64,000 nucleotides of DNA. Source: Sandaracinus sp. (GTDB lineage Bacteria; Myxococcota_A; Polyangia; Polyangiales; Houyiibacteriaceae). The notes under the pieces were generated by a model. It had not been told where the DNA came from, did no database searches, and was given only the letters and a program-made list of their open reading frames with translations. The stretch spans positions 1 to 64,000 of the forward strand of contig PABA01000162.1 of assembly GCA_002699025.1 (NCBI GenBank), read 5' to 3'. A program made the translations under genes and the position numbers. Position 1 is the first letter of the stretch. Every line of letters begins with the position of its first letter. Of the stretch, positions 1-64,000 are shown in pieces.

Positions 1-72
1 CGCGAGCACCCAGGTGGTGCTCCCGACGTCCAGGGCGATGTACAGGGCGGGCTCGTTGTCGTAGGTCTTCAT
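1..72 (-). CDS. IS110-like transposase, N-terminal fragment (runs off left edge)
   Basis: Reading the minus strand from the ATG at 70-72 gives 24 codons to the window edge: MKTYDNEPALYIALDVGS followed by TTWVLA. A short hydrophobic strand with an acidic residue (IALDVGS), followed by a Thr/Trp stretch, resembles the start of the RuvC-like DEDD domain of IS110-family transposases, which act by a strand-transfer mechanism without long terminal repeats. Only the N-terminus is visible, so integrity and family are uncertain. No terminal repeats can be assessed. Confidence 0.5.
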   Translation of the reverse strand, partial: MKTYDNEPALYIALDVGSTTWVLA

Positions 73-309
73 CGGGGGTCGTCTCCGTTGGCTTGGGTTC
101 TTGACGTCGCAAGTCTGCCGGATTCGACCCCCTTCATTGCATCTCTGCCCTTGCCCGTGCCCGCGGGGCCGAGGGCTGATCGAGCATCCCACCGAACCAC
201 TCCGCCCCCAGTCCGCCCCCCGTCCGGTCAGCGCGGGCGGGCCGGGCTCCTCTCGCCACCGGCACGGGCACGGGTCTTCGCGATCCCCGCCCCCGGCGGG
301 CGCGGATTC

Positions 310-2469
310 TCAGCGCGGGATGGGCTTCAGGTTCAGCCCTGCGGCGTAGGCGTAGCTCACGAAGGCGTCGAAGCCGTAGATCACCACGCCCACCGGCGCG
401 TCCGCGAGCACCGTGTGCACGCCGTCGTTCTGCTCCCCGTCACGCACGATGTCCGAGGCGTCGCAGTCCGGCGCGCCGTCCGGGCACGCGCCCACCTCCG
501 GGAAGCTCAGCTGGCAGCGATGCACCACCTGCTCGGGCGGCGGGTCCCCGGGCATGCGCTCGATGCCGTCCGCCGGCGCGGTCGTGCAGAAGCGCTCGTC
601 GAGAGGGTCCCCGTCGAGCAGCACCTGCGTGTCCGCGTCCGCCGTGATGATCACGTAGTCGAAGGCGTAGAGGTTCGGCGTCAGGAAGACGTAGTCCTGC
701 CGGTACTGCTCGACCGGCGGCACCGCCACGATCGCCGGGTCGCCGCCCGGGTACTCGTTCGGGATGCCGATCGCCTGCTGCGAGGGGAGCACCTGCAGCA
801 CGGCCACCGGCTTGCCCTCGAGCGCCGTCAGGATGAAGTCCGACGAGGCCCGCAGGATCACCGACTCGTACTGCGCGAGGGTCACCCGGTCGTCGGGCGC
901 CGGCAGGGTCGTCACGATCGTCGTGTCGCCCGGCGCGACCGCCACCACGCGCACCCACTCGCGCTCGTTCACCTCCGCCACGCTGTCCCGGAGCGGGTCG
1001 AGGAAGGCGTCGTTCAGCGAGGCCGTCCGCGGCGGCATCTTCGCGATGTAGAAGAGCGAGCCCAGCACGTCGTCGCCGAAGAGCTGGTCCTCGAGGTGGT
1101 CCGCGCAGCAGAGCCGCGTCGTGTACGTGTCGAAGCGCGGCGCGTCCGACGCCTCGCTGCCGACGAAGACGCTCACGGGCTGCGAGGACTCGATGCGCGT
1201 CCCCGTGAAGTCGGCGTTCAGCCCGTCGGTCTCGAGGTTCAGCACGTCGAACGGCCCGAGCTCCACCATCAGCTCGTCGCGGCTGGCGAGCGTCGGGATC
1301 CCGGCCGCTTCGTTGCCGACGACCTGGAAGACCCGGTCGCCCATGGTGAGGTTCACCACCGAGCGCTCCGTGCCGCCGAGGATGGTCAGGAAGGCGCGCA
1401 GGTCCTCGTCGTCGCGCGTGGGATCGAAGTCCACCTCCACGCAGCCCGGCTCCTCCGGATCGCAGTCGCCGTCGGCGATGGTCTGCGGCCAGCCGACCAC
1501 CGTGTAGGTCGTGCTCACGGCGCTCGTCGGGTAGAGCAGCGAGGCGTCGTTCGAGAAGACCCCCGCGTTGCTGAGCGGGTTGAACTGGTAGGCGATGATC
1601 GGGAACTGCGAGCGCACCCGATAGCCCTGCGAGGTGAGCGCCGTATGCGTGCCGTCGTTCTGCCCGCTGGCGTCCTCGCTCACGCGGCAGAAGCAGGGCG
1701 GGGAGCCCGCGCAGACGCAGACCTCGTCACCGGGGCAGCTCTCCGGGTCCGAGGTGCAGAGCTGGTTGCTCGACGAGCCGTCCACCTCGCGCCGCGGCAG
1801 CTCGAGCACCTCGAGATCGCCGGGGAGGAGCGCGACCCGCTCCACCTCGCGGATCATCGGCTCCTCGCCGTAGGGCGCGTCGTTCACCTCGACGACGACC
1901 TCGCTGGTGAGCGGCGAGGGGTTCGAGACGACGATGGCGTACTGCTGGCTCGAGGCGTCACGCCCGGCGCCGAGGGCCGCGTTGTCGAGGTCGGCCGCGT
2001 AGAACTCGCAGCCCTGGTAGCTCTTCTCGGAGATGGCGACGTCGCAGAGGTTCTGGCAGGCGCCGTCCCGGCAGACGAAGCCCTCGTCGAGCATGCACTC
2101 CTCGATCAGCTCGAAGTCGTTCCCCGTGTCGCCACAGCGCACGGCGTCCCCGCCGCGGCAGAAGATCTGACCGGGGCGGCACACGGCGCAGCCGATGTCC
2201 GCCACGCACATCAGAGGCTGGCCCTCCTCGTCGAGCTGGGCCGCGCAGTCCTCGCGCACCGGACGCAGGAACTCGCCGGCCATCTCGCAGGTGTTCCAGA
2301 CCGTGCCCGTGCAGGCCTGGCTGTTCGGCGTGAAGCAGACGAAGCCGCCGTCGACGATCGGGTTGGGCTCGCCGCCGTCGAGGCGGGAGGGGCCGTCGTC
2401 GTCGCCGCAGCTGCTCAGGGTGGCGAGGGCGCCGGTGAGGAGAAGGAAGAGAAGAGTGCGCACGGACAT
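310..2469 (-). CDS. IgGFc-binding-like surface lipoprotein
   Basis: 719 aa. The N-terminus is a lipoprotein signal (MSVRTLLFLLLTGAL, lipobox LSSC, Cys21), followed by an Asp-rich linker. Residues about 40-135 are Cys-rich with paired CxxG/CxxC-like spacing. The remainder is a long beta-rich region with motifs typical of the IgGFc_binding family: QYAIVVSNPSPL, the segment around YRVRSQFPIIAYQFNPL, and a late GVVIYGFDAFVSYAYAAG. In myxobacteria these proteins are abundant, lipid-anchored and of unknown ligand. The start at 2469 was chosen because it begins the signal peptide; the frame is open further upstream without a signal. It lies 109 bp downstream of another lipoprotein on the same strand. 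A role in adhesion or surface binding is inferred from the family name only. Confidence 0.8.
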   Translation of the reverse strand: MSVRTLLFLLLTGALATLSSCGDDDGPSRLDGGEPNPIVDGGFVCFTPNSQACTGTVWNTCEMAGEFLRPVREDCAAQLDEEGQPLMCVADIGCAVCRPGQIFCRGGDAVRCGDTGNDFELIEECMLDEGFVCRDGACQNLCDVAISEKSYQGCEFYAADLDNAALGAGRDASSQQYAIVVSNPSPLTSEVVVEVNDAPYGEEPMIREVERVALLPGDLEVLELPRREVDGSSSNQLCTSDPESCPGDEVCVCAGSPPCFCRVSEDASGQNDGTHTALTSQGYRVRSQFPIIAYQFNPLSNAGVFSNDASLLYPTSAVSTTYTVVGWPQTIADGDCDPEEPGCVEVDFDPTRDDEDLRAFLTILGGTERSVVNLTMGDRVFQVVGNEAAGIPTLASRDELMVELGPFDVLNLETDGLNADFTGTRIESSQPVSVFVGSEASDAPRFDTYTTRLCCADHLEDQLFGDDVLGSLFYIAKMPPRTASLNDAFLDPLRDSVAEVNEREWVRVVAVAPGDTTIVTTLPAPDDRVTLAQYESVILRASSDFILTALEGKPVAVLQVLPSQQAIGIPNEYPGGDPAIVAVPPVEQYRQDYVFLTPNLYAFDYVIITADADTQVLLDGDPLDERFCTTAPADGIERMPGDPPPEQVVHRCQLSFPEVGACPDGAPDCDASDIVRDGEQNDGVHTVLADAPVGVVIYGFDAFVSYAYAAGLNLKPIPR

Positions 2470-2578
2470 GTCTCGGGAACGAAGATAGCCCGGCACGCGC
2501 CTGCGCGCCGGGCGAAGTCCGGCACCGACCCACGCGCGTGGGCCGGGCCGGGGAGAGGGGCCGGGGAGAGGTATCGGC

Positions 2579-4735
2579 TCAGCGCTGGGCCGTGAAGATG
2601 TCGAGCGCCCAGGCATCCCAGTCGTCGTCACCGAGGTCGCCGTAGCTCACCTCGTCGAAGTCGAAGCCGGGGATGCTGATCGCGTAGACGACCCAGGTCA
2701 CGAAGCCGCTCGAGATGTCGTCGATCTCGGGGATCGAGCTCAGGTCCGGGATCGGCGCGAACTGCTGGCTACCGGGCACGAACATGCGCCAGGCCGGGTT
2801 CCCGTCGCCGCCGACCATCAGCACCAGGTGCAGGTCCGGCTCCACGCCCCCGTCGGTCTCCCAGCGGAGGACGCGGTCGCTCGGCATGCGCTCCCCGAAG
2901 GCCGGCGCCGTCGCCACGGGCACGCCGAGGAAGCCGTCCACGACGACCTCCGAGTCCACGCGCCGGATGCCCTCGCGCACGACGTGCGTGCTCGGGTCCG
3001 CGTCGAAGTCGCCCGTCACCCAGGACGCCTGCACGCGGTAGCGCCCGTCCGAGAGCGAGCCGAGGAGCGCCGGCTGGGCGAAGAAGCGGAAGGGGCGGTC
3101 CGTCGAGCGGCGCCGCACCTCGTCGACGAGGTCGCCCTCGCTCCGTCGCACGATCACGCCCTCACCGCCGAGGTCGATGTCCGCGTTCACGACGAAGCGG
3201 TCGGGCCCGTTCCGCCCGGGTCCGGGGATCCCGTCGAGCTGCACGTCGAGGTAGTGATCGAGCGGGATGTTCATGATGATCTCGACGCCCGTGACCTCCT
3301 CGCCGGGGCCGGCGAGGACGTTCCGCGCGACGCCCATCACGTAGGGGATGAACTCGCCCGTCGTCTCGTTCTCGAGGCCGCCGAGCGCATACACGGCGAA
3401 GGCCGAGGGGCGCACGAAGATGCGGTACGGGTAGCCGCGCTCGCCGAGCGGCTCCTCGAGCACCCGGGGCTGCCCGCCGCCGAGGCTCGGGTCCGGGTTC
3501 AGGCAGAAGCGATCGTCGCCCGGGCAGGGCTGGGTCGTCTGCACGTAGGACACGCGGCGCCACCCCTCGCGGGCCGGCGGGATGATGTCCCAGGGGTTCG
3601 GCCCGAGCTCGTTCGGGCCGAGGAAGACGAGCTCGCCCGAGACGAAGGAGCCGCTGCGGCCGCGCCCGGGCGGCAGCTCACCGGAGCCCTCGCCGCACAT
3701 CGGGTCCTGCCAGGGGACGAGGAAGATGGTCACGTCCCGCGCGTCGAAGGCCACGAAGGAGGTCTTCTCGTAGCAGAACTTCGCGGCGTGGATCGTCGCC
3801 GGCGGCGCCACGTCCGGGCCCGAGAAGGCGATCTGGCCCATCAGGTTCGTGAGCCCCTGGTGCTCCGTGGAGAGGTCCTCGCCGAGGACGACGAAGGCCT
3901 CCGGCACGGGCGCCCCCGTGGTCGCGTCGATGACGCTGACGTTGATCGTGCCCTCGATCGGGCCGCCGCCGAGGCCGCCCTCGAAAGGGTCGGAGCTCTC
4001 GAAGTACTCGAAGCCGTCCTCGATGACGATCTCCGAGCCGTCCTCCCCGCTGACGATGCGCACGTCGACCGCGCCGACGGTGCCGGCCGGTGAGTCGCAG
4101 GTGATGCGGGTCTCGCTGACGACCTCGACGTCCGTGCACTCCTCCTCGCCGAAGAGGACGCGGTCGCCCTCCGCGAAGGCCGTGCCGCTGCCGGTGAGGG
4201 TCACGTAGGTGCCGCCGGAGGTCGACCCCCGGTCCGGCTCGATGAACGCCTGGTCGTAGACGTAGCCGTCCGGGAGGGTCGCCTCGGCGCCGGGCTGCTG
4301 CACGCTCACGTCCGCCGGGCCGGGCTCGCCCGCCGGGAGGACGATCGCGAGCCGGTTGCCGTCGATGCGCTCCGTGTCCGCGGGCTGCACCATGCGCCCG
4401 CCCACGGTGACGATGGCCTCGGCGGTGAAGCCCGTGCCGCGGACCAGGGCGGAGTTGCCCCCGGTGAACGGCCCATGGCCGGGCTCGACCCGGGCCACCG
4501 TGAGGCGCGTGCCGCCGATGCCCGAGTCCGGGAAACCCATGCTCCCGTCGGGGCCAGCGTCGGAGTCCGCCCGCCCGCTCGGGAGCGGCGGCGGCGTGAG
4601 CCCCTCGAGCTCGCTGCAGCCCGTGAGCCCGCCGAACGCGGCGAGCATGGCGGCCACGATGAGCGAGGCGCGCGCGCGGCTCCCTCGCCCATCTCGCGCG
4701 TATTCGCGCCGTCCCTCAAGCAAGCTCGCCATCAT
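2579..4735 (-). CDS. TIG-domain lipoprotein with carboxypeptidase-regulatory-like fold
   Basis: 718 aa. After a basic N-terminus there is a hydrophobic segment ending in lipobox LTGC (Cys40), so it is probably exported and lipidated. Two IPT/TIG immunoglobulin-like domains follow in tandem, about residues 75-155 (VARVEPGHGPFTGGNSALV) and 156-240 (FIEPDRGSTSGGTYVTL). Next is a region starting GTINVSVIDATTGAPVPEAF that resembles carboxypeptidase-regulatory/CnaB-type beta sandwiches. The C-terminal half is not recognised. Two ATGs in a row (4733-4735, 4730-4732) are preceded by GGGGA, so the start may be either. A plausible -35/-10 lies upstream at 4928-4955. It is probably a structural or adhesive surface protein. 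Confidence 0.8.
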   Translation of the reverse strand: MMASLLEGRREYARDGRGSRARASLIVAAMLAAFGGLTGCSELEGLTPPPLPSGRADSDAGPDGSMGFPDSGIGGTRLTVARVEPGHGPFTGGNSALVRGTGFTAEAIVTVGGRMVQPADTERIDGNRLAIVLPAGEPGPADVSVQQPGAEATLPDGYVYDQAFIEPDRGSTSGGTYVTLTGSGTAFAEGDRVLFGEEECTDVEVVSETRITCDSPAGTVGAVDVRIVSGEDGSEIVIEDGFEYFESSDPFEGGLGGGPIEGTINVSVIDATTGAPVPEAFVVLGEDLSTEHQGLTNLMGQIAFSGPDVAPPATIHAAKFCYEKTSFVAFDARDVTIFLVPWQDPMCGEGSGELPPGRGRSGSFVSGELVFLGPNELGPNPWDIIPPAREGWRRVSYVQTTQPCPGDDRFCLNPDPSLGGGQPRVLEEPLGERGYPYRIFVRPSAFAVYALGGLENETTGEFIPYVMGVARNVLAGPGEEVTGVEIIMNIPLDHYLDVQLDGIPGPGRNGPDRFVVNADIDLGGEGVIVRRSEGDLVDEVRRRSTDRPFRFFAQPALLGSLSDGRYRVQASWVTGDFDADPSTHVVREGIRRVDSEVVVDGFLGVPVATAPAFGERMPSDRVLRWETDGGVEPDLHLVLMVGGDGNPAWRMFVPGSQQFAPIPDLSSIPEIDDISSGFVTWVVYAISIPGFDFDEVSYGDLGDDDWDAWALDIFTAQR

Positions 4736-4927
4736 CGAAGTCCCCGCCCGTGCGTGGTGTCTCTGCGTGTCGCGCGGCCTCCCGTCGGAGCGCCGCGCCT
4801 CCCCGGCCTGACCACGGGCGCCTTCGCGCTCCGCCACGCCCCCCTTCGACGAGCCCCGTCGAGAATCGACCGCGGGCCCCGGCGCGCCGGAATCGCCGGT
4901 GAATAGCGAGGGAAAGGCGCAGGGTGA

Positions 4928-4955
4928 AGTATCGGGGCGCCGAGCCCGAAGTCAA
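4928..4955 (-). promoter_or_regulatory. predicted sigma-70-type promoter for the TIG lipoprotein
   Basis: On the minus strand TTGACT (4950-4955) is separated by 16 bases from GATACT (4928-4933). This is the best consensus-like pair in the 346-bp gap between the lipoprotein and the divergent metallophosphoesterase gene. It would give a leader of about 185 nt. The rest of the gap shows no other clear feature. Confidence 0.4.
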
Positions 4956-5081
4956 GCCGGGCCCGGCGCGGCCCCACTCGTTCGAGCGCGCCGAAGGATC
5001 GGCAACGAGGAGGTGCGCTCGCGCCCCGTCGGCACTACGAATTGCGCGTCCGGTCCGCCCTTTGCCTACCCTCGCCTTCCC

Positions 5082-6188
5082 GTGAACCTCGTCCGCATCG
5101 TCGTCAGCGACCTGCACCTCGGCAGCGGTAGCCGCCCCGGTGAGCTGAACCCGTACGAGGATTTCTTCCACGACGAGCGCTTCGCGGACTTCATCCGCCA
5201 CTACCTCCGGGACACGGGCGAGGACGTGGGCATCGAGCTGATCCTCAACGGGGACATCTTCGACCTGCTGAAGATCCGCATCGGCGGCGTCTGGCCCGTG
5301 GAGATCACCGACGAGATCGCCACCGAGAAGCTCCGCCAGTGCCTCGACGGGCACCCGATCTTCGTGCGGACGCTGAAGGAATTCATGGCGGATCCGAAGA
5401 ACCGGATCACCTACCTGCCCGGCAACCACGACCTCGACATGTGGTTCCAGGGCCCGCAGGACCTGCTGCGCCGCTACGTCGCGCCCGGCGACGCCGGCGA
5501 GCGGGTGCGCTTCGTGACCCACTCGGACACCTACTACCTCCCCGAGGGGATCCAGATCCGCCACGGGCACCAGCTCGAGCGCATCCACCGCGTCGACTAC
5601 CGCAGCATGACCCGGCGCCTGGCGGACGGCCGGGAGATCCTCGCGCTCCCCTGGGGCAGCCTCTGGATCCTCGAGGTGCTGAACCCGCTGAAGACCTTCC
5701 GGAGCCACATCGACCGCATCCAGCCGCTCGGCCGTTTCATGTGGGCGAGCCTGCTGCTCGACCCGAGCTTCGTGATGCGCTTCCTCTGGTACTCCACGAA
5801 GAACTTCTTCAAGCACCGCATCTTCAAGCTCGAGGCCTGGCGCGACCGGCTGCGGGCGATCCCGCGGCTGGTGCGCGAAGAGGTGATCTCGCTGACCGGC
5901 GGCTACGACGAGAACGCGATGCGCGAGCTGGCCCGCATGCGGGGGGCGCACACGCTGATCGTCGGGCACAGCCACGGGCCGCGCTATCTGCAGCTGCCGA
6001 ACGGGAAGACGCTGGTGAACACCGGCACGTGGGTGAAGATGATCAACCTGGACCTGCAGTACCTCGGGCAGGACAGCGGGCTCACCTACGCGGTGATCGA
6101 GTACGACGACGAGGGGAAGCCCAAGACGACGCTGATGCGGTGGTACGGTCGGAGGCAGTCGTGCGAGGTCGTGCCCTACGCGGATTGA
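5082..6188 (+). CDS. calcineurin-type metallophosphoesterase
   Basis: 368 aa, assigned a GTG start because the conserved fold begins at once (VNLVRIVVSDLHLGSG). The metal-binding blocks are complete: DLH (residues 10-12), GDIFD (57-61), GNHD (114-117) and a late VGHSHGP. This matches the calcineurin-like phosphoesterase superfamily and is closest in style to UDP-2,3-diacylglucosamine hydrolase/LpxH-like and YbbF-like enzymes, but the substrate cannot be read from sequence. No signal peptide is visible, so it is probably cytosolic or peripheral. A -10-like TACCCT at 5067-5072 lies just before the start, implying a very short leader. Its 3' end overlaps the next gene by 28 bp, so the two are probably cotranscribed. 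Confidence 0.9.
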   Translation: MNLVRIVVSDLHLGSGSRPGELNPYEDFFHDERFADFIRHYLRDTGEDVGIELILNGDIFDLLKIRIGGVWPVEITDEIATEKLRQCLDGHPIFVRTLKEFMADPKNRITYLPGNHDLDMWFQGPQDLLRRYVAPGDAGERVRFVTHSDTYYLPEGIQIRHGHQLERIHRVDYRSMTRRLADGREILALPWGSLWILEVLNPLKTFRSHIDRIQPLGRFMWASLLLDPSFVMRFLWYSTKNFFKHRIFKLEAWRDRLRAIPRLVREEVISLTGGYDENAMRELARMRGAHTLIVGHSHGPRYLQLPNGKTLVNTGTWVKMINLDLQYLGQDSGLTYAVIEYDDEGKPKTTLMRWYGRRQSCEVVPYAD

Positions 6189-6649
6189 TCGGGGCGCTCG
6201 GGCTGCTCGCCGGGGCCGTGGGCGGCGGCGCGCTCGAGCGGGCCGTCGGCGGGGAGGCGGCGACGAGCCGGGGCGTGGCGGCGGCGCAGGAAGCGCCGGC
6301 GCAGGACGCACCGACGCAGGAGGTGGCGCGGCTCGAAGCGCCGGAGCGGATCGAGGTGGGTGATCGGGCACGGGTGACCCTGCGCGTGGACGTGGCGCCG
6401 GACGTGCCGGTGCTGGTGACGCCGCGGAGCGAGGGGGCGGCGCTCGAGGTGGTGCGGGGGCGGCTCCTGCGCGCGGACGCGGCGGATGCCGAGGCGCGGC
6501 CGCTCCGCTTCGAGGTCCCGGTGGTGGCGCGGACGGCAGGCGTGGCCGTGCTCCGCGTCCACGTCGCGAGCTTCGTCTGCGAGGGCGAGCGCTGCGAGCC
6601 GCTGGAGGCCGAGGCGACCCTGCAGGTCCGCGTCGAACGCCCTCGCTAG
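6161..6649 (+). CDS. small secreted protein of unknown function
   Basis: 162 aa. GTG start with a good ribosome binding site (GGAGG at 6151-6155, five bases upstream), inside the end of the metallophosphoesterase gene. The N-terminus is basic and then hydrophobic (RALRGLIGALGLLAGAV), consistent with a signal peptide, followed by a Glu/Ala/Pro linker. The C-terminal 100 residues look like one beta-sandwich with a CEGERC pair that could form a disulfide. I do not recognise a family. The 28-bp overlap suggests translational coupling with the phosphoesterase, but the functional link is unknown. Confidence 0.75.
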   Translation: MRGRALRGLIGALGLLAGAVGGGALERAVGGEAATSRGVAAAQEAPAQDAPTQEVARLEAPERIEVGDRARVTLRVDVAPDVPVLVTPRSEGAALEVVRGRLLRADAADAEARPLRFEVPVVARTAGVAVLRVHVASFVCEGERCEPLEAEATLQVRVERPR

Positions 6650-7063
6650 AGGAGGGGACGGGGTCTCGCCGCCTTCGGCGCCGACCGCCTCCGGCGGGGG
6701 GATCGGGGAGCCGAAGCCACGGCCCCACCCCGTCGAACACCGAGCCACGCGAAAACCCGTGCCCGTGCCCGCAGGGGCTGAAGGGCCCGATGGTCGTACC
6801 CGCTCGAACGCGTCGGACCCGCGAGCGCAGCGAGCGAGCGAACGCCCCGACGCGTCTCCTACATGCCGGACACGTCCCCAGTTCCCCGTCCCCCCCAGCC
6901 GAGCGGAGCGAGGCGCCCCGCGAGCGCAGCGAGCTCCTGCATACCCGACACGTCTCCAGTTCCCCGTCCCCCTTCCCCCAAGCCGAGCGGAGCGAGGCGC
7001 CCCCGCGAGCGCAGCGAGCGAAGCCCCTGTCACGTTTCGGCGCCTCGCGGCCACACGTCCCCG
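6650..7063. repeat. intergenic repeat cluster: double hairpin after stop plus two tandem about 78-bp units
   Basis: Directly after the stop at 6649 come two small hairpins (arms GCCGCC/GGCGcc and CCGCC/GGCGG, about 6675-6700) followed by GGGGGGATCGGGG. Further on, two tandem units (about 6865-6935 and 6943-7020) share CCAGTTCCCCGTCCCC, then GCCGAGCGGAGCGAGGCG, then CGCGAGCGCAGCGAGC. The CAGTTCCCCG word and the hairpin layout recur at 60663 and 63561. No convincing gene is present in these 414 bp. Confidence 0.7.
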
Positions 7064-8518
7064 ATGCCGCCCCTCCGTCCGCTCGCCTCCGCGCTCACGC
7101 TCACCGCCGCCCTCGGGCTCGCGCTCCTCCCACCGCAGGTCGCCGACGCCATGTGCACCTGCATGATGCGCCCCCGCCCGCCGCGACCGCGCCCGCCCTC
7201 CGAGCAGTCCATCCTGCTCAGCCGCGCGACCCGCGCCGTGATGATGCGCGACGGGACGCGCACGGTGCTGGCCTTCCAGAACGACTACGTGGGCCCGCCC
7301 GAGGACTTCGCGCTCCTCGTGCCCGTGCCCAGCCTCCTCCGCGAGGACGACGTGCGCACCCTCCCCCACGACGTCTTCCGCCGCCTCGAGGCCGTCGCCG
7401 CGCCGCGCATGATCGAGCTCTGGGAGCAGCCGCCCTGCCCGCAGCGCACGCCCACCACCCGACGGCGCCGCTCGATCGGCGCGCTCGACGCCGTGGGCGC
7501 CTCGGCGAGCGGGCGCCAGGAACGGGCCGCGGCCGGCGCCGACGACGTGCGCGTCCAGCCCGTGCGCGTCGAGGCGCGCTTCTCCGAAGCGGAGTACGAC
7601 ATCACCATCCTCGGCGCCGACGACTCCTTCGCTCTGGAGCGCTGGCTGCGCGCCCACGACTACGAGCTCCCGCCCGGCGCCGGCGCCGTCCTCCGCCCCT
7701 ACGTGCAGCAGGGGATGAAGTTCTTCGTGGCGAAGGTCGACGCGAGCCGCCTCCGCCGCGGCGTCGGGCCGCAGATGCTCTCCCCGCTCCGCTTCCACTT
7801 CGACAGCGAGACCTTCCGCCTCCCCGTGCGCCTCGGCCTGCTCAACTCGGACGGCCTCCAGGACCTGGTCGTGCACGTCCTCGCGCCCGACACGCGCTAC
7901 GAGGCGGCGAACTACCCGAACGCCGTCGCGCCGACGAACCTCCCACTCCACCCGGCGGCGGCGCCCCACTTCGAGCGCGTCTACGACGCCTTCTTCGACA
8001 AGCTCCGCGCGCATCGGCCCGGGACCGTCGTGACCGAGTACGCGGGCCCCGTGAGCGGCCTGCGCCCGCCGCGCCCCTGCCTCGGGTGCGACCGGCCCGG
8101 CCTCAGCGAGCGCGACCTCGACCTCCTGGGCGCAGACGTGCTCCCGAGCCGCGTCGCCGGTGGCCTGGCGCGCCGGATGGTGCTCACGCGGCTCCACTAC
8201 CGCTACGGCCGGAGCGCCCTCCCCGACGACCTCGTCTTCCGCCCGGCGCCGGCGATCCGCGGCGGGCACGAGAACGCCGCCGCTCCGGAGCTCGCGACGC
8301 GGGCTCGGCGCGCCCGGGGGAACCGCTTCGGCGTGCGCTTCATCGCCAAGCACCGCTGGCGCGCGCCCACGACCTGCCGAAGCCCGCGCCGGAACGTCTG
8401 GGGCGGTCGCCCCTGGGGCCCCTTCCCCGACGCGCCGCCGGAGGCGCTCCCGCCGGGCGCGCACGTCCCGCTGGACCGCTGGATCGAGGGGCGCGTGCCG
8501 GCGATCGGGCTGCGCTGA
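7064..8518 (+). CDS. DUF2330 family secreted protein
   Basis: 484 aa. An ATG at 7064 starts a signal peptide (LASALTLTAALGLALLPPQ, then VADA) followed by a MCTCMM motif in the mature N-terminus. The sequence then matches the DUF2330 pattern: VMMRDGTRTVLAFQNDY, FALLVPVPS, FRRLE, and later VTEYAGP. DUF2330 proteins are exported and of unknown function, and are common in Myxococcota, Actinobacteria and cyanobacteria. The open frame extends upstream through repeats without a signal, so the internal ATG was preferred. It converges on the radical SAM gene, with an 18-bp tandem repeat between them. Confidence 0.85.
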   Translation: MPPLRPLASALTLTAALGLALLPPQVADAMCTCMMRPRPPRPRPPSEQSILLSRATRAVMMRDGTRTVLAFQNDYVGPPEDFALLVPVPSLLREDDVRTLPHDVFRRLEAVAAPRMIELWEQPPCPQRTPTTRRRRSIGALDAVGASASGRQERAAAGADDVRVQPVRVEARFSEAEYDITILGADDSFALERWLRAHDYELPPGAGAVLRPYVQQGMKFFVAKVDASRLRRGVGPQMLSPLRFHFDSETFRLPVRLGLLNSDGLQDLVVHVLAPDTRYEAANYPNAVAPTNLPLHPAAAPHFERVYDAFFDKLRAHRPGTVVTEYAGPVSGLRPPRPCLGCDRPGLSERDLDLLGADVLPSRVAGGLARRMVLTRLHYRYGRSALPDDLVFRPAPAIRGGHENAAAPELATRARRARGNRFGVRFIAKHRWRAPTTCRSPRRNVWGGRPWGPFPDAPPEALPPGAHVPLDRWIEGRVPAIGLR

Positions 8519-8537
8519 GGCCCCCACGACCCGCGCT

Positions 8538-8620
8538 GGGCGCTCGGAAGCGAAGGGGCGCTCGGGAGCGAAGGGGCGCTCGGGAGCGAAGGGGCGCTCG
8601 GGAGCGAAGGGCCGCTCGGG
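8538..8620. repeat. 18-bp tandem repeat, four full copies plus a partial one
   Basis: The unit GGGCGCTCGGGAGCGAAG occurs at 8538-8555 (one mismatch), 8556-8573, 8574-8591 and 8592-8609, with a diverged partial copy to about 8620. Each unit contains the small inverted repeat CGCTCGGGAGCG. It lies between two convergent genes, nearly touching the stop of the radical SAM gene. Confidence 0.95.
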
Positions 8621-8631
8621 GCCTCGGCTTC

Positions 8632-9663
8632 TCAGAAGAGCGAGAGCTGAGGCGTCGGGCGCTCGAAGGTCGTCGGCCCCTCGAAGTGCTGGACGCCCGT
8701 GCGCGCGAGGCCGTGCTTGCGGAGGTGCAGCTCGAAGAGCTGCTCGATGGCGTCCCAGCGCGCGCCCCGGCCGCGCATGCGGTCGCCGAAGCGCGACTCG
8801 TTCGCCTTGCCGCCGCGCACCATGCGGATGGCGCTCCGCACCTTCTCCGCCCGCATGGGGAAGGCCGCCTCGAGGCGCGCGTCGAAGACCGGGAGCACCT
8901 GCTTGGGGAGCCGCAGCAGGATCGCGAAGGCCGAGCGCGCTCCCGCGTCCACGGCGCGCTCGAGGATGGTCGGGATCTGGTCGTCGTTGAGGCCCGGGAT
9001 GATCGGCCCGACGCTGATGCCCACGGGCACGCCGGCCTCCGCCAGCACGCGCACGGTCTCGAAGCGCTTGGTCGGCGGGCTCGCGAAGGGCTCCATCTTC
9101 CGGGCCATGGCGTCGTCGGCGAAGGGGATGCTCACCGTGACGTGGCAGCGCGCTTCGCGGGCGAGCGCGCCGAGGAGGTCCGCGTCCCGGCGGATCAGCT
9201 TGCTCTTCGTGATCAGCGAGACGGGCTGGCGGAACGCGCGACAGACCTCGAGGCAGGCGCGCGTGAGCCCGTAGCTCGCCTCGAGCGGCTGGTAGCAGTC
9301 CGTGTTGCCGCTGAAGGCGATGGTCTCGCCCTTCCAGCTCGGTCGCTCGAAGGCCTCCCGGAGCCGCTCGGCGACGTTGCGCTTCACGACGATCTTCCGG
9401 TCGAAGTCCGTGCCCGCGCCGAAGCCCCAGTACTGATGCGAGGGGCGCGCGTAGCAGTAGGCGCAGGCATGGAAGCAGCCGCGGTAGGGGTTCACGCTCC
9501 AGGTGAACCCGACGTCCGGGCTGTCGTTCCGCGAGAGCGCGCTCTTCGCGTCCTCCTCGAAGACCTCGAGCTTCGCCGGAGGAGGCGGCCCGTCCCACTC
9601 GAGCGAGGCCTCCTCGAAGGGGTTCGGGGGGTTGGCGACCGGGCGGGGCACGGCACTGATCAT
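8632..9663 (-). CDS. PA0069-family radical SAM protein
   Basis: 343 aa. The [4Fe-4S]-SAM motif CxxxCxxC is at Cys63, Cys67 and Cys70 (CFHACAYCYARPSHQY), preceded by VNPYRGC, the signature of the PA0069/Rv2578c group. It is followed by SGNTDCYQPLE and ITKSKLIRRD typical of that group and of spore-photoproduct-lyase-like folds. The reaction is unknown; members are widely conserved single-domain proteins, sometimes proposed to act in nucleic-acid repair. ATG start at 9661-9663. It is divergent from the next gene across 190 bp. Confidence 0.9.
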   Translation of the reverse strand: MISAVPRPVANPPNPFEEASLEWDGPPPPAKLEVFEEDAKSALSRNDSPDVGFTWSVNPYRGCFHACAYCYARPSHQYWGFGAGTDFDRKIVVKRNVAERLREAFERPSWKGETIAFSGNTDCYQPLEASYGLTRACLEVCRAFRQPVSLITKSKLIRRDADLLGALAREARCHVTVSIPFADDAMARKMEPFASPPTKRFETVRVLAEAGVPVGISVGPIIPGLNDDQIPTILERAVDAGARSAFAILLRLPKQVLPVFDARLEAAFPMRAEKVRSAIRMVRGGKANESRFGDRMRGRGARWDAIEQLFELHLRKHGLARTGVQHFEGPTTFERPTPQLSLF

Positions 9664-9853
9664 ACGATCAGCTCGCGCGTCGTCAACGGCGGCGACGGAG
9701 GAGGGCTCCGGGCATCGTGCGGTCGGCGACGCGTGTCGAACCGGGGGCTCGGCGCGCGTGCAGAGGCGCCCGCCCAGGCGAGCGTCGCCCCGGGGTGGTA
9801 GGGTGTGCTCGGGTCGACGCCATGCCGCCGCGCGTTTCCGCGACCCCCACGCG

Positions 9854-10531
9854 ATGAGTCAGAGCGACGACGAGGTGGACGAGGATGGGCACGCCGATGG
9901 GCACGCCCCGCTGATGGGCTGGGCCGGCGCCGAGAGCCGGGTGAAGCTCCGCCTCTATCGGCGGGAGGGTCTGCCGCAGAACGGGCTCGTGAGCTGGCCG
10001 GTGGCGGACGACCTGGTCGCCGTGCTGGTGCACGGGCGCGGGGGGCGGCTCGATCCGGTTCGGGACGAGGTGCGGGCCGGCTGGGGCGGCGTGGAGGACG
10101 GCGAGGTCTTCCGCAGCGCGCTCGAGAACGTGGCGCGGGGGGACGCGCCGATGGTCGAGGACCTGCGCTTCCAGGACGTCGTGCCGGGGCGAGCGCTCTA
10201 CGGGGACAGCACCTACACGGCGACGCACGCGCTGCATCTGGCGCGCTTCGTCGACCCGCCGCCGCTCGGCCTCCTGCTCGGGCTGCCCCATCGGCATGCC
10301 GTGCTGATGCACCGCATCGCCGGGGTGAACGTGCTCGTCGCCATGGAGACGCTGCTGCAGATGATCCACGGCATGCACCAGGCCGGCCCGGCGCCGCTGA
10401 GCGACCAGCTCTACTGGTGGCACGAGGGGGAGATCGTGCGCCTGCCGTCCAGCAAGCGGAACGGCACCGTCGAGCTCCGCCCGCCCCCCGCCTTCGTCGA
10501 GAAGGTCCTCGCGCCGCTCACGCGGGACTGA
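9854..10531 (+). CDS. uncharacterised cytosolic protein
   Basis: 225 aa, with an acidic start (MSQSDDEVDEDGHADGH). No signal peptide or membrane segment is seen. The centre reads like a compact alpha/beta domain: SALENVARGDAP, then GDSTYTATHALHL, then LGLPHRHAVLMHRI and SDQLYWWHEGEI. The order 'N-x-A ... Y-x-A-T ... P-x-R ... L-Y-W' faintly recalls DUF1444-type proteins, but I would not assign it. A -10-like TAGGGT sits at 9799-9804. Codon use matches its neighbours. Confidence 0.75.
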   Translation: MSQSDDEVDEDGHADGHAPLMGWAGAESRVKLRLYRREGLPQNGLVSWPVADDLVAVLVHGRGGRLDPVRDEVRAGWGGVEDGEVFRSALENVARGDAPMVEDLRFQDVVPGRALYGDSTYTATHALHLARFVDPPPLGLLLGLPHRHAVLMHRIAGVNVLVAMETLLQMIHGMHQAGPAPLSDQLYWWHEGEIVRLPSSKRNGTVELRPPPAFVEKVLAPLTRD

Positions 10532-11078
10532 CCCGCCCCAGCAGCCGCCCTGCCGGGAGGCCCCTCGGCCCCCTCCGAGGGAGTCCTGCGGACGCCTGGA
10601 CACGCGGAAGGTCCCTGGGCCCCCTCCGAGGGAGTCCTGCGGACGCCTAGCCGGCAGGCCCCTCGGCCCCCTCGAGTCCTGCGGACCCCAGGGCCGGGAG
10701 GCGGCCCCCTCCGAGGGAGTCCTGCGGACGCCTGGACGCGCGCCTCAAATGCCCGGAATCGTTCGGGTATCCATGGGGCTCGGGGGCCTCGAAGCGCCGC
10801 TCGGGGCCACTCTGCGAGCGCCTCGCGAGAATAAATGACCGCGGGTCACTCGAGCTCGAAGCCGAGAGGCGTCCTGCGGACCCCCGGACTCGCAGCTCGA
10901 GCCTTTGAATTCATTTGCCTATTTCCATTCTTCCCGGGACTCGGGGCGCCTCCCGAGGCCCCCCGGGGACGCTCCCGCGAAAATAAATGACCTCGGGTCA
11001 TTCGGAGCCGCGACAGAGTCCTGCGGACACTCCATGAGCGAGTCCAACACACCGGGATGACGAGGAAAATCGCGTCGC
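10532..11078. repeat. convergent gap with six GTCCTGCGGAC hairpins and a paired AATAAATGACC element
   Basis: The 11-bp inverted repeat GTCCTGCGGAC occurs at 10583, 10634, 10676, 10719, 10871 and 11018. The first, second and fourth copies are preceded by CCCCCTCCGAGGGA, itself an inverted repeat. Two larger related elements start with AATAAATGACC at about 10831 and 10982, each containing a TGACC...GGTCA inverted repeat and ending in a GTCCTGCGGAC. The 547 bp include unusually AT-rich patches (about 10905-10935) and hold no credible gene. Confidence 0.85.
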
Positions 11079-11537
11079 TCAGGCCTCGATCGCCGGGCCG
11101 CGGCGCTTCCCTCGCAGCAGCTCGCCCCCCGGCCCGTGCAGCACCCACCACACCCCGTCGGGCATCGCCGGATGCGGCCCCACCCGCAGCTCCGCCCCGA
11201 GGTCGAAGCGCAGCAAGAGCTCCTCCCCCGTCACCCCGGCCTCCACGAGCGCCTGCCCCTCGATCGCCCCGGCCAGCGCCTCCAGCGTCCCCGCCTCCGC
11301 CCCCTCGTCCCCCTCGAGCCCACCCGCCGCCAGCCGAAAGCGCCCCTCCGGCACCACGAAGCGCCAGCGCCCCCGCGGCTCGACCTCCCGCTCCAGCTCG
11401 CCCCCGCTCGTCCGGTACTCCTCCACCGCCAGGCTCGGCGGCCCGAGCTCGAAGCGCAGCAGCGCCCCATCGCCCACACGCACGCCCCACACGTAGCGCC
11501 CCCGAAGCGGCCGGAACCCGGCGACGACGTCCTCCAT
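11079..11537 (-). CDS. uncharacterised 152-aa protein
   Basis: Start ATG at 11535-11537 (MEDVVAGFRPLRGRYVWGV); the frame is open a little further upstream. The protein is rich in beta-strand-like segments (WGVRVGDGALLRFELG, RWRFVVPEGRFRL, LLLRFDLGAELRVG) and ends with WWVLHGPGGELLRGKRRGP. No export signal is seen. I recognise no family. It is divergent from the sigma-54 activator across 164 bp. Reading-frame coherence and the hydrophobic/charged alternation favour a real gene. Confidence 0.65.
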   Translation of the reverse strand: MEDVVAGFRPLRGRYVWGVRVGDGALLRFELGPPSLAVEEYRTSGGELEREVEPRGRWRFVVPEGRFRLAAGGLEGDEGAEAGTLEALAGAIEGQALVEAGVTGEELLLRFDLGAELRVGPHPAMPDGVWWVLHGPGGELLRGKRRGPAIEA

Positions 11538-11581
11538 CCCGCGAGCATAGCGCCCCTCCGGCCGAGGCACGCCAAACTGAC

Positions 11582-11597
11582 TGGCCCGAGAAGTGCA
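11582..11597 (+). promoter_or_regulatory. candidate sigma-54 (-24/-12) promoter inside an inverted repeat
   Basis: TGGCCCGAGAAGTGCA has GG and GC separated by ten bases, the spacing of -24/-12 elements. It is bracketed by GACTGGCC (11579-11586) and its inverse GGCCAGTC (11607-11614). The gene downstream is itself a sigma-54 activator, which makes autoregulation plausible. This is inference from motif and spacing only. Confidence 0.45.
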
Positions 11598-11665
11598 GTG
11601 TTTTCCGGCCAGTCGACCCCTCGCGCCGATCCCCCGACATCCGGCCGAGACAAGTCGTCAACCAG

Positions 11666-11680
11666 TGACAGATTGTCAGC
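11666..11680 (+). promoter_or_regulatory. candidate operator TGACA-GAT-TGTCA
   Basis: A perfect 5-bp inverted repeat with a 3-bp centre (11666-11678) lies 23 bp before the activator's ATG. The 15-base word ending in AGC matches a second site at 13249-13263 ahead of gspC in 12 of 15 positions, which suggests a shared regulator site. A normal ribosome binding site (GAGGAG, 11691-11696) follows. Confidence 0.4.
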
Positions 11681-11701
11681 ACACTCTGTCGAGGAGTCAA
11701 A

Positions 11702-13087
<1,386 letters not shown>

Positions 13088-13248
13088 GCCTCCGCCCCGC
13101 CGATCCGGCGCCCGCCCCGACCCGATCCGTCCCACGACCGGGCGCCCTCGACGCCCCCCCGGCCGGGGCCCGCCCGAGGTCCGCTCCCGTCCCCCCGGCC
13201 CTGGCGCTTCTTCCCGGGCTTTTCCGGCCCCGCCCCCGAGCGGGCGCC

Positions 13249-13263
13249 TGTCATTTTGTCAGC
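13249..13263 (+). promoter_or_regulatory. candidate operator upstream of the type II secretion operon
   Basis: TGTCATTTTGTCAGC resembles the site at 11666-11680 (12 of 15 identical) but is a direct rather than inverted repeat of TGTCA. It is in the 339-bp gap between the regulator and gspC. The gap also contains a 10-bp palindrome ATTCGCGAAT at 13330-13339 and is otherwise featureless apart from the GGAGG at 13416-13420 ahead of gspC. No clear -35/-10 or -24/-12 pair was found. Confidence 0.3.
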
Positions 13264-13426
13264 CGCTCCGAGTCGCCCCCCGCCTCCGCTGCCAGCTTGG
13301 CGCGGGCCCCGAGCGCGCCGAGAAGCGCGATTCGCGAATGGCTCGAAAAAACCGGCGCGTTCGACTGGAGAGCCCCCGCCTTTTCAGCTAGGCACGGGCG
13401 TTGCTGAGCGTCCCTGGAGGAGCACC

Positions 13427-14434
13427 GTGGGCAACCCCCGACAGAAACGCGTCGCGATCGCCATCGTCCTGAGCACGCTCGGCGCCACCGCGTTCTTCGT
13501 GGCGCAGGGGTCGACGAACCTCCTCGCCGCGAGCCTGCTCGAGCTCGACCGCTCCGCCGCCCTCACCGGCCCGGTGGCGGCCCGGGGCCCGTCCACCACG
13601 CCGGTCCGCGAGCGCCGCGACGACACGCAGATCCTCCGACGCAACATCTTCGACTCCGAGCAGGGCCCGCTCGACGGCGTGCCCGTCGAAGAGGTCGCCG
13701 AGACCACCGAAGAGGACGAGCTCGAGCCCCTCGACCCGAACCAGCCCCCGCCCCAGTGCGAGGGCAGCATCCGCCTCGTCGCCGCCGTCGTGAACCCGCG
13801 CCGCGACGACTGGTCCTTCGCCGCCATCGTCCCCGCCGCCGGCCGGGCCATGCTCTACCGCCGCGGCCAGAGCGTCGACGGCCGCGAGGTCCTCGCCGTG
13901 CTCCCCAACCGGGTCATCCTCCGCCCAGCGAGCGGCCAGCCCTGCCAGATCACCATGTTCGAGCCGCCCGACGACGGCTCCACGCCCCGCGTCGCCCGCC
14001 CGACCCCGGCCCGCCCCCGCGTGGCCGCCGCCCGCCGCGCGACCCGCAGCCGCTCGAACGACGACGACTCGATCTCGCAGAACGAGCTCGAGAGCGGCAT
14101 CTCCCGCAACAGCGACACCAACTTCACGATCCAGCGCAGCCTGGTCGACCAGATCCTCGAGAACCAGGCGGAGCTGATGCGCACCGCGCGCATCATCCCG
14201 CACGAGGAGAACGGCCGGGTCGTCGGCGTGAAGATGTACGGCATTCGCCGGAGCAGCCTGCTCGGACGCCTGGGCGTCCAGAACGGCGACATGCTCCGCA
14301 CCATCAACGGCTACGACATGAGCAGCCCCGACAGCGCCCTCGAGGCCTACGCGCGGCTGCGAAACGCGGACCACCTCACCCTCTCGGTCGTGCGGCGCGG
14401 ACAGCCCATGACGATCGACTACAACATCCAATGA
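13427..14434 (+). CDS. gspC: type II secretion system inner-membrane protein GspC
   Basis: 335 aa, GTG start preceded by GGAGGAG. A single N-terminal membrane anchor (VAIAIVLSTLGATAFFVA) is followed by a Pro/Glu linker. Next is the HR-like domain (about 60-170; RRNIFDSE, CEGSIRLVAAVVN, AIVPAAGRAMLYRRGQ, VDGREVLAVLPNRVILR), an Arg/Ala-rich linker, and a C-terminal PDZ-like domain (about 245-335; GVKMYGIRRSSLLGRLGVQN, GDMLRTINGYDM). This is the classic GspC layout, linking the inner-membrane platform to the GspD secretin. The stop overlaps the gspD start in ATGA, indicating translational coupling. Confidence 0.9.
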   Translation: MGNPRQKRVAIAIVLSTLGATAFFVAQGSTNLLAASLLELDRSAALTGPVAARGPSTTPVRERRDDTQILRRNIFDSEQGPLDGVPVEEVAETTEEDELEPLDPNQPPPQCEGSIRLVAAVVNPRRDDWSFAAIVPAAGRAMLYRRGQSVDGREVLAVLPNRVILRPASGQPCQITMFEPPDDGSTPRVARPTPARPRVAAARRATRSRSNDDDSISQNELESGISRNSDTNFTIQRSLVDQILENQAELMRTARIIPHEENGRVVGVKMYGIRRSSLLGRLGVQNGDMLRTINGYDMSSPDSALEAYARLRNADHLTLSVVRRGQPMTIDYNIQ

Positions 14435-17085
14435 AGCTGCAGCACGCCCTCCCCGTCCTCTCCGCCGCCGCGTCCTTCATGGTGCTCGGCCTGGCGATGA
14501 GCGACGCCGACGCGCAGGAGCCCACGGAGCGCCCGCAGGTGCGGGTCCGTCCGGGCAACTCGCCGACCATCCGCCCCCGGGTGCAGCCGCGCGCCGGCCG
14601 CAACGCGCAGGAGCCCGCCGAGGAAGGCGAGCGCACGGCCGCGCCGGAATTCGAGACCGGCGTCGAGTACGAGCCGGTCTCCCCGCGGACGCGCGTCACC
14701 TTCAACCTCGAGGAGGCCGCCCTCCCCGATCTGGTGCGCCTCGTCTCCAACCTGACGGGCAAGCGCTTCATCCTCCCGGGCAAGGTCCGGAGCATCAAGG
14801 CCACGGTCTTCGCCCCGACGAAGGTCAGCGTCTCCGAGGCCTACAACGCCTTCCTCTCCATCCTCGAGGTCAACGGCCTCACCGTCGTGCCGGCCGGCCG
14901 GTACTACAAGATCATGGAGAGCTCGAACATCGAGAACCAGCCCATCCCGCTCTACACGGGGGGCTCGCCGACGCCGCGCCAGGACCGCTTCCTCACGCGC
15001 ATGCACCGGCTCTCGAACGTCTCCGCCGAGGACGTCGCGACGCTGCTCGCGCGCTTCAAGTCGCAGGCCGGCAACGTCACCGCCTACGCGCCCACGAACA
15101 CGCTGATCCTCACGGACACGGGCACGCAGATCCGCCGCATGTTGCGCCTCATCGAGGCCATCGACGTACCGCGGACCGGCGAGCAGATCTGGATTGAGCC
15201 CATCCACTACGCGGACGCGACCGAGGTCGCCGCCAAGCTGCAGGAGATCTTCCCCTCGTCCGGCGGCAGCAGCAGCAGCAGCGGCTCGAGCGCCTCGAGC
15301 TCTTCCGCCAGCTCGTCGGCCGCCGCCCGCGCGCGCGCTCGGGCCCGCGCCCGCCGCACCAAGCGCTCCACCTCCACGGCGAACGCGAGCTCGGGCCCGA
15401 CCACCGTCGGCAGCCGGAGCGGCGAGTCGCGCATCACCAACATCATCGCGGACGAGCGCACCAACTCGCTCATCATCCTCGCCACCGAGCGCGCCTACCT
15501 CCGCATCCTCGAGATGATCCGCCACCTCGACGTGCCCCTCGAGGGCGAGGGGCGCATCCACGTGCACTACGTGCAGAACGGCGACGCCGAGGAGATCGCC
15601 GGCACGCTCCAGAGCCTCATCGGCGGCGGCAGCGGCAGCTCGGCCGCCCGGCGCCCGAGCAAGGCCGGCGGCGGAGCATCCCGCGCCGCCGCGGCCTCCG
15701 GCGGCGACGTCGCCGGGCTCTTCGAGGGCGAGATCCGCGTCACGACCCACGAGCCGACCAACGCGCTCGTCATCACCTCCTCGCTCCACGACTACGCCGC
15801 GCTCCGGAGCGTCATCGACCGGCTCGACCGGCCCCGGCGCCAGGTCTTCATCGAGGCTGTCGTGATGGAGCTCAGCATCAACCGCTCCAACGAGCTCGGC
15901 TTCAGCTTCCACGGCGGCGTCCCCGACCCGGCCGGCGAGGGCTCGCTCTCCATCTTCGGCTTCAACGCGGGCCGCTCCCTCGGCTTCCCGGCCGACCAGG
16001 CCTCGCTCACGGGCACGGCCATCGGCGTTCGCGGCCCGGAGATCGACACCAACGTCGCCCTCCCCGGCCAGAGCACGGGCCTCTCCGTGCCCGGCTTCGG
16101 CGTGGTGCTGAACGCCCTCGCGACGAGCGGCGACGCGAACGTCCTCTCGACGCCCCACATCATCGCCATGGACAACGTCCAGGCGGAGATCAACATCGGC
16201 CAGAACGTCCCGCTCCAGACCTCGGGCCTCGCCCCCGGCGCGCTCGGCGGCGGCGGCCTCGGCGGCCTCGGCGCGCTGGCGGGCCTCGCGGGCCAGAGCG
16301 GCGGCGCCGGCGCGGGCCTCGCCGGCCTGGCGGGCGGCCTCGGCGGCGGCTTCGGCGTCCCGCGTCAGGACGTCGGCACCATCATCCGCATCACGCCCCA
16401 CATCAACGAGCACGACGAGATCCGCCTCGAGATCGAGGAGGAGATCTCCGAGGTGGGCACGCCCCAGGGTGACCTCGGCGTGGTGCCCATCAACCGGCGC
16501 CAGGCGAAGACCGAGGTGATGGTCCGCGACCAGCAGACCGTCGTCATCGGCGGCCTGATGCGCGAGACGGTCACGACGAACGAGAGCAAGATCCCGGTCC
16601 TCGGCGACATCCCGCTCCTCGGCGCCCTCTTCCGCCGCACCGAGCGCCAGCGCCAGAAGAACAACCTCCTGCTCTTCCTGACGCCCTACATCATCCGCGA
16701 CATGAGCGACCTGCGCGCCATCTACGAGCGCAAGATGCGCGAGCGCCAGGAGTTCCTCGACCGCTACTTCGTCTTCGGCGACCACGACTACGAGCCGCCC
16801 GTCGACTACTCGCGGACCCGCGGCCTCGTCGCCGAGATCATCGGTGAGCTCGACGAGATCGACGCCGAGGCGGAGCTCCGCGCCGCCCTCGAGGCCGAGC
16901 CGCCGCCCGAGCACGTGCCCCGCGCACCGGTCGGGACCTTCGAGTACGACCCGGACGAGGGCGACATGATCATCGGCCCCGACGGCGAGGACGAAGGTCC
17001 GCCGGAGGGCGACCTCCCGACCCCGCCGCCCGCGCAGCAGGTGAGCGTGCCGGTCGAGGTCCAGCCCAGCGAGGAGCAGGAGTAG
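14431..17085 (+). CDS. gspD: type II secretion outer-membrane secretin GspD
   Basis: 884 aa, with signal peptide (LPVLSAAASFMVLGLAMSDA). N0 to N3 domains occupy about residues 90-500 (FNLEEAALPDLVRLVSNLTG, then IEPIHYADATEVAAKLQEIF, VHYVQNGDAEEIAGTLQSL). The secretin core (about 470-760) has RQVFIEAVVMELSINR, VLSTPHIIAMDNVQAEI, VGTIIRITPHINEHDEI and IPVLGDIPLLGALFRR. Low-complexity insertions are evident: a Ser run followed by alternating Ala-Arg at about 278-310, and a Gly/Leu/Ala stretch at about 600-645. The acidic, Pro-rich C-terminal tail (about 100 aa) may be where a pilotin or cell-wall partner binds (inference). It forms the outer-membrane exit pore. Confidence 0.95.
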   Translation: MKLQHALPVLSAAASFMVLGLAMSDADAQEPTERPQVRVRPGNSPTIRPRVQPRAGRNAQEPAEEGERTAAPEFETGVEYEPVSPRTRVTFNLEEAALPDLVRLVSNLTGKRFILPGKVRSIKATVFAPTKVSVSEAYNAFLSILEVNGLTVVPAGRYYKIMESSNIENQPIPLYTGGSPTPRQDRFLTRMHRLSNVSAEDVATLLARFKSQAGNVTAYAPTNTLILTDTGTQIRRMLRLIEAIDVPRTGEQIWIEPIHYADATEVAAKLQEIFPSSGGSSSSSGSSASSSSASSSAAARARARARARRTKRSTSTANASSGPTTVGSRSGESRITNIIADERTNSLIILATERAYLRILEMIRHLDVPLEGEGRIHVHYVQNGDAEEIAGTLQSLIGGGSGSSAARRPSKAGGGASRAAAASGGDVAGLFEGEIRVTTHEPTNALVITSSLHDYAALRSVIDRLDRPRRQVFIEAVVMELSINRSNELGFSFHGGVPDPAGEGSLSIFGFNAGRSLGFPADQASLTGTAIGVRGPEIDTNVALPGQSTGLSVPGFGVVLNALATSGDANVLSTPHIIAMDNVQAEINIGQNVPLQTSGLAPGALGGGGLGGLGALAGLAGQSGGAGAGLAGLAGGLGGGFGVPRQDVGTIIRITPHINEHDEIRLEIEEEISEVGTPQGDLGVVPINRRQAKTEVMVRDQQTVVIGGLMRETVTTNESKIPVLGDIPLLGALFRRTERQRQKNNLLLFLTPYIIRDMSDLRAIYERKMRERQEFLDRYFVFGDHDYEPPVDYSRTRGLVAEIIGELDEIDAEAELRAALEAEPPPEHVPRAPVGTFEYDPDEGDMIIGPDGEDEGPPEGDLPTPPPAQQVSVPVEVQPSEEQE

Positions 17086-17087
17086 GC

Positions 17088-19121
17088 GTGGAAGGCCTCG
17101 GCTACTTCGGCGAGATCCTGCTGCGGCGCGAGCTGCTCGAGGCCGAGCGGCTCCGCGAGCTGGCGGAGAAGGCCGACGAGAAGGGCGTCGAGCTCGCCAC
17201 GGTGATCCGCGCGACGGGCGCCGTGGAGGAGGCCGACCTCGTGCGCGCGCTCGCCGACGAGGTCGGCATGCGCTTCGTCGAGAAGATCCACCCGGAGAAG
17301 GTGCCCGAGGAGCTCGTCGAGGCCGTGCCGATCAACTTCGCGCGGCAGCAGAAGGTGCTCCCCATCGACGAGGTGGACGGCGTGGTGATCGTCGCCGTCG
17401 CCAACCCCCTCGACGCGGCCGGGCCGGACGACCTGCGCGCGCTCCTCGGCGGCGCCCGACGCCCCATCGAGTGCGTCGCGGCGACCACGGAGACCATCGA
17501 CGACGCCATCAACCGCGTCTACGAGCGCAAGGACGAGGCCCAGCTCGGCGACAAGGAGGACGAGGACGAGATCGACGAGATCCAGGACCTCCTCGACGCC
17601 GACGACGAGGCGCCGGTCATCCGCTGGGTCAACAACCTCTTCTACACCTCCGTCCGCGAGCGGGCCTCGGACATCCACATCGAGCCCCTCGACGACAAGG
17701 TCGTCGTTCGGTACCGCATCGACGGCCGGCTCGTGCAGCGCAAGGAGGCGCCGAAGGGCGCCCTCGCCTCCATCGTCGCCCGCGTGAAGATCGAGGCCGG
17801 CCTGAACATCGCCGAAAAGCGCCTCCCGCAGGACGGCCGCATCACGAAGAAGATCGCCGGCAAGGTCGTCGACGTGCGCGTGAGCACGATCCCCACGGCC
17901 AAGGGCGAGAGCGTCGTGATGCGTCTGCTCGACAAGGAGAACATCCAGCTCGACCTCGTCGACCTGGGCTTCGCGCGGCGCGAGCTCGACATCTGGAACG
18001 CGCTCATCGAGCGGCCGAACGGCATCCTCCTCGTCACCGGCCCGACCGGCTCGGGAAAGACGACGACGCTCTACGCCTCGCTGAACCGCATCAACACGCC
18101 CGACCGGAAGATCCTCACGGCCGAGGATCCGGTCGAGTACGAGCTCCGGGGCATCAACCAGCTCCAGGTGCACGCCAAGATCGGCCTCACCTTCGCCAAC
18201 GCGCTCCGCGCCTTCCTGCGTCAGGACCCGGACGTGATCATGGTCGGTGAGATCCGCGACCACGAGACGGCGGAGCTCGCGATCCAGGCCTCGCTCACGG
18301 GCCACCTCGTGCTCTCGACGCTGCACACGAACGACGCCCCGGGCGCCATCACGCGCCTCGTCGACATGCAGATCCAGAGCTTCCAGATCAGCTCGACGGT
18401 CCTCGGCGTGCTCGCCCAGCGCCTCGTGCGGCGCCTCTGCCCGCACTGCAAGGAGCCCTACCGGGCGACGCTCGAGAACCTCCTCGAGATGGGCATCGAC
18501 ATGGAGCGCGTCGAGGAGGAGCTGCAGGCCCTCGAGGCGGCCGCGCGGACGACCGTGCTCGGCCGGAACTCGACGCCCCCCGAAGCCACCGACGAGGCCG
18601 AGACGGAGCTCGGGGACGAGGACCTCCGGCAGGTGCAGCAGGGCTTCCCGGAGGACGAGGCCGACGACGAGCCGACGCTGATCCGCGACATCCGCAGCAT
18701 CGGCGAGGAGGAGGCCGAGCGTCAGCTCCGCGACGAGCTCGATCGCCCGGTCTCGACCGACGAGCTCGAGGAGCGCGCGGCGCGGATCCGCGAGGCCGGC
18801 GGCACGCCGAAGGGCGGCGTGGAGCTGGCGGATCGGAAGCCCGGGGAGATGCCGATCATCTTCCGCGCGAAGGGCTGCGAGGAGTGCAGCTTCACCGGCT
18901 ACCGCGGCCGCATGGGCATCTTCGAGCTGATGCTGATCGACGCCGACGTGCGCGCGGAGATCCTCAAGCAGAGCGACTCGAAGACCATCGGCCAGGCGGC
19001 CCAGCGCAACGGCATGCGCGTGCTCCGCGAGGACGGGGCGCGGCAGGTGTTGGCCGGCGTGACGAGCGTCGAAGAGGTGCTCGCGGCGACCCAGGCGAAC
19101 GAGATGGAGGCGGCGGAGTGA
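17088..19121 (+). CDS. gspE: type II secretion ATPase GspE with enlarged zinc-finger region
   Basis: 677 aa; GTG start two bases after the gspD stop. The N1E domain (about 1-150) binds GspL in known systems. The ATPase core has Walker A GPTGSGK at 318-324, an Asp box (LTAEDPVEYEL), Walker B around DVIMVGEIRD and a His box (LSTLHTNDAPGA). The C-terminal tetracysteine zinc motif is present but split: CPHC at 451-454 and CEEC at 597-600, leaving about 142 residues between pairs where about 30 is usual. The insert is very acidic and charged (EEELQALEA, ETELGDEDLRQ, EEEAERQLRDEL). The enzyme should power pseudopilus assembly from the cytoplasmic face. Confidence 0.94.
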   Translation: MEGLGYFGEILLRRELLEAERLRELAEKADEKGVELATVIRATGAVEEADLVRALADEVGMRFVEKIHPEKVPEELVEAVPINFARQQKVLPIDEVDGVVIVAVANPLDAAGPDDLRALLGGARRPIECVAATTETIDDAINRVYERKDEAQLGDKEDEDEIDEIQDLLDADDEAPVIRWVNNLFYTSVRERASDIHIEPLDDKVVVRYRIDGRLVQRKEAPKGALASIVARVKIEAGLNIAEKRLPQDGRITKKIAGKVVDVRVSTIPTAKGESVVMRLLDKENIQLDLVDLGFARRELDIWNALIERPNGILLVTGPTGSGKTTTLYASLNRINTPDRKILTAEDPVEYELRGINQLQVHAKIGLTFANALRAFLRQDPDVIMVGEIRDHETAELAIQASLTGHLVLSTLHTNDAPGAITRLVDMQIQSFQISSTVLGVLAQRLVRRLCPHCKEPYRATLENLLEMGIDMERVEEELQALEAAARTTVLGRNSTPPEATDEAETELGDEDLRQVQQGFPEDEADDEPTLIRDIRSIGEEEAERQLRDELDRPVSTDELEERAARIREAGGTPKGGVELADRKPGEMPIIFRAKGCEECSFTGYRGRMGIFELMLIDADVRAEILKQSDSKTIGQAAQRNGMRVLREDGARQVLAGVTSVEEVLAATQANEMEAAE

Positions 19122-19216
19122 GCCTGGCGGTCGCGATCCGGCCGCAGGGTGTCGTCCGAGCGCTCGTTCGGCGGGTGAGCCCGTCCGTCCGGGTCGGGCT
19201 CGTGCCCGCTCTGCCT

Positions 19217-19258
19217 CCGGGCATGGGCATGGGCATGGGCACGGGCACGGGCACGGGG
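19217..19258. repeat. GGGCAT/GGGCAC hexamer tandem repeat upstream of gspF
   Basis: Three GGGCAT units run into three GGGCAC units, followed by the inverted repeat CCCTCCGAGGG ending just before the gspF start (19279). It fills most of the 157-bp gap in an operon whose other junctions overlap or are short, so it interrupts otherwise tight packing. The CCTCCGAGGGA motif also occurs in the 10569-10720 repeats. Confidence 0.8.
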
Positions 19259-19278
19259 GCCCTCCGAGGGAGGGCCTG

Positions 19279-20502
19279 ATGGCTGTCTACGCCTGGAAGG
19301 GGATCAACGCCTCCGGCAAGTCCGTCAAGGGCGTGCGGGACGCGGACAGCCCCAAGGCGCTCCGCTCGGTGCTCAAGCGCGACGGCGTGCTCGTCACGGA
19401 GGTCCTCGAGCAGAGCGAGGCCGCCAAGAAGAACCGCCGCGAGCTCGACTTCAAGAAGTTCTTCAAGCGGGTCGGCAGCCAGCAGATCGCCATCGCGACC
19501 CAGCAGCTCGCCGTGCTGCTCCGCGCCGGCATCCCGCTCGTCGAGGCGCTCACGGCCCTCATCGACCAGCTCGAGCACGAGGAGCTCAAGGCCGCCTTCA
19601 CGGACGTGCGGGACAAGGTCAACGAGGGCACGAGCTTCGCCGACGCGCTCCGCAACCACCCGAAGTTCTTCTCCGGCCTCTTCGTGAACATGGTCGCCGC
19701 CGGCGAGGCCTCGGGCACGCTCGAGGCCGTCCTCCAGCGCCTCGCCGAGTTCCTGGAGGCCCAGGCCAAGCTCAAGGGCAAGGTCCAGAGCGCCCTCGCC
19801 TACCCGGCGTTCATGACCGTCGCCAGCCTCCTGATCATCGTGATCATGATGACGGTGGTCGTGCCGAAGGTGACGGCCATCTTCGAGGACTTCGACCAGG
19901 CCCTCCCCTGGTACACGGAGCTGCTCATCTGGACGAGCGACATCGTCACCGGCTGGTGGTGGCTGCTCATCGCCCTCTTCATCGGCGGCATCATCGGCTT
20001 CCGGCGCTGGAAGGCGACCGACGAAGGCCGCGCCAAGTGGGACCGCTTCATTCTGAAGATCCCCCTCTTCGGCCAGCTCTTCCTCATGGTCGCCGTCTCG
20101 CGCTTCTCCCGGACGCTCTCCACGCTCCTCACGAGCGGCGTGCCCGTGCTCCGCGCCATGGAGATCACCTCCAAGGTGCTCGGCAACGTCGAGCTCCAGG
20201 ACGTGATGGAGGAGGCCCGCAAGAGCGTCCGCGAGGGCGAGGGCATCGCCAAGCCGCTCCGCCAGAGCGGCCGCTTCCCGCCGATCGTCACGCACATGAT
20301 CGCCATCGGCGAGCGCTCCGGTCAGCTCGAGGAGATGCTCGAGCACGTGGCCGCCGCCTACGACCAGCAGGTCGACGTGCGCGTGCAGACGCTCACCTCG
20401 CTCCTCGAGCCGCTGATCATCGTGATCATGGGCGGCATCTCCGGCGCCATCGCCTTCTCCATCCTCATGCCGCTCCTGCAGATCAACGAGTTCGTCGGAT
20501 GA
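19279..20502 (+). CDS. gspF: type II secretion platform protein GspF
   Basis: 407 aa, typical family length. The N-terminal MAVYAWKGINASGKSVKG is diagnostic of GspF/PilC. Two cytosolic T2SSF domains are present, about 70-190 (QQLAVLLRAGIPLVEAL) and 275-395 (RFSRTLSTLLTSGVPVLRAM). Membrane helices lie near 172-192 (FMTVASLLIIVIMMTVVVP), 220-242 (WWWLLIALFIGGIIGF) and 375-400 (IIVIMGGISGAIAFSILM). It is the polytopic inner-membrane hub around which GspE drives pseudopilin extrusion. Confidence 0.95.
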   Translation: MAVYAWKGINASGKSVKGVRDADSPKALRSVLKRDGVLVTEVLEQSEAAKKNRRELDFKKFFKRVGSQQIAIATQQLAVLLRAGIPLVEALTALIDQLEHEELKAAFTDVRDKVNEGTSFADALRNHPKFFSGLFVNMVAAGEASGTLEAVLQRLAEFLEAQAKLKGKVQSALAYPAFMTVASLLIIVIMMTVVVPKVTAIFEDFDQALPWYTELLIWTSDIVTGWWWLLIALFIGGIIGFRRWKATDEGRAKWDRFILKIPLFGQLFLMVAVSRFSRTLSTLLTSGVPVLRAMEITSKVLGNVELQDVMEEARKSVREGEGIAKPLRQSGRFPPIVTHMIAIGERSGQLEEMLEHVAAAYDQQVDVRVQTLTSLLEPLIIVIMGGISGAIAFSILMPLLQINEFVG

Positions 20503-20541
20503 TCCGCCCCGCGCCCGAGCCGCGCGAGGAGGCGCGTTGAG

Positions 20542-20964
20542 ATGGCCCGCCGACGCCGCGGTGGAAACGTCTCCCTCCCCTGGGAGCGCCGGGGGAGCTG
20601 GCGCCAGCTCCTCTCGGGCTCGCGCTGGAAGGCGGTCCTCGCCCTCGTGCTGCTCTTCGGCGCCGGGGCTCTCGTCTGGAGCTCGGCGGACCGCAACCGG
20701 CGCGAGCGCGAGACCCACGTCGCCATCGCCGAGGTGCGCCGCGCCATCGTCCGCTTCCGGGCCGAAGTCGGCCGCTGCCCCCGCTCCACGACCGAGCTCG
20801 TGCACCCGCCGCGCTCCCGGACCCGCTACCTCCGGGAGATGCCGAAGGACGGCTGGGACCGGCAGCTCTGGGTGCGCTGCCCGAGCCAGGTCGACCCCGA
20901 TGATTTCACCGTGCTCTCCGCGGGCCCGAGCGGATCGTTTTTCGTGGATGACAACGTGCAATAG
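20542..20964 (+). CDS. GspG-like membrane protein lacking a prepilin signal
   Basis: 140 aa, ATG preceded by GAGGAGG. A basic cytosolic N-terminus leads to one membrane helix (about 31-47, AVLALVLLFGAGALVWS). The periplasmic part matches the GspG C-terminal fold in outline: a long helix (AIAEVRRAIVRFRAEVGRCP), STTELVHPP, then DGWDRQLWV and FTVLSAGPSG. It lacks the Gly-(Phe/Met)-Thr-Leu-x-Glu processing site and is therefore probably not cleaved by prepilin peptidase. It sits exactly between gspF and the true gspG. It could be a non-processed paralogue acting as an assembly adaptor or cap. Two Cys residues (CP...RCP) may pair. Confidence 0.75.
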   Translation: MARRRRGGNVSLPWERRGSWRQLLSGSRWKAVLALVLLFGAGALVWSSADRNRRERETHVAIAEVRRAIVRFRAEVGRCPRSTTELVHPPRSRTRYLREMPKDGWDRQLWVRCPSQVDPDDFTVLSAGPSGSFFVDDNVQ

Positions 20965-21057
20965 GCGCGTTGATCCCTGGAGAGACCGCACGCCCCGCCC
21001 TTGCGAACTCCGCTTTCGAACCCCTCATTGTTCCCCATGACCGAAGAACGGAATCCC

Positions 21058-21453
21058 ATGATGCATTTCGCCCGCCGCCCGTCCCGGCTCCGGCGTCGCC
21101 GGCGCCGCACCGAGGGCATGACCCTCGTGGAGATCATGATCGTCGTCGTGATCATGGCCCTCATCGCCACCGCCGTCGGCGTCGCCGTCATCCCGCGCTG
21201 GCGCCAGGCCCAGGTCGACTCCACGCGCACCGACGCCCAGTCGATCCGCTCGGCCGTCCAGCTCTACATGATGGACACCAACGAGTGCCCGACCTCCGGC
21301 ACGGAGCTGCAGGAGGAGGGCTACCTCGACCGCTCCAAGCGCGCGACGGACGCCTGGGACAACGACTTCCGCATCGAGTGCGAAGGCGACGACATCTACG
21401 TCGTGAGCGCGGGCGTCGACGGCCAGTTCGACACCGAAGACGACGTCGAGTGA
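21058..21453 (+). CDS. gspG: major pseudopilin GspG
   Basis: 131 aa from ATG 21058; ATGs at 21037 and 21061 are alternatives. The class III signal is complete: a basic leader ending RRTEG, then MTLVEIMIVVVIMALIATAV with Glu at +5. The C-terminal domain keeps the GspG pattern DAQSIRSAVQLYMMDTNECP, DAWDNDFRIEC and VVSAGVDGQFDTEDD (an acidic, probable calcium-binding end). After prepilin-peptidase processing it should form the pseudopilus shaft. The peptidase itself (GspO/PilD) is not in this window. Confidence 0.93.
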   Translation: MMHFARRPSRLRRRRRRTEGMTLVEIMIVVVIMALIATAVGVAVIPRWRQAQVDSTRTDAQSIRSAVQLYMMDTNECPTSGTELQEEGYLDRSKRATDAWDNDFRIECEGDDIYVVSAGVDGQFDTEDDVE

Positions 21454-21463
21454 GCCCCTTCTC

Positions 21464-22288
21464 GTGACGCGCCTCGCCCTCTCTCCGCTCGCCCCCCGCC
21501 GCGCCCCGCGCGCGGCCCGGTCGAGCTGCGGCCGCCGCCGGCGCCGAGAGGGCATGACGCTGATCGAGATCCTCATCGTCATCGCGCTCTTCGCGCTCGT
21601 GGCGACGGGCGTCAGCATGGGCATCGGCGCGCTCCACCGCACCAAGCTCCGGAGCGCGGCGATGGACGTCGCCGCCGCCTGCCGCTTCGCCTACCACCGC
21701 GCCGTCACGACCGGTCATACGGTGCGGGTCGGCCTCGACCTGGACGCGCATGCGCTCGCCATCGAGGAGGCGGACGGCCAGGTCATGCTCGCCATGGACG
21801 ACGAGCGCGACATGAACGAGGAGGAGGACGACGCGGCCGTCGACCCCTGGCAGGCGGCCCAGGCGGCCCTCGACGACCAGATGTCCGCGCAGCTGAACCG
21901 CTCGACCTTCCAGGTCATCCCCAAGAGCAACGGCGAGCCGAACCCCCGCTACAACTGGCAGCCGCTCCCGGTCTCCGACGGGCGCGAGGTGCTCGAGGCC
22001 ATGCAGGCGGGCGGCCGCGAAGCCGCCATGGCCGCCGGGCGCGAGGCGGAGGTCCGCATCACCCGCCTCTTCACGCCCCACGAGCGCGAGCCCCGCGAGA
22101 CCGGCCGCGGCTACATCTACTTCTTCCCCGGCGGCCGCACCGAGCACGCCGTCGTCCAGATCACGGACGGCGAGGACAACGTCTACTCCATCGAGGTGCA
22201 CGCCCTCACGGGCCGCGCCGAGATCCACGCCTACGCCCACGAGCCCGTCGAGCTCGACGACGAGAGCGAGCTCCGGGACCCGGGCTGA
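21464..22288 (+). CDS. gspH: minor pseudopilin GspH
   Basis: 274 aa, GTG start ten bases after gspG. A 30-residue Arg-rich leader ends RREG, then MTLIEILIVIALFALVATGV with Glu at +5. A GspH-type body follows (SAAMDVAAACRFAYHRAV, a long acidic loop DDERDMNEEEDD, and a late IYFFPGGRTEHAVV with YSIEVHALTGRAEI). It is longer than typical GspH (about 170 aa) because of the acidic, Gln-rich insertion at about 110-160. It is probably at the pseudopilus tip with GspI, GspJ and GspK. Confidence 0.88.
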   Translation: MTRLALSPLAPRRAPRAARSSCGRRRRREGMTLIEILIVIALFALVATGVSMGIGALHRTKLRSAAMDVAAACRFAYHRAVTTGHTVRVGLDLDAHALAIEEADGQVMLAMDDERDMNEEEDDAAVDPWQAAQAALDDQMSAQLNRSTFQVIPKSNGEPNPRYNWQPLPVSDGREVLEAMQAGGREAAMAAGREAEVRITRLFTPHEREPRETGRGYIYFFPGGRTEHAVVQITDGEDNVYSIEVHALTGRAEIHAYAHEPVELDDESELRDPG

Positions 22289-22308
22289 CCCGCTCTCGAC
22301 CCATCCTC

Positions 22309-22974
22309 ATGCGCACCCCCACCACACGACAACGCCGCGGCGGCGCCTTCACCCTCCTCGAGGTGATGGTGGCCATCGGCATCCTCGGCCTGGGGCTCGT
22401 CTCGATCTTCTCGAGCGAGGTGCAGTCCATGAAGGTCGGCCAGCGCGCCCAGCAGATGAACGTCGCCTCGCTCCTCGCCCGCTGCAAGATGGGCGAGATC
22501 GAGGAGCAGGTCGCCCGCGACGGGCTGCCGGCCATCGACGATCAGGGCGTGGACGGCTGCTGCGAGGACGCGGAGGTCGAGGGCTTCGAGTGCGAGTGGT
22601 CCATCGAGCGCATCGTCCTCCCCGACGACACGGGCGCCTACTCGGAGGAGCTCGGCGGCGAGGAGGGCGAAGGCGGGAGCCCGCTCGACTCGGTGCTCGG
22701 CGACGAGTCGGCGCAGGTGAACACGCTCGACGGGCTCCTCTCCGGGGACACGGGCGGGCTCGGCGGCATGGGCGGCATGGGCATGGGGGGCGGCGACGGG
22801 CTGACCTCCTTCGCCATCGGCCTCGCCTTCCCGGTGCTCAAGCCCTCCATCGAGGAGCAGGTGCGCCGCGCCACCGTGCGCGTGAAGTACGGGCCCGACG
22901 GCGAGCGCGGCTTCGACGTCGTGCAGTACCTGGTGGCCGAGCAGCCGCCGCGCGTCGAGGAGGGCCAGCCGTGA
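22309..22974 (+). CDS. gspI: minor pseudopilin GspI
   Basis: 221 aa. The short leader RRGGA precedes FTLLEVMVAIGILGLGLVSI. To place Glu at +5 the residue before the cleavage must be Ala, not the usual Gly; if cleavage occurs after Gly12 the Glu falls at +6. The body has QQMNVASLLARCKMGEIEEQ, as in GspI, then a flexible acidic and Gly/Met-rich insertion (about 105-160, GGLGGMGGMGMGGGDG). The last codon and stop overlap the gspJ GTG. It forms the tip complex with GspJ and GspK in known systems. Confidence 0.88.
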   Translation: MRTPTTRQRRGGAFTLLEVMVAIGILGLGLVSIFSSEVQSMKVGQRAQQMNVASLLARCKMGEIEEQVARDGLPAIDDQGVDGCCEDAEVEGFECEWSIERIVLPDDTGAYSEELGGEEGEGGSPLDSVLGDESAQVNTLDGLLSGDTGGLGGMGGMGMGGGDGLTSFAIGLAFPVLKPSIEEQVRRATVRVKYGPDGERGFDVVQYLVAEQPPRVEEGQP

Positions 22975-23714
22975 GCCGCCTCCTCCCCCTCGCCCCCCCG
23001 CGGCGCCGCGCCCGCCGTCGCGCCCGGCGCCTCGCGGGCATCACCCTCATCGAGGCCCTCGTGGCCATCGCCATCCTCTCGATCGTCAGCGTGATGATCT
23101 GGGGCGGCTTCGCCCAGACGACGCGGAACAAGAAGCGCATCGAGGGCGACGTGGAGCGGAACCACGAGGTGCAGGCGGCCCTCAACCGCATGGCCCGCGA
23201 GCTCTCCATGGCCTACGTGTCGGCGCAGCTGAACCCGAACCCGGCGCTGCAGACCGTGCAGACGGCCTTCGTCGGCACGGACCGCGGCAGCGGCGACCGC
23301 ATCGACTTCACCTCCTTCTCCCACCGGCGCCTCATCCGCGACGCCCACGAGGGCGACCAGAACGAGCTCAGCTACTTCGTCGCCCGCCACCCGGAGGACT
23401 CGTCCATCCGCGTGCTCGCCCGCCGCGAGCAGAACCGCATCGACGACGACCCGCGGAGCGGCGGCCGGGTCGAGATCCTCGTCGAGGACATCCAGGACTT
23501 CGAGCTCGAGTACCTCGACCCGCTCACGGGCAACTGGCTGAGCAGCTGGGACACGACCCAGGGCGCCTCGGGCCAGCCGAACCGGCTCCCCTCGCAGGTG
23601 AAGATCACGCTCACCATCCCGCACCCGCGCCGCCGCAGCCGGGAGCTCGTCTACGGCACGCGCGCCACCATCCCGATCCGCTTCGCGCTGAACCACGCCA
23701 TCTACAACCCCTGA
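22971..23714 (+). CDS. gspJ: minor pseudopilin GspJ
   Basis: 247 aa from a GTG that overlaps the gspI stop (GTGA). An Arg-rich leader ends RRLAG, then ITLIEALVAIAILSIVSVMI with Glu at +5. A GspJ body follows: NHEVQAALNRMARELSMAYV, FTSFSHRR, then LVEDIQDFELEYLDPLTGNW, with a C-terminal strand pattern. Its end overlaps gspK by one base. All features are normal for the family. Confidence 0.9.
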   Translation: MSRLLPLAPPRRRARRRARRLAGITLIEALVAIAILSIVSVMIWGGFAQTTRNKKRIEGDVERNHEVQAALNRMARELSMAYVSAQLNPNPALQTVQTAFVGTDRGSGDRIDFTSFSHRRLIRDAHEGDQNELSYFVARHPEDSSIRVLARREQNRIDDDPRSGGRVEILVEDIQDFELEYLDPLTGNWLSSWDTTQGASGQPNRLPSQVKITLTIPHPRRRSRELVYGTRATIPIRFALNHAIYNP

Positions 23715-25228
23715 TGCGATCCCGCTCGCCCAGACGCGCTCGCGGCCTCTTCGCGGCCTCCGCCGACTCGGCGGGGGTCCGCCGGGCGACGCGTCGACCC
23801 CGGGCGGCGGGCGCCGCGCCGCGCACGGATCTGCGCGGGCGCGCCTACACGCCGGAGCGGGGCCGGCAGCGCAAGGGCGTCGCGCTGATCATCGCGATCA
23901 CGGCGCTCGCGATCCTCTCGGTCGTGCTCGCGGACATGCACCAGTCGACGAGCACGGCCTTCGCCATCGCCGCGACCCAGCGCGACCAGCTCCGCGCCGA
24001 GTACTCGGCCAAGAGCGGCCTGAACCTCACGCGCCTGCTCGTCGCCAAGGAGCCGGACATCCGCCGCGTCGTCGCGCCCTACTACCAGGCGCTGATCGGC
24101 CGGCCACCGCCGATGATCCCGGTCTGGAACATCGCCGACAAGCTCCTCAAGCCCTTCTGCGACTACGAGCAGGCCGTCGGCCTCGACACGGGCTTCGACT
24201 TCTCGAGCGCGCAGGGCCTCGGCGACACGGGGGCGAGCTGCCAGATCGTCTCTTTCGCCGAGAACTCGAAGATCAACGTCAACGCGCCGCTGAACTTCTC
24301 CGGCGACCGGGCCCGCCGCAGCATCGCCATGCAGCTCTTCGCGATGATGGGCGGCTACCAGGTGCAGAGCCGCTACGACCCGCTCTTCCAGCAGCAGGAC
24401 CGGGACGGCCAGTACACGAGCCGCATCGACGCCGTCGGCGCGATCATCGACTGGTGGGACTTCGACGTGGACCGCACCGTGTTCGACCCGGGCCGCGCCG
24501 AGGTCTCGAACAGCGGCTCGGAGGACGACATCTACCGGCGCCTCGACGACCCCTACGACGCGAAGAACGCGCCCTTCGACAGCCTCGAGGAGCTGCGCCT
24601 CGTTCGCGGCATGGGCGACGACTTCTGGTCCACCTTCGTCGAGCCGCGCCCCGACGATCCGCAGGCGCGCATCGTGACCATCTACGGCTCGGGCTCCGTG
24701 AACCCGAACGAGGCGCCGCCGGAGGTGCTCCTCGCCCGGCTCTGCTCCTACCTCGAGGACCAGCCGCTCTGCGCCGACCCGACCGAGGGCGCGAAGTTCG
24801 TGCAGCTCCTCTCGACGGCGCGCGCGATGATCCCCGTGCCCTTCTTCACGCGCGTCCACGACTTCCTGCACTTCGTCGAGGGGCGGGGCGGCCCGCGGGA
24901 CCTCTACCCGATGCTCCAGGGCTTCCTCGGCCAGGAGAGCCCGCTCCTCTTCGCCCCCGTCACCATCCCCGCCGACCGCCGCACGGAGATCGACAACTCC
25001 TTCGTCACCGCGGCGCGCATCATCACCATCGACGTGACCGGCCGCGCCGGCTGCCGCCGCCCGGACGGCGACGGCGGCTGCGAGTGCGACCGGGAGGACG
25101 ACAGCTGCTGGCGCGGCCGCGTCCGCCTGAACACGGTCGTGAACTTCCACGAGCGCTGGACCCCGCCGCCGCCGAACGCCGGCAGCATGCCCGGCCTCGG
25201 CATCTTCCACTATTACCGCGTCGAGTGA
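23714..25228 (+). CDS. gspK: minor pseudopilin GspK
   Basis: 504 aa; ATG shares its A with the gspJ TGA. A 55-residue basic leader (long for a prepilin) ends RQRKG, then VALIIAITALAILSVVLADM. There is no Glu at +5, as is normal for GspK, which caps the pseudopilus. Family motifs include FAENSKINVNAPLNF, AIIDWWDFD, FDSLEELRLVRGMGDDF and the segment around YGSGSVNPNEAPPEVL. A C-terminal Cys cluster (CRRPDGDGGCECDREDDSC) could hold a metal or disulfides. It is larger than the usual 320 aa. Confidence 0.92.
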   Translation: MRSRSPRRARGLFAASADSAGVRRATRRPRAAGAAPRTDLRGRAYTPERGRQRKGVALIIAITALAILSVVLADMHQSTSTAFAIAATQRDQLRAEYSAKSGLNLTRLLVAKEPDIRRVVAPYYQALIGRPPPMIPVWNIADKLLKPFCDYEQAVGLDTGFDFSSAQGLGDTGASCQIVSFAENSKINVNAPLNFSGDRARRSIAMQLFAMMGGYQVQSRYDPLFQQQDRDGQYTSRIDAVGAIIDWWDFDVDRTVFDPGRAEVSNSGSEDDIYRRLDDPYDAKNAPFDSLEELRLVRGMGDDFWSTFVEPRPDDPQARIVTIYGSGSVNPNEAPPEVLLARLCSYLEDQPLCADPTEGAKFVQLLSTARAMIPVPFFTRVHDFLHFVEGRGGPRDLYPMLQGFLGQESPLLFAPVTIPADRRTEIDNSFVTAARIITIDVTGRAGCRRPDGDGGCECDREDDSCWRGRVRLNTVVNFHERWTPPPPNAGSMPGLGIFHYYRVE

Positions 25229-25254
25229 CGCGCCCCTCCTGAAGCCGCAGACGC

Positions 25255-26841
25255 ATGGCCCGCATCCTCGGACTCGACATCGAACCGCACGTCGTGCGCG
25301 GAACGCTCCTCCGGAGCGCCTTCCGCAGCACGGAGGTGCTCCAGTACATCGAGGTCCCCATCGCCCCGGCGGAGGGGCCCCTGCCGCGCGCCGAGGCGGA
25401 ACGCCAGGCCATCGGCGCGGCCCTCGGCGAGATCCAGCCGCCGCCCGATCAGGTGATCGTCGCCCTCGACGGCCAGGAGGCCTCGCTCCGTCAGCTCGAG
25501 CTGCCCGCCGGCGCCGCCAAGCGGCTCGCCGAGGTGCTCCCCTTCGAGCTCGACGAGGTGCTCCCCTTCGAGATCGAGGACTCGGTCCTCGACCACCAGC
25601 CGATCCGGCGCACGGAGACGATGATCCACGTGCTCGCAGCGGCCGTGCCCAAGGCGCGGCTGGCGGAGCGGCTCGCGGAGCTCGGCGACGCGGGCCTCGA
25701 CCCGCGGGAGATCGCCGTCGGCGCCGCGGCCCTCGACGGGCTCGTCGGGTTGGTCCCGGCGCTCGCCGAGGGCGGCCCCTACGTGCTCGTCGACATCGGC
25801 CTCGAGAAGACCGAGGTCTGCGTGCTCGAGGCGGGCGCCTGCACCTTCGCGCGCACCATCTCCGGCGGCCTGCTCCAGCTCCAGCAGGGGCAGCAGGCCG
25901 CGCTCACGGCCTCGCTCCGGCGCACCATGGCGGCCTATCGGATGGCCGGCGGCGCGCCCCCCGAGCGCGTCCTCCTCGGCGGCGACGGCACGCTCCTCGG
26001 GCCGCCCCCGCCTCCACCCACGCCGACCGAGCCCCCGGGCCCGGATGACCCGCTCCCGGCGCCGCCCGTCCCGGACGAGACGGGCACGCCGAACCCGACG
26101 TTGCGCTGGCTCGAGGAGGTCCTCGGCGCGCCCGCCGCCTTCGTCACGCTCCCCGACGCCCCGGGCGCCGACTGGGCCGTGCGCGGCAAGCACGCCATGT
26201 CCACGGCCCTCGCCGGGCGCACGCTCCGGCGCGCCAAGCGCATCGATCTTCGCCAGGGCGAGTTCGCGGCGACCCAGGCCATGGGCGCGCTCGCGGCGAA
26301 CGGGAAGCTCCTGGCCATCGCCGCCGTGCCCATCGCGCTGGCCTTCTTCTTCTCGATCTGGGCCCGCTGGACCGTGCTCGACGACGAGCGGACGGCGCTG
26401 CGGGAGCAGCTCGCGGAGGTCACCGAGGACGTCTTCGACGAACGCACGGCGAGCCCGAGCGAGGCCCGCGAGCTCCTCGAGGGCGGCCGCCGGGTGGCCG
26501 ACCCGCTCCCGCACTTCACGGCCTACGACGTGCTCGACGCGGTCTCGGCGGCCATCCCGCAGGAGATCACCCACGACACGCGCCGGCTGACGATCGAGAT
26601 CGACGACGAGGCGCGCGAGGGGCGCTTCGAGATCCAGGGCATCGTCGCGAGCATCGCGGAGCGGGACACGATCGCGGCGAACTTCGAGGCGCACGAGTGC
26701 TTCGAGGAGATCAAGCGCGGGCCCACCTCCCCGGGGCCGCGGAACGAAGGCCTGAACTACCGGCTGGAGGCGACGATCCACTGCCCGGGCGACGAGCCCG
26801 TGGTGCAGGAGGAGAGCTCGCGTCGGCGGAGGAGGCGCTGA
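25255..26841 (+). CDS. gspL: type II secretion protein GspL (PilM-like)
   Basis: 528 aa. The cytosolic actin-like part (about 1-340) starts MARILGLDIEPHVVRGTLLR and includes PFELDEVLPFEIED, VLVDIGLEKTEVCVLEAG and an interrupted MAAYRMAGG-PPERVLLGGDG segment. A Pro-rich loop (about 244-280) is inserted before the final subdomain. One membrane helix lies near 353-372 (LLAIAAVPIALAFFFSIWARW), with a periplasmic ferredoxin-like domain beyond. GspL anchors GspE to the membrane and partners GspM. The last base of its stop is the A of the gspM ATG. Confidence 0.9.
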   Translation: MARILGLDIEPHVVRGTLLRSAFRSTEVLQYIEVPIAPAEGPLPRAEAERQAIGAALGEIQPPPDQVIVALDGQEASLRQLELPAGAAKRLAEVLPFELDEVLPFEIEDSVLDHQPIRRTETMIHVLAAAVPKARLAERLAELGDAGLDPREIAVGAAALDGLVGLVPALAEGGPYVLVDIGLEKTEVCVLEAGACTFARTISGGLLQLQQGQQAALTASLRRTMAAYRMAGGAPPERVLLGGDGTLLGPPPPPPTPTEPPGPDDPLPAPPVPDETGTPNPTLRWLEEVLGAPAAFVTLPDAPGADWAVRGKHAMSTALAGRTLRRAKRIDLRQGEFAATQAMGALAANGKLLAIAAVPIALAFFFSIWARWTVLDDERTALREQLAEVTEDVFDERTASPSEARELLEGGRRVADPLPHFTAYDVLDAVSAAIPQEITHDTRRLTIEIDDEAREGRFEIQGIVASIAERDTIAANFEAHECFEEIKRGPTSPGPRNEGLNYRLEATIHCPGDEPVVQEESSRRRRRR

Positions 26842-27461
26842 TGAGCGGCTTCATGGGGCGCGTCCAGGGCGCCATCGAGAACATGAACGAGCGCGAGCGG
26901 AAGCTGCTCGCGATCCTCGGGGTGGTCTTCGCCGCGATCGTCGTGGTGCTGCCGCTCTACCTGCTCACGGCGGGCATCTCGGACATCTCGGAGGAGAACG
27001 AGGAGATCGCCACCGTGCTCCGCGACATCCAGCGCGCCCAGGGGACGCTGGCGCAGCGCGAGGCCGAGCGCGAGGCCGCCCAGGCGCGCTACCAGAACGC
27101 CGCGCCGCCCCTCGGGAGCTTCATCGAGGCGCGGGCCTCGGAGCAGGAGCTCACGCTCCGCGAGGTGACCGATCAGCCCGAGAAGGTGCTCGGCGACTTC
27201 CGACGGCGGCACGTCCGGGCCACCATGCCCGGCGTGAGCCTGCGGCCCGTGGTCAAGATGCTCACGAGCATCGAGAACAGCCGCTTCCCGGTGGCCCTGG
27301 AGAGCATCCAGGTGGAGCACTTCCGGGGCGGCGACAGCTACAACGTGCAGCTCGGCGTCATCGCCTACGACGCAGCCCAGGAGGAGGCGGAGGACGAGGG
27401 CGAGGACGAGGGCGGGCGGCGGCGACGCCGCGAGGGCCGAGCGGGGCCGGCGGCGCCCTGA
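26841..27461 (+). CDS. gspM: type II secretion protein GspM
   Basis: 206 aa, overlapping the gspL stop by one base. The short cytosolic start (NERERKLLAILGVVF) leads into a membrane helix at about 22-42, then a coiled region (EENEEIATVLRDIQRAQGTL) and a small ferredoxin-like periplasmic domain (GVSLRPVVKMLTSIENS, VALESIQVEHF). It ends with an acidic then Arg-rich tail (EDEGEDEGGRRRRREGR) not usual for GspM. The role is dimerisation with GspL and stabilising the inner-membrane platform. Confidence 0.88.
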   Translation: MSGFMGRVQGAIENMNERERKLLAILGVVFAAIVVVLPLYLLTAGISDISEENEEIATVLRDIQRAQGTLAQREAEREAAQARYQNAAPPLGSFIEARASEQELTLREVTDQPEKVLGDFRRRHVRATMPGVSLRPVVKMLTSIENSRFPVALESIQVEHFRGGDSYNVQLGVIAYDAAQEEAEDEGEDEGGRRRRREGRAGPAAP

Positions 27462-27491
27462 GGGCGTGGCGCGGAGCGTGAGCGGAGCGAG

Positions 27492-28478
27492 ATGGACTGG
27501 CGCGACTTGATGAAGAAGCTCGGGAAGTGGGTGGGCTACCCCCTCTTCTTCGTGTTCTGCCTGCTGCTCTTCGCCTACTGGACGTTCCCCTACGACCGCG
27601 TGCGGGACTTCATCATCCAGGAGGTGGAGAACCCGCGCGGGCCCGGCGACCGGCGGCGGCCGAGCGGCTACCAGCTCGAGATCGTCGACCTCAGCCCGAG
27701 CTGGGTGACCGGCGTGGAGCTGACGGGCGTGCGCCTCGTGAAGCTGCCCGAGGAGCCGGAGGAGCGGCCCGTGGACGTGACCTTCGAGGAGGTGAACGCG
27801 CGGGTCGGGCTGCTCGCGCTGCTCACGGGGAGCACGGACCTGAGCTTCGACCTGCGCGTGGCCGGCGGGACCATCGCCGGCGAGCTGCAGCAGAGCGAGG
27901 ACGAGACGCACGTCGCGGCGCAGATCGAGAACGTGAACCTGCGCCGGCTGGGGATCCTGCGGGGCTACTTCAGCCTGCCGCTCCAGGGAATGGTCTCCGG
28001 TGACATCGACCTGACGGTCGCGAGCGAGGCGGAGAACACGAACGGGAGCGTGGACCTGCGCATCGCCGGGCTGAAGGTGGGCGACGGGAACGCGAAGCTG
28101 AAGATCGGCGACATGCGCGACGGCGTGACCGTCGAGCAGATCGACGCGGGCAACGTGGCGCTGGTGGCCGAGGTCGAGGAGGGCGTGCTGAGCATCGAGC
28201 GCCTCCAGGGGCGCGGCCCGGATCTCGAGCTGGACGGCGCCGGGGACGTGCGGCTGGTGCAGCCGATGGAGCGGAGCCGGGTGAACGTGCTCGTGCGCCT
28301 GGCCTTCAGCGACGAGTTCAAGGAGCGGAGCGACCGGACGCGGGCGCTCTTCTCGCTGCTCGATCTCCAGCCCCGGGCCCGGGCGGCGAAGACCGACGAC
28401 GGCGCCATCCAGCTCCGCCTCGCCGGCAGCTTCGGCAACCTCAACGCCCGCCCCGCCGGCCGCGAGCCCGCCCCGTAG
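27492..28478 (+). CDS. gspN: type II secretion protein GspN
   Basis: 328 aa, last gene of the operon. An N-terminal membrane segment (YPLFFVFCLLLFAYWTFPYD) is followed by an AsmA/GspN-like beta-rich periplasmic part: YQLEIVDLSPSWVTGVELTG, ARVGLLALLTGSTDLSFDL, then LPLQGMVSGDIDLTVASEAE. The layout matches the deltaproteobacterial GspN rather than the short enterobacterial one. It follows gspM by 30 bp. The downstream gap is repeat-rich and convergent with the next gene. Confidence 0.85.
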   Translation: MDWRDLMKKLGKWVGYPLFFVFCLLLFAYWTFPYDRVRDFIIQEVENPRGPGDRRRPSGYQLEIVDLSPSWVTGVELTGVRLVKLPEEPEERPVDVTFEEVNARVGLLALLTGSTDLSFDLRVAGGTIAGELQQSEDETHVAAQIENVNLRRLGILRGYFSLPLQGMVSGDIDLTVASEAENTNGSVDLRIAGLKVGDGNAKLKIGDMRDGVTVEQIDAGNVALVAEVEEGVLSIERLQGRGPDLELDGAGDVRLVQPMERSRVNVLVRLAFSDEFKERSDRTRALFSLLDLQPRARAAKTDDGAIQLRLAGSFGNLNARPAGREPAP

Positions 28479-28909
28479 GCGTCGTGGGGCTTGCCCGCGC
28501 GTCGGGCTCGTCCAGCGCGACCTCGGCGGCTCTCCGCCGTCTGCTTTCCGCCGTCCGCTTTCCGCCGTCCGCCGCGGGCAGCGGGCTGATCGGGGGGCGG
28601 CCGCGTTCGCGGAACAGCCGGCGCTCGCGCTCGCCCGCGCGTCGGGCTCGTGTCCAGCGCGACCTCGGCGGCGTTCCGCGTTCCGCTTTCCGCCGCGGGT
28701 AGCTGGCTGATCGGGGCGTGGCCGCGTTCGCGGAGCTGCCGGCGCTCGCGCTCGCCCGCCGGTCGGGCTCGTCCGGCGCGACCTCGGCGGCGTTCCGCGT
28801 TCCGTGCCCGAGCGACCGCCGGTGCGGGTGCGGGGAGCGGTCGATGGGCACGGACGGCGGAGAGCGGACGGCGGAGCGCCAGCTGGACGGGCGGGGCGAA
28901 GCGGCGGGG
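28479..28909. repeat. direct repeats of about 120-140 bp, nearly three copies, in a convergent gap
   Basis: Copies begin at about 28493, 28633 and 28754. Each starts with GCCCGCGCGTCGGGCTCGT (third copy slightly altered), then CAGCGCGACCTCGGCGGC, then stretches of TTTCCGCC, GCTGATCGGGG and GCCGCGTTCGCGGA. The GCTTTCCGCC words also appear at 29881-29960. No gene is credible here. Confidence 0.85.
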
Positions 28910-29386
28910 CTAGAGGAGCGCGGCGCCGAGGGCCTTCACGAAGGTGCCGGCGTCGTCGACCTCGCGGGCGACCTTGCCCTTCTCGCTCATGGACCAGAGC
29001 TTCTCCTGGGCGAAGAACCAGACCCGGTCGGTCTCGCCCTTGATCGCGTAGTCGCGCATCTTCGTGAGGAAGCGCGCGTCCGCGGGCTCGGTCGGGGCCG
29101 TCACGCCGGCCTGCTCGAAGCTCCCGTGGGAGAGGTAGGGGGGCGCCGTGACCAGCGCGAGCGCGGCGTGGAAGAGGCGCTCACCGCCCGGCCGATCGAC
29201 GAGGGGCGCCAGGGCCTCGATGCCATCCGGCCCCATCTCCTCGACGAGCACCCAGGCCAGGCGGTCGAGGTCGCCCATGCCGCTCGTCTTCTCGCGCACC
29301 TCCTCCTCCGGCGTGCGCTCGGGGGGCTCGTCGTAGTCGGTGTCGAGGACCTCGTAGAGCGTGTCGAGCCAGGCGATGCGATCCAT
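28910..29386 (-). CDS. uncharacterised 158-aa protein
   Basis: The ATG at 29384-29386 gives MDRIAWLDTLYEVLDTDYDE. The frame stays open for another 35 codons but those residues look non-coding. The protein is acidic and largely helical, with no export signal and motifs LDRLAWVLVEEMGPDGIEAL, ERLFHAALALVTAP and FLTKMRDYAIKGETDRVWFF. I know no family. It is divergent from the ArsC-like gene across 115 bp. Confidence 0.75.
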   Translation of the reverse strand: MDRIAWLDTLYEVLDTDYDEPPERTPEEEVREKTSGMGDLDRLAWVLVEEMGPDGIEALAPLVDRPGGERLFHAALALVTAPPYLSHGSFEQAGVTAPTEPADARFLTKMRDYAIKGETDRVWFFAQEKLWSMSEKGKVAREVDDAGTFVKALGAALL

Positions 29387-29501
29387 CACGCCGTTGATAC
29401 CACGGGAGGCGGCGCCGCGAGCGGGCCCTCCGACCTCCACGCCGCGCGGGGCGCGTTTTTTTCGCTTGCAGGGCCCCTCTGCCATCCCCATTCCTCCGGC
29501 G

Positions 29502-29858
29502 ATGACGATCCGCGTGTACCTCTACGACCGCTGCGGCACCTGCAAGAAGGCCACGAAGTGGCTCGACGCGAAGGGCGTCGCCTACGAGGCCGTGCCCATC
29601 GTGGACCGGCCCCCGTCGAAGACGGCGCTGAAGAAGCTCTGGAAGCGCTCGGGCCTGCCCATCAAGCGCTTCTTCAACACCTCCGGGAAGAGCTACCGGG
29701 AGGGCGGCTTCTCCCAGAAGCTCCCCGAGATGAGCGACGACGAGGCCCTGGCCGCGCTGGCCGCCGACGGCAAGCTCATCAAGCGCCCGCTGGTGGACGC
29801 CGGGGACGCGACGCTGGTGGGCTTCCGCGAGAAGGAGTGGGAAGAGGCGCTCGGCTGA
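29502..29858 (+). CDS. ArsC/Spx-like thioredoxin-fold protein
   Basis: 118 aa, the family's typical length. It opens MTIRVYLYDRCGTCKKATKW, with a CxxC (CGTC) at the first helix, then ALKKLWKRSGLPIKRFFNTS, the block shared by arsenate reductases, YffB and Spx, and ends RPLVDAGDATLVGFREKEWE. The CxxC and the missing downstream catalytic Arg pattern of plasmid ArsC make a YffB/Spx-type redox protein more likely than a true arsenate reductase. There are no other arsenic genes nearby. Confidence 0.85.
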   Translation: MTIRVYLYDRCGTCKKATKWLDAKGVAYEAVPIVDRPPSKTALKKLWKRSGLPIKRFFNTSGKSYREGGFSQKLPEMSDDEALAALAADGKLIKRPLVDAGDATLVGFREKEWEEALG

Positions 29859-30232
29859 GCCCGCGCTCGGGTCGGGCAGCCGTCCGCTTTCCGCCCGTCC
29901 GCTTTCCGCCCGGCCGCTTTCCGCCCTGCGCTTCCCGCCCTCCGCTTTCCGCCCTCCGCGGTCCGGGCGCTCGGCTTCCCGATCCATGCCGCGTTCCGCG
30001 GAGCGGTCGGGACGGGCGACAGCGCGGCCGGAGAGCCCTCGTGAAGCGACGCGTTCGGTAGCGCTCGCGGGCCCCGCTCGACCATGGAAGAGCGGGGCGC
30101 GGTCGGGGGTTGAGGTCGGGACGGCCCGGTTCGGTCTTGCAGACCCCGCCGATCCCGCGTAGCGATCGACGAGGGGGTGGGGACGCCCGCCCCCGCCACC
30201 GGCCCCGCCGGGCCGCAGAAAGACCGGAAGCC
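29859..30232. repeat. GCTTTCCGCC repeat tract upstream of rpoH
   Basis: From about 29881 to 29960 the word CCGCTTTCCGCCC (and close variants) recurs five to six times. The remainder of the 374-bp gap, including the rpoH leader, has no strong -35/-10 pair or T-loop-like sequence; I looked for a tRNA and saw none. Confidence 0.65.
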
Positions 30233-31219
30233 ATGGCCGACGAAGAGACGCGCGAGGAGAAGGGCGAGACGACGAGCGGCGACGCGAGCGTCGAAGCCCC
30301 GAAGAAGAGCGGCGCGAAGAAGGGCGGCAAGCTCACGAAGGCCTCGGCGCGCGAGGTCTCCAAGCGCGATCCGCTCGCCGCGTACATGAAGGACGTGCAG
30401 CGCTACCCCCTCCTCACCCGCGAGGAGGAGCACGACCTCGCCGTGAAGTTCGTCGAGACCGGCGACGTGGAGGCGGCGCGCAAGCTCGTGCTCTCGAACC
30501 TGCGCCTCGTCGTGAAGATCGCCTACGACTACCGGCAGGCCTACAAGAACCTCCTCGACCTGGTGCAGGAGGGCAACATCGGTCTGATGAAGGCGGTCCA
30601 GAAGTACGACCCCTTCAAGGGCGTGAAGCTCTCGAGCTACGCCGCCTGGTGGATCCGCGCCTACATCCTCCGCTACATCCTCAACAACTACCGGATGGTG
30701 AAGCTGGGCACGACCCAGGCGCAGCGGAAGCTCTTCTTCAACCTGCAGAAGGAGAAGTCGCGGCTGAGCGCCATGGGCATCGAGCCCACGCCGGAGAAGA
30801 TCGCCGACCGGCTCAGCGTGCCGGTGAAGGACGTGATCTCCATGGACCGGCGCCTGAGCGCGGGGGACGCGAGCCTGGACGCGCCCGTGGGCAACTCGGA
30901 GGGGCGCACGGTCAGCCGGGTGGAGCTGCTCGAGGGCGGCGGGCCGCGCTTCGACGACGTGCTCGCGGACCAGGAGCTCGGCGACCGGCTCAAGGAGAAG
31001 ATCCACGAGTACGGCGCGACGCTCGAGGGCAAGGAGAAGAAGATCCTCTCCGACCGGCTCCTCGCCGAGGACCCGAAGACGCTCCAGCAGCTCGGCGACG
31101 AGTTCGGCGTGAGCCGAGAGCGGGTCCGCCAGATCGAGAAGCGGCTGCTCCAGCGCATGAAGAAGTACATCGAGGGCGAGCTCGGGCAGGCGGTCCTCGA
31201 CGTCTACGAAGCGCCTTGA
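30233..31219 (+). CDS. rpoH: RNA polymerase heat-shock-type sigma factor (RpoH)
   Basis: 328 aa. A Lys/Glu-rich N-terminal extension of about 40 residues precedes sigma region 1.2 ([20 protein letters not shown]). Region 2 follows ([52 protein letters not shown]), then [15 protein letters not shown], the RpoH-box position characteristic of sigma-32. Region 4 has [22 protein letters not shown] at 30233 was chosen because upstream residues are not sigma-like. It should direct transcription of heat-shock or developmental genes; Myxococcota often carry several RpoH paralogues. Confidence 0.93.
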
Positions 31220-31280
31220 GCCCCGGATCCGCGAGCCCGGCGCCGCCACACCCGGGCCGTTCGATGACGAGCGCCCAGCG

Positions 31281-32126
31281 ATGAGCGCCCCCGGCACGCT
31301 CTGGGTCGTGGCGACCCCCATCGGTCACCTCGACGACCTCACGCTCCGCGCGCTCCGGGTGCTCGAGGAGGCCGACGCGGTGCTCGCCGAGGACACGCGC
31401 CACTCGAAGAAGCTCCTCGCCCACCACGGCATCCAGACGCCGCTCCGCTCGCTCCACGCGCACACGCCGGACGCGAAGATCGCAGCGCTGGTGGAGGAGC
31501 TCGCGGCCGGGGCGAGCTTCGCGCTCGTGAGCGACGCGGGGACGCCCATCGTCTCCGATCCGGGGATCCGGCTCGTCGCGGCGGCGCGGGAGCGGGGGCT
31601 GCCCGTGACGACGGCGCCGGGTCCGAGCGCCGTGCTCGCGGCCCTCACGCTCGCGGGCCTCCGCGCCGATCGCTTCCGCTTCGTCGGCTTCCTCCCGCGC
31701 AGCGGCGGCAAGCGGACGGCGGCCCTCGACGAGCTGGCCGCCGATCCGGCCGCGCAGGTGCTCTTCGAGTCGCCCCGGCGCCTCGGCCGGCTCCTGACCG
31801 ACCTCGCGCCCCGACTCGGCGAGCGGCGCCTGGCCGTCTGCCGGGAGCTGACCAAGCTCCACGAGGAGGTGCGCCGCGGCACGGCAGCCGAGCTCGCCGA
31901 GGCCTTCGCGGAGGGCGCCCGCGGGGAGATCACGGTGGTCGTGGAGGCGACGGACACGCCCACGCAGGCGGAGCCGGAGATCGCGGATCCGGACGCCTTC
32001 GTGCGGGAGCGGCGCGCCGCCGGCGACACGCCCAAGCAGATCGCCAAGGCCCTCGCGGCCCAGAGCGGCCTCTCGCGGCGCGAGGCCTACGCGCGGGTGG
32101 TCGAAGTATCCCAAAGCGAGGACTGA
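31281..32126 (+). CDS. rsmI: 16S rRNA (cytidine-1402) 2'-O-methyltransferase RsmI
   Basis: 281 aa, typical length. SAM-dependent tetrapyrrole-methylase-type fold: the start GTLWVVATPIGHLDDLTLRA, then EDTRHSKKLLAHHGI, SFALVSDAGTPIVSDPG, TTAPGPSAVLAAL and FVGFLPR are all diagnostic. It methylates the 2'-O of C1402 in the ribosomal P site. It follows rpoH by 61 bp on the same strand, so it may be cotranscribed. Confidence 0.95.
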   Translation: MSAPGTLWVVATPIGHLDDLTLRALRVLEEADAVLAEDTRHSKKLLAHHGIQTPLRSLHAHTPDAKIAALVEELAAGASFALVSDAGTPIVSDPGIRLVAAARERGLPVTTAPGPSAVLAALTLAGLRADRFRFVGFLPRSGGKRTAALDELAADPAAQVLFESPRRLGRLLTDLAPRLGERRLAVCRELTKLHEEVRRGTAAELAEAFAEGARGEITVVVEATDTPTQAEPEIADPDAFVRERRAAGDTPKQIAKALAAQSGLSRREAYARVVEVSQSED

Positions 32127-32179
32127 GCGCGGAGCCGCCGAGCGCGCCGCGGAGGGGGCCCTCGCGGGGCGCTTCGTGG

Positions 32180-32185
32180 TAGCTT
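32180..32185 (+). promoter_or_regulatory. -10 element implying a leaderless transcript for the Kelch lipoprotein
   Basis: TAGCTT ends seven bases before the ATG at 32193, so the expected transcription start coincides with the start codon. There is no Shine-Dalgarno sequence before the ATG, which fits. No -35 was recognised. Confidence 0.4.
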
Positions 32186-32192
32186 TGCGGCG

Positions 32193-34082
32193 ATGCGTAG
32201 CTCCTCGCGCTGCCTCGCCTTTTCGTGCGCGCTGGCCTTGGCTTCCCTCGCCGCCTCCTGCTCCTCGCCCGCCCCGGGAGAGGACGACGTCGGCTTCGCG
32301 ACCGCCTGGCTCACGCCGGAGGGTCAGATCCCCGAGTCGGTGGAGTTCCTCGAGGTCGTCCGCCTCTTCCCCGACGGCACCCAGCAGCAGCTCTTCACCC
32401 GCTCGCGCACCGGCGTCCTCGAGGACGGCAACCTCGTCGTGCCTTCGCTGCCGACGGACGAGCCGGTCGAGCTGGAGCTCCGGGGGCTGGACGCCGCGCA
32501 GACCGGCTTGCTCTTCGTGGGCCGGAGCGGACCGGTGGTCCTCGGCGCCGGCGAGCGCCGCTTCGTCCGCGTCGCCATGTACCCGGTCAGCGCCGCCGTC
32601 GATCTCGATCGCGGCGAGCCGATGCCGCGGCGGCTCCTCCACACGGCGACGGAGCTCCCCGACGGGCGCGTCCTGGTGGCCGGCGGCTTCACGGAGATCG
32701 ACCCGATCGCGTGCCCGAGCGACCTCTCCCTGTCGATGGGCACGGTCTGCTGGGAGCTCACGGCCTCGGACGAGGCCTACCTCTTCGAGCCGGCGACGGC
32801 GCGCTTCTTCCCCGTCGAGGGCGGCATGCTCGCGGCGCGCGGCGGGCACACGGCGACGGCGCTCGAGGACGGGCGCGTGCTCATCGCCGGCGGCGCCTCG
32901 AAGGCCATCCTGGCGGCCTCGCCGGTGGGCGACCCGGTGAGCGGGCGCGAGATCGCGATCCTCCCGCGCGACGCCGCGGGTGAAGGCGCCGCCCACGCGG
33001 ACCTCGAGCTCTTCGAGCCGGAGGCCAACGCCGAGGCCGAGGACCTCGAGCGAAACGGTGACGCGGGGCGCGGGCTCTTCGTCGGCGACCCGAGCGAGGG
33101 GGCCCGGAGCCGGGAGCCGATCCCGCTCAACGAGGCGCGCTTCTTCCACGCGGCGGCGCTCGCGCCCCACGACGGCAACCAGGTGCTCCTCGCCGGGGGC
33201 ATCGGCAACGGCGGCGACCCCTCGACGAGCTACAGCGTCTTCGACGCGCGCAAGCCGGGCGGCCCGGGCGTGTACGACAACTCCGAGAACACGGCGCTCG
33301 GCACGCGGCGGGTCGCGCCGGCGGCCCTGGCCCTCGGCAGCGGCGACGAAGCGCGAGTGTGGATCTTCGGCGGTGCCCTCTCGACCGCGAGCAACGGCGA
33401 GCTGGCCGACGTGTGGGCGCCCGACGCGATGGACCCGAACGGCACGCTCGCGCCGGCGGCGGACGAGACGAACTTCCCGAACCCGCTCGGCCCGGCGGAC
33501 GACCGGCCCGAGTACGCGCTGATCCGCCCCTCGGTGGCCAGCTTCGAAGACGGCGCCTACGGCCTGGTGACCGGCTGGTACGGCCCGCGCTGCCCCGCCG
33601 GCATGCCCACGGCGGCGCCCATCTTCCCCGCCGCCGGCGACGCGGACGTGCTCTGCGGGCACCAGGGCGGGCTCGACCGGAGCTTCTCGGTCCGCAACGA
33701 GGACGGGGTCACGACGCGGACGCAGCCGCCCTCGAGTACGCGCCACGCCTTCGGCGACGCGATCACGCTTCGGGACGGGCGCGTGATGATCGCCGGCGGC
33801 GTGTCGGACTCGATCTTCCAGGAGAACCTCGGCACGGTCGTCTACAGCCAGATCGCGAGCGACCGCGCGAGCGGGGCGCTCAGCGTGCGCATCGGGCACG
33901 GGCGCTTCTTCCACGCGAGCGCGCCCCTCTTCGACAGCGGCGCGCTGCTCTTCGGCGGCGTCTCGCTCAGCCTCGACGGCTCGACGCTGAGCTTCACGGA
34001 CGAGGACGAGGCGGTCCTCCTCCTGCCCATGGAGCGGCCGGACGCGATGCCGCCCGCGATGGACGACGGGGCCGAGGAGTGA
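32193..34082 (+). CDS. Kelch-repeat-type lipoprotein
   Basis: 629 aa. Lipoprotein signal MRSSSRCLAFSCALALASL with lipobox AASC (Cys23). The body repeats the Kelch-like pattern 'RxxHTAT xL xDGRVLVAGG': MPRRLLHTATELPDGRVLVA, GGHTATALEDGRVLIAGG, RFFHAAALAPHDGNQVLLAG, RHAFGDAITLRDGRVMIAGG and RFFHASAPLFDSGALLFGG. This implies a beta-propeller outside the cytoplasm. The ligand is unknown. The stop overlaps the start of the following outer-membrane protein, so the two are probably a unit. Confidence 0.88.
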   Translation: MRSSSRCLAFSCALALASLAASCSSPAPGEDDVGFATAWLTPEGQIPESVEFLEVVRLFPDGTQQQLFTRSRTGVLEDGNLVVPSLPTDEPVELELRGLDAAQTGLLFVGRSGPVVLGAGERRFVRVAMYPVSAAVDLDRGEPMPRRLLHTATELPDGRVLVAGGFTEIDPIACPSDLSLSMGTVCWELTASDEAYLFEPATARFFPVEGGMLAARGGHTATALEDGRVLIAGGASKAILAASPVGDPVSGREIAILPRDAAGEGAAHADLELFEPEANAEAEDLERNGDAGRGLFVGDPSEGARSREPIPLNEARFFHAAALAPHDGNQVLLAGGIGNGGDPSTSYSVFDARKPGGPGVYDNSENTALGTRRVAPAALALGSGDEARVWIFGGALSTASNGELADVWAPDAMDPNGTLAPAADETNFPNPLGPADDRPEYALIRPSVASFEDGAYGLVTGWYGPRCPAGMPTAAPIFPAAGDADVLCGHQGGLDRSFSVRNEDGVTTRTQPPSSTRHAFGDAITLRDGRVMIAGGVSDSIFQENLGTVVYSQIASDRASGALSVRIGHGRFFHASAPLFDSGALLFGGVSLSLDGSTLSFTDEDEAVLLLPMERPDAMPPAMDDGAEE

Positions 34083-35524
34083 GCTCGGCGCGCTCCACGC
34101 AGCCGCGGGGCCTGCTCGTGGCGGTGCTCGGCGGCGCGGCCCTCGCGCTCGCGCTCGCGCCTGCGCGGGCCTCGGCGCAGGAGGAGCTGCGCCTGATGAA
34201 CGAGCCGACCTCGTTCACCGACGTGATCGACGCCTTCGACGAGGGCGACGCCTTCGACCTGAACGTGCACGTCGGCTTCCGCCGCTCGCGGGTGGCCGGG
34301 ACGATCCAGCGCGAGGTGAACGACGCAGGCGCCGCGAGCGGGCGCGCGGCGGACGGCTTCCGCGACGTCGGCGACTGGGAGCACGTGCGCAACGTGCTCG
34401 AGCTGGGCGTGGACGTCGGGCTCTTCCGCGACGTGGCGCTCTTCGGGCGGCTGCCGCTGGTCCTGCGCGACGAGCGCGAGGTGCTCCGGAGCGGCTCCGC
34501 GGCGGAGGTCGACCCGCTGCTGGTGGAGCGGACTCCGGGCGCCGCGGGCGACCCGCAGCTCTTCTACCTGCCCTACCAGTCGGCGACCCGCTCGGGGGTC
34601 TCGACGGTGGAGCTCGGGCTGGCGGCGAACCTCTTCAACCAGGGGCGGCGGCCGAGCTTCCCGACCTGGATGATGCTCTTCGCGCTCGAGCTGGGCATCG
34701 GCGACATCATGACGCCGTGCACGGACGGCGGCGTCGTGCAGCGCGACCCGGGCACCGGCGAGCCGCTCGTGGACGCCATGGGCGACCCGGTGCCGAACCA
34801 GGACTGCGACGGCGGCGTGAGCGAGGGGACGCACGCCTTCCGCTTCGAGTCGCGGCTCTCGCGGCGCTACCGGCACGCGGAGGTCTACTCGGGGCTGATG
34901 TTCCGCTTCCCCTGGGCCGGGCGCGCCGAGGACGCCTTCAGCCCGGCCGGGAGCCTGGCCGGCTACCAGAACACGCGGCCGCCCATCCGCGGCTCGCTGA
35001 GCGCCGGCGTGGCGCTCGTGCCCTGGGAGAACCGGGAGACCTGGCAGCGCTTCAGCGTCGATCTCCGCGGCAAGGCCACCTATGTCTCCGAGGGGCGGGA
35101 CTACTCGCCGCTCTTCGACGCCCTCGGCACCTCGCAGAGCCCCTACCTCACCGACACGCAGCCGGAGGGCTACGACGCGAGCGGCAACCAGGTGGGGCGG
35201 CAGGTGGCCTTCAACGGGCTGACCGACGTGCAGGCCCACGGGGAGATCGGCGGCACGCTCGCCGTCGAGATGCAGGCCGCGCGCTATGTCCGCTTCCGCT
35301 TCGGCGCGAACGTGATGTACGTGACGCCGCACCTGCTCACGGCGACCGACGGCTGCAACCCGAACGCGAGCCCGGAGGGGGACGACGATCCGCGCGCCGG
35401 GAGCTGCACCGAGGGCCTCCTCAACCCGGCCCACCGCCCGGTCATCGACACGCCGGGGCAGCGCTTCCGCCTCGACGGAGCGGTCAGCTTCGACCTCTTC
35501 GTGCAGGCCGCCGCTCAATTCTGA
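34079..35524 (+). CDS. probable outer-membrane beta-barrel protein
   Basis: 481 aa, GTG start in a GTGA overlap with the lipoprotein. A signal peptide (LVAVLGGAALALALAPARAS, AQ) is followed by alternating strands such as FDLNVHVGFRRSRVAGTI, RNVLELGVDVGLFRDVALFG, FRFESRLSRRYRHAEVYSG, YVRFRFGANVMYVTP and a final RFRLDGAVSFDLFVQAAAQF. The C-terminal aromatic residue (Phe) is the usual barrel-assembly signal. It resembles the transporter-like porins of unknown substrate found in myxobacteria. No plug or TonB box is seen. Confidence 0.8.
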   Translation: MSSARSTQPRGLLVAVLGGAALALALAPARASAQEELRLMNEPTSFTDVIDAFDEGDAFDLNVHVGFRRSRVAGTIQREVNDAGAASGRAADGFRDVGDWEHVRNVLELGVDVGLFRDVALFGRLPLVLRDEREVLRSGSAAEVDPLLVERTPGAAGDPQLFYLPYQSATRSGVSTVELGLAANLFNQGRRPSFPTWMMLFALELGIGDIMTPCTDGGVVQRDPGTGEPLVDAMGDPVPNQDCDGGVSEGTHAFRFESRLSRRYRHAEVYSGLMFRFPWAGRAEDAFSPAGSLAGYQNTRPPIRGSLSAGVALVPWENRETWQRFSVDLRGKATYVSEGRDYSPLFDALGTSQSPYLTDTQPEGYDASGNQVGRQVAFNGLTDVQAHGEIGGTLAVEMQAARYVRFRFGANVMYVTPHLLTATDGCNPNASPEGDDDPRAGSCTEGLLNPAHRPVIDTPGQRFRLDGAVSFDLFVQAAAQF

Positions 35525-35976
35525 GGTAGCGGCGAACGGGGGCGGGCGCGGGCGTGGCCGGTCCAAGACCGCCGTGGGCCGCGTTGCGCTCCCTCGAGAG
35601 GGCGCTGCCCTTCCTGCGCTCGCGCGCCTTGCCCACGACGCCCTTGGACTCGGCCCCGCTCCGCGCCCGCCCCCGCTCGCCGCTCCCGATGGGTCCTGTT
35701 CCCTAGCCCGGATGAGTCACCACATTGTACGTCGACTGGCGACGAATCCGGGCGAGGGTCCCCGGAACCGCAATCGGGATCGTGCGGTAGCGTCTGCTGG
35801 AGGCGCTCACGACTCCTCGAGACCCGTCGCGCCTCACCCGAGTCTGCTGGGCGTGCGAAACGTCGACCTGCGGAGAGCGATCTGACGACGGTCGAGTTGC
35901 TTCACACGAATCGTGCACGTGCACGTCGACGAGGAACACGAAGCTCTCGCGCCTCTGAGCAGCCGCGCACGCGGGC
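35525..35976. other. gene-poor convergent gap with lower GC content
   Basis: These 452 bp between convergent genes contain a strong hairpin (35706-35753) and three copies of ACGTCGAC (about 35729, 35860 and 35924), plus the palindrome GTGCACGTGCAC near 35915. From about 35700 to 35950 the DNA is visibly less GC-rich and less codon-like than the surroundings. I see no supported gene. Confidence 0.5.
35706..35753 (+). other. candidate structured RNA hairpin with tandem G-A pairs
   Basis: A 17-nt arm (35706-35722, GCCCGGATGAGTCACCA) pairs with 35737-35753 (TGGCGACGAATCCGGGC). Eight pairs are followed by two opposed G/A mismatches, then six pairs with one A/C mismatch, closing a 14-base loop. 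The tandem GA arrangement exists only on the plus-strand RNA, suggesting sheared G-A pairs as in kink-turn-like motifs. It could instead be a terminator stem or a mobile-element end; there is no U-tract. Confidence 0.35.
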
Positions 35977-37116
35977 CTACTCGGCGGCGGTCTCGAGGCC
36001 GAGGGCGGCGCGGATGCGGGGGCGGCGCTGGGCGGTGGGGTCGGGGGAGGCCTGGGCCCAGAGGGCGCGGGCGCGGGCGGTCTCATAGGCGCCGAGCAGG
36101 GCGCGACGGACGCGGCCGAGGGTGCGGCTGTGCTCGATGAGCTCGCGCTGGATGGCGCGCGCCTCGTCGCTACCGGCCGCGACGGCCTCACGGTGGCGGT
36201 CGGTCAGGGCCTCGCCCTCGCGGCGCACGGCCTCGACGCGGGAGAGGGCCGCGTCGAGGGCCTCGAGGGCCGGCGGGATCGTGTCGGGCGCGTTCGCCGG
36301 GGAGCTCTGCTCGATGAGCTGGGTGCCGAGCTGGGCGGCGGTCACCCGGTCGTCGGGGCCGTCCGTGGGTGCCTCGCCGCCGAGCACGTAGGAGCGGCCC
36401 GCCAGGATCTCGACGGGCTCCTCGGCGCCGGCGGGGTGGGCGACGGCGCGGCCGCCGAGGACGCCGACCCAGACGCTCCCCGTCGGGAGCGCCGTGATCC
36501 AGATCTCGCCGCTCCCGCCGATCTCGACCGTGCCCGCGGGCGTGCCGAGGCGGAGCGGCGGCCGGGGGGAGGAGCCGACGGGCGGGAGGCTGGCGTAGAG
36601 CTGGCCCGCGCCGAGGAAGAGCTGCGCGGGGGCCTCGTCGCCCAGACGGGCGATGGCGTGGGGGGCGAGCTCGACGCGGCCCCCGTCGCGCAGATCGAGG
36701 ACGAGCTCTTCGGCGCCGGTGCGAAGCGTGGCCGTTGGGCCGAGCCCCTGCCCTCGGCGGAAGGGACGCGGCGTGCCGGGGCGACCGCCGACCCGGGCGA
36801 CGCGCGCGAGGGGGCGCTCCCGGGGCACCGCGTCGCCCGCGCCATGACCGTGTCCGTGACCGGCTCCGTGGCCGGCTCCGTGTCCGTGGCCGGCGCCGTG
36901 ACCGGCTCCATGGCCATGGCCGCCCGGGGCGTGACCGGGTCCCGCGGCGTGCCGTCGCTCGGTTCCGTCGGCGGCCTCGTCGCTCTCGGCGGCGGGCTCG
37001 TCCCCGCCGCACGCCCCGAGGCCGAGACCGAGCACGAGGCCGAGCGCGAGGAGCGAGCCCACACCACGACGGCCCCTCCTCGCGGGGGGCAGGGGCATGG
37101 GCACGGCCAGGGGCAC
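35977..37116 (-). CDS. FecR-like lipoprotein with a His-Gly-rich segment
   Basis: 379 aa from a GTG at 37114-37116; an ATG at 37098 is an alternative. Lipobox LGAC (Cys36). Residues about 58-95 are a run of Gly-His/Ala-Gly-His units with 11 His, probably metal-binding or spacer. Next is a FecR-type domain (LVLDLRDGGRVELAPHAIAR, QLFLGAGQLYASL, RLGTPAGTVEIGGSGEIWIT, VWVGVLGGRAVAHPAGAEEP) as in cell-surface sensor or iron-dicitrate-type FecR. The C-terminal part is a helical coiled region (LEALDAALSRVEAVRREGEAL). No membrane anti-sigma helix is present. It follows the PP2C fusion by 11 bp, so the two are likely cotranscribed. Confidence 0.75.
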   Translation of the reverse strand: MPLAVPMPLPPARRGRRGVGSLLALGLVLGLGLGACGGDEPAAESDEAADGTERRHAAGPGHAPGGHGHGAGHGAGHGHGAGHGAGHGHGHGAGDAVPRERPLARVARVGGRPGTPRPFRRGQGLGPTATLRTGAEELVLDLRDGGRVELAPHAIARLGDEAPAQLFLGAGQLYASLPPVGSSPRPPLRLGTPAGTVEIGGSGEIWITALPTGSVWVGVLGGRAVAHPAGAEEPVEILAGRSYVLGGEAPTDGPDDRVTAAQLGTQLIEQSSPANAPDTIPPALEALDAALSRVEAVRREGEALTDRHREAVAAGSDEARAIQRELIEHSRTLGRVRRALLGAYETARARALWAQASPDPTAQRRPRIRAALGLETAAE

Positions 37117-37127
37117 GGGTCTCTCCC

Positions 37128-38597
37128 CTACTCCTTCGGGTCCACGTCGACCTCCACCTCGGCGGGGGTCGGCTCGTCGTCCAGGTCGACCGGCTCGAGA
37201 TCCGGCGCGGTCTCGATCAGCTTCGCGTCCGTGCCGCCCTCGCTCGGAGCGTCGTCCGCGAGGATCTCCACCTGCGTGGTCTCCCCGAGCAGCTCGTGCG
37301 TCAGGTCTTCGGCCGCCAGCTGCTCGCGCGCCTCGCCGAGCTCCCGCGACGTCGAGCGCAGCCGCTGCGCCAGCACCCCGAGGAAGCTCCAGAGCAGCTT
37401 CACCGCGACATCGTGGTCCTTCTTGATCATCTCGAAGAAGTCCCGCCGCTTGATCGCCAACAGCTTGCTCGGCTGAAGCGCGCTCACGCTCGCCGAGCGC
37501 GGCGCCTTGTCCACGAGCGCCATCTCCCCGAAGTGCTGCCCGGGCCCGAGCTCCACCAGCGTCGTGTCGCCCGAGTGCACCTTCACGCGCCCGGTCAACA
37601 CCACGTAGAGCTCGTCCCCCTCGTCCCCCTCGTCGACGACGCTCTCGCCCTCGGTGTAGTTCCGCACGCTCGTGATGTTCAGGACCCGCACCAGCTCCTG
37701 GTAGGTCACGAACCGGAAGAGCGGCATCTTGTGGAGGATGTCGAGCTTGAGGTTGACCTCGCGGGTCAGCTTGTCGACGCCGGACTCGTCGTCGGGGATG
37801 CGGACGACGACGGCCGTGATGTTGTCCTTGCCGCCCCGCTCGTTCGCCAGATCGATCAGGTGCGGCGTGAGCTTCTCTTCGGGGATCTCCTCGAAGAGCT
37901 TCGGCAGCTCGGCCTCCTCGAGGTAGCCGCTGAGCCCGTCCGAGCAGAGCAGGAAGCGATCGCCCGGGAGCACGTCGAAGTCGAAGACGTCGACCTCGAC
38001 GCTCTCGTACACGCCCACGGCGCGCGTGACGGCGTTCTTGTACTGGACCTTCTCGATCTGCTCGCGCGTCAGCCGCCCGCGCTTGAGCAGCTCGTTCATC
38101 AGCGAGTGGTCCTCGGTGAGCTGGTGCACCGAGCCCTGCCGATAGAGGTAGATGCGCGCGTCGCCGACGTGGGCGATGAAGCCGCGCGAGCCGATCACGA
38201 GGAGCGCGTCGAGGGTCGTGCCCATGCCGCGCTTCGACTCGTCACGGATGCCCTCCTCGTGCACGGCCGAGCAGGCCTGCTGCACCGAGGCCTCGAGGAG
38301 ACGGAGGATGTCCTTGCGGGTCGTCCCGCCGTGGCCCTGCTCGTACTCGACGAGCGCGTCCCGTTCGGCGGCCAGACACTCGCGCACGGTGCGCGCGGCC
38401 ATGGAGCTCGCCACCTCGCCGGCGGCGTGACCGCCCATGCCATCGGCGACGATGTAGAGGCTGAGCTTCTTGTCGACGAGGAAGCTGTCCTCGTTGTGGT
38501 CGCGCACCCGCCCGACGTCCGTGCCCGGCCAGAAGCGGATGCCCCCGGTCGCCTGCTCGGCCTCTTCCGGATCTGCTGCTGCGGTGCCGTCGCCCAT
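37128..38597 (-). CDS. PP2C-type protein phosphatase fused to a cyclic-nucleotide-binding domain
   Basis: 489 aa. The N-terminal PP2C (about 20-260) keeps its metal and core motifs: GRVRDHNEDSF, VADGMGGHAAGE, GMGTTLDALLV, HVGDARIYL, LLCSDGLSGYL and GGKDNITAVVV. A linker is followed by a cNMP-binding beta-barrel (about 300-420) with the phosphate-binding cassette FGEMALVDKAPRSASVSA intact, then a helix and an acidic tail rich in Asp/Glu/Pro. The start is the first ATG before the PP2C motifs. It probably removes Ser/Thr phosphates under second-messenger control, opposing kinases such as the one at 51076-52830 (inference). Confidence 0.92.
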   Translation of the reverse strand: MGDGTAAADPEEAEQATGGIRFWPGTDVGRVRDHNEDSFLVDKKLSLYIVADGMGGHAAGEVASSMAARTVRECLAAERDALVEYEQGHGGTTRKDILRLLEASVQQACSAVHEEGIRDESKRGMGTTLDALLVIGSRGFIAHVGDARIYLYRQGSVHQLTEDHSLMNELLKRGRLTREQIEKVQYKNAVTRAVGVYESVEVDVFDFDVLPGDRFLLCSDGLSGYLEEAELPKLFEEIPEEKLTPHLIDLANERGGKDNITAVVVRIPDDESGVDKLTREVNLKLDILHKMPLFRFVTYQELVRVLNITSVRNYTEGESVVDEGDEGDELYVVLTGRVKVHSGDTTLVELGPGQHFGEMALVDKAPRSASVSALQPSKLLAIKRRDFFEMIKKDHDVAVKLLWSFLGVLAQRLRSTSRELGEAREQLAAEDLTHELLGETTQVEILADDAPSEGGTDAKLIETAPDLEPVDLDDEPTPAEVEVDVDPKE

Positions 38598-38724
38598 GAA
38601 CCCTCGGCTGGTGTGCTCTCGGTCGCGCCTCGCCGCCCGGCTTCTCCGGGGTCCGAGCCGGGCATCACCCCGCCCGCAGCGGCCCGCCCTCGACGGCCTC
38701 GATCGCCGCCGACGACGCCGCGCC

Positions 38725-38775
38725 ATTGTCCTAAGGGTGCGGTCGCTTTGCAACGCGAATGTGACCCGCTAGGGT
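38725..38775. promoter_or_regulatory. divergent promoters sharing one palindromic -35 box
   Basis: TTGCAA (38748-38753) reads the same on both strands. Leftward it is followed after 17 bases by GACAAT (38725-38730), giving a -35/-10 pair for the PP2C gene. Rightward, after 16 bases, TAGGGT (38770-38775) gives a pair pointing to the Cys-rich lipoprotein at 39034. The 436-bp gap shows no other clear element. The downstream leader of about 250 nt is long. Confidence 0.45.
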
Positions 38776-39033
38776 GTGCCGCCGTAGCGTCTGGGCGTGG
38801 GGGTCACTCGCCGGACGCTCGGGTTCTCCGACCACCACTCGCCGCTCCGTTTTCCGCAGCGAGTGCACCTTTCCGAAGGGGTGGTCGGGTGGACCGAGGT
38901 GCGTCTTCTCGCAGCCGCGAGAGCTCGTTGACCCCCGAGAGAACACGGCCTCCTCCCGAGGCCAGCCACGATGGATGGACAGGTGTGGATCGGCGCTTCG
39001 GTGATGGCCGGGGCGACGAGAAGGATTGGCGAG

Positions 39034-40644
39034 ATGAGACTTGGACTACTGCTTCTTCTGACCCTCGCGGCGCCGCTCGCGCTCGCGTGTAGCTCGTCGA
39101 ACGAGGCCGACATGGACGCCGGCATCGTCTTCGACGCGCGGCGCCCCGACGCCCTCCCCGAGGAGGACGCGGGCCCCGGCGACGAGGACGCCGAGGTCAT
39201 GAGTGAGAGCGACATCGGCGCGGCCTGTCGGAGCGACATGGACTGCGACGGGCTCTGCATCACGGACTGGACCGGCGGCTACTGCAGCAACGTCTGCGGC
39301 GACGGCACCGCCTGCCCCGAGGGCTCGGCCTGCACGCCCGTCGGGCGGGGCACCTCCCTCTGCCTCGCGAGCTGCGATCCGACGGCCGAGGACCCCTGCC
39401 GGTCCGGCTACGGCTGCACGGACGACTTCCGCATCGGCACGGTCTGCATCCCCGGCTGCACGACCGACGACGACTGCCCCGACGGCCTGGTCTGTGACCC
39501 GGACGGCGGCAGCGGCGGCGCGGGCGCCTGCTACGACCCGGAGGCGGAGTTCGGCGACGCCTGCGAGGAGGACACGGACTGTCCGGCGAGCGGCTTCTGC
39601 CTCGGCGAGGAGTTCAGCGGCTGGCCGGGCAGCGCCTGCATCGGCTTCGGCTGCGATCCGGCGAGCGGCGAGGGCTGCAGCGGGGACGCGGTCTGCGTGG
39701 ACGGTGGCCGCGGGGGCGGCATCTGCTTCGACGGCTGCGAGGTCGACGACGACTGCCGCGACGGCTACCGCTGCGAGCCGGACGAGACCTACCCGGACCG
39801 GCTGAGCTGCCGCCCGGGCTGCACCAGCGACGACCAGTGCAGCGACGGCCGCGTCTGCAACCCGGCCCTCGGCACCTGCGACGTGCCCTTCGACGACGGC
39901 GAGCTCGGCGACCCCTGCTCCACGGTGATGGGCGCCTGCCAGGGCGGCACCTGCCTCAGCGAGTTCGAGAGCGGCTTCCCCGGGAGCTACTGCGCCTTCT
40001 CCGGCTGCACGCTCGGCGCGGACGCCGAGGACGGCTGCCCCGGGGACGGCGTCTGCCTCGAGGCCGGCGACGCGAACATCTGCGTGGACGGCTGCGAGAC
40101 CGACGACGACTGCCGCGCGGGCTACGCCTGCGACCCGGTCGACCTGGACGACGCGAGCCGCGGCACGGCCTGCCTGCCGGCCTGCGAGGGCGACGCGGAC
40201 TGCGCCAACGACGGCACGGACGGCGCGCCGGACTTCAGCTGCAACCCGGGCACGGGCCTGTGCACCGATCCCTTCGAGAGCGCGCGGCTCGGCGAGCCCT
40301 GCGAGGACCTCGGGGATTGCCCCGGTGGCCTCTGCCTCAGCGAGGCGGGCGACGGCTGGCCGGCCGGCACCTGCGCCTCGCTCGGCTGCCGGCTGAGCGG
40401 CGACGGTCCGGAGGCGGCGTGCGCCGAGAGCGGCGTCTGCGTGGACGACGAGACCGGGGACCCGGAGATCGGCATCTGCCTGACGGCGTGCGCGACCGCC
40501 ACGAGCGGCACCTGTCGCCCGGGCTACGCCTGCGTCGCGCTGAGCGAGGGCAGCGAGGACGGCGCCTGCCGCCCGGCCTGCGAGGGCGACGACGACTGCG
40601 GCGGCGACCGCACCTGCGACACCGAGACCGGCCTTTGCGGCTGA
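39034..40644 (+). CDS. Cys-rich modular lipoprotein
   Basis: 536 aa from ATG 39034, with AAGGA eight bases upstream; earlier ATGs lack a signal peptide. Signal MRLGLLLLLTLAAPLA with lipobox ALAC, then an Asp/Pro-rich linker. The rest is repeated Cys modules with patterns like CEVDDDCRDGYRCEPDE, CETDDDCRAGYACDP and GDPCSTVMGACQGGTCLSE, alternating 'DDDC-x-G-Y-x-C' and 'C-x-G-x-x-C' units, which resemble small disulfide-bonded EGF-like or Notch-like knots. At least four module pairs are visible. No enzyme motif. Probably a surface recognition or calcium-binding protein. Confidence 0.85.
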   Translation: MRLGLLLLLTLAAPLALACSSSNEADMDAGIVFDARRPDALPEEDAGPGDEDAEVMSESDIGAACRSDMDCDGLCITDWTGGYCSNVCGDGTACPEGSACTPVGRGTSLCLASCDPTAEDPCRSGYGCTDDFRIGTVCIPGCTTDDDCPDGLVCDPDGGSGGAGACYDPEAEFGDACEEDTDCPASGFCLGEEFSGWPGSACIGFGCDPASGEGCSGDAVCVDGGRGGGICFDGCEVDDDCRDGYRCEPDETYPDRLSCRPGCTSDDQCSDGRVCNPALGTCDVPFDDGELGDPCSTVMGACQGGTCLSEFESGFPGSYCAFSGCTLGADAEDGCPGDGVCLEAGDANICVDGCETDDDCRAGYACDPVDLDDASRGTACLPACEGDADCANDGTDGAPDFSCNPGTGLCTDPFESARLGEPCEDLGDCPGGLCLSEAGDGWPAGTCASLGCRLSGDGPEAACAESGVCVDDETGDPEIGICLTACATATSGTCRPGYACVALSEGSEDGACRPACEGDDDCGGDRTCDTETGLCG

Positions 40645-40665
40645 GCGAGCTCGGATGAGCACGGG

Positions 40666-40697
40666 GGCGGGCCCGGCTCTTCGGAGTCGGGCCCGCC
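40666..40697. terminator. bidirectional hairpin terminator
   Basis: A 14-bp stem (GGCGGGCCCGGCTC and GAGTCGGGCCCGCC) closes a TTCG tetraloop between the convergent Cys-rich lipoprotein and histidine kinase genes. The U-tract is weak (TGCGTTTCAG) but the stem is strong and placed 22 bp after one stop and 7 bp after the other. Confidence 0.7.
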
Positions 40698-40703
40698 TGC
40701 GTT

Positions 40704-42410
40704 TCAGGCGGGGAGGCTGAAGGTGAAGCGCGCCCCGTGGGGCCCGGCCGAGCCGTACTGGAGCTCGCCTCCGTGGGCCACGACCAGGCTCCGCGCGAGG
40801 GCCAGCCCGAGGCCGAGGCCGCCGACGCGCCGCCCGCTCGGGCGACGGATCTCCCGGAAGGCGACGAAGATGCGCTGCGTGTCCTCCGCCGGCAGATCGG
40901 AGGCGTCGACGAGCACCCGCAGGAGGCGCCGCCCCTCCTCGTCCGACGCCGCCGAGGTCTCGATGTGGATCACGCCGCCCCGCACCATCCGGATGACGTG
41001 GCCGAGCACGCCCGCGAAGGCCTGCACGGCCCGATCCCGGTCGAGCGGGATGCGCTCGGGTGCCCCGACGCCGGGGATGAGCTCGAAGCGGACGTCCTTT
41101 CGCGGCGCGAGGTCCTTCGCCATCTCCATGGCCTCCGCGAGGACCTCGAGCACGTCCACCTCCCGGAGGTCGAGCTTCAGCTTGCCCGCCTCGAGCCGCG
41201 CCGTGTCGACGATATCCGTCACCAGCCGCAGCAGCACCTCGCCGCTCTCCCGGATCGCCTGCACGCTCTGGGCCTGCTCGTCGTTCAGCGGCCCGTCCAC
41301 CTCCTGGGCGAGCAGATCGGCGAAGCCCGTGATGGAGTTCAGCGGGCTCCGGAGGTCGTGGCTCATGTAGGCCATGAAGCGCGCCTTGAGCCGCTGCGTG
41401 TCCTCGATGGCCCGCCGCGCCCGCTCCTCGGCGCGGGTCATGCGCTGGTACTTCTCGCTCAGCGCCTCGATGCGCTCCGCGAGCTCCACGGCGGCGCGGG
41501 TCCGCAGGCGCTCGGCCGGCGGGCGGAGCGCGTGCTCCCCCGAGCTCCAGCCCGAGCGCGCCGTGAAGGCCCGCACGAAGCGATCGAGGAGGCTGACGTC
41601 TTCCGCGACGCGGCGCCCGAGGCGCACGCCGAAGAGGATGCCGAGGCCGAGGCCGAGCACGGCCGCGAGGGTGGCGCCGCCGAGGAAGGTGCGGCTCGCC
41701 ACGTCGTGCGGGTCCCCGGAGAGCTCCTGGGCCGCCGTGAGGTAGGCGACGGGCACGGAGAGCACCGCGCAGGAGACGAGGGCGAGCGCCGAGCCGACGC
41801 GCAGCGCGTAGCGGAAGGTCAGCGCCCGGTAGATGTGCAGGTACACGTCCTCCGGCGGCAAGCGGGAGAGCCAGCGCCAGAGGAGCGCGCGCCAGACGAG
41901 CGCCTCGGTGAGCACGCCCCCCTGGAAGACGCCGAAGGAGAGCAGGAGCACGGCGAAGCGGCGCGGCCCGTGGATGCCGGAGACGCCGCCCGGCCCGAAG
42001 CCGTCCACGAGGAGGATCGTGACGAGCACGAAGAAGGTGAAGAAGCCGACGCGCACGGGCCCGGTGAAGGCGTCGCGGATGGCCGCCTCCGGGGGCGGCG
42101 CGAGCTCGGCGCGGGGCCCCTGCTCGGCGCGGAGCGCGACCGAGCGATGGAGCGGGCGGAGGTCGCGGAGGGCGAGCAGGGACGCACCAGCGGTGGAGGC
42201 GACCATGGCCGTGGCGAGGACGAGCTGGAGCCGGACGACCCCCACGAGCTCGAAGGGGCGGAGCGGCAGGGCGACCCACGCGATGGTCATGACGACGGCG
42301 CCGCTCACGGCCGCGGCGAGGACGGCGGCGACGCCGAGCTCGAGCACCATGCGCCAGAAGCCCGGCGGCGCGACCGAGACGGGGGCCGCGGGGAAGGGGC
42401 GCGTGCTCAT
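40704..42410 (-). CDS. multi-pass histidine kinase with a degenerate ATP-binding domain
   Basis: 568 aa. Six or so hydrophobic segments occupy residues 20-260, then a HAMP-like or coiled linker. The DHp helix carries MAYMSHDLRSPLNSITGF with phospho-acceptor His351. In the HATPase region the usual N-box Asn is His (GVLGHVIRM, about 467-475) and the G1 DxGxG motif is absent (VDASDLPAED), while the G2 Gly-rich loop GGLGLGLALARSL is kept. It aligns without gaps to the neighbouring intact kinase, so it looks like a paralogue that lost ATP-binding residues. It could be a regulatory partner or phospho-acceptor. Its start overlaps the end of the neighbour by 4 bp. Confidence 0.85.
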   Translation of the reverse strand: MSTRPFPAAPVSVAPPGFWRMVLELGVAAVLAAAVSGAVVMTIAWVALPLRPFELVGVVRLQLVLATAMVASTAGASLLALRDLRPLHRSVALRAEQGPRAELAPPPEAAIRDAFTGPVRVGFFTFFVLVTILLVDGFGPGGVSGIHGPRRFAVLLLSFGVFQGGVLTEALVWRALLWRWLSRLPPEDVYLHIYRALTFRYALRVGSALALVSCAVLSVPVAYLTAAQELSGDPHDVASRTFLGGATLAAVLGLGLGILFGVRLGRRVAEDVSLLDRFVRAFTARSGWSSGEHALRPPAERLRTRAAVELAERIEALSEKYQRMTRAEERARRAIEDTQRLKARFMAYMSHDLRSPLNSITGFADLLAQEVDGPLNDEQAQSVQAIRESGEVLLRLVTDIVDTARLEAGKLKLDLREVDVLEVLAEAMEMAKDLAPRKDVRFELIPGVGAPERIPLDRDRAVQAFAGVLGHVIRMVRGGVIHIETSAASDEEGRRLLRVLVDASDLPAEDTQRIFVAFREIRRPSGRRVGGLGLGLALARSLVVAHGGELQYGSAGPHGARFTFSLPA

Positions 42411-43606
42411 GGCGCCTCCTCCTCGGCGCGCGGCCAGAGGAGCTCGAAGCGCGACCCCTCGCCGACGGTGCTCTCGAGGCGAACCGACCCCCCGTGGAGC
42501 TCCACGAGGCGCCGCGTGATCGCCAGGCCGAGGCCGGCCCCGCCCCGCCGCCGCCGCGCCGCCCGCGCCGACTCCTCGTCGCCGCCCCAGACCTGCCCGA
42601 ACTCCTGGAAGACCTCCGCCTGCTGCTCCTCCGGGATCCCCACGCCCGTGTCGCTCACGGCGAGCACGAGCTCTGCGCCCTCCCCCTCCCGGGCCGAGAA
42701 GCGCACCTCGCCCTCGTCCGTGAACTTCAGCGCGTTGCTCGCGAGGTTCGTGAGCACCTGCCTCAGGCGCGTCGGATCGGCGTCGGCGAGCGGGAGGTCG
42801 GCGGGCACGTCGACCACGATCTCCACGGCCTTGCCCTTGCGCTGACCGCGCATCTCCGCGGCGACCTCCTCCATGAGCGGGCCCACGGCGATGGCCGCGC
42901 GCTCGAGGCGGAGCTGGTCCGTCGCCGCCGCCGAGAGGTCGAGCACGTCGTTGAAGAGCGCGATCAGGTGCTGGCCCGCCGAGCGGATGATGCGGAGGTC
43001 TTCCTTCTGCTCGTCCCCGAGCGGGCCGTCCATCTCCTCGAGGAGGATGTCCGCGAAGCCGAGGATGCTGTTCAACGGCGTGCGGAGCTCGTGGCTGACG
43101 GCGTGGAGGAACTCGGCCTTCGCGGCGTCGGCGCGCTCCACCTCCCGGCGGAGGCGCCGCTCGCGGGCGAGGGCCTCGTCGAAGTCGCGGCGCAGGTCCT
43201 CGAAGCTGCGGATGAGCTGGCCGAGCTCGTCGAGCGTGCGGAGCGGGATCGACGCGACGAGCTCGTTGTCGGTCACCATCGCGTCGATGCCGTCGGCCAC
43301 GAAGCCGAGGTCGCCGGTGAAGTCGCGGCCGGTGATCCAGGCGGTGATGCCGGCGACGAAGAGGCCCATGCCCGCGACCAGGCCGAGGCTGAGCAGGAGC
43401 CGCGGCACGCTGAGCGAGACCCGGTAGGCGGCGGCGTCGAGCGAGGGGGCGGGGCGCGGCGCGATGGTCTCGAGCCCCGCGACGCCGAAGAGCGAGACGG
43501 ACACGGCGACGAGCGCGCCGAGGCCGAGCACGAGCAGCACGCTCGCGCGGGCCAGCTCGAGGGGTCGGCGGCGCGACGGCGCCGGCTCGCGCGCGGCCTC
43601 GCTCAA
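42407..43606 (-). CDS. histidine kinase with intact catalytic domain
   Basis: 399 aa from a TTG start (RBS weak), eight bases after the GH15 stop. Two membrane helices (VLLVLGLGALVAVSVSLFGV and RLLLSLGLVAGMGLFVAGI) flank a short periplasmic loop of about 30 residues. A HAMP-like linker (RTLDELGQLIRSFEDLRRDF) leads to the H-box FLHAVSHELRTPLNS (His172). The ATPase domain is complete: NLASNALKFTDEG, VSDTGVGIPEEQ and GAGLGLAITRRL. Overlapping the degenerate kinase by 4 bp suggests coupled synthesis and possible heterodimers. No response regulator is in the cluster. Confidence 0.88.
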   Translation of the reverse strand: MSEAAREPAPSRRRPLELARASVLLVLGLGALVAVSVSLFGVAGLETIAPRPAPSLDAAAYRVSLSVPRLLLSLGLVAGMGLFVAGITAWITGRDFTGDLGFVADGIDAMVTDNELVASIPLRTLDELGQLIRSFEDLRRDFDEALARERRLRREVERADAAKAEFLHAVSHELRTPLNSILGFADILLEEMDGPLGDEQKEDLRIIRSAGQHLIALFNDVLDLSAAATDQLRLERAAIAVGPLMEEVAAEMRGQRKGKAVEIVVDVPADLPLADADPTRLRQVLTNLASNALKFTDEGEVRFSAREGEGAELVLAVSDTGVGIPEEQQAEVFQEFGQVWGGDEESARAARRRRGGAGLGLAITRRLVELHGGSVRLESTVGEGSRFELLWPRAEEEAP

Positions 43607-43613
43607 CGCCCGC

Positions 43614-45503
43614 TCACTGGAAGGGTTCGGGCACCCGGCCGAGGCCCTCGTCGCTGAGGCGGAGGGCCAGATCGATGCGCGCGGCGGCGTTGATCAGGCC
43701 GAGGTGGCTGAAGGCCTGCGGGAAGTTGCCGAGGAGATCGCCGGTGGCCGGGTCGACCTCCTCGGCGAGGAGGCCGAGGTGGTTCGAGGACTCGGCGTGG
43801 GCGAGGAAGACCTCCTGCGCCTCGTCGAGCCGGCCGGCCATGGCGAGCGCCTCGGCGAGCCAGAAGCCGCAGAGGATGAAGGCGCCCTCGGGCCCGCCCA
43901 CGCCGTCGTCGGTCTTGTAGCGGTGGATGAAGGGGCCGTCCCCGAGCTCGCTCCGGAGCCAGGCGATGGTGCGCTCGGCGCGCGGATCCTGCGGGCCGAG
44001 GAAGCCCGTGATGGGCATGAGCAGGAGCGCCGCGTCGGCGTGGTCGTGGCCATAGGCGGCGACGAAGTGCCCCTTCCGCGCGTCGTGGCCGTGGGCGCAG
44101 ATGTCCGCGTGCACCTCCTCGGCGGCGCGCTGCCAGGCGTCGCGGACCTCCTCCGCGCCGAAGAGGGGCGCCAGGTCGGCGCCGCGGCGGAGCGCGACCC
44201 AGCTCATGAGCTTCGAGTGCACGTTGTGGCGCTTGCCGTCCCGCGGCTCCCAGATCCCGTGGTCCGGCTCGCGCCAGCGCCGCTGCACCCCCTCGACGAC
44301 CTCCCGGAGCGAGCGCCAGGCGCGGAGCGTGAGCGAGCCGCCGCCCCGCTCGTAGACGAAGGCGGCGTCGAGGAGCGCGCCGGCCGTGTCGAGCTGGACC
44401 TGATCGCGGGCGCCGTTGCCGATGCGCACGGGGGTCGAGCCGCGGTAGCCGGCCAGGTGGCTCAGCTCCTCCTCGACGGGCACGGGGCGACCGTCGAGGT
44501 CGTACATGATCTGGAGCGTCAGGTCGCTCTCGAGCGTGTCGCGGACGAAGTGGAAGAACTCGCGGGCCTCGCGCCCGGCGCCGAGGAGGTTCGCGGCGCG
44601 GATGGCCATGGCGCTGTCGCGGGTCCAGCTGTAGCGGTAGTCCCAGTTCCGCGTGCCGCCGATCCACTCGGGGAGCGAGGTGGTGGGGGCGGCGACCATG
44701 GCGCCGGTCGGGGCGTAGAGGAGCGCCTTGAGGACGAGCGCCGAGCGGATGACGTGGTGCCGCCAGGGGCCCTCGTAGCCGAGCTGGTGCACCCAGGTGC
44801 GCCAGGCGTTCCGGGTGGCGCGGAGGTGCTCGAAGGGGCGGTAGGCGGTGACGGGCTCGGGCCGGGGGGCGCCCCAGGTGATGACCATCCAGCGGCGCTC
44901 GCCGCCGCGGAGGCGCACCCGCGCGCGCACGCCGCCCTCGTCGCGGGCCTCCCAGGTCGGCTGACCGCCGAGGACGCCCGCGAGGGTCTCGCCGCCCGCG
45001 CCGCGCGCGAGGACACCGTGCTCCATGACGGCGACGCTCGGGACGTCGCGGCCGTAGTCGAAGCGCGGGTCGAAGACGACGTCGAGCTCGACCATGCCCT
45101 CGACGCATTGGATGCGGCGGTGCACCTCGTGGACGGCCGAGCGCGGGTCGTCGGTCCAGGGCATGTAGTCGGTGATGCGGACGACGCCCTGGCCGTCGAC
45201 CTGGAAGAGCGTCTCGAGGACGTTCGTGTCCGGGTCGTAGCGCTGGAAGGAGGAGAAGGGGCGCGCGGCGGGGGTGACGGCCGTGATGCCGCCCTCGGCC
45301 GGGTCGAGGAGCGCGCCGAAGACGCTCGGGCTGTCGAAGCGCGGGAGGCAGAGCCAGTCAATGGCTCCGTCGGCGCGGACGAGGGCGCTCGAGAAGCCGT
45401 CGCCGATGAGCCCGTGGGCCCCGATGGGCATGGTGAGGTGAGGGTCGCGCCGCTCGAAGCGGAAGGGGCGGTTGAGGCGTTTGGCGGCGCTGTAGAGGTC
45501 CAT
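43614..45503 (-). CDS. glycoside hydrolase family 15 glucanohydrolase
   Basis: 629 aa from ATG 45503. The N-terminal beta-sandwich begins IGAHGLIGDGFSSALVRADG and WLCLPRFDSPSVFGALLD, typical of bacterial GH15 proteins annotated as glucoamylase or trehalase. The (alpha/alpha)6 barrel has WIGGTRNWDYRYSWTRDSAM near the catalytic site and the C-terminal general-acid block LLAEEVDPATGDLLGNFPQA then FSHLGLINAA. There is no signal peptide, so it is cytosolic. The substrate is an alpha-glucan or trehalose and cannot be decided here. It is the first gene of a unit followed by two kinases. Confidence 0.92.
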   Translation of the reverse strand: MDLYSAAKRLNRPFRFERRDPHLTMPIGAHGLIGDGFSSALVRADGAIDWLCLPRFDSPSVFGALLDPAEGGITAVTPAARPFSSFQRYDPDTNVLETLFQVDGQGVVRITDYMPWTDDPRSAVHEVHRRIQCVEGMVELDVVFDPRFDYGRDVPSVAVMEHGVLARGAGGETLAGVLGGQPTWEARDEGGVRARVRLRGGERRWMVITWGAPRPEPVTAYRPFEHLRATRNAWRTWVHQLGYEGPWRHHVIRSALVLKALLYAPTGAMVAAPTTSLPEWIGGTRNWDYRYSWTRDSAMAIRAANLLGAGREAREFFHFVRDTLESDLTLQIMYDLDGRPVPVEEELSHLAGYRGSTPVRIGNGARDQVQLDTAGALLDAAFVYERGGGSLTLRAWRSLREVVEGVQRRWREPDHGIWEPRDGKRHNVHSKLMSWVALRRGADLAPLFGAEEVRDAWQRAAEEVHADICAHGHDARKGHFVAAYGHDHADAALLLMPITGFLGPQDPRAERTIAWLRSELGDGPFIHRYKTDDGVGGPEGAFILCGFWLAEALAMAGRLDEAQEVFLAHAESSNHLGLLAEEVDPATGDLLGNFPQAFSHLGLINAAARIDLALRLSDEGLGRVPEPFQ

Positions 45504-45686
45504 GCGGTGACGAGCGGGGGGAGCGGGGGAAGGGTCGGCGGGCGCTCGCGACGAGGCCCGACGGATGCATACCATCATCGCCCGGCCGAAGCGCGCCCGG
45601 ACGGGCGAGATCGCTGACGAATCGCCCTCTGGAGCCGGGCGGGGGCGGGGTGGAAGGGCGAGTCTGCATCCGCCGGCCAGGGCGGC

Positions 45687-45692
45687 TATAGT
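45687..45692 (+). promoter_or_regulatory. -10 element implying a leaderless transcript
   Basis: TATAGT ends six bases before the GTG at 45699; the predicted transcription start is at the start codon and no Shine-Dalgarno is present. No convincing -35. Confidence 0.45.
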
Positions 45693-45698
45693 GCCGCC

Positions 45699-46637
45699 GT
45701 GCTCCGCGCCTTCCCGCCTCTCCTCGCCGCCGCCGCGCTGCTCGGCCTCTCCCCGTCCGCGCGGGCCCAGGACGGCGGCGTGCCCACGAGCTGCGAGGAC
45801 GAGGTGCAGCGGGGGCCGCGCTTCGTGACGCCGGCGAGCGGCGCGAGCGAGGTCACGCTGGATGCGTGGGTGAAGCTCGACTACTCGGCCGGCTACTTCG
45901 CGGAGGGCTTCACGGCGAGCGTGGAGCTCCGCCACTGCGGCGAGGAGCTCACGGCCGTGGAGTGCGAGACGCTCGGCGAGCCGGTCGAGGGCGAGGCGCA
46001 GGTCGTCGGGGGCGAGACGCTCTTCTTCGTGCCGGCCGAGCCGCTCGAGCCGCGGACGCTCTACGCCGGCGTGGCGACGGGCATCGACCAGGACCTCGGC
46101 TTCAGCTTCCGGACCGGCGCGACCCTGGACACGGAGCCGCCGCACCTGCCGGCGCGGCTCGACACGCCGAGCACCGGGCGGACGGAGGGCGACGCGCGCT
46201 GCGGCGTGCCGGCGGGCTTCCGAGTCTCGGTGAGCTTCGACCCCCGCGAGGGGCGCGGCCGGGTGGACGACGGGCCCGAGGGCAGCGTGGAGTACCTGCT
46301 CTACCTGACGCGCGGGGCGACCGTGCGCGCGCCCGAGCTGCGGGCCCGGACGCGCTTCTTCCCGACGAGCCTCCTGACCATGGCCTTCGTGCTCGAGCCC
46401 GAGGAGGCGGTGGCGCCCGTCTGTGTGGTCGTGCACGCGGTGGACGGCGTGGGGAACGTGAACCGGAGCATGGAGCCGGCGTGCTTCGAGCCGGTGCAGG
46501 GGAACTTCTTCGAGCCGATCTGCGCGGCCGGCGGCGCGCCGGGCCGCATGGGCGCGGGCGACGGGGGCGGCGGCCTCGCGGTGCTCGGGCTCGCGCTCGG
46601 GGCGATGCTCTGGCGACGGCGCCGCGCGACGCGATGA
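45699..46637 (+). CDS. secreted protein with a C-terminal sorting tag (MYXO-CTERM-like)
   Basis: 312 aa with a signal peptide (FPPLLAAAALLGLSPSARAQ). A beta-rich body has several Cys (CEDEVQRGPRFVTPASGASE). The C-terminus is Cys-Ala-Ala-Gly-Gly, a Gly-rich stretch, a hydrophobic helix (LAVLGLALGAMLW) and RRRRATR. This is the layout of the Myxococcota C-terminal membrane-sorting tags (Cys, helix, Arg cluster), in which a rhombosortase-like protease cleaves near the tag. It starts a four-gene overlapping operon. Function of the body is unknown. Confidence 0.85.
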   Translation: MLRAFPPLLAAAALLGLSPSARAQDGGVPTSCEDEVQRGPRFVTPASGASEVTLDAWVKLDYSAGYFAEGFTASVELRHCGEELTAVECETLGEPVEGEAQVVGGETLFFVPAEPLEPRTLYAGVATGIDQDLGFSFRTGATLDTEPPHLPARLDTPSTGRTEGDARCGVPAGFRVSVSFDPREGRGRVDDGPEGSVEYLLYLTRGATVRAPELRARTRFFPTSLLTMAFVLEPEEAVAPVCVVVHAVDGVGNVNRSMEPACFEPVQGNFFEPICAAGGAPGRMGAGDGGGGLAVLGLALGAMLWRRRRATR

Positions 46638-47284
46638 GCTGGGCGCCCGACACGCTCGACGGGCTGCGCCTCGCCGCGACGCTCCACGAGGGCGATCCCG
46701 CGAGCGCGCTGGCGGCGCCCGTGCGGGAGGCCTACGAGGACCGGGTGCCAGACGACGAGCGGGCCTTCCTCCGGCAGGTCGCGCCCCGCCTCCGGCGCGC
46801 ACCGGACCTCGCCGCCTTCGACGGGCCCCCGCGGGCCCGGGCGCTCCTGGCCGCGCGCCATGGCGGCGCCGCGGAGGGCCCGACGCCGCGCCGGGGATAC
46901 CGCCCGCCGCCGGGGCTGCTCTCGGCGCTCGAGCGCATGAGCCACGCGCCGCGGGACGACGCCGACGCGGCCGCGCGGGGCCGGGGGCGCGCTTGGCTGG
47001 CGCGGGTGCGGCGCGCCGTCGGGAGCGCGCCGTGGATCGACGGGGCCCTCGAGGAGGCCGGGGCGGAAGAGGCGGCCGCCGTGCTCGCGCTGGCGCGGCT
47101 CGAGTCGACCGGCGAGGCGGCCGACGGGGCCGAGGCGGAGCGGGCGCTGCGCGCGATCCGGGCCGCGCGCCCGCGGGACTTCATCGCGGCCCTCGGCGCC
47201 GCCCTGACCGGCGTGGCCGCGCGCGGTCGCTGGGCGCGCGCGGGCCGCGAAGTGCGAGAGGTGCTCGACGCATGTCGCGGGTGA
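46634..47284 (+). CDS. uncharacterised protein; candidate SctK-like component
   Basis: 216 aa. It is Ala/Arg-rich and helical, with no export signal or membrane helix. Starts MSWAPDTLDGLRLAATLHEG. It overlaps the preceding stop by 4 bp and its end overlaps the following SctL/FliH-like gene by 13 bp. In type III secretion loci the gene before sctL is often sctK, whose product is of similar size and poorly conserved. The assignment rests on position only; no motif proves it. Confidence 0.5.
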   Translation: MSWAPDTLDGLRLAATLHEGDPASALAAPVREAYEDRVPDDERAFLRQVAPRLRRAPDLAAFDGPPRARALLAARHGGAAEGPTPRRGYRPPPGLLSALERMSHAPRDDADAAARGRGRAWLARVRRAVGSAPWIDGALEEAGAEEAAAVLALARLESTGEAADGAEAERALRAIRAARPRDFIAALGAALTGVAARGRWARAGREVREVLDACRG

Positions 47285-47838
47285 TTCGAGGCAAGGGAGA
47301 GCGCGTCGTGCCGGCCGCGGTGGCGGACGCGCGCGAGCGGGCCGAGGCGATCGTGGCCGAGGCGAAGGCGAAGGCGGAGGCGATCCGCGAGGCCGCCGAG
47401 GGCGAAGCCGAGCGCCGGCGCGCCGAGGCCGAGGCGGCGGGCCGGGAGGCGGGTCGAGCGGCGACGGCCGCGGCGCTGCTCGAGGCTGCGGCCGTGCGGG
47501 ATCGGGCGCTCGGGGACGCCGAGGAGGAGCTCCGGCGACTCGCGGTGGCGGCGGCCGAGCGGCTGGTGCACGCGGAGCTCGCGCTCGCGCCGGAGCGGAT
47601 CCGCGACCTGGTCGGGGGCCTCCTCGAGCGGGCGCGGCGGGCCGGCGACCGGCGCCTGCGCGTGCACCCGGAGGACGCGCCGCTCCTCGACGGGCTCCCG
47701 GCGCTGGCCGGCGCGGAGCGGATACACGATCCGGCCCTCGCCCGCGGCGACGTGATCCTCGAGACGGAGCTGGGCCGGCTGGACGGTCGGCTGGAGGTGC
47801 GCCTCGAGGCGCTCCGGCGCGCCCTCGAGGAGCGATGA
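47272..47838 (+). CDS. SctL/FliH/HrpE-family stator protein of a type III-type export ATPase
   Basis: 188 aa. A long, charged alpha-helical N-terminal region (about 20-100, rich in Ala/Glu/Arg, EAIREAAEGEAERRRAEAEA) is followed by the compact C-terminal domain: LRVHPEDAPLLDGLPALAGA then IHDPALARGDVILETELGRL and DGRLEVRLEALRRALEE. The 'RVHPED ... GDVILETELG' signature is diagnostic of FliH/SctL, which tether the SctN/FliI ATPase. No other flagellar or type III genes are present in the window, so this is an orphan relative to its partners. Confidence 0.85.
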   Translation: MSRVIRGKGERVVPAAVADARERAEAIVAEAKAKAEAIREAAEGEAERRRAEAEAAGREAGRAATAAALLEAAAVRDRALGDAEEELRRLAVAAAERLVHAELALAPERIRDLVGGLLERARRAGDRRLRVHPEDAPLLDGLPALAGAERIHDPALARGDVILETELGRLDGRLEVRLEALRRALEER

Positions 47839-48923
47839 GCGAGCCCTCCCCCGACCGCGCGGCGCCGCCCGTCTCGGCGCCGCCCGTCCCGCCCTCGGCG
47901 TGGGAGGAGTGGAAGCTCCCCCTCGGCCTGCTCGCGCTGACCTTCCTCTCGACCTTCTACACGGGCGCGACGATGGAGCTCGGCCGGACGCCCGGGAGCC
48001 TCCTCGAGCTCGGCGCCGGGTGGGTCTTCGCCGTGCCGCTGATGGCCATCCTCCTCGCCCACGAGCTCGGCCACTACGTGGTCGGGCGCCGGCACGGCAT
48101 CGACATCTCGCCGCCCTACTTCATCCCCCTGCCGGTGACGCTCCTCGGCACGCTCGGCGCGGTCATCTCCATCCGCGAGCGGATCCGCTCGCGGAACGCG
48201 CTCCTCGACGTGGGCGCCGCCGGCCCGATCGCGGGGCTCGTCGTGGCGCTGCCCATCCTCGTCTACGGCCTGGCGACCTCGGAGGTCGGCCCGCTGCCGG
48301 AGGCGACGGGCGAGGGCACGCTCATCATGGAGGGGCACTCGATCCTCTACGAGCTGCTGCTCCTCGGCCTGCACGGCCCGATCCCCGAGGGCCACGACAT
48401 CATGCTCAGCTCGACGGCGCTCGCCGGCTGGGCCGGGCTGCTGGTCACCATGATCAACCTCGTGCCCTTCGGGCAGCTCGACGGGGGGCACGTCGCCTAC
48501 GCCCTGCTCGGGCGGCGCCAGCACCGGGTCTCGCGGGCGCTCCTGGTGATCCTGCCGCTCCTCGCGGTGGTCTCGAGCGTGGCCTTCGGGCTCGTCGCGA
48601 GCGCCCGGGGCGAGACCCTGGCCGCGAGCCCGCCCCTCTTCGGCCAGGGCTGGCTCCGCATCCCCTGGGGCTGGATGGCCGGCATGCACTGGCTGATCTG
48701 GGCCGTGTTGCTCGGCGTCATGACCCGCGTCGGGCGCAAGCGCCTGCGGGAGCTGGCTGCGGAGCACCCGGCCGTCGAGGAGGAGCTCGGGCCCGTGGAC
48801 GAGGCCGCGCTCCACCCGCCGGTGGACGACGATCGGCTCTCGGGGGGCCGGCGCGCCATCGGCGTGCTCTGCGCGGTGCTCTTCGTGCTGCTCTTCATGC
48901 CGAGCTGGCTGCGCATCCGCTAG
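47835..48923 (+). CDS. site-2-protease-like (M50) membrane metalloprotease
   Basis: 362 aa, overlapping the SctL-like stop in ATGA. Several membrane helices. The zinc motif HELGH is in a helix (LMAILLAHELGHYVVG) and the second S2P motif NLVPFGQLDGGHVAYALLG is present. This places it with cyanobacterial- and myxobacterial-type M50B enzymes that cut regulatory membrane proteins. It is the last gene of the operon. The helix count is about six to eight. It may process a membrane partner of the operon (inference). Confidence 0.9.
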   Translation: MSEPSPDRAAPPVSAPPVPPSAWEEWKLPLGLLALTFLSTFYTGATMELGRTPGSLLELGAGWVFAVPLMAILLAHELGHYVVGRRHGIDISPPYFIPLPVTLLGTLGAVISIRERIRSRNALLDVGAAGPIAGLVVALPILVYGLATSEVGPLPEATGEGTLIMEGHSILYELLLLGLHGPIPEGHDIMLSSTALAGWAGLLVTMINLVPFGQLDGGHVAYALLGRRQHRVSRALLVILPLLAVVSSVAFGLVASARGETLAASPPLFGQGWLRIPWGWMAGMHWLIWAVLLGVMTRVGRKRLRELAAEHPAVEEELGPVDEAALHPPVDDDRLSGGRRAIGVLCAVLFVLLFMPSWLRIR

Positions 48924-49197
48924 CGAGCGGCCCCGGGCCGGCCGCTCTTCGCGAGATCCAGAGGACTTCGCGGAGGGGACACGTCCGCCCGCTCTTCGGG
49001 AGCGAGCGGCGCGGCGCTACTCGTGCCCGAGCTCGTCATGCGCCAGCGGGCTCGCGACCGCGCCGGGCCGGCCGCTCTTCACGAAGGGACCAGCGCGTTC
49101 GGCGCCGCGCTCCTCGTGCCGAGCAGGCTGCGCATCCCGTCGGCGACGGGCCAGCGGGCTTCGGGGCTTCGGGGGAGTGAGGCTCCGGCGGGGCGCG
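48924..49197. other. convergent gap with degenerate copies of the metalloprotease 3' end
   Basis: CCGGGCCGGCCGCTCTTC occurs at 48934 and again near 49062, and GCCGAGCTGGCTGCGCATCC at 48899 recurs with one change near 49119. This suggests a small, decayed partial duplication of the protease's 3' end. No gene is supported in this stretch. Confidence 0.4.
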
Positions 49198-50961
49198 TCA
49201 GGGCGCGTCGGCGGGGCGGGGGCTCGGGGGCGCCGGGCGGCGCGTGCGGCGGCGGCGCGGCGGGGACGCCTCGTCGCGGTCGCCTCGGACGTCGATGGTG
49301 GCGGCGGCGGCGCAGAGCTCCGGGAGGGAGACCAGGCGCGCCACGCGACCCCCCGGCCCCCGGCGACCCGGCGCCTCGAGGGTCGCGGCGACGGCCGCGT
49401 CGGCCGGCGTGCCCTCGCGCGTGACGACCAGGCCCGCGAGGCAGCGCTCCCAGCCCCCCGGCCCGGGCCGCTCGGCGGCGACCAGATCGAGGCGGAGCAC
49501 GCCCGGGATGCGCGAGCGGGTGATCAGGCGAAGGCGCGCGTCCTGCCAGCGGGCGTCGGCGTCGCGATGGACGACCAGGCGGAGGGCCAGCCCGGGCGGG
49601 AGGCGCAGCGTGCGGGCGCGCGCCGCGAGGGTGAGCAGGCGCTCGGCCGGCGTGGCCGGGAGGCGCTGGCGCGTCGCGACCAGGAGGAGCGCCGGCAGGA
49701 TCCACCAGGCGAGCCCGACGAAGGCGTCGTCCAGGCCCGCCGCCCGGTCGAGCTCGGCCACCCGAGCGAGCGCGAGCGTCCCCCCGAGGAGGAGCGCCAG
49801 CCCAGCGGCGCGGGTGGCGTCGGCGAAGGCCTCGGGCTTCCAGGCGAGCGCGCGCACCTCGCCGCGGGCCCGCTCGAGGTCGGCGCCCTCGCAGGGGACC
49901 CACCCGCCGAGGCGGGGCACGCTCGCCCGCGCCGGCCGCTGGGCGACGAAGAGCAGCGTGCCGGCGAGCGCCCCGAGCCAGCGCCACCCCTCCTCGAGCT
50001 GCGAGAGGGCCACGAGCGCGAGGCCGAGGACGCCCAGGGCCCGAAGCCGAGCCGGTAGGGGCAGCCAGGGGCGCGAGCGCGCCCGGCGCCGAGAGGCCCC
50101 GAGCTCGAAGAGCGCGAGCACCCAGAGCGCGAAGAGCACGACGAGCAGGGTCGCCGCCTGTCGCCCCCAGCCCGGCTGGGCGTCGGCGGGCGCCGGCGCG
50201 GCGAGCGGCGCGGCGCTCGCCGCGGGCTCCACCGGCTCCGCCTCGCGCTGGCTGAGCGCCGACGCCATGGCCTCCGCGGGGACCTCGGCCGCGACCGTCC
50301 AGGGGAGCGTCCGCGGCAGGTGCGCGCGCCGCCAGCTCAGCCGGCTCCGCCCCTCGCCCGTCTCCCGGCTCCGGTGGATCGTGGCGAGCGCGTCGTCCTC
50401 CGGCGGGAAGGCCGCGTCCCCGGGCACGTCGAGGGTCAGCTCCACGCCATCCAGGCCGGCCTCCCAGCCCGGGAGGGTCCACTCGACGCGCACGCGCTCG
50501 CCGTCCTCGGTCGGTCGCGCCATCGGAGCGAGGTCGCTCCGGTAGCGGAAGCGCACCTCGTAGGTGCCCCGCCGGGGCGCCTCGCGCCGCTCGAAGCGGA
50601 GCTGGACGCGGCCGCCTTCGCGCACCCGCACGCGCGGCCGGAAGCGCTCGCCCTGGACCGAGACGAAGCGCAGCGACTCTTCGTCGAGGGCCAGCTCGGG
50701 ATCGAGCCCGGCGACCTCGAGCCCCTCGAGCCAGCCGCCGCGCACGCGCACCTCGACGGCGAGCTGGACCTCGGCGCGCGCCGCGGCGTCGACCCGGACC
50801 TCCGCCTTCACCGTGCGCACCTGGGCGTCGGTCCAGGCGTGGGCCCGACCGGGGGCGCCCAGCCCCGCCGCCAGCCACGCCGCCAGCCCCAGCGCGAGGC
50901 TCGGCGCCCACGCCCCCGAGCGGGGCGCGCGGGACCGTGGACGGGCAGGCCTCGGGCGCAC
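49198..50961 (-). CDS. uncharacterised exported multi-domain membrane protein
   Basis: 587 aa, GTG start. A signal peptide (SLALGLAAWLAAGLGAPGRA) precedes a beta-rich domain (about 45-240; EVRVDAAARAEVQLAVEVRV, REAPRRGTYEVRFRYRSDL). Ala/Pro linkers and several membrane helices follow (AATLLVVLFALWVLALFEL, LGALAGTLLFVAQ, AAGLALLLGGTLALARV, WWILPALLLVATR), then a soluble C-terminal region. The overall layout loosely recalls DUF2207-type proteins but I do not assign it. It lies downstream of the Ser/Thr kinase on the same strand, 114 bp away. Confidence 0.75.
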   Translation of the reverse strand: MRPRPARPRSRAPRSGAWAPSLALGLAAWLAAGLGAPGRAHAWTDAQVRTVKAEVRVDAAARAEVQLAVEVRVRGGWLEGLEVAGLDPELALDEESLRFVSVQGERFRPRVRVREGGRVQLRFERREAPRRGTYEVRFRYRSDLAPMARPTEDGERVRVEWTLPGWEAGLDGVELTLDVPGDAAFPPEDDALATIHRSRETGEGRSRLSWRRAHLPRTLPWTVAAEVPAEAMASALSQREAEPVEPAASAAPLAAPAPADAQPGWGRQAATLLVVLFALWVLALFELGASRRRARSRPWLPLPARLRALGVLGLALVALSQLEEGWRWLGALAGTLLFVAQRPARASVPRLGGWVPCEGADLERARGEVRALAWKPEAFADATRAAGLALLLGGTLALARVAELDRAAGLDDAFVGLAWWILPALLLVATRQRLPATPAERLLTLAARARTLRLPPGLALRLVVHRDADARWQDARLRLITRSRIPGVLRLDLVAAERPGPGGWERCLAGLVVTREGTPADAAVAATLEAPGRRGPGGRVARLVSLPELCAAAATIDVRGDRDEASPPRRRRTRRPAPPSPRPADAP

Positions 50962-51075
50962 CCCCCGAACCTACCGAGGTCCCGGAATTCCACGAAGAAA
51001 CCGGCAACGGCGCGCGCGGGCAGCTCGGAGGAGCCGCTCGCGCGCCGCTCGGGGACGGCGGGAGCCCTCCGCCGC

Positions 51076-52830
51076 TCACTCGAGCGCGACGAGGCGCTCG
51101 CGCAGGGCGCGGAGCCGGGCGCGGCGGGCCCGGTTCTCCGTGCGCGCCAGGGCCTCCGTCACGGCCGGCAGCGCGTCCGCCCCGAAGATGGCCTCCACCG
51201 TCCCCGCCGCCTCCTCCGCGTGGGCGTCGATCTGCGCCGCGCGCACCAGGTCGGCGAGCATGCGCGGATCGTGGCGCGCGAGGGGGCTCCGACTCTGCGC
51301 GAGCCGGTAACGCTCGAGGGCCTGCTCCCAGGCCCCGCGATCGACGAAGTCGTGCGCGAGCACGAGCGAGGGCCGCGGATCGTCCGGGTGCATGCGCTGG
51401 TACACGCGCATGCGCCGGTGGGTCTCCCGGTCGAGGTTCGGCGCGGCGAGGAGCCGCTCGGCGAGCGCCTCGAGGCGCGCCGGCATGGGCGCGTCGAAGG
51501 GGTCCCGGGCCGTCTCGCGGAGCGCCGGCGCCACGGGCTCGGCCGGCGGCGCGGTCTCGGCGCTCTCGGCGCTCTCCGCGGGCGGCTCGGGTGCGTCCCG
51601 CGGCGGCGCCTCCGGCTGCGACTCACTCGTCTCCCGCGCGCCCTCCTCCGCCGCGCCGCTCGTGACCGGCTCCGCCCCTTCCCCGGCCCGATCGCGCAGC
51701 AGGAAGGCCCCGAGCACCAAGACGAAGACGCCGAAGGCCAGCCAGGGCGCCCAGCTCGAGGGCGGGCGGAGGGGCGCCGGCGCCCCGTGCGCGTCCGCGA
51801 GCGAGCGGACACTCACCGGCCGGGTCTGCTCCCGATCCGCCGGCGCCTCGTAGCGGGCGGCCTCCTCCGGGAGCGCGTCGAAGGCCTCCACCAGCGCCGC
51901 CCCGTCGCGGTACCGCTCGCCGGGCTCCTTGGCCAGGCAGCGGAGGAGCAGCGCCTGGAGCTCGGGGGCCAGCGTGAGCCCGGGGCGGAGCGCCTCCGGA
52001 TCGGGCACCGGCTCCATCATGTGCGCGCGCAGCAGATCGGTGCGGCGCCGGCTCTCGAAGGGCACCTTCCCGGCGAGCAGCTCGAAGAGCACCACCCCCG
52101 CCGAGTAGATGTCCGAGCGCGCGTCCACCCGGGCCCCCGAGGCCTGCTCGGGCGACATGTAGGCCGGCGTCCCCACGACCATCCCCGACTGCGTGAGCGT
52201 CGGCTCCTCCTCGTCGCCCTCGAGGGGGACGAGGATCTTCGCCAGCCCGAAGTCGAGCAGCTTCACGTGGTACGGGTCGTCCGGCAGGCGCTGCAGGAAG
52301 ACGTTGCCCGGCTTCAGGTCCCGATGGAGCACGCCCCGCTGATGGGCGAAGGCCAGCCCGCGCACGATCGAGCGCACGATCTCGATGGCCACCTCGGGCG
52401 GCGGTGGGCCCTCCTCCCGGAGGAGCTCCTCGAGCGTGAGCCCCTCGAGCAGCTCCATGACCAGGTAGGGCACCTTCTCGGCCACCCCGTAGTCGGTCAG
52501 CGCCACCACGTTCGGGTGGGAGAGCTGGCTGAGCACCTTCGCCTCGCGCTCGAAGCGCCGGAGCATCGTCTCGATGTCCTCGTAGCCGTGCCGCAGCACC
52601 TTGAGCGCGACCGGCCGGCGGAGCCCCGTGTGCTCGGCGCGGTAGACGACGCCCACGCCGCCCGCGCCGAGCAGCTGCTCGACCCGGTAGCGCTGCTCGA
52701 GCACGCGGCCGAGGAGCGGATCGTCTTCCGCGGGGAGCTTCCGATGGACGTCCGACGGCCCATCCCCGAACGACTCGTCGGCCCGGCGGGGTTCCTCCCC
52801 CGGACGTGGTGCCGTCGAGCCGCGAGACAT
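51076..52830 (-). CDS. membrane-anchored eukaryotic-like Ser/Thr protein kinase
   Basis: 584 aa from ATG 52830; an ATG four codons upstream lies within the predicted -10 box and would give 588 aa. The kinase domain (about 40-305) is complete: LLGAGGVGVVYRAEH, VALKVL, LHRDLKPGNV, LLDFGLA, VGTPAYMSPEQ and DIYSAGVVLFELLAG. A Pro-rich linker leads to one membrane helix (SWAPWLAFGVFVLVLGAFLL). The extracytoplasmic C-terminus is Pro/Glu-rich, then helical and TPR-like (GAWEQALERYRLAQSRSP). No PASTA domain. It likely phosphorylates FHA-binding partners such as the protein at 56987-58663 (inference). Confidence 0.93.
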   Translation of the reverse strand: MSRGSTAPRPGEEPRRADESFGDGPSDVHRKLPAEDDPLLGRVLEQRYRVEQLLGAGGVGVVYRAEHTGLRRPVALKVLRHGYEDIETMLRRFEREAKVLSQLSHPNVVALTDYGVAEKVPYLVMELLEGLTLEELLREEGPPPPEVAIEIVRSIVRGLAFAHQRGVLHRDLKPGNVFLQRLPDDPYHVKLLDFGLAKILVPLEGDEEEPTLTQSGMVVGTPAYMSPEQASGARVDARSDIYSAGVVLFELLAGKVPFESRRRTDLLRAHMMEPVPDPEALRPGLTLAPELQALLLRCLAKEPGERYRDGAALVEAFDALPEEAARYEAPADREQTRPVSVRSLADAHGAPAPLRPPSSWAPWLAFGVFVLVLGAFLLRDRAGEGAEPVTSGAAEEGARETSESQPEAPPRDAPEPPAESAESAETAPPAEPVAPALRETARDPFDAPMPARLEALAERLLAAPNLDRETHRRMRVYQRMHPDDPRPSLVLAHDFVDRGAWEQALERYRLAQSRSPLARHDPRMLADLVRAAQIDAHAEEAAGTVEAIFGADALPAVTEALARTENRARRARLRALRERLVALE

Positions 52831-52837
52831 GAGCCCG

Positions 52838-52843
52838 AGCATA
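52838..52843 (-). promoter_or_regulatory. -10 element, leaderless kinase transcript
   Basis: On the minus strand TATGCT ends seven bases before the ATG at 52828-52830 and is followed by CGGGCTC. It mirrors the element of the divergent DUF4286 gene (TATGCT, CGGGGCC, ATG) across about 105 bp. No Shine-Dalgarno sequence is present. Confidence 0.45.
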
Positions 52844-52948
52844 GCAGCCGCGAGCCCCCTTCGCGGCCCGACGGAGCGCGCTCGATGGCATCCTCGCGGA
52901 GCGGCGCCACGCGCAGGCCGCCGCGCTCCTTCGCTCTCCCCCGAGCGC

Positions 52949-52954
52949 TATGCT
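52949..52954 (+). promoter_or_regulatory. -10 element, leaderless DUF4286 transcript
   Basis: TATGCT ends seven bases before the ATG at 52962. Because an in-frame ATG lies inside the hexamer itself, the internal ATG at 52962 was preferred as the start. Confidence 0.45.
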
Positions 52955-52961
52955 CGGGGCC

Positions 52962-53279
52962 ATGTTCGCCTACACCGTCCGCTGCGCCTTCCGCGACGAG
53001 CCCACCCTCGAGCGCTGGTCGGCCTGGCTCCTCGAGACCCACCTCGCCGACGTCTGCGACGCCGGCGCCCTCCGCGCGGAGCTCGTGCGCCTGGACGGCG
53101 AGCTCGCCTGCGAGGCCCGCTACCTCTTCGCCTCGCGGGAGGCCTTCGCGGCCTACGAGCGCGACCACGCGCCCCGGCTCCGGCAGGAGGGGCTCGCGCT
53201 CTTCCCGCCCGAGGCGCTCGGCCTCCGCTACACGCGGTCGGCCGGCGAGATCCGGGGTGAGGCGGCGCCCCGGGGCTGA
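52962..53279 (+). CDS. DUF4286 family protein
   Basis: 105 aa starting MFAYTVRCAFRDEPTLERWS. It has the compact ferredoxin-like layout of DUF4286: EARYLFASREAFAAYERDHA then PRLRQEGLALFPPEALGLRY. No export signal. Family function is unknown. It is divergent from the kinase and converges with the lipoprotein at 53293-53796, 13 bp away. Confidence 0.82.
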   Translation: MFAYTVRCAFRDEPTLERWSAWLLETHLADVCDAGALRAELVRLDGELACEARYLFASREAFAAYERDHAPRLRQEGLALFPPEALGLRYTRSAGEIRGEAAPRG

Positions 53280-53292
53280 GCCCGCTCCCCCC

Positions 53293-53796
53293 TCACTCGC
53301 AGCCGACGTCCCGGGTCGAGCCTTCCGCCACGCCGAAGGACATGATCGGCGGGTCCAGCGGATCGTCCGGCTGCTGCTGCGCCGTCCACTCGGCCACCAC
53401 CGTCACCTCCACCTCCCCGCCGCCGCAGAGCACGCCCCGCGCCGCCGGGTAGGCCCCGGGGAGCGTCGCCCCCCGCAGCGTCACCGTCGTCGACTCGCCG
53501 GGCTCGAGGCGCCCGTCGAAGCCCTCCGGTCGCTCCAGGTTCACCTCCGCCACCGGGGCGTCCCCGACGAAGAGGCCGACCTGCGGGATCACGAAGTCGT
53601 CCCCGGCGATCGCGTACTTCCCGACGCGCACGTCCATCTCGAGCTCGACCTCGATGACGTCGTCCGCGCCCAGGGTCACGCTCGCCGCGCGCACCTGCGC
53701 GTCGAGGCTCAGCTCCGTGTCGACGCAGCCCCCTGACGGCGCCGCCGCGAGGACGAGCCCGAGCGCGGCGCGCGAGACGAACGCGACTCCCCGCAC
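53293..53796 (-). CDS. small lipoprotein with a beta-sandwich domain
   Basis: 167 aa from a GTG (53794-53796). A signal segment (VAFVSRAALGLVLAAA) ends at SGGC (Cys at about 21). The mature part alternates beta strands (VRAASVTLGADDVIEVELEM, EVNLERPEGFDGRLEPGEST, GEVEVTVVAEWTAQQ) and has two Cys near the end that could pair. It starts two bases after the stop of the gene at 53799, so it is cotranscribed with it. No family recognised. Confidence 0.75.
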   Translation of the reverse strand: MRGVAFVSRAALGLVLAAAPSGGCVDTELSLDAQVRAASVTLGADDVIEVELEMDVRVGKYAIAGDDFVIPQVGLFVGDAPVAEVNLERPEGFDGRLEPGESTTVTLRGATLPGAYPAARGVLCGGGEVEVTVVAEWTAQQQPDDPLDPPIMSFGVAEGSTRDVGCE

Positions 53797-53798
53797 GC

Positions 53799-54362
53799 CT
53801 ACTTCCGGGCGCGGGCCGCGAGCGACTTGCGGATCCGCTCGGCGCCCTTGATCTCCCGGGCGACGTCGTCCTCGTCGATCTCGAGCTGCTCCACGAGGGA
53901 CACGTGGACCGTGTCGTAGAGCCAGGTCGAGTGCTCCTCGTCGTGGACGCACTCCTTGGCGCCGTGGCCGCGGAAGTCCTGCTCGGGCAGCTTCTCCACG
54001 ACCTCCTCGAGGATCTTCATGCCGTCCCCGAGGAACGCGCGCGCCACCTCCAGCTCCTCGTCGAGGTCGCCGAGCAGCCGCGGGGACTCCTCGGCATGCC
54101 TCGCCAGAGCCTCCGGCGACTTCTCGCGCGCCCGCTCGAGCGCCAGCCGCATGACGAGAACCGACCCCACGTGCTGGAGCGTCCCCCGCACACCGGGGAT
54201 GGCGGCGTCGGAAGACACGACGTGCAGGATGGCGCCGGCGAGCGAGATGCGACTCTCGTCGTCGACCTCCGGGTCCTCCACGATGCGTAGGGCGTCCTTC
54301 AGATCCATGGGGAGGTCGTTCACCGCCTCCTCCATGAGCTCCACGAACCTCTCGCGAGACAT
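53799..54362 (-). CDS. uncharacterised helical cytosolic protein
   Basis: 187 aa from ATG 54362, with AAAGG immediately upstream. It is strongly acidic and helical (SRERFVELMEEAVNDLPMDL, EELEVARAFLGDGMKILEEV, EKLPEQDFRGHGAKECVHDE, VSLVEQLEIDEDDVAREIKG), with no export signal. Part of the centre (AILHVVSSDAAIPGVRGTLQ) recalls DUF1232/YkvA-type proteins faintly. It precedes the small lipoprotein with only two bases between. Confidence 0.75.
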   Translation of the reverse strand: MSRERFVELMEEAVNDLPMDLKDALRIVEDPEVDDESRISLAGAILHVVSSDAAIPGVRGTLQHVGSVLVMRLALERAREKSPEALARHAEESPRLLGDLDEELEVARAFLGDGMKILEEVVEKLPEQDFRGHGAKECVHDEEHSTWLYDTVHVSLVEQLEIDEDDVAREIKGAERIRKSLAARARK

Positions 54363-54620
54363 GATCCTTTCCGTGGTCAGCGAGGCGGGCGCGCAGCATT
54401 CCTGCCCTGGGACCATCCCGGGTTCCGTCGCCTGTCGACGGTCACTGCACGCCGCGCCCTCGGAACCCGGAGGATACCGGCCCGACCCCGCTGGGCAAAG
54501 GGTTGCCTCGAATCCATGTGCACACGCCCTCCCCCCTCGCCATCGAGGAGGTGCTCCGAACGCGTCGCGCCCCCCGGCGCACGAGGCGGCGGGGGGCGCG
54601 ACGTCGTCTCGGGCGAGGGC

Positions 54621-56603
<1,983 letters not shown>

Positions 56604-56986
56604 GCGTAAGTCCTCCATCGTGGCGGCGCCCACACGCGGCGCCCCAGGATGGGGCGGGCTTATCACGTTCCCCCTCAGCGGGGCAACAACCCGTAAACAA
56701 AGGCGAAGCGCCGAACGGCCGCTACGCGCCACGCGGCGCGCGGACCGGCCTCCCCGGCGGACCCGAGCCGGTCCGGCGCTGCCCTACGCGGGGCCTGGGC
56801 GCGCCCCGTGGTGCACACACCGCCCGTGCACGCTCACCGTGCGAGTCACCGAGTGGCCGTGCGAGCCCACCGTGCCTGAGCCTGCGAGTGACGGTGCGAG
56901 TGGCCGTGCGAGTGACCGTGCGACCGACCCCGCGAGTGACCGCGCGACCGACCGTGCGAGTCACCGCGCGAGGCGACCGACCGCGC
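56604..56986. repeat. tandem 12-bp repeats between OmpA and FHA genes
   Basis: From about 56840 to 56985 the sequence is mostly permutations of GTGCGAGTGACC and GTGCGACCGACC, repeated about a dozen times with decay. The remaining 230 bp hold the predicted promoter at 56658-56686. No gene. Confidence 0.75.
56658..56686 (-). promoter_or_regulatory. predicted promoter for the OmpA-family gene
   Basis: On the minus strand TTGCCC (56681-56686), a 17-base spacer, then ATAAGC (56658-56663). It would give a leader of about 48 nt ending at the strong ribosome binding site. Confidence 0.35.
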
Positions 56987-58663
56987 TCACTCGTTGAGCT
57001 GACGCCGGTACTGGCTCGCCTGACGGCTCGACGGGAAGCGCGAGATCAGCTGCCGCATCGTGCGCTGCGCGCTCGCCGAGTCCCCGATGGCCTTGTAGGC
57101 CTCGATCAGGATGCCCATGGCCCGCGGCGTGTTCGCGTTCCCGCGCAGGCGCTGGGCGATACAGCGCTGGTTCAGGCTGCAGTCGCGCATGACCTGAGCC
57201 GGGTCCACCGGGCCGCCCGAGCTCTCCATGGTCGAGTCCATGGTCGAGGTGTCGGCCGTCTGCGTGTCCATGGTCGAGCGCATGGTCGCGCGCATGGTGC
57301 GGTCCATGGTGGGCCGACCGCCGCGCCGCTGCGCCTGCCGGAGGATCGACTGCGCCGCGCGCTGGTCCGCGAGCGAGAGCTCGGGCGTCGTGAGCACCGC
57401 GTTCGCGTGCCGGATCGCCGCGCTCGGATCGGTCGTCACGTTCTCCCGCGCCGCCTGCAGGTTCTCGTCGACGAAGGCCTGCCGCGCCCGCGCCACCTCC
57501 GGACGCTGCCGGAAGGCGCTGTCCTCGGGGAGCTCCTCGAAGGCGAAGTAGGCGCCCTCGGCGTCGCCCTCGTCGAGCGCTTCCACGCCGCGGGCGAAGG
57601 TCTCGGCCGCCCGCTGCGCCTCGCGCGCCCGGTCGCGGCAGCTCCGCGCGTCCGCGCTCGCCGGATCGAGCTCCAGGGCCCGATCCGCCGCCGCCAGCGC
57701 GTCGCCCCACTCCTCGCTCTCGAGGGCGGTCTCGCACTGCCGGGTCGCCGTCTGGGCCGCTTCGGCCGGCGTCGGCCCGCCCATCTCCGTATCGGGGGGC
57801 GGCTCGTCGGGCGTCCCGGACTCCCCGGGATCGTCCACGGTCACGACCCCCTGGCCCTGCTCCTCGCCGTCGCTCGTGAAGGCGATGGCGGCGCCGACGG
57901 CCACGGCGATCAGCACGATGACCACGGCCGCGACGAGGGGCGCGCGGCTGCCGCCGCCCCCGGAGCCGACGTCGTCGAAGCTGACGGCGTCCATCTGGAC
58001 GGTCTGGCCCGCCTCGAAGACGTACTTCTCGCCGGCCGCGACGAAGCGGAAGCGCACCTGGCCGAGCTCGAGCACGTCTCCGCTCGAGAGCGGCGCGTCC
58101 GTGACGTCCTTGCCGTTGAGCCGGACGCCGTTCGCGCTCTCGAGATCCTGCACGCGGATCTGATCGCCCTCGACGCGGACCACCGCGTGCTCCCGGGAGA
58201 TCGATCGGTGGTTGATCCAGATGTCGAGATCCTCGGCGCGGCCGATCCGCATGCCGTCCCGGGTGAGCGCGAACTCCGCGCCCGGCGCCGGGGGCGTGAG
58301 CATCACGAGCCGCGGCGGCGGGACCGGCTCGGAGGACACCGGCGGCGCCGGCATCTCCTCGGTCGCGCCCTCGGCCTGGAGCGCGAGGACGTAGTCGCCG
58401 ATCGTGACCTGGTCGCCCGGCTGCAGGCGCGTCTGCGTCTCCGCCTCGATCCGCCGACCGTTGATCTTCACGCCGTTGTAGGAGTTGAGATCGACGATCT
58501 GGTAGGCGCCGCCGGCCTTCTCGAGCCGGGCGTGGCGACGGGAGACGTTCCGCTCCGTCAGCCGGATCGTGTTCCCCTCCTTCCGACCGATGGTGATCTC
58601 GTCGCGCACGAGTGGGACGACCGTGGTCTTCCCTTCGTCGTCCGAGATGACGAGCTTGAACAT
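56987..58663 (-). CDS. double-FHA membrane protein with TPR-like tail
   Basis: 558 aa from ATG 58663 (AGGAAA about ten bases upstream). Two FHA domains bind phosphothreonine in known proteins: about 20-95 (ITIGRKEGNTIRLTERNVS, YQIVDLNSYNGVKINGRRI) and 135-205 (MRIGRAEDLDIWINHRSIS, IRVQDLESANGVRLNGKDV). One membrane helix (VAAVVIVLIAVAVGAAIAF) follows, then a TPR-like region (about 300-420; ALAAADRALELDPASADARS). A Met/Thr-rich stretch (about 455-485) is built from STM/ATM/TTM-like units. It is probably a scaffold for kinase signals. Several Cys are conserved in the tail. Confidence 0.9.
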   Translation of the reverse strand: MFKLVISDDEGKTTVVPLVRDEITIGRKEGNTIRLTERNVSRRHARLEKAGGAYQIVDLNSYNGVKINGRRIEAETQTRLQPGDQVTIGDYVLALQAEGATEEMPAPPVSSEPVPPPRLVMLTPPAPGAEFALTRDGMRIGRAEDLDIWINHRSISREHAVVRVEGDQIRVQDLESANGVRLNGKDVTDAPLSSGDVLELGQVRFRFVAAGEKYVFEAGQTVQMDAVSFDDVGSGGGGSRAPLVAAVVIVLIAVAVGAAIAFTSDGEEQGQGVVTVDDPGESGTPDEPPPDTEMGGPTPAEAAQTATRQCETALESEEWGDALAAADRALELDPASADARSCRDRAREAQRAAETFARGVEALDEGDAEGAYFAFEELPEDSAFRQRPEVARARQAFVDENLQAARENVTTDPSAAIRHANAVLTTPELSLADQRAAQSILRQAQRRGGRPTMDRTMRATMRSTMDTQTADTSTMDSTMESSGGPVDPAQVMRDCSLNQRCIAQRLRGNANTPRAMGILIEAYKAIGDSASAQRTMRQLISRFPSSRQASQYRRQLNE

Positions 58664-58872
58664 CGCGTCGGGGTTTCCTGAGCCGGGCCTCATCGCCCGA
58701 GCGGGAGGGGGGTCGCGGGCCGCACCGGCTGGTACGGGGGAGTCCGCGGGATCACGGAATTACGCAACAAATGCGCAACTCCACCGGATGGTACCCGCCC
58801 CCCCGTGAGAGTCAATCGGCGTGTTGGTCCGCGCGCGTGGCGGCGCGCGCGCGACGATGCCAACCTGCCCCG

Positions 58873-60405
58873 GTGACTCGCGCCCGCCGCTCCCTCCATG
58901 CCCGGCGCGCCCTGCGATCGTGGGCCATCGCGCTGGCGGCGCTCGGGCTCGGCTGCGGCGGAGACGCGGCGCCCCCGCCTCCCGATCGGGACGGCGGCGG
59001 TGCGCGCGACGCTGGCGTACCGGTCGACGCGCGCCCCGAGGACGCGAGCCCGCGCCGCGAAGAGCCCTCGCTCCCGCCGGCCGACGTGGAGCTCGTGCTC
59101 CCCTACTTCGGGCCCGAGGAGACCCTCGAGCGGACGGTGCGCGCCCAGCCCGGGCTGATGGACGTGCATTTCTCCGTCGACACCACCGGCTCCTTCGGCG
59201 AGGAGATCGACGCACTCCAGTCCGACCTGACCGGACGCATCGTGCCCCGCGTGGAGGAGCGGGTGCGGGACGTGGCCTTCGGCGTGTCGCGCTTCGAGGA
59301 CTTCCCCATCGAGCCCTACGGCGCGTCGACCGACGTGCCCTTCGCGCTGCTGACGCCGATCACCCCCGAGCGCGGGCCCGTGCGGGCCGGCGTGGCCCGC
59401 CTCGACGACCCCTTCGGGAACGGCGGGGACACGCCCGAGAGCGGCTACGAGGCGCTCTATCAGATCGCCTCCGGCGAGGGGCTCGACCCGTGGATCGAGC
59501 CCTACGAGGGGGACGGCGCCGGGGGCGTGGGCTTTCGCGAGGGCGCGCTGCACGTCGTGGTGCACGTGACCGACGCGCCCAGCCACGACACGCGGAGCTA
59601 CGCGCCGGCGGTGGCGGGGGCGCACGGGCCGAGCGACGCCCTGGCGGCCCTGCGGGCGATCGACGCGCGGGGGCTCGGCATCGCGAGCTCCGTGGACGCG
59701 CGGCGTCAGCTCGAGGACCTGGCGCTGGGGACCGGGGCGACGGCGCCGCCGAACCGGGACGGGCTGTGCGAGACCGGGCTGGACGAGGGCGTCTACCCGG
59801 CGCGGGACGGCGCGTGCCCGCTGGTCTTCGACGTGGGGAGCGACGGGCGCGGCCTCTCGGACGCGATCGTGGACGCGATCGTGGGGCTCCTCGACGTGGT
59901 CGAGTACGGGGAGGTCTACGGGCGGGCGGCGGACGACCGGCTGGGCTTCGTGCAGGCCATCGAGGCGGCCGAGGCGACGCCGCCGGATGGGCTCTCGGAG
60001 CCGACGCGGGCGGACCTGCGCCCCCCGGACGGCGTGGACGACACGTTCCAGGACGTGCGCGCCGGGACCGAGCTGCGCTTCCGCGTGCGGCTGCGCAACG
60101 AGACGATCCCGCCCGCGACCTACGACCAGGTGTTCCGCATCACGCTCGAGATCGTGGGCGACGGCCTGGTCCTCGACCGGCTCACCGTGCGCATCGTCGT
60201 CCCCTTCGGGCGCCTCGACGCGGGCACACCGGACGCGGGCACACCGGACGGAGGCCAGAGTGACGCGGGCGTTCCCGGGAGCGACGCCGGCACGTCGGAC
60301 GGCAGCGACGCCGGCACGCCAGACGGCAGCGACGCAGGCGCGCCGGACGCAGGCGCCGCGACCGACGACGGCGGCGCAGCCGACACGGGCACGGACGCAG
60401 GCTGA
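58873..60405 (+). CDS. vWA-domain lipoprotein
   Basis: 510 aa from a GTG at 58873, which begins a basic then hydrophobic signal (SWAIALAALGLG, lipobox LGCG). A von Willebrand factor A-type domain (about 85-270) carries the MIDAS-like DTTGSFGEEI and acidic loops (HVTDAPSHDTR). A second beta domain follows (DGVDDTFQDVRAGTELRFRV), then a low-complexity Gly/Asp/Ala/Thr/Ser tail (SDAGTPDGSDAGAPDAG). The tail suggests a flexible surface stalk. The frame is open about 34 codons upstream without a signal. It converges on the radical SAM gene. Confidence 0.82.
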   Translation: MTRARRSLHARRALRSWAIALAALGLGCGGDAAPPPPDRDGGGARDAGVPVDARPEDASPRREEPSLPPADVELVLPYFGPEETLERTVRAQPGLMDVHFSVDTTGSFGEEIDALQSDLTGRIVPRVEERVRDVAFGVSRFEDFPIEPYGASTDVPFALLTPITPERGPVRAGVARLDDPFGNGGDTPESGYEALYQIASGEGLDPWIEPYEGDGAGGVGFREGALHVVVHVTDAPSHDTRSYAPAVAGAHGPSDALAALRAIDARGLGIASSVDARRQLEDLALGTGATAPPNRDGLCETGLDEGVYPARDGACPLVFDVGSDGRGLSDAIVDAIVGLLDVVEYGEVYGRAADDRLGFVQAIEAAEATPPDGLSEPTRADLRPPDGVDDTFQDVRAGTELRFRVRLRNETIPPATYDQVFRITLEIVGDGLVLDRLTVRIVVPFGRLDAGTPDAGTPDGGQSDAGVPGSDAGTSDGSDAGTPDGSDAGAPDAGAATDDGGAADTGTDAG

Positions 60406-60751
60406 GCCTCCCTCCCGCGCGCGCTGGGGCTCGCGCTCCCGATCAGGCCGGGGCTCCCGCTCCCGATCAGGCCGGGGCTCCCGCTCGCACCTGCGCAGGG
60501 GCTCCCGCTCCCGCTTGGGCTCGCGCTCGGGCTCGGTCTCCCGCTCCCGCTTGGGCTCGCGCTCGGGCTCAATCTCCCGCTCGGTCTCCCGCTCCCGCTC
60601 AGACCCGAGCCCCGGCAGAAGAGGAAACCGAGCCGAGCGCCCCAACCGCTCGCCCTCCATGGCCCCAGTTCCCCGAACCCCGCCGGCCAAGGGCCGGCTC
60701 GTCGCCCAAGGCGACGAAACCCCGCCCCCCGCGGCCGAAGGGCCGCCGCTC
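60406..60751. repeat. convergent gap: CTCCCGCTC tract and double-hairpin repeat ending at the stop
   Basis: From about 60424 to 60600 the words GGGCTCCCGCTCCCG, GGCTCGCGCTCGGGCTC and similar recur many times. At 60664-60748, read towards the right-hand gene's stop, is the family element: CCCAGTTCCCCG, then two hairpins (GCCGGCC/GGCCGGC and TCGTCGCC/GGCGACGA) and GGCCGAAGGGCC before the stop at 60752. No gene. Confidence 0.75.
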
Positions 60752-61933
60752 CTACTCCGCCGCGTCCACCAACGGCAGCCCCCGCTTCCCATCCGCACGC
60801 CCGCCGCCTCCGCCGCCCCCCGACGCCTCCCGCCGCACCCGCCGCCCCTTCCCGGCGACCGCGTGCCGCCACAGGTCTCCGCCGTAGAGCGCGTTCGGGA
60901 ACACCTCGCACTCCGCCCAGCACCCCGGGCACGCGCGCACCCACTCCCGCTGCTTCCGCGCCGCCGCCGACCGCCAGAGCTCCGCGAAGGAGCGCTCGCG
61001 CAGGTTGCCCACGACCTCGGTGTTGAACTGGCAGGTCGGCACGTCCCCGTTCGGGAAGAGCCGGAGGTGCGCGCCGAGCGCCACGCAGCGCGGGCTGAGG
61101 TGATCCTCCCGCTCGCCCAGCAGCCGGCTCCGGATGCCATCGAGGTAGTAGCGCTTCGCCAACCGCTCGGGCAGCGGCAGCTTCGCCACGTCCGCCTCGA
61201 CCTCGGCGAGGAGCGCGCGCAGGTCCTCCCGCCCGAAGTCCCCGAAGGTGGCGAACTCGCCGATCTCCGTCGGCGCCACGTCCACCTCGCGCTCGGTCGA
61301 GTAGGTCGCGCTCGCGTCGTAGGCCATCACCATCTGATGGCGCACGCCGAGGGGCCGGAGCCGCTCGCGGAGCCGCCGGTAGTGCTCCACGCCCTCCGCG
61401 TCGACGATCGTCTGGTTCACCGCGAGCCGCAGCCCGAGCGCGTCCTGCCGCGGCGCCAGCGCCTCGAGCGTCGCCATCACCCGCTCGAAGGCGCGCCGGA
61501 TGCCGCGCACCTCGTCGTGCTTCGCGCCGACGCCGTCCACGCTGATCATCAGCTGCAGGGGCATGGCGCGCTCGCGCGTCTCGCAGAAGCGAACGATGCG
61601 ATCGGTCAGGAAGCCGTTCGAGGTGATGTGCATCACGAGCGGCCGGAGCTCACGCCGCGCGAGCTCGACGATCGAGGGCAGGTCCTTGCGCACGAAGGGC
61701 TCGCCGCCCGTCAGGCGCACGGCGTCGAGCTGGGGGAGCTCCCGGTAGATGCGCGCGATCTCCTCGAGCGCGAGGTCGCCCTCCCCCTCCTTCTTCCAGG
61801 AGTCGCACATCACGCAGCGCGCGTTGCAGGTGAAGGTGACGATGTGCGTGAGGAGCCGCGGCAGGTCGTCCGCGCCGCGCTGCGTCCGCCAGACCGTGCG
61901 CGCGTAGCCGAGGAGCGTGCTCGCGAGGCTCAT
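60752..61933 (-). CDS. radical SAM/SPASM-type protein
   Basis: 393 aa. CxxxCxxC at Cys36, Cys40 and Cys43 (TFTCNARCVMCDSWKKEG), then VRLTGGEPFVRKDL and MHITSNGFLT. The C-terminal part has extra Cys positions for auxiliary iron-sulfur clusters (SPRCVALG, VPTCQFNTEV and RACPGCWAECEV), as in SPASM or twitch domains that modify peptides or lipids. A Gly-rich basic tail ends the protein. Its start overlaps the glycosyltransferase gene's stop in ATGA, so they form an operon. The substrate is unknown. Confidence 0.9.
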   Translation of the reverse strand: MSLASTLLGYARTVWRTQRGADDLPRLLTHIVTFTCNARCVMCDSWKKEGEGDLALEEIARIYRELPQLDAVRLTGGEPFVRKDLPSIVELARRELRPLVMHITSNGFLTDRIVRFCETRERAMPLQLMISVDGVGAKHDEVRGIRRAFERVMATLEALAPRQDALGLRLAVNQTIVDAEGVEHYRRLRERLRPLGVRHQMVMAYDASATYSTEREVDVAPTEIGEFATFGDFGREDLRALLAEVEADVAKLPLPERLAKRYYLDGIRSRLLGEREDHLSPRCVALGAHLRLFPNGDVPTCQFNTEVVGNLRERSFAELWRSAAARKQREWVRACPGCWAECEVFPNALYGGDLWRHAVAGKGRRVRREASGGGGGGGRADGKRGLPLVDAAE

Positions 61934-63060
61934 ACGGCCTCCCGGAGCGGCGCCGGGGCGGGCGCGGCGGGCGGCGCGAAGGGGAGCACGCGGGAGGGGG
62001 TCTGGAGGTGCGCCTCGATCCGCTCGAGGGCGCGGGGCAACCCGTCCAGGCGGCGCCGCTCGATGTGCTCGCGGTAGCGCGGCCCCCGGTCGAGGAAGCG
62101 CTCCACGTCCAGGCCCCCGAGCCGCTCCATGTCGTGCGCGGCCCCGGCCCCCGAGCGGCGCAGGAAGGTCGCGTTGATCTGCTGCTCGTAGTTGCCCATC
62201 TCGGGCATCGCCAGCACCGGCTTGCCGAGGTAGAGGCTCTCGCCGACGAGCTGGTTGCCCGCGGTGGTCACGAGCGCCTCGCAGGTCGCCAGGTCCTCGA
62301 CGAAGCGATGCGGATCGATGGCGCGGAAGCGGAGGCGCCCCACCGAGGGGCGCTCACCGAGGCCGTAGACGCGCACCTCGCGGCGGCTCGCGGCGAGGGC
62401 CTCGAGCACGGAGCGGGGCGCGGAGCGGCGGACGTACGCGACGAGGTGGTCCCGATCCTCCACGCTCGCCTCGCGCACCTCGCGGCGGAGCAGCACGCCG
62501 ATGGGGACGCAGCGCCGCCAGCGCGGCTTGATGGGCGCCGAGAAGAAGGAGCTGACGACGGTCTCGGTCTGGCCCTGGTACCAGGCGTGGACGAAGGGAG
62601 CCATGAAGGCGGCGTAGCGGCGCAGGTGCGCGGGCAGATCGGAGAGGTCGTGGGTCAGCAGGAAGTGCTGGTGGTCGACGCTGAGGAAGGGCACGCCGGC
62701 GGCGCGCGCGGCGCGGGCCGTCACCGGCTCGAAGTCCGTGAGCACGAGGTCGGGTTGCTCGCGCTCCATGTGGAGCTCGACCATCCGCACGAGCTGGCGG
62801 AGGCGCCAGAGGTAGTGGGCGTTGCCGAGGCCCGTGCGCACGTAGCTGAGGCGGCGGCCGGGGCCGTAGCGGAAGGCGACGTCCGGGAGCCGGTAGAGCT
62901 CGACGTCGCTGCCGACGTAGAGGGGCTCGAGCATCTCGAAGGCCTGCCCGTTCGCGTAGAGCACCAGGCGGTGGTGCGGGCGGAGCGCCTCGACGAGGGC
63001 GAGCGCGCGGGCGGCGTGGCCGCGGCCCTCGCCCTGGACTCCGAAGAAGATGGTCGCCAT
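61930..63060 (-). CDS. MurG-like glycosyltransferase (GT28/GT1 fold)
   Basis: 376 aa, first gene of a two-gene unit with the radical SAM protein. It begins MATIFFGVQGEGRGHAARAL, a nucleotide-sugar transferase N-terminal loop like that of MurG and the MJ1255-type family, and has the donor-site block TTAGNQLVGESLYLGKPVLA. GT-B fold is implied. No membrane helix, so it is likely peripheral. Acceptor unknown; a lipid or polysaccharide is plausible. Confidence 0.88.
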   Translation of the reverse strand: MATIFFGVQGEGRGHAARALALVEALRPHHRLVLYANGQAFEMLEPLYVGSDVELYRLPDVAFRYGPGRRLSYVRTGLGNAHYLWRLRQLVRMVELHMEREQPDLVLTDFEPVTARAARAAGVPFLSVDHQHFLLTHDLSDLPAHLRRYAAFMAPFVHAWYQGQTETVVSSFFSAPIKPRWRRCVPIGVLLRREVREASVEDRDHLVAYVRRSAPRSVLEALAASRREVRVYGLGERPSVGRLRFRAIDPHRFVEDLATCEALVTTAGNQLVGESLYLGKPVLAMPEMGNYEQQINATFLRRSGAGAAHDMERLGGLDVERFLDRGPRYREHIERRRLDGLPRALERIEAHLQTPSRVLPFAPPAAPAPAPLREAV

Positions 63061-63707
63061 GGGAACCTCCGTCGGCGCGGGCTGGGGCGCGCCGGATGGC
63101 CCCGCTCTGGCGGTCGCCCGTCGCCCGCCTGCGTCGAGCGCGTGACGAGCGCGTGTGACGCGGGAAGGTCACGGCGCGTCCACGACGGCGTCGCCGGCGC
63201 GGCGCGCCGCGCTCACGGAGGCGAAGCGGGGCCGTCACCTGCGGGGCGGGGGCGGCGATCCGTCGCGGGGGCGGAGGGAAAGGGGGGCGTATCAGAGGTG
63301 CCGCGGGAAGGGGGGCGCGAGCTGGAGCGACGGGCCTGCGCGATGAAGCCCGAGCGACGGAGCCCGAGCCCCGAAGCCCGAGCGATGGAGCCCGAGCGAT
63401 GAAGCCCGAGCCCCGAAGCCCGAGCGCGAGCCCGAGCGATGAAGCCCGAGCCCCGAAGCCACAGCCGGAAGCCACAGCCCCGAAGCTCGACAGCACCGCG
63501 GCGCGCGCCGCCCCGGAGAGCCCGACGCGGACCCCGCACGACCCGCTCGCCCCGACGCGGCCCAGTTCCCCGACCCCCCCGGCCAAAGGCCGGCTCGTCG
63601 CCCAAGGCGACGAAACCCCGATCCCTCGGCCGTAGGCCGCTCCCGCCGGCCGAAGGCCGGCTCGTCGCCCAAGGCGACGAAACCCCGACCCCCCGGCCGT
63701 AGGCCGC
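63061..63707. repeat. repeat-rich gap: GAGCGATGAAGCCC units and two double-hairpin elements
   Basis: From about 63340 to 63490, 13-14-bp units such as GAGCGATGAAGCCC and GAGCCCCGAAGCC are repeated with variation. At 63561-63707 two tandem elements follow: CCCAGTTCCCCG, GGCCAAAGGCC, TCGTCGCCCAAGGCGACGA, GGCCGTAGGCC; then the same again, ending at the stop of the next gene (63708). The rest of the 647 bp shows no gene. Confidence 0.75.
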
Positions 63708-64000
63708 CTACATGTTCCGCCGGTACTGCCCGCCCACGTCGTAGAGGGCCCGGCTGATCTGCCCGAGCGAGCAGACCTTCGTCGTCTCCATCAGCTCCTC
63801 GAAGAGGTTCCCGTGCGTCACGGCCACCTCCTGCAGCGCCTCCAGCGCCACCTCCCCGCGCTCGCCGTTCCGCTTCTGGAACGCCTGCACCTGCGCGATG
63901 GCCCGCTCCTTCTCCTCGTCGGTCGAACGGATCACCTCGTCCGGCACCACCGTCGGTGAGCCGCTCGGGCTCAGGAAAGTGTTCACGCCGATCACCGGCA
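63708..64000 (-). CDS. icmF: IcmF-type acyl-CoA mutase (fused isobutyryl-CoA mutase), C-terminus; runs off right edge
   Basis: The visible 97 codons run off the right edge and end VCSLGQISRALYDVGGQYRR then NM, with PVIGVNTFL at the window edge and ATVTHG-like VTHGNLFEELMETTKV. This matches the C-terminal end of the adenosylcobalamin-dependent mutase IcmF, which fuses a B12 domain, a G-protein chaperone and the mutase domain. It rearranges isobutyryl-CoA and n-butyryl-CoA. The stop sits directly after a repeat element. Catalytic and B12 domains lie outside the window. Confidence 0.85.
   Translation of the reverse strand, partial: PVIGVNTFLSPSGSPTVVPDEVIRSTDEEKERAIAQVQAFQKRNGERGEVALEALQEVAVTHGNLFEELMETTKVCSLGQISRALYDVGGQYRRNM

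Follow-up and report, generated by a model that had tools for sequence, protein, structure and literature searches.

The SctL locus

Within a window of 64,000 nucleotides from Sandaracinus sp., we examined four open reading frames that run in one direction and overlap successively by 4 bp, 13 bp and 4 bp (Table 1), as an earlier note on this DNA had described. That note read all four genes as one operon with an M50 protease. The overlaps and the protease call hold, and comparison across relatives reduces the recurring unit to three genes encoding an all-helical protein, an SctL-type protein and the M50 metalloprotease. In 12 of 16 loci the MYXO-CTERM-type gene from the upstream end is encoded on the strand opposite SctL, and it is therefore not counted in the unit; it is probably a neighbor. 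Gene order is conserved in the remainder, with the M50 gene immediately following SctL in 38 of the 41 loci that have at least 1 kb of room, and the HExGH and NxxPxxQLDGGH residues are invariant across 22 M50 homologs. Reference type III clusters probed for the M50 or helical-gene families yielded nothing relevant. The note had seen no ATPase, export apparatus or needle gene nearby. In our searches for the type III ATPase and for export and ring components, the window's contig gave nothing over cut-off, and every match above cut-off falls on another contig.

Table 1. Genes of the SctL locus in the window and core type III genes elsewhere in the source genome (C, contig)
Feature	Position	Strand	Evidence
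312-aa secreted or anchored protein, MYXO-CTERM-like tail	45699..46637	+	weak MXAN_2561-family match, 14.5 bits
Helical protein, 216 aa, SctK position, function unproven	46634..47284	+	homologs upstream of SctL in relatives
SctL (FliH/YscL-type) stator, 188 aa	47272..47838	+	PF02108, TIGR02499, FliH 5b0o, AlphaFold2 model
M50 (site-2-protease family) membrane metalloprotease, 362 aa	47835..48923	+	PF02163, 74.3 bits
SctV	C193:137535-139493		genome search, 757 bits
SctN	C111:8574-9854		TIGR01026, 577 bits (cut-off 379.5)
SctR	C156:48524-49141		genome search, 219 bits
SctU	C201:12198-13199		genome search, 372 bits
SctJ	C16:19327-19833		genome search, 92.7 bits
SctQ	C123:61576-62211		genome search

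Identity of the stator and of its upstream neighbor

FliH and SctL proteins tether the type III ATPase, and the 188-aa protein belongs to this stator family. Residues 76-180 match the Pfam FliH family PF02108 (51.1 bits, E 1.6e-13; cut-off 24.1), and residues 11-171 match NCBIfam TIGR02499 (64.7 bits, E 1e-17), the best among 20 NCBIfam matches; since this score is under the naming cut-off of 78.7, the protein is described as SctL-type and no automatic SctL call is made. A profile built from 27 homologs finds its best Protein Data Bank match in FliH of the FliH-FliI complex (5b0o, E 1.6e-16), with F- and V-ATPase stalk subunits ranking after FliH. The AlphaFold2 model (pLDDT 91.6) consists of a long N-terminal helix spanning residues 15-105 and a C-terminal alpha/beta head, and its top Foldseek matches are FliH 5b0o (E 2e-5) and the Thermus V-ATPase peripheral stalk 3v6i, with probability 1.00. 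The Pfam match thus bears out the FliH/SctL assignment of the earlier note, as does structural comparison, which the note had named as able to refute it. The window's SctL is the only FliH-family match in the 9.24-Mb genome, and no complete type III locus with an sctL of its own was found elsewhere in it.

In 14 relatives, homologs of the helical gene (24-42% identity) stand immediately before SctL. A still more diverged open reading frame occupies the same position in the f3 loci, and some loci are interrupted by contig ends or N runs. This place matches that of the SctK-type gene directly before sctL in reference type III clusters. None of 22 homologs matches the SctK families PF06578 or PF09482, an hhalign comparison of the family with five proteins encoded at the SctK position gives a probability of 0.03%, and the family profile finds no SctK match among Protein Data Bank sequences. 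The AlphaFold2 model is all-helical and of moderate quality (pLDDT 84, pTM 0.53); Foldseek returned six matches up to E 10 with this model, none below 1, and VIA-align returned a single row, the FliG middle domain at Z 2.4, which is not meaningful. The earlier note's suggestion of a possible SctK agrees with the gene's position, and because Pfam, hhalign and the Protein Data Bank provide no informative match, we retain SctK as a positional guess. One HrpB1_HrpK match (15.4 bits, in 1 of 22 homologs) was rejected as chance.

Core type III genes on separate contigs

A search of the whole source genome, a 9.24-Mb draft in 238 contigs that is 96% complete, identified SctN, SctV, SctR, SctU, SctJ and SctQ as one gene each on six different contigs, none of which is the window's (Table 1). 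The stator is thus not the orphan that the earlier note had supposed, its cognate partners being present in the same genome, and the note's alternative, a stator serving some other ATPase, need not be invoked because the genome encodes one SctN over cut-off. The core parts have open reading frames: SctN contains a Walker A motif (GSGVGKST) and a T3SS_ATPase_C domain, SctU contains the NPTH self-cleavage motif, and SctJ is a 255-aa lipoprotein with the lipobox LALGC. Each component fits its non-flagellar NCBIfam model better than the flagellar one. SctV (752 versus 659 bits), SctQ (127 versus 42) and SctR (226 versus 196) exceed the curated cut-off, SctU (357 versus 317) is less than 1 bit short of it, and SctN (597 versus 583) and SctJ (151 versus 35) are below the naming cut-offs of these models.

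Several of these contigs carry further genes close to the core genes. A lycopene-cyclase-like gene (L013 on C111, 7392-8564) starts 3 bp after SctN, a pair also present in genome G046 and absent from the other genomes compared. Two tandem serpin-like proteins of ~410-420 aa are encoded near SctR (L016, C156:36000-55999, at 2614-5244), and a tandem pair of trypsin-like proteins bearing MYXO-CTERM-type tails is encoded upstream of tsaD and SctU (L017 on C201, 2118-5776).

Neither SctS nor SctT was found in the source draft assembly, and an SctT-like match on C106 (13.6 bits) was rejected as chance. All 12 relatives tested for SctS have it, and 13 of 14 have SctT, with weak SctT matches in G083 (E 4e-5) and G076 (E 3e-4) and none seen in G008 with the query used. 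The S and T genes adjoin in G180, G181, G045, G020 and G062 and are separate in G046, G144 and others. SctT adjoins hpt in G045, G046, G020, G009 and G053; hpt was likewise not found in the source genome, which points to an assembly gap. The simplest reading is therefore that SctS and SctT fall into a gap of the 96%-complete draft, and their absence could also reflect true loss from the source organism. On contig C100 (L219, ~2280-3300), a Cas3-like helicase open reading frame follows a TPR gene that adjoins hpt in relatives, and the local gene order there is unlike that of the relatives.

A scattered layout across Polyangiales

We compared three complete chromosomes of the order, Sandaracinus amylolyticus among them: G180 (10,327,335 bp), G181 (a 10.75-Mb contig) and G144 (12.24 Mb, single contig). 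All three carry the same core set, and on each the nine genes (J, L, N, Q, R, S, T, U and V) occupy 8-9 loci. In G180 these are located at 1.96 Mb (U), 5.48 (J), 5.75 (S-T), 5.80 (V), 6.25 (L), 7.98 (R), 9.10 (Q) and 9.78 Mb (N). Across the three chromosomes the loci are separated by 51 kb to 3.6 Mb, with the adjacent S-T pair of G180 and G181 as the exception; S and T are 529 kb apart in G144. The smallest gap between loci is not below that of random points on any of the three (P 0.26, 0.27 and 0.61). The dispersed type III system that the earlier note had raised as one option is thus seen on finished Polyangiales chromosomes as well as in the source genome.

Of 183 genomes in the order, 104 have an SctL-type match, as do 62 of 83 genera; the weakest of these matches include flagellar FliH. 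All 19 SctL-bearing relatives searched with the core-protein query gave SctN matches, the best at 53-81% identity. Within families the scattered genes keep their local neighbors, SctU with priA, SctJ with glutamate dehydrogenase and SctT with hpt, and these partners include no secretion gene. This retention of non-secretion neighbors suggests that the sct genes sit within everyday operons and are passed on by vertical inheritance. A second, flagellar-type cluster with FliF, FliH, FliI, FliP, FlhB and FlhA types accompanies the scattered non-flagellar set in G179 (L095), G062 (L096), G021 (C677) and G174 (C347).

Ancestry of the scattered genes

We placed the scattered proteins in quick SH-aLRT trees, several of which carry composition warnings. 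In the SctV/FlhA tree of 93 proteins, 13 scattered SctV sequences form one clade (SH-aLRT 98) that is joined at SH-aLRT 99 to two Myxococcia cluster sequences, one from an R-S-T-U-V cluster of Corallococcus and one from a U-V pair on a short Archangiaceae contig. The scattered SctV sequences stand apart from a 56-row clade that holds flagellar FlhA (SH-aLRT 100). The grouping with Myxococcia is also found for SctU (SH-aLRT 96) and SctR (SH-aLRT 89), showing that SctV, SctU and SctR of the scattered system share ancestry with a clustered Myxococcia locus. A deeper link of scattered SctV to the T3SS*-type cluster of Archangium is poorly supported (SH-aLRT 31).

A further SctV, in a Myxococcota metagenome-assembled genome (L239, JAUYJH010000016.1, 4107-9100), directly follows secA; no other type III gene occurs in the 7 kb before it, and the contig ends just past it. 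In the SctV tree this SctV forms a pair with the T3SS*-type sequence of Archangium, and its locus is possibly a second case of sct-gene scattering.

A probable dispersed non-flagellar type III exporter

Together, these data make it highly probable that SctL is the stator of a non-flagellar type III exporter whose core genes are dispersed at about one per locus across the order Polyangiales. By homology, dimers of SctL would hold the ATPase ring formed by SctN and connect it to SctQ, underneath the inner-membrane gate of SctV, SctR-S-T and SctU, and SctN would feed unfolded substrates into this gate. We infer from these correspondences that the separately encoded parts would assemble into one machine in which SctL binds the ATPase. 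The scattered system may lack a needle, it may have export substrates and a role in predation, and its genes are plausibly expressed steadily as a function of the cell and not as a switched island. A bolder version, in which the order-wide needleless exporter has become a chromosomal housekeeping machine with genes inside unrelated operons, the helical protein as an order-specific adaptor replacing SctK in its sorting platform, and the M50 protease encoded beside the stator as a working partner that would, for example, clear or activate an inner-membrane component, appears doubtful.

Among the alternatives, decay survives best and is nonetheless very unlikely. SctL and the other pieces would then be relics of a degenerating type III system that persist by chance here and there on the chromosome, as might be expected from the failure to find SctS and SctT in the source assembly and from surveys that describe the type III systems of myxobacteria as degenerate and largely restricted to Myxococcales, in which they are said to "mainly exist" (PMC10196010). 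Against this, the core parts of the source genome retain open frames, the same gene set is found on three finished chromosomes, and SctL-type matches extend over the 104 genomes noted above. Moreover, between G180 and G181 dN/dS is 0.25 for the helical gene, 0.20 for SctL, 0.28 for M50, 0.21 for SctV, 0.21 for SctQ, 0.10 for SctS and 0.14 for SctT, and this range of 0.10-0.28 over seven genes indicates that they are maintained, which argues against decay.

Still less probable is that the FliH-like protein has nothing to do with type III export and serves as a stator co-opted by an F- or V-type rotary ATPase or by the M50 operon. Its persistent pairing with M50, with no other type III gene alongside, and its structural similarity to V-ATPase subunit E would suit such a role, but the subunit E fold is common to all FliH-family proteins and this likeness is therefore expected, the best sequence and fold matches are to FliH/SctL, and an SctN/FliI-family ATPase is present over cut-off in the source genome and matched in every SctL-bearing relative searched. 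That the protein is instead the FliH of a flagellum is scarcely credible, since the separate flagellar-type clusters of G179, G062, G021 and G174 are offset by a source genome in which each component is single-copy and fits non-flagellar models better, SctJ is a short lipoprotein and not a 550-aa FliF, and SctV falls outside the flagellar clade, and in G179 and G062 the flagellar FliH is a gene distinct from the one in the SctL position.

A dispersed exporter would have consequences for how type III systems are sought. Type III systems normally form gene clusters, and both detection tools and myxobacterial surveys look for clusters. The scattered layout recurs across a myxobacterial order from which type III systems were thought mostly absent, and if a complete core set is scattered singly over 10-12 Mb chromosomes and kept order-wide, such systems are being missed. 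The system also allows the reasons for the clustering of secretion genes to be studied in a natural experiment, as purifying selection persisted after scattering. The early-branching myxobacterial type III group has been used in arguing the origin of the injectisome from flagella; the present findings extend this group to a second order, in which an ancestral non-injecting function may still run.

Comparison with known systems

The stator itself is predicted to share the fold of FliH in the FliH-FliI complex (5b0o) and of the V-ATPase subunit E stalk, and their role of holding an ATPase ring would extend to SctL by homology; unlike FliH-FliI, SctL occurs here in a non-flagellar context, at a single-gene locus with an M50 protease. 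At the level of the whole system, clustered type III systems are known from Myxococcia. The second M. xanthus cluster, T3SS(2), is MXAN_5643-5654. T3SS(2) has been reported to have no part in killing bacterial prey (PMC10196010), whereas prey lysis requires the M. xanthus T3SS* (MXAN_2434-2464), a single cluster (PMC12075869). In Cystobacterineae, Abby and Rocha described early-branching "long" and "short" clusters without a secretin in 2012 (PMC3459982), and the clustered myxobacterial kin lack secretin, needle and translocon (PMC3459982, PMC12075869). Homologs of sctV and sctR in Polyangia have been noted without locus analysis (PMC11509652). We found no description of a one-gene-per-locus type III system in the literature searched, which left out most subscription papers.

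A scattered, complete non-flagellar system is known from Chlamydiales, where it occupies at least four loci, three of them with core genes, and where scattering has been attributed to constitutive expression (PMC3459982). The Chlamydiales system has a secretin and places nine core genes in about three loci, compared with 8-9 loci in Polyangiales, and its SctV is not close kin of the scattered SctV in our tree.

The needleless systems of Myxococcia have the phylum and the core gene set in common with the scattered system, and the Corallococcus/Archangiaceae R-S-T-U-V cluster, which presumably corresponds to the "short" locus or T3SS(2), is nearest to its SctV, SctU and SctR. Local order around SctU is also similar: in the Archangium cluster SctU is followed by a 137-aa open reading frame and a TPR gene, and in the source genome by a 114-aa open reading frame and a TPR gene, the latter weakly matching the SctY chaperone (31.4 bits, E 2e-7). 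The Myxococcia genes lie together in one cluster (PMC12075869, PMC10196010, PMC3459982), whereas the core genes of the scattered Polyangiales system stand singly and usually hundreds of kb apart.
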